This document shows, one piece after another, positions 1-35,747 of a stretch of 35,747 nt of DNA. Position 1 is the first letter of the stretch; the number at the start of each line of letters is the position of its first letter. The notes under the pieces are model-generated. The model saw only the letters and a list, made by a program, of their open reading frames with translations, did not search any database and had not been told where the DNA came from. Origin of the DNA: Granulicatella sp. WM01 (lineage in GTDB: Bacteria > Bacillota > Bacilli > Lactobacillales > Aerococcaceae); contig NZ_SPPB01000011.1 of NCBI RefSeq assembly GCF_004570605.1, positions 1 through 35,747 of the forward strand. Reading direction: 5' to 3'. The translations under genes and the position numbers were made by a program.

Positions 1-407
1 GTTTAAATATTTTACATATTTACGAACTCGAGTATTTTTAGTGCAAGAAAAATTATTTAAACCATCTTAATATGGGCTGAAAAGTCTATCAAATCAGTAT
101 GCTTATTGTCAAGGCACGCTCACGCTATAAACCTTGACAACTGCATACCGATTCGAAAAGAAACAATTAGCCCTATTAAGAAAAAACAACTTAATATTTG
201 CTGGAATTTTTACTTACCAACATAATTTGACGAAGAGCCGACAAATAGTCTAGTTATCAGCCCTATTAAAGTTTAACCTACTAAAACCGTGTTTTCTTTC
301 ATAAAAAATGTAAACAATAAACAAATTTTCTATTATTTAGAAAAATAAGTAATATTAAAAAAAATACAATCCATTAACGTATATTATAATATAGGAGGAA
401 TAGTATT
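1..407. other. Non-coding leader upstream of comEA with nested inverted repeats
   Basis: I see no credible gene here. The stretch is dominated by secondary structure. GTATGC...TTGTCAAGG (97-114) pairs with CCTTGACAACTGCATAC (132-148), and ATC at 93-95 with GAT at 150-152 extends the stem past one mismatch. This hairpin is enclosed by CTTAATATGGGCTGA (66-80) and the inverted copy TTAGCCCTATTAAG (167-180). A second copy of that right arm, TCAGCCCTATTAAA, lies at 257-270. A -10-like TATAAT and the site AGGAGG just before position 408 presumably serve comEA. Confidence 0.6.
66..270. repeat. MITE-like nested inverted repeat
   Basis: The left arm at 66-80 matches two right arms in inverted orientation, at 167-180 and 257-270. 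The two right arms are direct repeats exactly 90 bp apart. Inside lies a strong hairpin of about 17 bp (97-114 with 132-148). The unit looks like a small non-autonomous element or a large structured RNA. I saw no clear target-site duplication and no second copy of the whole unit in the window, so the mobile-element reading is inference. Confidence 0.4.
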
Positions 408-1007
408 ATGGTTGCATTATGGGAAAAATATAAATGGATTTTAATAGGAAGTATACTCGTTTTTATTATTGGGATTGGTACTTATTTAAGTCAAACAATA
501 CATTTTCAAACAGAAATCACATCAGTAAGTCAAAGTAATGTAGAAACATTAAGTGGAACTGAAACAACCTTTCAAGGATTTGCTGATATAAAAGGTGAAG
601 TCAATGCTCCGGGTATGTATGCTATAGAAAGTAATATGCGTCTTAAAGATTTAATTGATCGTGCTGGAGGATTTACTGAAAATGCTGCACAAGAACATGT
701 GAATTTATCACGTATTATTACAGATGAAATGATTATCGTTATCCCAAACAAACAACAAATAGATGCACAAGATGTTTTGTCATCTTCTGTAAAAGAAGGA
801 GAACAGTCTAATAAAGTGAATTTAAATACTGCAACAAAAGAACAGTTAATGACAATTAAAGGAATTGGAGAGAAAAAAGCATTACTTATTATAGAATACA
901 GAAAAGAACACGGAAAATTTAAAACAATTGAAGATTTAGGGCAAATTAAAGGGTTTTCTCAAACTTTTATTCAAACAATAGAACCATTTGTGAGAATCAC
1001 ACCATGA
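408..1007 (+). CDS. comEA: ComEA, competence DNA-binding protein
   Basis: ComEA is the membrane-anchored receptor that binds double-stranded DNA during natural transformation and hands it to the ComEC channel. The 199-residue protein has one N-terminal transmembrane helix (about residues 10-28). A SLBB-type domain follows (about 58-115, with the usual GEVNAPGMY start), then a linker, then a helix-hairpin-helix DNA-binding domain (about 136-197) beginning VNLNTATKEQL with the motif IKGIGEKKA. This is the standard order and length for the family in Firmicutes. The ATG has a good AGGAGG-type site just upstream. Its stop overlaps the comEC start as ATGA (1004-1007), so the two are translationally coupled. 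The gene is intact although its partner comEC is not. Confidence 0.95.
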   Translation: MVALWEKYKWILIGSILVFIIGIGTYLSQTIHFQTEITSVSQSNVETLSGTETTFQGFADIKGEVNAPGMYAIESNMRLKDLIDRAGGFTENAAQEHVNLSRIITDEMIIVIPNKQQIDAQDVLSSSVKEGEQSNKVNLNTATKEQLMTIKGIGEKKALLIIEYRKEHGKFKTIEDLGQIKGFSQTFIQTIEPFVRITP

Positions 1008-3119
1008 AAAATTTATGGATTTTTGTCTGTTTAACAGGTGTTTTAGGAGGATTATTTTGGATTTATCCAACGTGGTGGACGATTAGTTTACTGGTGTTGT
1101 GGATAATACGTTTATTCTATTTTAAGCATAAAAAAGTTCTAATGTATTCCAGTCTATTTGTCCTTTTGATAATAGGATGCATTTTATACAAGAAAACACA
1201 CACAACACGTTTACAAGACAAAGTAAAAGAACAAGTTATTACAATTTTTGCAGATACTGTCAGTATCAACGGAGATAGTTTAAGTGCAAAGGGAGATATT
1301 TCAGGAGAATTAGTTAGCATTTATTATGTCTTACAAACAGAAAAAGAACAACATTTTTGGATAACGAACACACAAAATATTACGATAAAAGCAACAGGTC
1401 AACTCGAACAATATGCTAAAGCAAGAAATCCTTATCAGTTCAATTATGCCTCTTATATGTTACGTTATAGACAAAGTTATTGGAAAATCAATGTCAAAGC
1501 ATATACTATTTTAAACGCACAAGCAAATTGGCGACAATTTATTCGAAAACAATGTATTGAAAATTTACCACCTACATTAACTATGATTGTCAATAGTTTA
1601 TTTTTCAATGTGAATACGGAATTAAATGAAACATTCCAAAGTATAGGCTTACTCTATCTTGTTAATATGTCAGGAATACATATTGCATGGATTTTAAATA
1701 CTTTAACAAAATTATTATTCTATTTAGGACTGACCCGAGAAAAAACAACATATATTATGAAAGGGGTTGCTTTATTTCTTGGTTATCTTTGTGGAGATGG
1801 AATAGGGGTTCAAAAAGCTATTTTACTCTATTTACTAGGAAAAAGAGGAACAACATTAGATAGAATAGCATGGGTTACAATGGGGTTATTGATAGTCAAT
1901 CCATATTTTCTCATGCATTTAGGTTTTCAATTTACTATAATGCTCTCGTTTTTTAATTATTTTTTCAAGAAACAACGTGTGATGTTATGGCTACTCACAT
2001 TGCCTTTATTGAGTGCCAATTTTTTTGAAATATCAGCTTTATCATTAGTAGCACTTTTTCCTATGCGTTTTGTAACAAAGTACATAGTAATGCCATGTGT
2101 TGTTATAGGGATTATTTTATCAAAATTACCCCCAACATTATTTGGTGGAATACTATATATAGTAGAGCAATGTTTTGTAAAATTTGTATATTTTAGCCAA
2201 TTTTTAGCAGCACATCACGAATTAAAATGGATTACAGGAAGACTGCCAGATGAAAGATATTTATTCATTTTTATATGTATTATATTATTTGGGCAACTTA
2301 AACATAAACATTGGAGATACTGGAGGTTTTGTTTAGTCATACCAATTGTCTTGCTATTTATGCCAGTTTATTATGAGCAAATAATGATGATTGATGTTGG
2401 TCAAGGCAGTAGTTTGCTTATTCAAAAAGGAAAGAATGCCGTATTAATTGATACTGGTGGAGTATTACATATACCTCAAAAACACGTATGGAAACAACGG
2501 AAAATAAAAGATGTGGCTAAAGATATTTTATTGCCTACTTTGAAAGGATTAGGTATTCAACGTTTAGAAGGAGTAATTATTACACACTCTGATGCCGATC
2601 ATGTTCAAGCATTAGAGCAGTTAAGAAAAGAGATGCCTATTCAGCATATTTATTACGGACTTGGTGCTAAGGTTAATGGGGATATGCCAGTAATTGCTCC
2701 AAAAACATTGTCATTTAATGTAAGTGTTGTGAGCATTTTATATCCATTTAAAAAAGGACAAGGAGAAAATGACGATTCGTTAATTTTGTATATGACATTT
2801 GGAGAGTTAACATGGCTTATAACAGGAGATGCTAGTCAAAAGATAGAGAATGAATTGCTGAAATTATATCCTAAATTAAAAGCGGACGTATTAGTTGTGA
2901 CATCATGGAAGTCGAACATCAAGCGGAGAAGATTTTATTAAACAGATTTCTCCAAAATATAGTTTGATTTCGGTAGGAAAAAACAATCGATATAAGCATC
3001 CACATCATGATGTTATTGAACGATTAAAACACTCAAAAATATATCGTACAGATAAAATGGGAGCTGTTCGTTATATTTTAGAAAATGGAAAATGGAAGTG
3101 GAAAATAACTTTACCATAA
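1004..3119 (+). pseudogene. comEC: ComEC/Rec2 DNA channel, frameshifted near the C-terminus
   Basis: ComEC forms the transmembrane channel for single-stranded DNA in transformation. The reading frame runs 645 residues from 1004 to 2941. It has N-terminal membrane helices, the competence domain (MSGIH at about residue 222, then many helices), and a C-terminal metallo-beta-lactamase-like domain starting MMIDVGQGSS with THSDADH and ITGDAS. The frame then ends in an aberrant tail, TSWKSNIKRRRFY. The expected continuation HHGSRTSSGEDFIKQISP is in the +1 frame from 2901 and runs cleanly to a stop at 3117-3119. The family pattern has one residue between DVL-VV and HHGS where only a single A (2900) remains, which suggests a 2-nt deletion around 2899-2901. 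The product would lose its last 70 or so residues. A sequencing error is the main alternative. Confidence 0.85.
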
Positions 3120-4467
<1,348 letters not shown>

Positions 4468-4469
4468 TC

Positions 4470-5447
4470 ATGGCACAAAAAACAATGATTCAAGCAATTA
4501 CAGATGCATTGGCACATGAATTGGAACGTGATCCAAATGTATTAATTTTCGGTGAAGATGTTGGTAAAAACGGTGGTGTATTCCGTGCAACACAAGATTT
4601 ACAAGATAAATTTGGTGTTGATCGTGTGTTTAACACACCTTTAGCAGAATCAGGTATTGGTGGTTTAGCTATTGGATTAGCCTTAGAAGGATACAGACCA
4701 GTTCCAGAAATTCAGTTTTTAGGATTTATTTTTGAAGTAATGGATTCAGTTGTAGCACAAGCTGCACGTACACGTTACCGTATGAGTGGTACACGTACAA
4801 TGCCTATTACATTTAGAGCACCATTTGGTGGTGGCGTGCACACTCCAGAGTTGCACTCAGATAATTTAGAGGGATTATTGGCACAATCTCCAGGGATAAA
4901 AGTGGTTATTCCAAGTAATCCGTATGATGCAAAAGGATTGATGATTGCATCTATTCGTGATAACGATCCTGTTATTTTCTTAGAGCACATGAAACTTTAT
5001 CGTTCATTCCGTGAGGAAGTGCCAGATGAAGAATATATTGTGCCACTTGGTAAAGCCTCTGTACCAGTAGAAGGGCAAGATGTTTCAATCATTACTTACG
5101 GTGCAATGGTTCGTGAATCTATTAAAGTGGCTGAAAAATTGGCTAAGGAAGGTATTTCTGTAGAAGTTGTTGACTTGCGTACAGTATCACCATTAGATTT
5201 AGACACTATTTTAGCATCTGTACAAAAAACAGGACGTGTTGTAGTTGTTCAAGAAGCACAACGTCAAGCAGGAATTGGTGCAATGGTTATGTCTGAGATT
5301 GCAGAACGTGCGGTATTGCATTTAGAGGCACCAATTGGTCGTGTAGCTGCTCCAGATACAATTTTCCCATTTGGTCAAGCAGAGCATGACTGGTTACCAA
5401 ATGCAAACGATATTGAAGAAAAAGTTAGAGAAATATATAATTTCTAA
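4470..5447 (+). CDS. pdhB: Pyruvate dehydrogenase E1 component, beta subunit
   Basis: This is the second half of the E1 heterotetramer. The 325-residue protein has the transketolase-type pyrimidine-binding domain in its N-terminal half. [13 protein letters not shown] near residue 25 includes the glutamate expected to activate TPP, and [12 protein letters not shown] follows. The C-terminal transketolase domain has [11 protein letters not shown]. Length is normal. It starts 2 nt after the pdhA stop, with GAAGGAGAA inside the end of pdhA serving as ribosome site. Expression with pdhC (74 nt downstream) is expected. Confidence 0.97.
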
Positions 5448-5521
5448 CAATAGTTGAATCATCATCTATATATCGTGATGAAATATAAACTATTCATTCA
5501 GAAATAGAAAGGATAAAAAAC

Positions 5522-6844
5522 ATGGCATTCCAATTTAAATTACCAGATATTGGTGAAGGTATTCATGAAGGTGAAATTGTCAAATGGCATATAGCTGTAG
5601 GCGACACAATCAATGAAGATGACACATTATTAGAAGTTCAAAATGATAAATCTGTTGAAGAGATTCCATCTCCAGTTACAGGAAAAGTATTAAACATTTT
5701 AGTAGAAGAGGGGGTTGTGGCGACAGTTGGGCAAGTTTTAGTTGAAATTGAAGCCGAAGGTCATGAAGAAAAATCAAGTCCAGTAGAATCAGCTCCAGCA
5801 CAGTCAGTTACACAAGTGGCTTCATCAGCACCTAGTGCAGAAAGTGTACCAGCTCAACCAACTGGAAAACCAAGTAAAAATGTATTAGCGATGCCGTCAG
5901 TACGTCAATTAGCACGTGAATTAGGTGTAGATATTACATTGGTAACACCTTCTGGTAAAGGTGGACGAGTAGTTAAGGAAGATGTTACAGCATTTGCTAA
6001 TGGTACACAAACAGTTCCAGCATCTACAGAACAAGTAGTATCGCAAATATCTGAGGCTCCAGTGGCACCAGCAACTAGTCCAGTACGTGAAACTGTTTCA
6101 ACTCCAGCTCCTAGCGTACCTTATGTATCTCAAAGTCCAGAAGCAGAAGTACGTGAAAAATTAACACCTATGCGTAAAGCAATTTCAAAAGCTATGGTGA
6201 ATAGTAAACATACAGCACCACACGTGACTTTATTTGATCAAGTTGAAGTGACAAAATTATGGAATCATCGTAAGAAATTTAAAGATGTTGCAGCCAGTCA
6301 AGATGTTAAATTGACATTCCTACCTTATGTTGTTAAAGCACTTGTTGCAACTGTACGTAAATTCCCAGTATTGAACGCATCGATTGATGATGCTGCTCAA
6401 GAAATTGTATTGAAAAATTACTACAATATTGGTATTGCAACAGATACAGCACACGGTTTATATGTGCCAACAATTAAGCAAGCAGATGCTAAAAGTATGT
6501 TTGCTATTGCAAAAGAAATTAGTAATAAAGCAGCATTAGCACATGAGGGGCAATTAAAACCTGCTGATATGTCTAATGGAACAATTACGATTACAAATAT
6601 TGGTTCAGTTGGAGGAATGTGGTTTACACCAATTATTAATCACCCAGAGGTAGCTATTTTAGGTGTAGGAACTATTGCTACAGAACCAGTTGTTAACCAA
6701 GACGGAGAATTAGCTGTTGGTCGTATGATGAAATTATCATTAAGTTTTGATCACCGTATTGTAGATGGTGCAACTGCTCAAAAAGCAATGAATGAAATTA
6801 AACGTTTGCTAGCTGATCCAGAATTAATGTTAATGGAAGGATAA
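5522..6844 (+). CDS. pdhC: Dihydrolipoamide acetyltransferase, pyruvate dehydrogenase E2
   Basis: E2 is the core of the complex and transfers the acetyl group from lipoamide to CoA. Domains in order: one lipoyl domain (residues 1-80, with the attachment lysine K43 in [10 protein letters not shown]); a linker rich in Ala, Pro, Ser and Val; the peripheral-subunit-binding domain (about 118-158, [13 protein letters not shown]); a second linker; and the acyltransferase domain (about 215-440) with the catalytic motif DHRIVDG near residue 410. At 440 residues it has one lipoyl domain, whereas some lactic-acid bacteria carry two. Ribosome site AGAAAGGA precedes the ATG. It follows pdhB by 74 nt and is likely in the same operon. 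Confidence 0.96.
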
Positions 6845-7253
6845 CATCAGAAGTTCTTAGATGAAGTGGGAAAAGGTTAAAAGCTGTGTAGCATTTTGGT
6901 TTAAAAAGATTAGTGTAGTTTTTTAATGTTATGTAACATAGTACCCTTTTTTTCATCATCTAATATAACTCTAATGAGTTATTTAGCACATAAAATAAGA
7001 TGTTAAAAAGACTAAATACAAGTAAAATGGAGTATTTTAATTAACATAATCAGTTTTGTTGTGTTTTTAAACATTGATTGTTTAATCGAATATGATATAT
7101 CACAAATGAAAAGTAATATGATGCATATACAAATAGTGCTAGAGTAAAAATTTGCTATAAACATTAATATATATTGATGTTTTAAAAGTGTTTAGTATGC
7201 TTTGGCTATATAAATAGAGTAATAGTAATCTTTAATAATAAGGAGATAGACGT
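6845..7253. other. Unusually long gap between pdhC and pdhD
   Basis: In most relatives pdhC and pdhD are nearly contiguous; here 409 bp of AT-rich sequence separate them. I find no reading frame with a ribosome site and no strong terminator. A short imperfect stem AAAAGCT/AGCATTTT near 6880-6900 and TGTTA/TAACA near 6930 followed by T7 are the only structures. pdhD may have its own promoter here, but I cannot assign one with confidence. Confidence 0.5.
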
Positions 7254-8663
7254 ATGGTAGTAGGAGATTTTGCCATTGAATTGGATACAGTCGTAATTGG
7301 TGCTGGTCCTGGTGGATATGTGGCAGCAATTCGTGCTTCGCAAATGGGACAAAAAGTTACCATTATTGAGAAAAATAAATTAGGTGGCGTTTGTTTAAAT
7401 GTAGGATGCATCCCATCTAAAGCATTGATTTCAGCAGGACATCGTTATCAAGAAGCAAAACATTCAGATATTTTCGGTGTGACAGCAGAAAACGTTACTT
7501 TAGATTTTGAAAAAACACAAGCGTGGAAAGATAATGAAGTAGTCAATAAATTAACATCAGGTGTAGGCATGTTGCTGAAAAAAAATAAAGTTGATGTTGT
7601 TTATGGAGAAGCGTTTTTAGTTGATTCAAATACACTTCGTGTTGTTACGGAAGAATCAGCACAAACATATACATTTAATCATGCTATTCTTGCAACAGGT
7701 AGCCGCCCTATTGAAATTAAAGGATTTAAGTTTGGGAAACGTGTATTAGATTCAACAGGAGCATTGAATTTGAAAGAAGTACCAGCTCGTTTTGTTGTCA
7801 TTGGTGGTGGTGTTGTTGGTTCTGAATTAGGTTGTGCTTATGCAAACTTAGGTTCTAAAGTGACTATTTTAGAAGGCTCTCCAAGTATTTTACCAATGTT
7901 TGAAAAAGATATGGTTAAAACCGTTGAAAAATCTTTTGAAACAAAAGGTATCAACATTGTAACGAATGCTATGGCAAAAGAAGCTATTGATAATGGCGAT
8001 AGTGTGACAATTAAATATGAAGTTAATGGAAAAGAAGAAGAGATTGAAGCAGATTATGTTTTAGTGTCTGTTGGACGTCGTCCAAATACAGATGATGATT
8101 TAGGATTATCTGCTGCTGGTGTTCAAACTAATGAACGTGGACTAGTTATTGTAGATAATCAAGGACGAACAAGTCAATCTAATATTTTTGCTATAGGTGA
8201 TATTACACCAGGTGCAGCTCTAGCTCATAAAGCAAGTTATGAAGCTAAAATAGCTGCAGAAGCTATTTCTGGTAAAGCAGTAGCAATTGACTATAAAGTA
8301 ATGCCGGCAGTTGCATTTACTGATCCAGAAGTTGCCTCAGTTGGATTGAGCGAGAAAGAAGCAAAAGAGCAGGGCTTGGACGTTAAAGCGGTAAAATTCC
8401 CATTAGCAGGAAATGGTCGTGCTTTATCGTTAAATGCAACAGAAGGATTTGTACGTTTAGTAACAACTAAAGATAGCCATGTTATTGTTGGTGGTCAAGT
8501 TGTTGGTATTAATGCATCTGATATTATTGCAGAAATAGGATTAGCTATTGAAGCAGGTATGAATGCCGAGGATATTGCTTTAACTATTCATGGTCATCCT
8601 TCTTTAGGTGAAGTGGTTATGGATACGGCTGAATTGGCGTTAGGATTGCCTATTCACGCTTAA
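7254..8663 (+). CDS. pdhD: Dihydrolipoamide dehydrogenase, pyruvate dehydrogenase E3
   Basis: E3 is the FAD flavoprotein that reoxidises dihydrolipoamide with NAD. The 469-residue protein has the FAD-binding motif [12 protein letters not shown] (about 14-25), the redox disulfide [13 protein letters not shown] (C47 and C52), the NAD-binding motif [12 protein letters not shown] near residue 183, and the FAD motif IFAIGDIT near 310. The C-terminal catalytic segment HGHPSLGE contains H448 and E453. There is no fused N-terminal lipoyl domain, unlike some Streptococcus enzymes. Start ATG 7254 follows the ribosome site AAGGAG (7241-7246). A clear terminator follows at 8721. Confidence 0.97.
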
Positions 8664-8720
8664 TTTTATAAAATATACTACTTGGTATAGTATTAGACTA
8701 TAAGTTCAAGTCTTTATGAA

Positions 8721-8760
8721 GAAAAGCATGTAGATTTTAAGCAAATCTATGTGCTTTTTC
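8721..8760 (+). terminator. Rho-independent terminator of pdhD
   Basis: GAAAAGCATGTAGATTT (8721-8737) pairs with AAATCTATGTGCTTTTTC (8743-8760) around a 5-nt loop, and the descending arm ends in T5. It lies 57 bp past the pdhD stop. Confidence 0.85.
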
Positions 8761-8827
8761 ATGTAAATTCAGTATAATAGAACAGTTCAGATGATTAGTC
8801 TAGTTATTTTTTAGAAAGGAAAAAGAT

Positions 8828-9058
8828 ATGTTATCAAAAGAAAAATTACAACGCATTAGTGAATTGGCAAAAAAAGATACATTAACAGTTGATGAAAAAG
8901 AGGAGCAACAGGCTTTAAGAAAAGAATATCTTGAAACATTTCGTAGTGGTATGAGAAATCATATTGAGGGATTAAAGTTTGTTGATCCAGAAGGAACAGA
9001 TGTGACTCCAGAGAAGTTAAAGCAAATTCAAAAGGAAAAAGGCTTGCATGGAAGATAA
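8828..9058 (+). CDS. DUF896 (YnzC-type) small cytosolic protein
   Basis: A 76-residue charged protein of the DUF896 family. The N-terminal helical hairpin ([15 protein letters not shown]...[21 protein letters not shown]) and the following [11 protein letters not shown] are diagnostic of the family. B. subtilis YnzC has this fold, but the molecular role is not established. The ATG follows TAGAAAGGA at good spacing. It stands between the pdhD terminator and the yneF-like gene, 89 bp upstream of the latter, and could share a transcript with it. The C-terminal Gly-Arg end is usual. Confidence 0.9.
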
Positions 9059-9147
9059 TATTTGAAGAAAATGAATGAAATCTGTTTATTTTTTTTCAAA
9101 TTTTGGTAAAATATAAATATGATAATAATAGAAATGAGGAAAAAAGT

Positions 9148-9378
9148 ATGGAACCAGTATGGGTTGTCATTATTGCTTTATTGACATTTGTTGCAGGAGG
9201 CTTTTTAGGCTTTTTCCTAGCTAGAAAATATATTATGAAATATTTTGAAGAAAATCCACCTATTGATGACACAATGATTCGTACAATGATGGCACAAATG
9301 GGACAAAAACCGTCAGAAAAGAAAGTGCAACAAATTGTGCAATCAATGAAAATGCAACATAATAAAAAGAAAAAATAA
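9148..9378 (+). CDS. YneF-family single-span membrane protein
   Basis: A 76-residue UPF0154/YneF-type protein. One N-terminal transmembrane helix (about residues 3-24, rich in Val, Gly and Phe) ends in FFLARKYI. A conserved amphipathic segment follows, with NPPIDDTMIRTMMAQMGQKPSEKK, then a lysine-rich tail. I chose ATG 9148 because GAGGA lies 7 nt upstream; an in-frame extension to 9103 has no ribosome site and would add non-family residues. The function of the family is unknown. A terminator follows at 9394. Confidence 0.92.
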   Translation: MEPVWVVIIALLTFVAGGFLGFFLARKYIMKYFEENPPIDDTMIRTMMAQMGQKPSEKKVQQIVQSMKMQHNKKKK

Positions 9379-9393
9379 TAGTATTTATGTATA

Positions 9394-9431
9394 TAGTGAG
9401 AAATCAAGTGTATAGATTTCTTGCTATTTTT
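9394..9431 (+). terminator. Rho-independent terminator after the YneF-like gene
   Basis: TAGTGAGAAATC (9394-9405) pairs with GATTTCTTGCTA (9415-9426) with two imperfect pairs around a 9-nt loop, followed by TTTTT (9427-9431). Confidence 0.75.
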
Positions 9432-9434
9432 CGT

Positions 9435-9490
9435 GTGTACAATAAATCGTGCTGGCAAATCTAAAGAGTTTACCAACACGATTGTTTTTG
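9435..9490. repeat. ISL3-associated palindrome, copy 1
   Basis: AATCGTGCTGGCAAA (9445-9459) is an imperfect inverted repeat of TTTACCAACACGATT (9469-9483), followed by GTTTTTG. The preceding GTGTACAATAAATCGTG is shared with the copy in front of the ISL3 transposase gene at 35109. The T-run means it could also terminate transcription. Left-arm differences from the other copies suggest decay. I see no adjacent transposase fragment that I can identify. Confidence 0.7.
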
Positions 9491-9652
9491 TATAGAAAAT
9501 TAATAAAACGAATAGTAATGATGAATTGTATTATGCAATACTAGATTTAGATGATACATTAAATTTTTATGTAGATAAAAGTAGCACATACAGTTTAGTT
9601 AGCATGTTTTTTGTCTATAATATGTGCCATAGTATTTCGATAAATTGTTAAA
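9491..9652. other. Intergenic stretch with a start-less reading frame
   Basis: One frame is open from about 9490 to a TAA near 9650. It reads in part LYYAILDLDDTLNFYVDKSSTYS, which looks protein-like, but it has no start codon or ribosome site at its head. It may be the remnant of a decayed gene next to the palindrome at 9435. I recognise no family. Confidence 0.25.
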
Positions 9653-9706
9653 ATACAAAACGACATGATTTCATGACGTTATACATGAAATTATGTCGTT
9701 TTGTAT
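9653..9706. terminator. Bidirectional terminator hairpin between convergent genes
   Basis: The 23-base arms at 9653-9675 and 9684-9706 pair with a single mismatch around an 8-nt loop. The arms begin ATACAAAACGACAT and end ATGTCGTTTTGTAT. A/T runs flank both sides, so the hairpin can stop transcripts arriving from either strand. It sits 30 bp past the end of plsC on the minus strand. Confidence 0.85.
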
Positions 9707-9735
9707 GTACCTACTTAATTGTTATAGAATAGAGA

Positions 9736-10329
9736 TTATTTTATTTTTTTACTCATTTCATAATCAAGTTTTTCAAATTGTTGTTTAATTAAATCAGGAA
9801 ATTGTAATTGATCTTCTTTAGTGTTCATATAAATTGGTTCACCAAATAGTACGTGAGTTTTATGTCGTTTTAATAAATTTTTAAATGTAAATGGGCCATG
9901 ATAAACTGCTGGAACAATCGGAACTTTTGCTAGTCTAGCAATCATAGCAGCTCCTTGTTTACTTTCTTGAGAATGTCTTGTACCACTAGGGAACATGATT
10001 AAGCCTAGTTTCCCTTCTTTTAAATGTGTTACAGGAATTTTAATGGCACTAGGACCGGGATTTTCACGATCAACAGGAAAAGCATTCATACTTTTAATTA
10101 ACCATCGTAGAAGAGGGTTTTTGAACAATTCTTTTTTTGCCATAAAACAAAATTGTTTTGGACTAGCTGCTAAAGCTAAATAAACTGGATCTAACCATGA
10201 ACGATGTGGTGAAATGAGAATATATCCTTGTTCCTTGTTAGGTAAGTTGTGTTTATTGTAAATAGCAGTTTTTCCGTTTAAAAGAAATAATAGGCATCTT
10301 GCAATACTACGAATAATTGAATATAGCAT
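9736..10329 (-). CDS. plsC: 1-acyl-sn-glycerol-3-phosphate acyltransferase
   Basis: PlsC acylates lysophosphatidic acid to phosphatidic acid at the membrane, the second acylation of phospholipid synthesis. The 197-residue protein has an N-terminal hydrophobic segment (about 4-18) and the catalytic HX4D motif HRSWLD at residues 42-47. The other acyltransferase blocks follow: FPVDRENPG, the substrate-binding MFPSGTR, and VPIVPAVY. Length is slightly below the 200-240 typical of the family. It starts at ATG 10329 with a GAAAGGGAG-type ribosome site. It is transcribed alone, opposite to its neighbours, and ends at the hairpin at 9653. Other lysophospholipid acyltransferases share these motifs, so the exact acceptor is inferred. 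Confidence 0.88.
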   Translation of the reverse strand: MLYSIIRSIARCLLFLLNGKTAIYNKHNLPNKEQGYILISPHRSWLDPVYLALAASPKQFCFMAKKELFKNPLLRWLIKSMNAFPVDRENPGPSAIKIPVTHLKEGKLGLIMFPSGTRHSQESKQGAAMIARLAKVPIVPAVYHGPFTFKNLLKRHKTHVLFGEPIYMNTKEDQLQFPDLIKQQFEKLDYEMSKKIK

Positions 10330-10991
10330 CTTTTTCTCCCTTTCGTTAAATAATCGTCATTCTATTATGACAAAAAAATTGCTGAAAATCAAGTGTTCTT
10401 TTATGATTAAAATAGCATTTATAAATGGTGTAAAACTGAAAAATAAAATAAACAAAACGTGTTATGTTATACGAGAGTAGACTAGTTTGGTAATTATAAT
10501 ATCTCATTATATGTGTTGGTATAATTGCTGTCATAACACAAAAATATAACATATAAACCTATCATGTTATGTTCCGTTTTGATAAAAAATTCCAATGTAT
10601 CCGTCCTTTACAAATTTATAAAGGAGCATATATTTAATGCTAAAATTAAGAAAATAGGTAATGAGTGACTTATATAGTTTATCTTTAAACATATTTTTGT
10701 TGTTTACTATACTACATGGTATCGTTTTTGTAGATAGTATTGTTTAAAGAAATGACATTAAATAAGACATATTTGATTATGGCAATTTTTAAAGTTAAAG
10801 AATAAGCTATTGAAGCATAAGGTGTGATGACACAATATAGTAGGATAGGCGTTTTTTCTTGAAACGTGATACAATAGGATTATATCAATTATGAGGATAC
10901 TTATGAGATAGCACTAGCAATTTCATAGTAAGAAGTGGACTATTAAAATAAAGTGTGACTGATGTGTTAAAGAGTAAGGAAAAGGTAGAAA
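10330..10991. other. Gene-poor divergent region between plsC and the methyltransferase
   Basis: No gene of credible length on either strand. One odd feature is a hairpin at 10604-10625, TCCTTTA with TAAAGGA, whose right arm is a good ribosome site. It is followed by ATG CTA AAA TTA AGA AAA TAG, a six-codon frame beginning at 10637. GTTATGTT occurs twice (near 10460 and 10565). The plsC promoter must lie near the left edge. Confidence 0.4.
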
Positions 10992-11075
10992 ATGTTATAC
11001 ACAATAGAGGAAAATTTAGTACAGGGAGGACATGTTGCTTTACTATATCAAGGTCTACAAGATATTTTAAAATAG
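10992..11075 (+). CDS. Possible 27-residue leader or remnant peptide
   Basis: The frame from ATG 10992 reads MLYTIEENLVQGGHVALLYQ and ends after about seven more residues at TAG 11075. A plausible ribosome site, AAGGAAAAGG, lies upstream, and the downstream methyltransferase starts 34 nt later. The sequence looks protein-like rather than random. It could be a coupling leader peptide or the end of a decayed gene. I recognise no family. Confidence 0.3.
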   Translation: MLYTIEENLVQGGHVALLYQGLQDILK

Positions 11076-11109
11076 TATGGAGTGTAAAAAAGTTAGAAAG
11101 GAGAAACTA

Positions 11110-11865
11110 ATGCAATCATGTATTGTCACAACACATGTGAAGGCTAGTAGTGATAGTGTAAGGCAGGCAATTTGTTTAGCACAACAATTAAATATACCCT
11201 ATTGCTCCAGAGAAAAGAGGACGATAAAACAATTGATGGTTTTGTATGCATCGGCGTTGATTGTGTATACAGATAAGTTGGTTTATGTCGATAAAAATGG
11301 TGACAAGCTATTTTTTCATCCAAATACGGCAATGATTAGGATTAAGCAAGGAAAAGAACCTTTGTTGGAACTTATTGGTCAAGAAAAACAGAGTATTTTA
11401 GATTTAACAATGGGTCTGGCAAGTGATAGTATTGTGATGAGCCATGCAGGGCATCACGTCATTGCAATCGAACAAAATACTATTATTTATACGATTGTGA
11501 GCCATGGATTGAAGCAATATTGTACGCATATTAGTGAAATCGATGCGGCAATGCGCCGAATACAAACGTATCAAGGCAATCATCTTGACTTTTTGAAACA
11601 ATCCGCAAGTCATAGCGTGGATGTGATTTATATTGATCCTATGTTTTCGCATGTTATCACAGAATCTAAAAATTTAGATGCGTTAAAAACTTTAGCGTAT
11701 TATAAGAGAGATTTTGATCAAGTGATGTATGAAGCTAAACGGGTGGCAAGAAAGCAAATTATTTTAAAAGCGCATTATTTAGATACAGTTTTTGAAGAAT
11801 ATGGATTTATACGTGGTGTACGGAAAAGTGCAAAATTTCATTTTGGTAGTTATCGTATAGAATAG
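11110..11865 (+). CDS. RsmJ-like class I SAM-dependent methyltransferase
   Basis: A 251-residue protein with a Rossmann-type methyltransferase domain in its C-terminal two-thirds. Motif I reads ILDLTMGLASDS (the RsmJ family has a GLGxD-type loop; here it is GLASD). An acidic strand end follows in VIAIEQN, then HLDFLKQ and the catalytic-type motif VDVIYIDPMF. This arrangement resembles the DUF548/RsmJ group, whose E. coli member methylates G1516 of 16S rRNA. The rRNA target is inferred, not shown. I prefer ATG 11110 because AAAGGAG lies just upstream; an in-frame ATG at 11077 lacks such a site. A short peptide frame precedes it. Confidence 0.75.
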   Translation: MQSCIVTTHVKASSDSVRQAICLAQQLNIPYCSREKRTIKQLMVLYASALIVYTDKLVYVDKNGDKLFFHPNTAMIRIKQGKEPLLELIGQEKQSILDLTMGLASDSIVMSHAGHHVIAIEQNTIIYTIVSHGLKQYCTHISEIDAAMRRIQTYQGNHLDFLKQSASHSVDVIYIDPMFSHVITESKNLDALKTLAYYKRDFDQVMYEAKRVARKQIILKAHYLDTVFEEYGFIRGVRKSAKFHFGSYRIE

Positions 11866-12072
11866 ATGATTTACCAATTGAAAACTGAGAATATTTATGT
11901 ATTTGGAAAAGTGCATACCGTTAAACAATGCCTTGATAACATGTGGATTAGGTGATATGTCAATAATGACAAGACATTTTTAGTGATAGATGTTGTTTAA
12001 ATAATTTGTTTTCTGGAGTAGGCATGTTGCTAGCAAAGTATGTGAATAATGCTGATTTTATAATCATGTGAG
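11866..12072. other. Intergenic region before the thi promoter
   Basis: No gene seen. ATGTC...GACAT near 11957-11978 followed by TTTTT could be a weak terminator for the methyltransferase gene. The remainder is AT-rich without recognisable structure. Confidence 0.4.
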
Positions 12073-12101
12073 TTGACATTCGATTAAAAATCCAGTATGA
12101 T
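12073..12101 (+). promoter_or_regulatory. Sigma-A promoter of the thiamine-precursor transport operon
   Basis: A perfect -35 box TTGACA (12073-12078), a 17-bp spacer and a -10 box TATGAT (12096-12101). The expected start near 12108 puts the first transcribed bases directly at the 5' strand of the riboswitch P1 helix. Confidence 0.85.
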
Positions 12102-12110
12102 GAAAACGTA

Positions 12111-12232
12111 ACACAAAGGGGTGCCGTTGGCTGAGATTATACCCTTAGAACCTGTTCGTTAATGCGAGTGTAGGGATTGTGAAATGTGCAAATGAATGCA
12201 TCTAGTCTTTGTGTACACTGACTAGGTGTTTT
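12111..12232 (+). promoter_or_regulatory. TPP riboswitch (THI element) with transcription terminator
   Basis: The conserved core is plain: AAAGGGGTGCC, GGCTGAGA (12129-12136), ACCCTTAGAACCTG and GCGAGTGTAGGGA. P1 forms between CACAA (12112-12116) and TTGTG (12177-12181). A terminator hairpin pairs CATCTAGTC (12199-12207) with GACTAGGTG (12220-12228), followed by TTTTTG. ACACAAAG (12111-12118), which includes the P1 5' strand, is also perfectly complementary to CTTTGTGT (12207-12214) inside the terminator. Inferred logic: TPP binding locks P1 and lets the terminator form; without TPP, 12111-12118 pairs with 12207-12214 and transcription reads through. Confidence 0.95.
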
Positions 12233-12286
12233 TGTTATATTCTATATTCTGTAACGATACAAAAATGATGAGTAAGGAGGGATTAT

Positions 12287-13024
12287 TTGAAAGTAAAGCG
12301 CTGGATAAATCAGTGGGGTAGTCTAATAATTGTCGTTGTTATTTGGGAGTTGGTTAGTTTCTTTGGTTTGGTACCTAAATTTTTATTGCCCAGTTTTACA
12401 CATGTTTTAACCGTACTGTTTCAAGAGGGAAATATTTTAGCAATGCATGTGCTGACAACATTAGTTGAGGCATTAATTGGACTAAGTTTTAGTGTTTTTT
12501 TGGCAGGGATATTAGCTGTTTTAATGGATAAGTACCATTGCGTGCATACATTTATGATGCCACTTTTATTGGTATCTCAAACAATTCCAACTGTTGCACT
12601 TGCGCCATTGTTGATTTTATGGTTTGGATATGGCATGATGCCAAAAATTATATTAATCGTTATTGTATGTTTCTTTCCATTGACGATGAGTTTACTCAAT
12701 GGATTTAAGCAAATTGATGAGGCGTATTTAAATATGATGAACAGTTTTCATGCGAGTTATTGGCAAATTATGAAATACGTTAAATTTCCATTTGCTTTAC
12801 CGTCATTTTTTTCAGGATTGAAAGTATCTACGTCATACGCTATTATTAGTGCAGTCATTGCCGAGTGGTTAGGTGGAGATAGTGGTTTAGGTGTTTATAT
12901 GACTCGTGTGCGTAAGTCTTATGCATTTGATAAAATGTTTGCAGTGATTATATTAATTAGTTTATTTAGTCTAATCTTATTGTGGGGTGTTAATCGAATC
13001 GAGCGTTTTGTGTTACAGAAATGA
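12287..13024 (+). CDS. thiX: ABC transporter permease for a thiamine precursor (ThiX-like)
   Basis: Inner-membrane permease of a SsuC/NitT-type importer. The 245-residue protein has about six transmembrane helices and the BPD_transp_1 coupling motif region (EAYLNMMNSFHASYWQIMKYVKFPFALPSF...GLKVS), with EAxxxA-type spacing. It starts at TTG 12287, decided by the strong site AAGGAGG (12274-12280). The TPP riboswitch directly upstream and the THI5/NMT1-like binding protein downstream assign the substrate to a thiamine precursor, probably a pyrimidine as for ThiXYZ. That substrate is inference from context. Confidence 0.85.
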   Translation: MKVKRWINQWGSLIIVVVIWELVSFFGLVPKFLLPSFTHVLTVLFQEGNILAMHVLTTLVEALIGLSFSVFLAGILAVLMDKYHCVHTFMMPLLLVSQTIPTVALAPLLILWFGYGMMPKIILIVIVCFFPLTMSLLNGFKQIDEAYLNMMNSFHASYWQIMKYVKFPFALPSFFSGLKVSTSYAIISAVIAEWLGGDSGLGVYMTRVRKSYAFDKMFAVIILISLFSLILLWGVNRIERFVLQK

Positions 13025-13053
13025 TATGAGCTTAAAAAAGCGGAGGAGATTTT

Positions 13054-14037
13054 ATGAGAAAAAAATTAGTCATGTTAATGATTATGTTTGGTTTGTTATT
13101 GGGCGCTTGCACACAATCTGAAAATCTTTCAAATAAAGAAAAAGTTGATGTGACATTAGTGCTAGATTGGAGTCCAAATACAAATCATACTGGTATTTAT
13201 GTTGCAGAACAAATGAAGTTTTTTGAAGAGGTTGGATTAAATGTAAAAATTATACAACCACCAGCAGATGGAGCGGAATTAATGGTTGCTAGTGGTCAAG
13301 CCGATTTTGGTATTAGTTTTCAGGATACTTTAGCAGCAAGTTTTGCAGAAAAATTACCTGTAAAAGCTATTGCTAGTATCATGGCACACAATACATCTGG
13401 TATAGTCACACTATCAGATAAAAAGGTTACTCGTGCTAAACAGTTAGAAGGTTTAACTTATGCAACATGGGATTTACCAATAGAAAAAGCCATGGTCAAA
13501 CAAATTATTACAGATGATGGTGGGAATGCTGACAAATTAAAAATGGAACCAAATACAGTAACGGACATTGTGTCCGCTTTACAAACAACAGTTGATGCAG
13601 TATGGGTGTACGAAGGCTGGGACGGAGTTGCCGTTAAAAATGCAGGATTACAGACAAATTTTTTATCATTTAGAGAGTTAAATCCAGCATTTGATTATTA
13701 CACACCTGTGCTTATTACAAATGAGCAAACATTGCAACATAAATCAGAGGTCGTAAAAAAACTTTTATCGGCTTTATCTAAAGGATATACGTATGCTGCA
13801 AAACATCCAAAAGAATCAGCAGATATGCTATTAAAAAAAGTTCCCGAATTAGATAGACAACTAGTTGAACAAAGTCAAGAATTTGTATCTAAATATTATC
13901 TTGATGAAGGAAAACCTTGGGGATATATAGATAAAGAAAGATGGGGAAAATTTTATAAGTGGTTAAACGAACAACATATATTGAAAGAGAACATAGATGA
14001 ATACACAGGATTTACCAATGACTTTATTGCACGTTAA
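13054..14037 (+). CDS. thiY: Thiamine-precursor ABC transporter substrate-binding lipoprotein (ThiY-like)
   Basis: The N-terminus is a lipoprotein signal: MRKK, a hydrophobic stretch, and the lipobox LLGAC with the modified cysteine at about residue 19. The mature protein is a periplasmic-binding fold of the NMT1/THI5-like family. It opens with VTLVLDWSPNTNHTGIYVAE, the typical N-terminal signature of this family, and has the FFEEVGLNVKII and SGQADFGIS blocks. Length (327) is normal. It lies 29 bp after the permease gene. ThiY binds formylaminopyrimidine in related bacteria; the exact ligand here cannot be read from sequence. Confidence 0.88.
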   Translation: MRKKLVMLMIMFGLLLGACTQSENLSNKEKVDVTLVLDWSPNTNHTGIYVAEQMKFFEEVGLNVKIIQPPADGAELMVASGQADFGISFQDTLAASFAEKLPVKAIASIMAHNTSGIVTLSDKKVTRAKQLEGLTYATWDLPIEKAMVKQIITDDGGNADKLKMEPNTVTDIVSALQTTVDAVWVYEGWDGVAVKNAGLQTNFLSFRELNPAFDYYTPVLITNEQTLQHKSEVVKKLLSALSKGYTYAAKHPKESADMLLKKVPELDRQLVEQSQEFVSKYYLDEGKPWGYIDKERWGKFYKWLNEQHILKENIDEYTGFTNDFIAR

Positions 14038-14728
14038 ACATGTGTCAAAGTCGTATCATACACCAATTTTAAAAGATGTTTCTTTGACGATTAATCAAGG
14101 AGAATTGGTGTGCTTATTAGGAAAAAGTGGTAGTGGGAAGTCAACATTACTCAATATTATTGCACATATTGAACAGGCAGATACAGGAGAAGTTATATCT
14201 TATGAACAGGTTGCATATATGCAACAAAAAGACTTGCTTTTGCCGTTTAAAACGGTTTTAGAAAATATTCTATTGCCTAAAAAAATTCAAGGGACATTAA
14301 CAAAAGACATAAAGCGAAAAGCCATTAATCTTTTAGAGGAACTAGGATTAAAAGGAACACTGCATCATTATCCATCTGAATTATCTGGTGGAATGAAACA
14401 ACGTGTTGCTTTTGCAAGAACAATTATGTCTGAGTATAAATTGCTTTTATTAGATGAGCCGTTTAGTGCATTAGACTATATTACACGTACAGATTTACAA
14501 AAATGGTATGCGAGTATTTCAAAAAAATATCAGTTAAGTACTTTGCTCGTTACTCATGATATTGATGAGGCATTGTTATTAGCAGATAAAATTATGCTAT
14601 TAGATAATGGCACATTATGTTCAGTGAAAATATTACCTAAAGATAAAGACATGTACATGTTAAGTCAACAATACTTAATGGATAAAAAAGAGTTGTTAAT
14701 GGTGTTAACGGATAGTTTTAGAAAATAA
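13997..14728 (+). CDS. thiZ: Thiamine-precursor ABC transporter ATPase (ThiZ-like)
   Basis: The ATP-hydrolysing subunit of the importer. Walker A is GKSGSGKST, the signature motif LSGGMKQR, Walker B LLLLDEPF, and the switch histidine is in LLVTHDIDEA. It overlaps the end of the binding-protein gene by 41 nt from ATG 13997. A second in-frame ATG at 14018, with CAGGA a few bases upstream, would give the more usual start MTLLHVKHVSKSY and a 20-nt overlap, and I consider it at least as likely. The overlap implies translational coupling. It is the last gene of the riboswitch-controlled operon. Confidence 0.88.
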   Translation: MNTQDLPMTLLHVKHVSKSYHTPILKDVSLTINQGELVCLLGKSGSGKSTLLNIIAHIEQADTGEVISYEQVAYMQQKDLLLPFKTVLENILLPKKIQGTLTKDIKRKAINLLEELGLKGTLHHYPSELSGGMKQRVAFARTIMSEYKLLLLDEPFSALDYITRTDLQKWYASISKKYQLSTLLVTHDIDEALLLADKIMLLDNGTLCSVKILPKDKDMYMLSQQYLMDKKELLMVLTDSFRK

Positions 14729-15225
14729 ACGGGTATAGACTTAACTTATTAAATAAAAAAGGCTCGATTTCAAAGGAGTACAAGAAATCGTGTTGGTAAA
14801 CCAAAAAAGTTTGCCAACACGATTGTTTCTGTATAACTAAGTGAAACAAAACAGAACGTAGTGAAAGTAGAGTGTTTTTTTTATTAGTTTAAATGTGTTT
14901 CTGTGTATAGAGTGTCATTCTTTATGGATATAGCATGGTAAAGGGACAAAATATGGATATACATGTTCTCCATATGTTATATACTATGTTAAAATCATTT
15001 TTAAGATTTTGAGATAATAGATAAAATAGATTGAAATTAGATAATGATGTCTTGTTGTCTGTTGATTTAATATATTGTTTAGTACAATGATGTATTAGTT
15101 ACATCTTTATGTGACAAATTTATTGATTTAGTAAACAGACTTTATAAATTATTTTGTGAAGATATATTGACGAGTACTTCAAAAAAAATTATGATAACAT
15201 AAAATGCTTTTGATATGGAGGAGTT
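14729..15225. other. Intergenic region between the thi operon and queG
   Basis: Contains copy 2 of the ISL3-associated palindrome (14786-14824) and a 7-bp hairpin ATATGGA/TCCATAT (14951-14975). I found no gene, no preQ1-type riboswitch core and no clear promoter, though the queG promoter should lie in its right half. Confidence 0.5.
14786..14824. repeat. ISL3-associated palindrome, copy 2
   Basis: AATCGTGTTGGTAAAC (14786-14801) is an inverted repeat of GTTTGCCAACACGATT (14809-14824) with one G-T mismatch-type pair. The flank after it, GTTTCTGTATAACTAAGTGAAACAAA in part, resembles the flank of the copy at 35119 (TATAGAAAAAAGTGAAGCAAA), so similarity extends beyond the palindrome. It also follows the thi operon and could act as its terminator. 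Confidence 0.8.
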
Positions 15226-16380
15226 ATGACGCTTAATTTAAAACAAAAAATTATTCAAGAGGCAAAAGCATTAGGGATAGATAAAATAGGATTTACAAGT
15301 GCACAACCATTTGATTATTTAAAAAAATCGTTACAAGAGCAAAAAGACTTAGGACGAACGACAGGTTTTGAGCATGAAAACATTGATGAGCGAGTATATC
15401 CACATTTGATTTTTGAACAGCCAAAATCTATTATTGCGATTGCTTTGGCATATCCTAGCCGTTTAAATCAAGCGTTAAATCAAGATAAAGAAGATAGACG
15501 AGGTAGTTTTGCAAGAGCTTCTTGGGGGCAAGATTATCATGACATTTTAAAAGATAGAATGAATAAATTGATTGCTTATATTAAAACACAAGCAAGTACA
15601 GCTACTTTCAAACCAATGGTAGATACTGGAGAGTTGATTGATGTTGCTGTTGCACAAAGAGCAGGTTTAGGGTTTATTGGTAAAAACGGTCTATTAATTA
15701 CAGAAGAATTTGGTTCTTATGTTTATTTAGGTGAAATCATTACGAATATCGAATTTGAACCCGATACACCAATTCCTGATGGGTGCGGAGATTGCATACG
15801 TTGTTTACGTGCATGTCCACCCAAGGCATTATTAGGTGATGGACGTTTAGACGGAAAAAGATGCTTATCTTATCAAACACAAACGAAAGGATACATGCCA
15901 GAAGAGTATCGTAAAAAAATGACACATGTGATTTATGGGTGCGATATTTGTCAAATGGTTTGTCCATATAATCAAGGTAAAGATTTTCATCTTCATCAAG
16001 AAATGGAGCCAGTCCCCTCACATGTTCAACCTTCTTTAAAAAAGATGTTAACATTATCTAATAAAGAATTTAAACAAGAATTTGGATATATGTCAGGTTC
16101 TTGGAGAGGTAAAAAACCGCTCCAAAGAAATGCGATTATTGCCTTAGCAAACTACCGTGATCAAAGTGCGTTACCTAAATTAATTGAAATTATGGAATGT
16201 GATGTTCGCCCAGTTATTCGTGGGACAGCCGCTTGGGCAATTTCACAAATTCAACGTGATTACAATGAGCTGATTATTGAATGTATGCAAGCACAACTGG
16301 AAAAAGAGGACGATAGAGAAACTATTGAAGAAATGCAAAAAGCTATTGACGTTTTGAAACAGAAGAAAAAGAGAGGATAA
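15226..16380 (+). CDS. queG: Epoxyqueuosine reductase
   Basis: QueG carries out the last step of queuosine synthesis, reducing epoxyqueuosine in tRNA anticodons, using cobalamin and two [4Fe-4S] clusters. The 384-residue protein has the N-terminal DUF1730 domain and an 8-Fe ferredoxin-like region. The first cysteine set is [16 protein letters not shown] (from about residue 187) and the second [13 protein letters not shown] (from about 239). A C-terminal HEAT-like repeat part follows ([15 protein letters not shown]...[11 protein letters not shown]). Length is standard. Ribosome site GGAGG precedes the ATG. No other queuosine gene is in the window. Confidence 0.95.
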
Positions 16381-16654
16381 TAGGAACACACCTTATAAAT
16401 ATATTATGATGTATTGTTAATAGCTACTGTGAAAGATATGCATAAATAAACATCTACCAAATAGTGTTAAAGAAATGCACAAATATATGATGTTCAATTC
16501 TTTTTAGATTATATGATAATGTTTTCTGAAAATCAGACTTTATTTTTTGAAAAACGTACGAAATATGCATGAAAAATACTTGTTTTTTTGCATGATATTT
16601 GGCATTAAAGTATGAATACAGTATAATAAATAAAGTAAAGAAAGGAGGGATAAG

Positions 16655-17389
16655 ATGAACGGAATATTTTTAGAAGGTTCAGCACGTGCGATTATTTTAT
16701 TTCATGCGTATACAGGTTCAACTGCAGATGTTCGTTTATTAGGTACACGATTAAATCAAGTTGGATATACGGTATATATGCCTCTTTTTTCTGGTCATGG
16801 TACAAAAGATTTAAGATGTGTATTAGCTTATTCTCCTAAACAATGGCAATCAGAAGCCTATCAAGCCGTCATGGTAATGAAAGAAAAAGGATACCAGCAA
16901 ATTGCTGTGTTTGGATTATCAATGGGAGGCATGTTTGCATTAGATATTCTTACTCAGTCAATCCCAGAGATTATTGGAGGAGGATCTTTTAACTCTCCAA
17001 TTCCATTGACAGATTCTACTTTAGTGCAGCAAGCATTTGTTAGGCTAGCTAATCGCTTTTACCAAGAGAGTATGGGAGATAAGCAGGTATATGATAAAGA
17101 GATTGAACAATCCTCGGTAAAACAATTGTCTGCAATAGAAACATTAACAGAAGATATTGCGGAACAGTTAAGTTATATTCATGTTCCAGTTTACATTGCA
17201 CAATCTGGAGAAGATGAGTTGATTGATGTGGAAATTGGTGAAAAAATGATGCGTTTAATGCCATTTACAACAGTTGATTACCACTATTTTCCAAAGGCAA
17301 CTCATGTGATTACAATTGGTGCGTATAAAAAAGAGTTTAATGAGAGTGTGTTAACATTTGTCAATCAACTGGATTGGAGCCTAACATGA
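16655..17389 (+). CDS. Alpha/beta-hydrolase, carboxylesterase (Est/YvaK type)
   Basis: A 244-residue serine hydrolase of the Est30/YvaK group, which hydrolyses short acyl esters or monoacylglycerols. The nucleophile elbow is GLSMGG with S89. The oxyanion/N-terminal region has LFHAYTGSTADVR (family form LLHGFTG...), the acid residue is probably in SGEDELID, and the catalytic histidine in KATHVI near the end. AAAGGAGGG provides a strong ribosome site. Its stop overlaps the rnr start as ATGA (17386-17389). A yvaK-rnr-smpB order is familiar from Bacillus and relatives; here secG, which often heads it, is not in the 274 bp upstream. The natural substrate is unknown. Confidence 0.88.
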   Translation: MNGIFLEGSARAIILFHAYTGSTADVRLLGTRLNQVGYTVYMPLFSGHGTKDLRCVLAYSPKQWQSEAYQAVMVMKEKGYQQIAVFGLSMGGMFALDILTQSIPEIIGGGSFNSPIPLTDSTLVQQAFVRLANRFYQESMGDKQVYDKEIEQSSVKQLSAIETLTEDIAEQLSYIHVPVYIAQSGEDELIDVEIGEKMMRLMPFTTVDYHYFPKATHVITIGAYKKEFNESVLTFVNQLDWSLT

Positions 17390-19626
17390 AAGAACAGATA
17401 ATAAAAGTTTTAGAACAGAAAAGTATGACAACTCATGAATTAGCTGAAACATTGCACATGAGTAGTTCACATGACTATAGCATTTTGATTAAACAAATTG
17501 CATTACTTGAACGCTTGGGCGATATTCAAATTACAAAGAATGGGTATTTAAAAGTAACTTCGCATACATCAGAATATGTAGAGGGTTATTACCGAGCACA
17601 TGAAAAAGGATTTGGTTTTGTTCAAGTAGACGGACAAGATGAGGACATTTATATTCCTAAAGGAATGCAACTTGCTTTATCTGGAGATAAAGTGAGAGTG
17701 ATGTTAACTAAAGAAAGCGATATATTTGCTGGAAAAGGTGCAGAGGGAATTATTACAGACATTCTTGAACGTGCTATGACAACGTTAGTAGGAGAATTTG
17801 TGAAATATCCACAACATTTAATTGAGGAAACAGGTTTTAGTGGGTATGTTGTTCCTAAAATTAAGCAGATGATGGATTATACGTGTTTCATTGAGCAATC
17901 TAGTTTGCAAGTTGTTGATGGGACAATCTGTTTAGTTGATATTACACGCTATCCAACAGAAGATAATCCTAAAAATTTGTTTGGTGTGATTGTTAAAGAA
18001 ATTGGGTATAAAGATGAACCGGGTGTTGATATTTTAACTATTTTACATAAACGTCATATTCCAGTTGAATTTCCAGAAAAAGTATTGGAAGAAGCGAATC
18101 GCTTTTCTATTGAGTTAAGTTCAGAAGATATAAAAGATCGTTTAGATTTACGCCATGAGAAAATTGTGACCATAGATGGACAAGACGCTAAAGATTTAGA
18201 TGATGCTATTTCTGTAAAATATTTGGATAATGGCCTATTTGAACTAGGTGTTCATATTGCAGATGTATCAACATATGTTAAAGAAGATAGTGGACTTGAT
18301 AAAGAGGCCTATTTACGTGGAACAAGTGTTTATTTGAGTGATAGAGTCGTGCCAATGCTTCCGCAACGTTTATCAAATGGTATTTGTTCACTACACCCTG
18401 ATGAAGACAGGTTAACATTGTCATGTATTATGCAATTAGATGCCTCAGGGAATGTTCATGAGTATTGTATTACACCTAGTGTGATTCGCTCTTGTAAGAG
18501 AATGAGTTATGAGCGTGTAAATGAAGCCATAGTGCAAGGCAATAAACGGGCTAGAGAAGAATACGAAGATGTTTTAGATATGCTAGAATTGATGAGAGAT
18601 ATTCATTATGCTTTATACCATAAGCGGCATAGACGAGGAGCTATTGATTTTGATACAAATGAAGCCAAAATTTTAGTTGATGAAAATGGGAAACCTCTTG
18701 ATATTATTCTAAGAGAACGAGGGCTAGCAGAAAGAATGATTGAATCTTTTATGCTATGTGCTAATGAAACAATTGCCAAACATTTCATGGAAAAGCAGTA
18801 TCCATTCATTTATCGTGTACATGAACAACCCGCAGAAGATAAAATGCAAAGATTTTTAGAATTTACGACTACTTTTGGCATTATGATTAAAGGGACTAGC
18901 TCCACAATTAATTCCAAAACATTACAAAAAGTGCTAGAAAAATTAGAAAATCAACCTTATGAAGCACTTGTGTCTACAATGCTTTTACGCAGTATGAAGC
19001 AAGCTAGATATGACGAGCAGCCTTTAGGACACTTTGGTTTAGCGACTACTCATTATACGCATTTTACTTCGCCAATTAGACGTTATCCGGATTTAATTGT
19101 TCATCGGTTTATCAAAAAATATGCTAAATGTCCTCCTTTAACAGAAGAATTTGATAGTTTACATGCAAAATTAGAAGATATTGCCCAGCAAAGTTCAGCT
19201 ATGGAAAGACGATCTGTTGAGGCAGAGCGTGAAACAGAGGCAATGAAAAAAGCTGAATATATGTTAGATAAACTTGGACAAAAATTTACAGGAGTTATTA
19301 GTTCAGTTACACGTTTTGGGATGTTTGTTGAATTGCCCAATACTGTTGAGGGGCTTATTCATGTATCAAAAATGGAAGATGACCATTATGATTTTATTGA
19401 AAATCATCTACTATTGGTAGGTAAACGTACTGGAAAAACGTATCAAATCGGACAAGAATTAACGGTTAAAGTATCAAAAGTAGACGTTGAAACGTATGAA
19501 ATTGATTTTGATATTGTGTATTCTAAAGAGGATAAAATTAGACAAAAAATCTCTAAAAAACGGGTTAAAAAACAAAGAACAGATAAAAAGAAAGAAAAAA
19601 GGAAAACAACTAGACGTAAGAAATAG
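17386..19626 (+). CDS. rnr: Ribonuclease R
   Basis: RNase R is a processive 3'-5' exoribonuclease that degrades structured RNA and works with SmpB/tmRNA in ribosome rescue. The protein is 746 residues from ATG 17386. I prefer this start because TGGAG sits 6 nt upstream and it gives an ATGA overlap with the esterase stop; a TTG at 17374 is also in frame. Domains: an N-terminal winged helix (1-65), cold-shock/OB domains (GYYRAHEKGFGFV), the RNB catalytic domain with DGQDAKDLDDAIS near residue 263 (metal-binding Asp cluster), a C-terminal S1 domain (about 632-718), and a very basic Lys/Arg tail typical of RNase R. Confidence 0.96.
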   Translation: MKEQIIKVLEQKSMTTHELAETLHMSSSHDYSILIKQIALLERLGDIQITKNGYLKVTSHTSEYVEGYYRAHEKGFGFVQVDGQDEDIYIPKGMQLALSGDKVRVMLTKESDIFAGKGAEGIITDILERAMTTLVGEFVKYPQHLIEETGFSGYVVPKIKQMMDYTCFIEQSSLQVVDGTICLVDITRYPTEDNPKNLFGVIVKEIGYKDEPGVDILTILHKRHIPVEFPEKVLEEANRFSIELSSEDIKDRLDLRHEKIVTIDGQDAKDLDDAISVKYLDNGLFELGVHIADVSTYVKEDSGLDKEAYLRGTSVYLSDRVVPMLPQRLSNGICSLHPDEDRLTLSCIMQLDASGNVHEYCITPSVIRSCKRMSYERVNEAIVQGNKRAREEYEDVLDMLELMRDIHYALYHKRHRRGAIDFDTNEAKILVDENGKPLDIILRERGLAERMIESFMLCANETIAKHFMEKQYPFIYRVHEQPAEDKMQRFLEFTTTFGIMIKGTSSTINSKTLQKVLEKLENQPYEALVSTMLLRSMKQARYDEQPLGHFGLATTHYTHFTSPIRRYPDLIVHRFIKKYAKCPPLTEEFDSLHAKLEDIAQQSSAMERRSVEAERETEAMKKAEYMLDKLGQKFTGVISSVTRFGMFVELPNTVEGLIHVSKMEDDHYDFIENHLLLVGKRTGKTYQIGQELTVKVSKVDVETYEIDFDIVYSKEDKIRQKISKKRVKKQRTDKKKEKRKTTRRKK

Positions 19627-19653
19627 CGAGAGTAACGAGAGGAAGTGATAGTT

Positions 19654-20112
19654 ATGCCTAAAGGAGAAGGAAAAGTTGTTGCTCAAAATCGAAAAGCTAC
19701 TCATGATTATACAATTGAAGATACATTTGAGTGTGGCATGGTATTAACAGGGACAGAAATTAAATCCGTTCGTCAGGCAAAAATTAATTTGAAAGACGGA
19801 TTTTCACGTATTAAAAATGGTGAAGTTTGGTTGCATAATGTGCATATTAGCCCTTTTGAACAAGGTAATATTTTCAACCATGATCCTTTACGTACACGTA
19901 AACTTCTGTTACATAAACAACAAATTAAACGTTTAGAAAAAGATATTAAAGTAACAGGATATACTTTAGTTCCTTTAAAAGTCTATTTAAAAGACGGTTA
20001 TGCTAAATGTTTAATCGGTTTAGCAAAAGGGAAAAAGACTTATGATAAACGTGAGGCAATCAAACAGAAAGATATAAAACGTGACACAGATAGAATGATG
20101 AAAGTGAGATAA
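19654..20112 (+). CDS. smpB: SmpB, tmRNA-binding protein
   Basis: SmpB binds tmRNA and delivers it to stalled ribosomes. The protein is 152 residues from ATG 19654 ([19 protein letters not shown]). This start is favoured over an in-frame GTG at 19645 because GAGAGGAAG lies about 8 nt upstream. Family landmarks: [40 protein letters not shown] (with family spacing), [11 protein letters not shown], and a basic tail including [18 protein letters not shown]. It lies 27 nt after rnr. No tmRNA gene (ssrA) is visible in the window, although it often sits nearby. Confidence 0.96.
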
Positions 20113-20120
20113 AAGACGAC

Positions 20121-20768
20121 ATGACAGTAACATTTTATTTTGTAAGACATGGTGAAACGTACTTAAATAGATATGAAAGAATGCAAGGGTGGTCTAATGC
20201 ACCATTAACTAAAGAAGGGCAACAAGGGTGTGTAGCAAGTGGACGAGGATTATCACATATTCATTTTGATGCTGTTTATACAAGTGATTTAAAACGAACA
20301 CGTGATACGGCTGAATTGATGCTATCGCAAAACAGTTCACATCAAAAACCTACAATTATTGAAAAAGAGGAATTTAGAGAAATTTTCTTTGGTTCCTTTG
20401 AAGGATTAGAAGTTGAAAAAGTGTGGCCTAAAATTTTAAAACAAGCTAATGCTACACTAGTAGATTCAAAGCGTATTTTGAATACATTGCATGATATGGA
20501 CGAACATCATGACGCTGAAAATTATATGATGTTTTGGTCACGTGTTGAAAAAGGAATGTTAGATTTGTTAAAAACGCATAAAAATACAAATCAACATGTT
20601 CTTGTTGTTAGTCATGGAATGACAATTCGTATGATGTTAGAAGCTATAATTCCAAACTTTATGTTTGATGGACATTTATTAAATGCTAGTGTATCAAAGG
20701 TACGTTATGAAAATGGACAGTTTTATTTAGATTACATTAATCGTACAGATCATTTTGTATGGGAATAA
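20121..20768 (+). CDS. Histidine phosphatase family protein (phosphoglycerate-mutase-like)
   Basis: A 215-residue protein of the histidine phosphatase superfamily. The catalytic motif FVRHGET has phospho-acceptor H10. Arg in DLKRTRDTAE, an acidic EFREIFFGSFEG block and the second catalytic His in VVSHGMTIRM complete the active site. Many relatives are broad-specificity phosphatases rather than glycolytic mutases, and nothing here favours mutase activity. It starts 8 nt after smpB, so it belongs to the esterase-rnr-smpB cluster. The substrate is unknown. Confidence 0.9.
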   Translation: MTVTFYFVRHGETYLNRYERMQGWSNAPLTKEGQQGCVASGRGLSHIHFDAVYTSDLKRTRDTAELMLSQNSSHQKPTIIEKEEFREIFFGSFEGLEVEKVWPKILKQANATLVDSKRILNTLHDMDEHHDAENYMMFWSRVEKGMLDLLKTHKNTNQHVLVVSHGMTIRMMLEAIIPNFMFDGHLLNASVSKVRYENGQFYLDYINRTDHFVWE

Positions 20769-20927
20769 ATTAGCTTTCCAATTGATTAAATCTGTTCACA
20801 TATATGTTTTATTTTTGAAATATGGAAAATATGAATGAAAATAGCTTTTTTGTGGAATATGTGAGAATAAAAAATAAGAGAGTGAATCCATTTTAGAAAA
20901 AATATAAAATTTTTTGTGTTTTTTCTA

Positions 20928-20941
20928 TAAAAACGTTTGCA
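20928..20941 (+). promoter_or_regulatory. cre-like site in the ccpA promoter
   Basis: TAAAAACGTTTGCA matches the CcpA operator consensus TGWAANCGNTNWCA with two differences. It overlaps the -35 box, consistent with repression of ccpA by its own product. A poorer match (GGGAACGTTTACA) overlaps the ribosome site and start codon at about 20985-20998. Confidence 0.6.
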
Positions 20942-20965
20942 AACTGTGGACGAAAATGGTATACT
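20937..20965 (+). promoter_or_regulatory. ccpA promoter
   Basis: -35 TTGCAA (20937-20942), 17-bp spacer, -10 TATACT (20960-20965). The expected start is near 20972, about 26 nt before the ATG. Confidence 0.75.
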
Positions 20966-20997
20966 AAAAAATAAAATAAACGAAAGGGAACGTTTAC

Positions 20998-21999
20998 ATG
21001 GGAAAAGATGTAGTAACAATTTATGATGTGGCACGTGAAGCTGATGTTTCAATGGCAACAGTATCACGAGTGGTCAATGGTAACCCAAATGTAAAAGCCA
21101 CAACTAGAAAAAAAGTATTAGACGTTATTGATAGATTAGACTATAGACCGAATGCAGTAGCAAGAGGTTTAGCAAGTAAAAAAACAACAACAATTGGTGT
21201 CATAATTCCAGACATTACAAATTTATATTTTTCATCTTTAGCACGTGGAATTGATGATATTGCCACAATGTATAAATATAATATCATTTTAGCAAATTCT
21301 GATCAAAGTATTGAAAAAGAGCGTCAAGTGCTGAATGCATTATTGGCTAAACAGGTTGACGGTATTATCTATATGGGATACAGCTTAAGTGAAGAATTAA
21401 AATCTGATATGTTGCGTGCAAAAACACCTATTGTTCTAGCAGGTGCATTAGATTCAGATTTACAATTAGGTAGTGTGAACATTGACACACAAGAAGCCAT
21501 TAAACAAGCTATTGAAAAATTAATTATGAATGGAAATCGTCGTGTTGCTTTTGTAGGTGGTGCCTTAAGTGATCCAATTAATGGTATTTACCGTTTGAAA
21601 GGATATAAACAGGCCTTACAAGAACAACATATTGAATTTGATGAAACGTTAGTTATTGAATCAGATTATACATATAAATCTGGTGAAAAAATTGTTTCTC
21701 ATCTGCAAGCAAGTGGAGCAACAGCAGTTTTTGTTGGTGATGATGAAATGGCTGTTGGGATTTTAAATGTTGCCTTAGATAGAGGCATAAAAGTGCCAGA
21801 AGAATTAGAAATTATTACAAGCAATAATTCTAAATTAACAAGATTTGTAAGACCACAATTGAGTTCAGTAGCTCCTCCATTGTATGACATTGGAGCGGTT
21901 TCTATGAGATTATTAACTAAAATTATGAATAAGGAAGATGTTAGCGAAAAAGCTATTTTATTACCTTATAAAATTTTATATCGAGAAACAACAAAATAA
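20998..21999 (+). CDS. ccpA: Catabolite control protein A (LacI family)
   Basis: CcpA, with HPr-Ser-P, represses or activates carbon-catabolite genes at cre sites. The 333-residue protein has the LacI helix-turn-helix at residues 6-30 (TIYDVAREADVSMATVSRVVNG, quoted in part) and a hinge helix ending NAVARGLASKKT. A periplasmic-binding-like effector domain follows, with GVIIPDITNLYFSSLARGI. Length and N-terminus match CcpA closely rather than sugar-specific LacI relatives. AAAGGGA precedes the ATG. The promoter carries a cre-like site, suggesting autoregulation. It is transcribed alone. Confidence 0.92.
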   Translation: MGKDVVTIYDVAREADVSMATVSRVVNGNPNVKATTRKKVLDVIDRLDYRPNAVARGLASKKTTTIGVIIPDITNLYFSSLARGIDDIATMYKYNIILANSDQSIEKERQVLNALLAKQVDGIIYMGYSLSEELKSDMLRAKTPIVLAGALDSDLQLGSVNIDTQEAIKQAIEKLIMNGNRRVAFVGGALSDPINGIYRLKGYKQALQEQHIEFDETLVIESDYTYKSGEKIVSHLQASGATAVFVGDDEMAVGILNVALDRGIKVPEELEIITSNNSKLTRFVRPQLSSVAPPLYDIGAVSMRLLTKIMNKEDVSEKAILLPYKILYRETTK

Positions 22000-22029
22000 A
22001 TAAAAATAATGAATAAAAAATGAAATGAT

Positions 22030-22140
22030 CTGTCTTCGGGGTTAGGTGAAATTCCTTATCGGCGGTATAGTCCGCGAGCAAACGCAGAACTGGTGCAATT
22101 CCAGTACCGACAGTATAGTCTGGATGGGAGAAGAAAAGAT
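22030..22140 (+). promoter_or_regulatory. FMN riboswitch (RFN element)
   Basis: The core signature is clear: CTTCGGGGTTAGGTGAAATT, ATCGGCGGTATAGTCCGCGAGC in part, CAGAACTGGTG...CCAGTACCGACAG and TATAGTCTGGATGGGAGAAGA. It lies directly before ribU. Downstream, ATCCT (22171-22175) can pair with AGGAT (22183-22187), which overlaps the ribosome site, so I infer control at translation rather than by a terminator. Confidence 0.95.
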
Positions 22141-22170
22141 TACTTCATAGTAGTGTTTTCATGAAGATAG

Positions 22171-22187
22171 ATCCTTCTTAGGAGGAT
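22171..22187 (+). promoter_or_regulatory. Ribosome-site sequestering hairpin before ribU
   Basis: ATCCT (22171-22175) is complementary to AGGAT (22183-22187), part of the AGGAGGAT ribosome site, with a 7-nt loop. There is no T-run, so it is an expression-platform hairpin rather than a terminator. Confidence 0.65.
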
Positions 22188-22193
22188 TTTTAA

Positions 22194-22733
22194 GTGAGAG
22201 TAAAACAGTTAACAACAGTAGCAATTTTGGCAGCTTTATCTATCATTATATCATTTTTTTCATTTCCAATTATTCCAAGCGCAACATTTTTGAAATTGGA
22301 TTTTAGTGATATATTTACATTTTTAGCATTGTATTTCATTGGTTGGAAAGGATTAATCTTATCTACTTTTAGTAAAGGGATTATACTCTATTTACATTCA
22401 AGTGATCCCATTGGAGCATTATTGAATGTTATTGCAGCTTTGGTGTTTAATAGTGTTTATTATATCGTACATAAAAAAACAAAAAAATACGTTATTTCAG
22501 GGGTAGTTGCAACAAGTATATTTAGTGTTACATTGTCTTTATTAAACTATTTTGTGTTTTTACCTTTATATATGGCACTTTTTAATATTCAATTAGGTGC
22601 ATTAGATACGCTTGTTTTGTATGCTGTTTTTCCTTTTAATATCATTAAAGGGATAACATTATCTATTTTAGATAGTGTGTTAATTAAAAAATTTATATCA
22701 TTAGGTTATTCAAAAGGTTCGTTTGAACGTTGA
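22194..22733 (+). CDS. ribU: Riboflavin transporter RibU (ECF S component)
   Basis: RibU is the substrate-binding membrane subunit that works with the shared ECF module to import riboflavin. The 179-residue protein has five to six transmembrane helices. The N-terminal signature TTVAILAALSIIISFF and the block LKLDFSDIFTFLALYFIGWKG in part are typical of the family. It starts at GTG 22194 with AGGAGG at 22180-22185. The FMN riboswitch directly upstream confirms the substrate class. The ECF ATPases and EcfT are not in the window. Its 3' end overlaps the convergent ferredoxin gene by 28 bp. Confidence 0.95.
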   Translation: MRVKQLTTVAILAALSIIISFFSFPIIPSATFLKLDFSDIFTFLALYFIGWKGLILSTFSKGIILYLHSSDPIGALLNVIAALVFNSVYYIVHKKTKKYVISGVVATSIFSVTLSLLNYFVFLPLYMALFNIQLGALDTLVLYAVFPFNIIKGITLSILDSVLIKKFISLGYSKGSFER

Positions 22734-22918
22734 ATAGCACCAGTCGGGCAACTGATGTATGCCTCTTTAAATGATACTAATAACTCATTGGGGATTGGAG
22801 CATCTTTAGGTAAACTAGGATGGGCAATCCCTTCATCATTGTAGTGAAATAGTTGAGAGGCTTTCAGTTGGCAAAGTCCACAGGCAATACAATCTTCTTG
22901 ACATACACGATAAAACAT
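22706..22918 (-). CDS. fer: Small [4Fe-4S] ferredoxin
   Basis: A 70-residue single-cluster ferredoxin of the Bacillus type (Fer_4-like). Cysteines occur in CQEDCIACGLCQ near the N-terminus and in SCPTGAI near the C-terminus, giving the CxxCxxC + CP ligand set for one [4Fe-4S] cluster. It carries electrons to unknown partners. The ATG at 22918 follows AAGGAGAT on the minus strand. It sits between ribU and the LysM gene on the opposite strand, its 3' end overlapping the end of ribU. A ferredoxin gene before the LysM-cmk-rpsA run is also seen in enterococci as I recall. Confidence 0.92.
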   Translation of the reverse strand: MFYRVCQEDCIACGLCQLKASQLFHYNDEGIAHPSLPKDAPIPNELLVSFKEAYISCPTGAIQRSNEPFE

Positions 22919-23017
22919 AGAACATCTCCTTATGTTGATGTTAAAATCATACTACAAATAGACAAAAATTGCTATACTATGTTAGAATATAGTTACATAG
23001 ATTACGGAGGTAGAAAA

Positions 23018-23584
23018 GTGACGAAACAATATTTTGATGAAGAAATTGATCAAACTGAAACAAAGGTAGATGAGCCTTGGGATCATCAATTTGAAAAAGA
23101 AGATGCACCAACAACTCGTAGTGCACGTATACATTCTAATCCTGAAGCGTCGTTATATACAAAAATTATATTTGGAGTAACAGTGTTATTAGCATTAGTT
23201 ATGGGAATATGGTTTGTCTTAAGTTTTACAGGAGTGATTGGAAAAAATAATACAGCACAACAATCAGAATCTAAAGTACCAAGACTTGTTATTCAATCTC
23301 AAACATCAGCTGCTAAAGATGAAACATCTGCATCATCAAGCATTTCAGCATCTGCTACGTCTTCACAGACAACAAGTACAACACTTGGATCAACAACGTC
23401 ATCTTCACAAACAACATCTAATGCATCAACAGTTGCAAGAGGAACTACGTATACAGTTCAAGCTGGAGATACATTGTATAGTATTTCAAGACGTTATGGT
23501 TTAACAGTTGAACAATTACAATCTTTAAATGGATTATCTGGTACGAATTTAAGTGTTGGTCAAGTCTTAATTGTTGGAGAATAA
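23018..23584 (+). CDS. Membrane-anchored LysM peptidoglycan-binding protein
   Basis: A 188-residue type II membrane protein: an acidic cytosolic N-terminus (about 1-48), one transmembrane helix (about 49-72), a Ser/Thr-rich wall-spanning linker (about 95-140), and a single C-terminal LysM domain (about 144-188, YTVQAGDTLYSISRRYGLT in part) that binds N-acetylglucosamine of peptidoglycan. I place the start at GTG 23018, set by CGGAGG at 23005-23010. The frame stays open back to 22853, but that part is antisense to the ferredoxin gene and has no ribosome site. No catalytic domain is present, so it is probably a wall-tethering or sensing protein. A terminator follows. Confidence 0.88.
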   Translation: MTKQYFDEEIDQTETKVDEPWDHQFEKEDAPTTRSARIHSNPEASLYTKIIFGVTVLLALVMGIWFVLSFTGVIGKNNTAQQSESKVPRLVIQSQTSAAKDETSASSSISASATSSQTTSTTLGSTTSSSQTTSNASTVARGTTYTVQAGDTLYSISRRYGLTVEQLQSLNGLSGTNLSVGQVLIVGE

Positions 23585-23597
23585 CTATCTAACACAT

Positions 23598-23619
23598 AAA
23601 AACGGGGTATCCCGTTTTT
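23598..23619 (+). terminator. Rho-independent terminator after the LysM gene
   Basis: AAAAACGGG (23598-23606) pairs with CCCGTTTTT (23611-23619) around GTAT, followed by more T residues. Confidence 0.9.
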
Positions 23620-23763
23620 ATTTTGCATGATATTGTGTATAGTAAGGAAAATATATTCATATAGAATACATTCTAAATATACTATGTATAATAATAAAAA
23701 TGCCATTTATTATAAATCATTTCTGATATAGATAAAATGAAGTGTGTAGAACGGAGTATATAG

Positions 23764-24423
23764 ATGAAAAAAATTAGAATTGCTATTGACGGTCCTGCAT
23801 CATCTGGAAAAAGCACTGTTGCCAAACAATTGGCACAAAAATTACAGTATGTTTATTTAGATACTGGTGCAATGTATAGGTGTATGACGTTAAGTTTGCT
23901 TGAACATCATGTTGACTTAACTGATGAAACATTAGTGAGTGAGTGGATAAAAAAACAAAAAATTGAATTTATAACACATGATAATCAGCAGTCTGTATTG
24001 TTAAATGGAGAAAATGTGACTTTAGCTATTCGAGAAGCACGTGTATCTAAACATGTGTCATTAATCTCTTCTTATAAACATGTACGTGAAGAGTTGGTAA
24101 GACAACAGCGAGCATATATTCAACAAGGTGGCATTATTATGGACGGTAGAGATATTGGAACGGTTGTCATGCCAGAGGCAGAACTCAAAATTTTTATGGT
24201 AGCTTCTGCTTATGAGCGAGCAAAAAGACGTTACCAAGAACATGTTCAACGTGGTGATTATACACAAAGTGTTGAGGAAATTCAGAGACAAATTGAAAAA
24301 AGAGATTATATTGACTCAACTCGTTTGGAATCTCCACTGACTAAAGCAAATGATGCAATAGAAATAGATACAACCGAACTTAATATCAATCAAGTTGTTG
24401 AAAAGATTATGTCTTATTTGTGA
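23764..24423 (+). CDS. cmk: Cytidylate kinase
   Basis: Cmk phosphorylates CMP and dCMP with ATP, feeding CTP and dCTP pools. The 219-residue protein has the P-loop GPASSGKST (about 9-17), the CMP-binding segment YLDTGAMYR, the insert domain characteristic of bacterial CMP kinases, the DGRDIGTVVMP motif, and the lid region with ERAKRRYQE. Length is standard. The ATG follows ACGGAG. It precedes rpsA by 146 bp, the usual order in Firmicutes. Confidence 0.96.
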   Translation: MKKIRIAIDGPASSGKSTVAKQLAQKLQYVYLDTGAMYRCMTLSLLEHHVDLTDETLVSEWIKKQKIEFITHDNQQSVLLNGENVTLAIREARVSKHVSLISSYKHVREELVRQQRAYIQQGGIIMDGRDIGTVVMPEAELKIFMVASAYERAKRRYQEHVQRGDYTQSVEEIQRQIEKRDYIDSTRLESPLTKANDAIEIDTTELNINQVVEKIMSYL

Positions 24424-24569
24424 AAAACGAACATCTAAGATAAAAAACAAAAAAATGTAAGCAAAAATGAAGAAAAAATCGCATATAATATAGACGTTTT
24501 GTTTCTATAGTGATATAATAGCACCAGTTAGTGTGTTTTTAGACACAAGGAGTATTAGGAGGATATGTT

Positions 24570-25757
24570 ATGTCAGAAGTTTTTAATGCAATGGAAGAAG
24601 CATTAAGTAGTGCTTTAGATGTTAAAGTAGGAGATATTGTGAAAGGTGAAGTCTTAACCATTCAAGATAATAAACAGATCATTGTAGGTATTATAGATGC
24701 TGGGTTAGAAGGTGTTATTCCAGCAAAAGAATTATCAGCTCAACCAGTTGAACATTTAGAAGACATTGTAAACATTGGTGATGTATTAGATTTAGTTGTT
24801 ATTTCAACAATCAAAGACAAAGAAAATGGACACTATTTATTATCAAAACGCCGTGTTGATGCACGTCGTATCTGGGAAGAATTAGAAACTAAATTTAACC
24901 AAGGTGAACTTGTAGAAGGTAAAGTAACCGGTGTTGTAAAAGGTGGACTTATTGTAGATTTAGGTGTTCGTGCGTTTGTTCCAGCTTCTTTAGTTGCTGA
25001 ACGATTTATTAAAGATTTATCTTCACTAAAAGATCAAACATTAGTATTTAAAATTAGCGAATGTGTACCTGCAGAAAATAAATTAATCTTATCAAGAAAA
25101 GCTGTTCTTGAACAAGAAACTGCTAAAAAAATTGAAGAAGCATTCAGTCATTTAGAATTAGATGCAGTTGTTGAAGGAACTGTATCACGTTTAACTAATT
25201 TTGGTGCATTTATTGATTTAGGTGGAGTAGATGGTTTAGTTCATGTGTCACAAATTGCCCATGAACACGTTAAAAACCCTGCAGACAAATTGGAAATTGG
25301 TCAAAAAGTTACGGTAAAAATTACTGGTCTTGATAAAGAAAATAACCGTGTATCTTTATCAATTAAAGAAACAATTCCTACACCTTGGGAAATTGCTAGC
25401 CAAGAACTGTCTTTAAATCAAAGCGTTAAAGGTATTGTAAAACGTCTAGTTGATTTTGGTGCGTTTGTTGAAATTATGCCAGGTGTTGAAGGATTACTAC
25501 ATGTATCACAAATTGCTCATGAACATGTTGTTTCGCCACAAGCTGTTTTAGAAATTGGTCAAGAAGTAGATGTGAAAATCATTGAATTACGCTTGGCAGA
25601 TCAACGTATTGCCTTAAGTATGAAAGCATTGATTGAAAAACCAGTTGAAGATGACCAAGAAGTTGAAAATACTCAAGAAGATACGTATGATATTAATGAC
25701 GAAAATACAACAGTAACGCTAGGTGATGTCTTAGGCGAACAATTACAATTAAATTAA
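24570..25757 (+). CDS. rpsA: 30S ribosomal protein S1 homolog
   Basis: An S1-type RNA-binding protein that assists mRNA binding on the ribosome. The 395-residue protein contains four S1 OB-fold repeats beginning near residues 18, 107, 190 and 277. The last two are the best conserved (GTVSRLTNFGAFIDLGGVDG in part and GIVKRLVDFGAFVEI, each followed by LHVSQIAHEHV or close). Four repeats are usual for Gram-positive S1, which is shorter than the six-repeat E. coli form. An acidic tail ends the protein. AGGAGG precedes the ATG. Two TATAAT-like -10 boxes occur in the 146-bp upstream gap. A strong terminator follows. Confidence 0.95.
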   Translation: MSEVFNAMEEALSSALDVKVGDIVKGEVLTIQDNKQIIVGIIDAGLEGVIPAKELSAQPVEHLEDIVNIGDVLDLVVISTIKDKENGHYLLSKRRVDARRIWEELETKFNQGELVEGKVTGVVKGGLIVDLGVRAFVPASLVAERFIKDLSSLKDQTLVFKISECVPAENKLILSRKAVLEQETAKKIEEAFSHLELDAVVEGTVSRLTNFGAFIDLGGVDGLVHVSQIAHEHVKNPADKLEIGQKVTVKITGLDKENNRVSLSIKETIPTPWEIASQELSLNQSVKGIVKRLVDFGAFVEIMPGVEGLLHVSQIAHEHVVSPQAVLEIGQEVDVKIIELRLADQRIALSMKALIEKPVEDDQEVENTQEDTYDINDENTTVTLGDVLGEQLQLN

Positions 25758-25767
25758 ACAATAATTT

Positions 25768-25806
25768 AAACAGTAACTTTCTAACGATTTAGGAAGTTAC
25801 TGTTTT
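25768..25806 (+). terminator. Rho-independent terminator of rpsA
   Basis: AAACAGTAACTTTCTA (25768-25783) pairs with TAGGAAGTTACTGTTTT (25790-25806) with one imperfect pair around a short loop, ending in T4. Confidence 0.88.
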
Positions 25807-26596
25807 ATTGTTGAGTTAGATATAAGCGTATTAAGTTGACATTGGTTAAAATGGTATAGCATAAAAGATCTACAATACATTTTGAATTCCCGAAATAAAC
25901 TTAATCTATTCTAAGAAATGTTGTCAAATCAATGTTTTACAAAAAGTCAGTTTTAAAAAATATACTATCATTTAATATGAATGGAGCTAGTAACAGTAAT
26001 AATAGTCCAAAAATGACAAAGCATTTTTAAATAGTAAAATAAATTCCTATTGGATAAAGATGATGAAATACTTGTCAAACCTATCAAAAAATGTGATCTA
26101 ATTTTGAGGATTTGAGATAAATGTGTTGTTTCATCAATAAGATAACATAAGTAAATAAACTTTATTTTTTGTTAACATGATTTAATAAGAGTATTAAACT
26201 GTTTAGTTTTATATCAAATAGTTTTAATGATGATTGAGTATGCGGCATTTGGATTTAATTGAGTTATTAACTCAATTAAATCCAAATTGTTGAACATATT
26301 TTCAATGGTAAAAAACGTCAGTTGTTACCGGTGCTTTTTCATAATCGTGTTGTATTATTGATATGATTATGTGAAAAAATAAAGCAATAAGCTGACTAAA
26401 AGAATAGTAAATAAGTACTCTATATATGAAATTACATTATAGTATTTTGTTAATGTAATGTGGTAGTGTAGAAAAGTTTATGCAGTTTCATTTGGGTATA
26501 ATGTTTTAATTAGCTTAAAATATTTAAAATTAGGCACTTATGTGAGGAATAAGCTAAAATACAATAAAAAAATAAGACGAATATACAGATTTATGC
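25807..26596. other. Long AT-rich gap between rpsA and der
   Basis: rpsA and der are normally close neighbours. Here nearly 800 bp carry no reading frame with a ribosome site. The only strong structure is the perfect palindrome at 26247-26287. The sequence otherwise looks like decayed or inserted non-coding DNA. Confidence 0.5.
26247..26287. repeat. Perfect 41-bp palindrome
   Basis: The 20-base arm ATTTGGATTTAATTGAGTTA (26247-26266) is followed by a single T and its exact reverse complement (26268-26287). There is no T-run, so it is not a standard terminator. I see no second copy in the window. Confidence 0.9.
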
Positions 26597-26602
26597 TATA
26601 AT
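26594..26602 (+). promoter_or_regulatory. Extended -10 promoter of der
   Basis: TGCTATAAT (26594-26602) is a perfect extended -10 element. No good -35 box lies at the expected distance. The der start codon is about 42 bp downstream. Confidence 0.6.
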
Positions 26603-26644
26603 GTTTAAATGTATAGTTTAAACCAATAGATAGGAGAAAAGAGT

Positions 26645-27958
26645 ATGTCCATTCTAACAGTTGCCATTGTCGGCAGACCAAATGTCGGAAAGTCGACAAT
26701 TTTTAATCGTTTAGTGGGGGATAAAATTTCTATTGTTGAAGATATATCCGGTGTAACTCGTGACAGAATTTATGCTCAAGGAGAATGGTTGGATAAACCG
26801 TTCAATGTCATTGATACAGGAGGGATTGAATTAAGTGATCAACCGTTCATGACACAAATTAAGTATCAAGCAGAAATTGCTATTGATGAAGCAGATGTTA
26901 TTGTGTGTTTAACAAGTGTTCGAGAAGGAGTCACTGAAGCAGATGAGTATGTGGCTAGATTATTACATAAAAGTAAAAAGCCTGTAGTTCTTGCGGTCAA
27001 TAAAGCAGATAATCCAGAACAGAGAAATGAAGTATATGAATTTTATAGTTTAGGTTTAGGGGAACCTTTTCCTATTTCTGGTAGCCATGGATTAGGTTTA
27101 GGCGATTTACTAGAAGAAATTTTTAGAAAATGTCCTCGCTCTGAGGAACATGCAGAGGATAATCAAAAAATTCGCTTTAGTTTTATTGGGCGACCAAATG
27201 TTGGGAAATCTTCATTAGTTAATGCAATTTTAGGAGAAGAACGTGTCATTGTATCAGATGTTGCTGGGACAACACGAGATGCTATTGATACTGAATTTAC
27301 AGATAATGATGGAAATATTTTCCAAATGATTGATACGGCTGGTATTCGTAAACGTGGAAAAGTGTATGAGTCAACAGAAAAATATAGCGTATTAAGAGCA
27401 ATGCGTGCCATTGATCGCTCTGATGTTGTATTAATGGTATTAAATGCTCAAGAAGGTATTCAAGAGCAAGATAAAAAAGTTGCCGGATACGCTCATGAAG
27501 CTGGTAAAGGTGTTATTATTGTAGTGAACAAGTGGGACGCTATCGAAAAAGATACACACACAATGAAAAAATTTGAAGAAGATATTCGAGGACATTTTCT
27601 ATATTTAAGTTATGCACCAATTATTTTTGTATCAGCAAAAACAAAGCAACGCTTAAATCAGTTACCAGCATTAATTAAAACAGTTAGTGAAAATCAAAAT
27701 TTACGTATTTCTTCATCTTTATTAAATGATATTTTATTAGATGCAGTGGCAACAAATCCAACACCAACAGACAAAGGGAAACGTCTAAAAATTTATTATT
27801 TAACCCAAGTATCTATTAAGCCCCCAACATTTGTTGTATTTGTAAATGATAAAGAATTAATGCATTTTTCTTATGAGAGATTTTTAGAAAATCAACTTAG
27901 AAAAACGTTTGAATTTGAGGGAACTCCTATTCGTTTAATTACACGTGAGCGGACTTAA
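26645..27958 (+). CDS. der: Ribosome assembly GTPase Der (EngA)
   Basis: Der has two tandem GTPase domains and is needed for 50S subunit maturation. The 437-residue protein has G-domain 1 (about 1-165: [19 protein letters not shown]), a short linker, G-domain 2 (about 175-345: [19 protein letters not shown]) and a C-terminal KH-like domain ending in the usual basic residues. All nucleotide-binding motifs are intact. AGGAGAAA precedes the ATG. The hup gene follows after 150 bp. Confidence 0.97.
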
Positions 27959-28111
27959 AAAATAATAGAGAAAAAATATATTTTTGACGCTAAAATATTT
28001 GCATAAATACTAGCCTTGTGGTATTCTTTCATAGTAATGTTTTAAGCAATATGGCTTAGGACTAACATATAATTTCATTTAGAAATTATAGTTTTTTTGG
28101 AGGTGAGAAAT

Positions 28112-28387
28112 ATGGCAAACAGAGCAGATTTAGTAGAACGCGTAGCAAATGAGACTGGTTTTACAAAAAAAGATGTATCAGTTACTGTTGATGCATTATT
28201 TGAAGCAATTCAATCAGCACTTGCAGCAGGTGAAAAAGTACAAATTATCGGTTTTGGTAATTTTGAAGTACGTGAACGTGCAGCTCGTAAAGGTCGTAAC
28301 CCACAAACTGGTGAGGAAATCGAAATCGCAGCAAGCAAAGTTCCAGGATTTAAAGCTGGTAAAGCATTAAAAGACGCTGTTAAATAA
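28112..28387 (+). CDS. hup: DNA-binding protein HU
   Basis: HU is the main nucleoid protein and bends DNA without sequence specificity. The protein is 91 residues from ATG 28112 ([18 protein letters not shown]), set by GGAGGTGAG at 28099-28107. An in-frame TTG at 28097 overlaps that site and is not the start. The DNA-binding arm region [24 protein letters not shown] (quoted by family landmark, with RNPQTG) is intact, and the end KALKDAVK is typical. A terminator follows immediately. Confidence 0.96.
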
Positions 28388-28392
28388 TAGTG

Positions 28393-28434
28393 AATACTAG
28401 TAATCATAATATATAATGGTTACTAGTATTTTTT
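28393..28434 (+). terminator. Rho-independent terminator of hup
   Basis: AATACTAGTAATCA (28393-28406) pairs with TGGTTACTAGTATT (28417-28430) with one G-T pair around a 10-nt loop, followed by TTTT. Confidence 0.9.
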
Positions 28435-28643
28435 ATGTTAAGTCATATACCTCACAGTGCTGTGACGTATTAAAAAGTAAAATTATTTACTAAAGTCATA
28501 TTGAGCTATTTTATTATATTCTGTGGTTTAAATTTTTTGACGAAGGTTGAATTAGAAAGAAATGCAGCAAAAATATGGAGACACAATGGTTAGTTAATAT
28601 CATCTGAAAGCAAATATATATGCTATACAGATGAGAGTTTGTA
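28435..28643. other. Non-coding region between hup and the CRISPR leader
   Basis: No gene on either strand and no strong structure. This begins a 1.3-kb accessory stretch lying between two core genes. Confidence 0.5.
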
Positions 28644-28652
28644 TGATATAAT
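28644..28652 (+). promoter_or_regulatory. Putative promoter of the CRISPR mini-array
   Basis: TGATATAAT (28644-28652) is a full extended -10 element. TATACA lies at the right distance for a weak -35 box (28624-28629). A transcript starting near 28659 would run about 137 nt through an AT-rich leader before the first repeat. Its link to the array is inferred. Confidence 0.5.
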
Positions 28653-28795
28653 CCAAGAGTAGATTAAAAGGTCGTTTAGAATATGTAAACCTCGGTCTTA
28701 ACAAAAAAATGATATGTATTTCCGATATTTTAGATATAAAATAAATAAAAAATATCTTGTTTTTAGTTGTTTTTTCTAAAAAATAGCCATTTGGG

Positions 28796-28893
28796 GTCTA
28801 AAAGACCTTATTAATTTCTACTATTGTAGATTTTAATGTGCTACTGTTTTTACACTTGTCTGAAAGACCTATTATAGATAATAGGGGTGTACT
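28796..28893 (+). CRISPR. Orphan Cas12a (type V-A) mini-array: one repeat, one spacer, one degenerate repeat
   Basis: The 36-nt repeat at 28796-28831 begins GTCTAAAAGACC and ends AATTTCTACTATTGTAGAT. The latter is the near-invariant Cas12a crRNA handle, with stem TCTAC/GTAGA and loop TATT. A 26-nt spacer (28832-28857) follows, within the size range of type V-A spacers. At 28858 a second repeat starts GTCTGAAAGACCT (12 of 13 bases as in the first). It then diverges and loses the handle, as terminal repeats commonly do, and carries CCTATTA/TAATAGG instead. No cas12a, cas1, cas2 or cas4 gene is in the window. Repeat identity is direct from sequence; activity is unknown. Confidence 0.85.
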
Positions 28894-28974
28894 ATTTACT
28901 GTTATAGCTATTTAGGAGTGGAGATATTTACTCTAATATAACTAGATAAATTAGAATTTGAATGGAGAAAATAG

Positions 28975-29154
28975 ATGAAACTCAATAAAAATAAATACAT
29001 ACCAATAGGAATAGTATGTCTAGTTTTAGCAATAATTTTAAATAAGACATCTAATATAAGTGATTTAGTGATTGGTATTTTATATGGACTATCAATTGGC
29101 ATATTGCTATTGGAATTATTGATAGTAAAAAGTAATTCTCAGTTTGTTGAATGA
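28975..29154 (+). CDS. Small two-helix membrane protein of unknown function
   Basis: A 59-residue frame from ATG 28975 to TGA 29154 with the ribosome site TGGAGAA a few bases upstream. It starts MKLNKNKYIPIGIVCLVLAI. Two hydrophobic segments (about 9-23 and 32-51) flank a short polar turn (NKTSNISD), followed by a polar end. A perfect 12-bp terminator hairpin lies 18 bp past the stop, which supports a real gene. It is the only coding candidate next to the CRISPR mini-array, 81 bp beyond the degenerate repeat. I recognise no family; a toxin, immunity or stress peptide is possible but not shown. Confidence 0.65.
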   Translation: MKLNKNKYIPIGIVCLVLAIILNKTSNISDLVIGILYGLSIGILLLELLIVKSNSQFVE

Positions 29155-29172
29155 ATCATGAAACAGAAATGT

Positions 29173-29208
29173 AAAAGACAATAGAAATTAAAAGAGCTAT
29201 TGTCTTTT
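29173..29208 (+). terminator. Rho-independent terminator after the small membrane protein
   Basis: AAAAGACAATAG (29173-29184) pairs perfectly with CTATTGTCTTTT (29197-29208) around a 12-nt loop, with further T residues. Confidence 0.88.
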
Positions 29209-29465
29209 TTAGTGCAATATAACAAGTAGGTAAAAATGATGATTATCATTAAACTTGTAAAAAGAATTGTTTTAGATAGCATACCTTAATAGTCTAATCA
29301 ATATTACGGATTTTCATTATGATAAGTGTATAGTGTTGACACATATTATGATAATTAAGTTTGCAGTTCTAAGAGTGTATATGAGATGTTTTATAGGATT
29401 GTACAGTCCTCTACTATTAGTTAAGCAAATATCTTACATGAAAATAATAGAATAAATATGATTTT
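29209..29465. other. Non-coding region ending in an orphan terminator
   Basis: No reading frame with a ribosome site. It contains TTGACA near 29335 without a clear -10 box. The strong terminator at 29466 has no coding gene immediately upstream, so this stretch may encode a small RNA or be a decayed gene. Confidence 0.35.
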
Positions 29466-29494
29466 AGGAGTGACTGTTTTCAGTCACTCCTTTT
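29466..29494 (+). terminator. Strong orphan rho-independent terminator
   Basis: AGGAGTGACTG (29466-29476) pairs perfectly with CAGTCACTCCT (29481-29491) around TTTT, followed by TTT. It is the most G-C-rich hairpin in this AT-rich stretch, and the nearest upstream gene already has its own terminator at 29173. Confidence 0.9.
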
Positions 29495-29669
29495 AAAGTA
29501 ATGCATAAATGCTTTAATATTGGATAACTGCATTTTAAAATTAAGTTTATTTTTTCATGTTTTTGTCATAGTGTTAAAAAAATTGTTTTTCTTTACTGTT
29601 TATTACTTTTGCATTTAATAATTAAGAGGGGGATAAAAATAAGGAAATATGAATTATGGGAATGATTTA

Positions 29670-29678
29670 TGGTATAAT
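29670..29678 (+). promoter_or_regulatory. Extended -10 promoter before the phosphatase gene
   Basis: TGGTATAAT (29670-29678) is a perfect extended -10 element about 100 bp upstream of the phosphatase start. It probably drives the phosphatase-TPR-cca-pbp cluster. Confidence 0.6.
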
Positions 29679-29776
29679 AAATAAGCATAGTTTACGCTAA
29701 ATATGATGTGAGGATGGTTATATCATTTAATCATGCGTAATAACTATTTGGAATGTACAGAAAAGGAGAGAATATG

Positions 29777-30238
29777 ATGAAAGTATTATTTGTTTGTTTA
29801 GGAAATATTTGCCGTTCACCTATGGCTGAAGGTATTTTTAAAGATATGGTTAATAAAGAAAACTTAAGTCATCTTATTTCTGTTGATTCGGCTGCGACTG
29901 GAACGTGGAATTTAGGACAGGCACCTCATCAAAAAACGCAACAAAAATTAGCTGAAGTTGGGATAGACACTAATGGTATGGTATCCAGAGTATTGAATGA
30001 TCATGATTTAAGTTATGATTATATTATTGGAATGGATTCTAGCAATATTGCTAATATTAATCATTTCATTAAAAACAGACAATCTGGGCAAGTTATGCGT
30101 TTGCTACAGTTTGCCAAAGAAGATAGAGATATTGCTGATCCTTATTATACGGGTGATTTTGAACAAACCTTTCAGGATATTACAAAAGGGTGTCAAGGGC
30201 TTTTAGAGCATATAAAAAAAGAATTAAATGAGGTATAA
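29777..30238 (+). CDS. Low-molecular-weight protein tyrosine phosphatase
   Basis: A cytosolic phosphotyrosine phosphatase. The N-terminal loop CLGNICRS holds the catalytic Cys (C8) and Arg (R14). The general-acid Asp is in IADPYYTG near the C-terminus. The protein is 153 residues from ATG 29777. AAGGAG at 29763-29768 fits 29777 best; an adjacent in-frame ATG at 29774 is equally possible, and the longer start at 29753 is upstream of the ribosome site. Targets in Firmicutes include capsule or stress kinases, but no tyrosine kinase gene is nearby. Its end overlaps or abuts the TPR gene. Confidence 0.93.
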   Translation: MKVLFVCLGNICRSPMAEGIFKDMVNKENLSHLISVDSAATGTWNLGQAPHQKTQQKLAEVGIDTNGMVSRVLNDHDLSYDYIIGMDSSNIANINHFIKNRQSGQVMRLLQFAKEDRDIADPYYTGDFEQTFQDITKGCQGLLEHIKKELNEV

Positions 30239-30245
30239 AGATAAC

Positions 30246-31487
30246 ATGAGCATGAAAGATTATGAACAAGGCATTATGGCAGCTATTAAACAAGGACAAC
30301 TAAAGCAAGCTGAGAAAACCATTCAGCAAGCTATAGAATTTGCTATTGTATATCATCAAGAATTAGAGGCCTATGAGTTGGTTGAAACACTTCGGCAATT
30401 AGGGTATCTTGATTATGCTTTGTTAGCGTGTCAATGTGCCATGCAAAATTGGGAAAATGACGAGTGGGACTTGTTACTGGCAGAATTATATATGGATAAC
30501 GATGATTTAGATGATGCACTAGAGCGTTTACTGATGATTAATGAACAATCTTCTCTTTATCCTAGTGCATTAGTGATGATGGCTGAATTGTATCAATTAG
30601 AAGAATTATATGAAGTTTCTGAACAAAAATTGCTTCATGCTAAGCAGATAGTACCAGATGAACCAATCATTGATTTTGCTCTAGGGGAATTATATGGGTT
30701 AATGGGAGAATATCAAAACGCATTGATGTGCTATCAAAAGGTAGAAACAGCTCATATTATTGAGAAAGAAGAGTTATACAAAAAAATAGCACGTATGTTA
30801 ATGGCATTAGGCGAATTTGAAGAGGCAATTGTCTACCTAGAAAAGTTGACAATGGAAGAGCATCATTCTGAGAGCATGTTTGAATTAGGTTTAGCCTATT
30901 ATCAAATTCAAGAATATGAGCGATCAATAAAATGGTTTGAAGAACTGTTAGCAAAAGATCCTGATTATTTATCAGCACATCATTACCTAGCTAAAGCACT
31001 TATTGAAACTAGACAAACTGATAAAGCTAAAACGTTTTTGGAGCATGCTCTTAAAGAGAATCCGTATCAAAGTGCATTGTATGTTGAATTATATGCTCTA
31101 TATACACAATATAAATTGTGGGAAAAAAGAGAACAACTTATTGAACAAGCAAGAGAGTATTTGCCAGATGATACCACATTAAATGTGCTTTATGCCTACC
31201 TGTTAAAAGAAAAAGAATGGTATGATGAACTTATTGAATTTGTAGAAAAACAATTGGAAGAAGATGAAGATAGTGAATTTTATTGGTTATTAGCCTATGC
31301 TTATGGAAAGAATGAACAAGATGATAAAGCACAACATTACTATACATTAGCTTATCGTATGTTTTATGAAGACGCACAATTTTTAGAAGATTATGCGTTA
31401 TATTTAAGAGAAATTGGGAAAAAAGATGAATTAGCAAATATAATGGTACAATTAAAACAGATAAATCCTGAATGGACTTTGTCATAA
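30246..31487 (+). CDS. Tetratricopeptide-repeat protein
   Basis: A cytosolic scaffold of about 413 residues built almost entirely of TPR helical hairpins. Repeats can be seen through the spaced Leu/Ala/Tyr patterns, for example ALGELYGLMGEYQNALMCYQ in part, ELGLAYYQIQEYERSIKWFEELLAKDP and LAKALIETRQTDKAKTFLEHALKENP. The composition is strongly acidic. The start is uncertain: ATG 30246 (MSMKDYEQG) is my choice, while ATG 30228 would overlap the phosphatase stop. Such proteins sit next to hup or cca in several lactic-acid bacteria; their function is not defined. Confidence 0.85.
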   Translation: MSMKDYEQGIMAAIKQGQLKQAEKTIQQAIEFAIVYHQELEAYELVETLRQLGYLDYALLACQCAMQNWENDEWDLLLAELYMDNDDLDDALERLLMINEQSSLYPSALVMMAELYQLEELYEVSEQKLLHAKQIVPDEPIIDFALGELYGLMGEYQNALMCYQKVETAHIIEKEELYKKIARMLMALGEFEEAIVYLEKLTMEEHHSESMFELGLAYYQIQEYERSIKWFEELLAKDPDYLSAHHYLAKALIETRQTDKAKTFLEHALKENPYQSALYVELYALYTQYKLWEKREQLIEQAREYLPDDTTLNVLYAYLLKEKEWYDELIEFVEKQLEEDEDSEFYWLLAYAYGKNEQDDKAQHYYTLAYRMFYEDAQFLEDYALYLREIGKKDELANIMVQLKQINPEWTLS

Positions 31488-31500
31488 GAAAGGAGGAAAC

Positions 31501-32709
31501 ATGTTACAGCATGAATTATTTCAACAGGCACTTCCTTTATTAGAGAAAATTGAACAAGCTGGATTTGAGGCATATTTTGTAGGGGGATGTGTGCGAGATA
31601 CATTATTGAAACGACCTATTTCAGATATTGATATTGCCACAAATGCTTTTCCACAGGAAATTAAATCTATTTTTAAAAAGACTGTTGATGTCGGTATTGA
31701 ACACGGAACGGTTATGGTCTTATATAACAATCATTCTTATGAAATTACAACATTTCGTACAGAAACAACGTATAAAGATTATCGTCATCCAGATACGGTT
31801 ACATTTGTGAGAAGTTTGGAAGAAGATTTAAAAAGACGAGATTTCACAATTAATGCCTTAGCTTTGGACTGTCGGGGGAAATTGTATGATTTTCATCATG
31901 GACAAATGGATTTACAAGAAAAGCGTATTCGCGCGGTAGGATGTTCTCACGAACGTTTCCATGAAGATGCATTACGTATGATGAGAGCTGTACGTTTTGC
32001 TGGGCAATTAGGTTTTGGAATTGATGAACAGACGAAACAAGGTATTTCTCAACATGCGCATTTATTAGAAAAAATTGCTATAGAACGGATTTGTGTTGAA
32101 TGGGAAAAATTGATGTGTGCCAAAGAGAAAGCAAAGGGAATAGATGTTTTTGTAGATACTGGTTTATATGTTTATTGCCCTTATTTTAAGGAAGAGGAAC
32201 AAGCGATTAAACATTTTTCGACTATTCAGTTGAGTTTGCTTCCCGTACCTTGTCACTGGGCTATGCTAGTTTACTATACACAAATTAAAAGAGAAAATAT
32301 TTCACAGTTCTTAAAAGCGTGGAAATTGTCTAATGATTTTGTGAACCAGATAAAAGTGATGGTGTCTGTTTTAGACTGGCGAGAAACAAGTGAGTGGACG
32401 TGTGATAGGTTATTTGATGTGGGAGAAACATTGACGTGTTTAAGTGAAGAACTTGCTTGGCAAATGGGGCTGATTGAACACAAGCAAGATGTTGAACAAT
32501 TGTATAATCAATTGCCTATTAAATCAGTTAGCGATTTAGCATTAGGTGGGCAAGAAATTATGGCGTTGTTACAGCAAGAGCGTGGTGGGAAGTATTTAGG
32601 GGAAATTATTGAACACATGCGTCAAGAGGTTCTGCATAATCGGATAAAGAACACAAAAGAGCATTTAAGTGAGTGGATATTGGAACATTATGGGCATATA
32701 AGGAGTTGA
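31501..32709 (+). CDS. cca: CCA-adding tRNA nucleotidyltransferase
   Basis: Adds or repairs the 3' CCA end of tRNAs using CTP and ATP. The 402-residue class II enzyme has the head domain motif YFVGGCVRDTLL, the metal-binding pair DIDIA, the RRDFTINALA motif, the nucleotide-recognition motif EDALRMMRAVRFA, and an alpha-helical body and tail. All are typical of the Firmicutes enzyme. AAAGGAGG lies 5-6 nt before the ATG, 13 nt after the TPR gene. The pbp gene starts 5 nt after its stop, so the four genes 29777-34772 form one tight cluster. Confidence 0.95.
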   Translation: MLQHELFQQALPLLEKIEQAGFEAYFVGGCVRDTLLKRPISDIDIATNAFPQEIKSIFKKTVDVGIEHGTVMVLYNNHSYEITTFRTETTYKDYRHPDTVTFVRSLEEDLKRRDFTINALALDCRGKLYDFHHGQMDLQEKRIRAVGCSHERFHEDALRMMRAVRFAGQLGFGIDEQTKQGISQHAHLLEKIAIERICVEWEKLMCAKEKAKGIDVFVDTGLYVYCPYFKEEEQAIKHFSTIQLSLLPVPCHWAMLVYYTQIKRENISQFLKAWKLSNDFVNQIKVMVSVLDWRETSEWTCDRLFDVGETLTCLSEELAWQMGLIEHKQDVEQLYNQLPIKSVSDLALGGQEIMALLQQERGGKYLGEIIEHMRQEVLHNRIKNTKEHLSEWILEHYGHIRS

Positions 32710-32714
32710 TGTGA

Positions 32715-34772
32715 ATGACTAGTAGAATGGATCGTCATCAAAAACAAAGTGTCATAAAGCAAATACGTGGACGAGTGAAACAGTATCATCTTGTGAAATG
32801 GATTGTCTTTTTAACATTAATGGGATGTATCATTTTTAGTAGTTATTTATTATATTTAGCTAAAACTACAGATATTAAGGCGTTAAAAGTCAGTTTAGAA
32901 CAAAAGACGATTTTGTATGATGCCAATGGAGAGCAAGCAGGAGAATTGCTTCAACAAAAAGGAACTTTTGTGCCTCTAGGTGAAATCTCGCCTCACATTG
33001 TGGATGCCGTGATTTCAACAGAAGATAGACGGTTTTATACGCATTCAGGTGTAGATTATTTAGGCATTGCAAGATCAAGTTTAGGTTTTTTTGTAAATGG
33101 GTTTAAAGTAAGTGGCGGAGGGAGTACAATTACACAACAATTAGCCAAAAATGCTTATTTAACACAAAAGCAGACATTCATTCGTAAAGCACAAGAAGTT
33201 TTTCTAGCTTTAGAGATTGAACGTCAGTATTCAAAAGATGATATTCTAACAATGTATTTAAATCACGCTTATTTTGGACAAGGTGTGTGGGGTGTTGAAG
33301 ATGCCTCCAAAAAATACTTTGGAAAGTCAGCTAAAGAGCTGAGTGTTCCGGAAGCAGCTGTCATTGCAGGGATGTTAAAAAGTCCTACATATTATAACCC
33401 AATAGATTATCCAAAAGAAGCAAAAGACAGACGTGATACAGTCATTGAGTTGATGAAAACGAATGGGAAAATTTCAGCCGATGAAGCTACAATGTACATG
33501 CAGACAGATATTGTTTTACAAGATAAATATGATGTGATGTCTAATTATCAATATCCATACTTCTTTGATTCAGTTATTGATGAAGCAGAGAAAAAATACG
33601 GCATTACAGAGGAAGATTTATTAACAAAAGGATATAAAATATATACCACTTTAAATCAAAATTATCAAAAACAACTTAATCAAGCCTATGACAATCAAGA
33701 ATTATTTCAAAATGCACAAGATGGAACTTTAGTACAGAGTGCAACGGTAATGATGCATCCAAAAACAGGTGGTGTGCTTGCATTAGTTGGTGGACGTGGT
33801 GAACATGTGTATCGAGGATTTAATCGAGCAACGCAAATGTATAGGCAACCAGGTTCAACCATAAAACCTTTAGTAGTATACACGCCCGCTTTAGAACAGG
33901 GATACACACCAGATTCTATTTTAGTTGATGAAGAATTATCTTATGGAAGTGATCATTATACACCTAAAAACTGGAATTATGTGTCTATTGGAAAAATTCC
34001 ATTGTATCAAGCCTTGGTAGAAAGTAAAAATACAAGTGCAGTGTGGTTATTAGATAAAATTGGACTACAAACAGGACTGGACAAACTGCATGATTTTGGC
34101 ATTGAAACACAAAAAGATGATCATTATTTAGGAATTGCTTTAGGAGGTATGACTAAAGGCGTTACACTTATGCACATGACGTCTGCGTATACAGCTTTTG
34201 CTAATAACGGTGTAAGGCAAGAGCCTTATTTCATCACAAAAATTATCGATGCTTCAGGAAATGCTATTGTGGATAAAACATATAATCACACATATCGTGT
34301 TATGAGTGATGGGATTGCTAATGAAATGACACGTATTATGCTTGGGGTTTATGAACAAGACGGTACAGGTTATGTACCACTAAATCATTCTGATTACCAA
34401 ATTGCCGGAAAAACAGGAACAACAGAAGTACCAGGACAAACTGGAGCGCAAGATAAATGGATAATTGCCTATACACCTGATTTTGTGTACACAACATGGA
34501 TGGGATTCGACGAAACAAGTCAAAATACGAAACTGGAATCTGCCTATTCTCAAATACAGCCATTTTTCCAAACAACTATCAATGATGTGTTGGCAGTTTC
34601 TCCGTTAACATCGTTCCAATTAAAATCAGTGACAACACAAAAACAAGAAGAAAAAGCAAACCGAAATTGGTTTGAAAAAGCTACGGATAAACTCGAATCA
34701 TTTGGTAGAGATATTGGAGATGGTATAGGTAACCTTTGGAATGGTATTACAAATTTCTTTAACGGCAGATAA
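32715..34772 (+). CDS. pbp2A: Class A penicillin-binding protein (PBP2a-type)
   Basis: A bifunctional cell-wall synthase: glycosyltransferase plus transpeptidase outside the membrane. The 685-residue protein has a basic cytosolic N-terminus and one membrane anchor (about 28-48). The GT51 domain contains STEDRRFYTHSGVD with catalytic E103, GGGSTITQQLAKNAYL and YLNHAYFGQGVWGVEDASKKYFGK. The transpeptidase domain has the active-site serine in GSTIKP (about 382), SKN near 437 and KTGTT near 563. The short C-terminal tail is rich in Asn, Gly and Phe. Sequence blocks resemble streptococcal PBP2a more than PBP1a. AGGAG at 32701-32705 sets ATG 32715. Confidence 0.93.
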   Translation: MTSRMDRHQKQSVIKQIRGRVKQYHLVKWIVFLTLMGCIIFSSYLLYLAKTTDIKALKVSLEQKTILYDANGEQAGELLQQKGTFVPLGEISPHIVDAVISTEDRRFYTHSGVDYLGIARSSLGFFVNGFKVSGGGSTITQQLAKNAYLTQKQTFIRKAQEVFLALEIERQYSKDDILTMYLNHAYFGQGVWGVEDASKKYFGKSAKELSVPEAAVIAGMLKSPTYYNPIDYPKEAKDRRDTVIELMKTNGKISADEATMYMQTDIVLQDKYDVMSNYQYPYFFDSVIDEAEKKYGITEEDLLTKGYKIYTTLNQNYQKQLNQAYDNQELFQNAQDGTLVQSATVMMHPKTGGVLALVGGRGEHVYRGFNRATQMYRQPGSTIKPLVVYTPALEQGYTPDSILVDEELSYGSDHYTPKNWNYVSIGKIPLYQALVESKNTSAVWLLDKIGLQTGLDKLHDFGIETQKDDHYLGIALGGMTKGVTLMHMTSAYTAFANNGVRQEPYFITKIIDASGNAIVDKTYNHTYRVMSDGIANEMTRIMLGVYEQDGTGYVPLNHSDYQIAGKTGTTEVPGQTGAQDKWIIAYTPDFVYTTWMGFDETSQNTKLESAYSQIQPFFQTTINDVLAVSPLTSFQLKSVTTQKQEEKANRNWFEKATDKLESFGRDIGDGIGNLWNGITNFFNGR

Positions 34773-35067
34773 AATGGATTTGTGCCTAAAAATAAACCAA
34801 GCAACAAACAAGGTAAAACAGTGCAAACATAGCAATAAAAATCAAAATATTAGACATACTACAATTGCAATAGAGATTGCTTAAATCTGTTTGTTCAAGT
34901 TTTAGGAGAATGTATTGTCAAAAACATGAATATATAGCATGTATGAATAGAAGAAAAGCAGAGTATTTTTGAAAAAATAGTTTATTAAGAGTAGTGATTA
35001 TATTTGGTTTATACAAAATGAAAAATCGGATAAAGTCCCGTTAATAAAACTAAAGGAAAAATTCTTT
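34773..35067. other. Intergenic region between pbp2A and the ISL3 element
   Basis: Nothing gene-like. AT-rich, with no clear terminator after pbp2A. Its right end meets the duplicated half-repeat at 35068. Confidence 0.5.
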
Positions 35068-35106
35068 GGGTGTACAATAAAATCGTGTGGGTAAACGAAA
35101 AGTTCA
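35068..35106. repeat. Truncated direct copy of the palindrome's left half
   Basis: GGGTGTACAATAAAATCGTG (35068-35087) and the following GTAAACGAAAAGTTC repeat, 39 bp later, as GGGTGTACAATAAATCGTG and GAACAAAAAAGTTC (35107-35144). Only the second unit continues into the right arm. The tandem half-copies suggest slippage or nested insertion at the end of the IS. Confidence 0.75.
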
Positions 35107-35156
35107 GGGTGTACAATAAATCGTGTTGGTGAACAAAAAAGTTCGCCAACACGATT
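35107..35156. repeat. ISL3-associated palindrome, copy 3
   Basis: AATCGTGTTGGTGAAC (35119-35134) is an inverted repeat of GTTCGCCAACACGATT (35141-35156) with one imperfect pair. A long T-run follows. It lies 73 bp before the transposase start codon, so it is probably in the left end of the element or a site the element sits beside. Compensatory changes relative to copy 2 (GGTAAAC with GTTTGCC, GGTGAAC with GTTCGCC) indicate that base pairing is conserved. Confidence 0.8.
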
Positions 35157-35229
35157 ATTTTTTTATAGAAAAAAGTGAAGCAAACCAGTAAACTATAAGT
35201 TGAGAGAAAATAGTAAAGAGGTGCTTCAC

Positions 35230-35747
35230 ATGGATAAGAATACCAGAAAATTATTGAAATTGGAAGAAGAATTTGAATTTCCAGAAAATTGGCTAACTCA
35301 AGACGTGCAACATCATATTAAATATCATATTATTCATGCCAGCTGGGAAAGAAAAATAGAAAAATGTCATCATTGTGGGCATAATCAGCTGATTCGTTAT
35401 GGGAGTTATTTAAGAAAAATAAAATTATTACCTGTTTATGAAAATCCCACTAAATTACATTTAAAAATGAGACGTTATCAATGTACTTGTTGTCATAAAA
35501 CGATGACCTGTGAAACACCTATTGTTAAAAAATATTGTCATATTGCTACAGCTGTCTATCAAAAAGCTTTGTCACTATTATCAAAATCTGTGACGAAAAA
35601 ACATATTGCTCAAGAATTAGCTGTGTCTGACGCTTCCGTTCACCGTGTAATGCAACAGGCAGTGATCAGTTGTAAACAAACTTATAGCTATTTACCTAAA
35701 GTACTGTGTATTGATGAGTTTAAAGCTTTAAAAACAAGTTATTCAAA
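35230..35747 (+). mobile_element. ISL3-family transposase, 5' part (cut by window end)
   Basis: The frame starts at ATG 35230 after the ribosome site AGAGGTG and is still open after 172 codons at the window edge. The N-terminal zinc-binding domain has CHHCGHN and CTCCHKT. A helix-turn-helix follows (KKHIAQELAVSDASVHRVMQ), then the beginning of the catalytic domain at LCIDEFKALK, whose Asp is the first of the DDE triad. This order is diagnostic of ISL3 transposases. The element therefore continues to the right. The terminal inverted repeat could not be fixed. Confidence 0.92.

Follow-up and report, generated by a model that had tools for sequence, protein, structure and literature searches.

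A one-spacer type V-A CRISPR array in Granulicatella sp. WM01 as a probable remnant of a lost Cas12a system

The window, which denotes here the whole stretch of DNA that was analyzed (35,747 nt, contig NZ_SPPB01000011.1 of Granulicatella sp. WM01), contains a short CRISPR array of the Cas12a (type V-A) kind. The array is located in the interval between the HU gene and a TPR gene (28388-29752), where GC content is 25%, compared with 32% for the window. The same interval contains an open reading frame for a 59-aa hydrophobic, two-helix-like protein (28975-29154) with weak family matches only. Elsewhere in the window, two riboswitches score above the Rfam gathering thresholds, namely FMN (22028-22139) and TPP (12107-12193). 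The end of the window (35230-35747) falls inside an ISL3-type transposase gene, which is probably the reason for the contig break. The features of the array locus are as follows.

28624-28652, + strand: promoter-like TATACA-17-TATAAT site whose second hexamer is preceded by TG (consensus scan, 10/12)
28651-28680, - strand: degenerate V-A repeat, reversed, alignment score 32; leader anti-repeat in a + strand transcript
28681-28795, + strand: AT-rich, leader-like interval between the anti-repeat and the first repeat, so called by position
28796-28831, + strand: first repeat (R1), full V-A repeat with an intact handle at 28813-28831
28832-28857, + strand: spacer of 26 nt; convincing target not found
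28858-28879, + strand: second, terminal repeat (R2), with the 5' arm of the handle lost through a 14-nt internal deletion

R1, GTCTAAAAGACCTTATTAATTTCTACTATTGTAGAT, is a complete 36-nt type V-A repeat, and the landmarks by which the initial annotation had recognized it are borne out by further evidence. Its handle occurs as a single copy in the 2.03-Mb genome, compared with zero copies of a reversed control pattern. With up to three mismatches allowed, two handle matches are observed in the window versus 0.14 expected by chance, R1 being the sole perfect one. The predicted fold of repeat and spacer as RNA is that of the V-A handle (z -2.95). Direct reading also agrees with the earlier description of one 26-nt spacer, TTTAATGTGCTACTGTTTTTACACTT. 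The second repeat begins with GTCTGAAAGACC at 28858, and here the initial annotation was right that the start is kept and the handle broken, but it recognized only 13 starting bases. R2 in fact comprises 22 nt, GTCTGAAAGACCTATTATAGAT, and differs from R1 by one 14-nt deletion (TTATTAATTTCTAC) and two substitutions (local-alignment score 24 against the repeat). The deletion adjoins a TATT microhomology and takes out the 5' arm of the handle stem; since it is internal, the 3' end TAGAT is retained.

The stretch 28796-28879 is confirmed as a genuine type V-A one-spacer array. It has a repeat of about 36 nt with the handle stem TCTAC/GTAGA at its end, and R1 and the deleted R2 provide the two repeats, separated by a spacer within the 26-30 nt range of such arrays. 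The last repeat of V-A arrays reportedly gathers mutations that prevent extraneous crRNA (PMC13187072). R2 is thus the expected end of an array rather than the sign of a special element. Neither a second array, for which a search had been proposed, nor a second copy of the 96-nt unit was found in the genome.

A local-alignment scan detected a degenerate third copy of the repeat, TCTAAACGACCTTTTAATCTACTCTTGGAT, on the reverse strand about 115 nt upstream of R1. Its score of 32 compares with 23-24 for the strongest remaining site of the window once R1 and R2 are set aside. Shuffling the 405-nt interval gave this score once in 3000 trials, and shuffling the whole window gave it 4 times in 300; dinucleotide shuffling of the upstream 150 nt, in one orientation, never gave it in 5000. 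The promoter-like site that adjoins this copy could drive transcription of the array. Shuffled sequence contains at least as many such sites (13.3 expected against 9 observed here), which makes this one weak evidence for a promoter.

No Cas protein, Cas2 and Cas4 included, is present among the 30 proteins of the window, in agreement with the earlier statement that no cas gene lies nearby; other PADLOC hits of these proteins are read as general ATPase/GTPase similarity or as weak. The genome, a draft of 219 contigs that is 99.62% complete, contains no match to Cas1 and a single match to Cas12a (TIGR04330). This match, an open frame of 216 aa that aligns with positions 4-206 of the 1288 in the model, is located on a different, 103-kb contig between proS and a gene for a pyridine-nucleotide-disulfide oxidoreductase. 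PADLOC, Pfam REC1 and solved Cas12a chains identify it as a true Cas12a amino terminus. Where a functional V-A system has an intact Cas12a, this genome has only the N-terminal stub; the remainder of the gene, about 1080 model positions, was found nowhere in the assembly. The frame ends within a palindromic element of about 60 bp (L007 8646-8705), so that a repeat element truncates cas12a about 206 codons into the gene. Many copies of this element are present in the genome, intergenic where inspected, and several contig ends lie near them. Slightly more than 200 bp downstream of the stub end, the DNA resembles the terminus of the ISL3-type element found at the close of the window. No close relatives of the stub were detected in 84,980 species by the method used.

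Type V-A is rare in this bacterial group, as the initial annotation had suggested: a full Cas12a was found in one of 395 genomes drawn across Lactobacillales, and two further genomes gave marginal scores (E ~4e-4). The single positive genome (G047) belongs to the same family and a different genus, and its cas12a-cas4-cas1-cas2 operon precedes an array with 40 copies of the handle (L014). Its array shares with the one described here a 36-nt repeat, the handle AATTTCTACT-NN-TGTAGAT, spacers of the usual size and an upstream anti-repeat. The repeat 5' half and the handle loop are unlike in sequence, and the intact cas genes and 40 handles of G047 contrast with a cas12a stub, no cas1 and one spacer in Granulicatella sp. 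WM01. About 80 nt past the last regular repeat of G047, a diverged V-A repeat with an intact handle (L014 15610-15644) immediately precedes a thioredoxin-like gene and is a candidate ectopic repeat. Among viral contigs, phages and plasmids, the only relative of the G047 Cas12a is one distant Butyrivibrio plasmid copy, and no V-A handle was detected in the 18 kb around it.

In a species-level genome collection, the repeat pattern was matched by one contig, from the Prevotella draft RUG536 (L015), whose repeat agrees with R1 at 35 of 36 bases. An amino-terminal Cas12a stub lies directly upstream of this single repeat, near a contig end. The Prevotella locus thus resembles the present case in its nearly identical repeat, in a Cas12a cut to its N-terminal part and in the lack of further repeats; it differs in that stub and repeat are side by side and a second repeat is not seen. 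It looks like a second, independent relic of the same kind. Within the genus Granulicatella, two other species have neither Cas12a nor the handle. Their HU-TPR interval measures about 70 bp in one (G002); in the other (G001), it extends over about 1.6 kb and contains different small genes. Since its content is unlike between species, the array occupies a variable spot; with differing content in all three species, the interval is a possible small insertion hotspot.

The comparison of the spacer with phages, plasmids and the host genome, which the initial annotation had recommended with attention to the PAM, revealed no convincing target. Within its own genome, at up to three mismatches, no site with a PAM and seed stood out, and PAM-plus-seed matches were as many for a reversed control pattern as for the spacer. 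A phage and plasmid search with the spacer returned E values of 1 or worse, and alignment with the G047 cas operon gave low scores (16 and 20). In viral contigs, an exact 18-mer search found three matches of the leading 18-19 spacer bases, where the similarity stops, and only one of the three has a TTTA PAM.

The most probable reading, with a probability of roughly 0.78, is that the array is a remnant of a V-A (Cas12a) array that outlived its cas genes. It is based on the array anatomy, the lone N-terminal Cas12a stub, the missing Cas1 and the lack of any Cas protein in the window. Additional arguments come from the sister species without handle or Cas12a, the differing HU-TPR interval, the last-repeat mutation that is typical of V-A arrays and the Prevotella parallel. 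Of the three readings offered by the initial annotation, this one fits best. Judging from the two remains, an ancestor would have carried a V-A system, whose cas12a was truncated at the repeat element with loss of the 3' part, whose cas1 disappeared, and whose longer array may have collapsed through recombination between repeats. A transcript of the locus, if made, would contain a correct crRNA handle and guide, and a crRNA, if processed, would begin at AATTTCTAC and measure about 40-45 nt. With no Cas12a to act on it, such a transcript would presumably stay unprocessed and unused, and the locus is therefore most probably inert at present, unless cas12a is re-acquired. The perfect R1 and the still open frame of the stub suggest that the loss may be recent or that some constraint may remain. 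Stub and array lie on different contigs, and in both sister species a distance of several hundred kb separates the genes that adjoin them here; a single locus of origin is not required by this arrangement, and the link between the two loci is a presumed one.

Other explanations are much less probable. The array could be a solitary one used in trans by a Cas12a that was missed in the draft or arrives on a mobile element, as the initial annotation had considered for a solo crRNA. The intact handle and guide, the correct predicted fold and the division of the assembly into 219 contigs are compatible with such use. It is nevertheless improbable, because an assembly of this completeness holds the stub as its sole cas12a sequence and no Cas1, and because intact Cas12a is so rare in the order. 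The array could also be a regulatory mini-array of the CreR/CreA type, guiding Cas12a to a partly matching cas or toxin promoter, with the 59-aa membrane protein as a possible toxin. CreR has been described for V-A systems and CreTA employs short ectopic arrays, and the present locus resembles both in being a short array with a degenerate repeat, apart from a main array. It is also distant from the cas stub and has a small hydrophobic open reading frame as its neighbor. The regulatory crRNA directed at a host gene, which was also among the earlier proposals, is nonetheless poorly compatible with the spacer. Upstream of the cas12a stub, where a CreR guide would be partly complementary to the promoter next to a PAM, the longest seed run beside a TTTV motif is 6 nt, equaled by 8% of shuffled guides. 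At the array locus (28380-29800), where a CreTA guide would partly match the promoter of the adjacent toxin, the best run is 5 nt, equaled by 45%. With no outstanding PAM-flanked seed match at either place or genome-wide, no promoter target and no intact effector, and with a perfect R1 where CreTA is reported to have its more diverged repeat first, this function is hardly to be expected.

It is similarly improbable that the repeat is an RNA anti-CRISPR (Racr) against Cas12a, that is, a solitary mobile-element repeat that a phage or island has left behind. Racrs of type V-A exist (PMC10651486) and, like the present locus, they have one intact V-A repeat and no cas genes in the vicinity; the AT-rich interval that varies between species would also suit such an origin. 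The exact V-A handle is moreover frequent in viral contigs, in 103 stretches (L056-L135), nearly all of which have it once and most without the repeat 5' half. However, a Racr unit is defined as a truly solitary repeat, with no partial repeat within 100 bp (PMC10651486), and here R2 follows 26 nt downstream, at spacer distance, and the degenerate copy precedes R1 by 115 nt. Signs of a mobile element were not seen in the surroundings, and a comparison of the interval with phage records revealed no similarity. Among 74 distinct viral handles, only 4 have a repeat 5' half starting with GTCT or GTTT, and none is preceded by an anti-repeat scoring 32, the closest reaching 31. A chance hairpin, or a piece of an unrelated conserved element, is untenable. 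A handle alone can arise randomly, as apparently in another Lactobacillales genome (G079) with one handle match, no V-A repeat 5' half and no Cas12a found, but here the genome combines a repeat of the full 36 nt with another one a spacer length away and with a cas12a stub.

The reversed repeat copy has a counterpart in the G047 leader. There, an inverted stretch complementary to the repeat at 19 of 22 bases (L014 ~12974-12995) is accompanied by a second complementary stretch, 11 nt exact (L014 13009-13019). The anti-repeat score in G047 is reached by a fraction of 0.0002 of dinucleotide shuffles, and controls on the sense strand and in the trailer remain at chance level. Beyond the anti-repeat, the leader-like interval 28681-28795 resembles the G047 leader no more than by chance, so it is presumably, rather than demonstrably, a leader. 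In the predicted fold of G047, with an assumed transcription start, the anti-repeat bases pair with the repeat at 0.81-0.83 on average and the handle stem of the first repeat is suppressed (probability 0.01-0.05). In the predicted fold of the window array, also with an assumed start, the handle stem persists (0.90-1.00). A virus-borne V-A array (L159) has no leader anti-repeat, which shows that the feature is not universal.

These similarities allow the tentative suggestion, which is more readily doubted than accepted, that V-A arrays of the family to which Granulicatella belongs carry a leader anti-repeat, consisting of the inverted repeat 5' half and part of the handle, that might pair with the first repeat of the pre-crRNA or take part in spacer integration as an inverted element of the DNA. 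This hypothesis was formed post hoc from two genomes only, and the leader anti-repeat is a lead, not a result. A known parallel is the leader-repeat hairpin of Cas13 (type VI) arrays, in which the leader is likewise complementary to the first repeat. In Cas13 arrays, however, extraneous crRNA derives from the first repeat, whereas the layout of V-A arrays, of which two cases are considered here, is the opposite; since extraneous V-A crRNA comes from the last repeat, this layout predicts otherwise.

If general, the leader anti-repeat would be a cis-acting element for V-A arrays, of a sort known from Cas13 arrays, where a different array layout accounts for it. The viral stretches with a handle only provide a large candidate set for RNA anti-CRISPRs. 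As the probable relic of a lost V-A system, the array of Granulicatella sp. WM01 would represent a snapshot of how such a rare system disappears in Lactobacillales, with the effector truncated, cas1 lost and a one-spacer array remaining.
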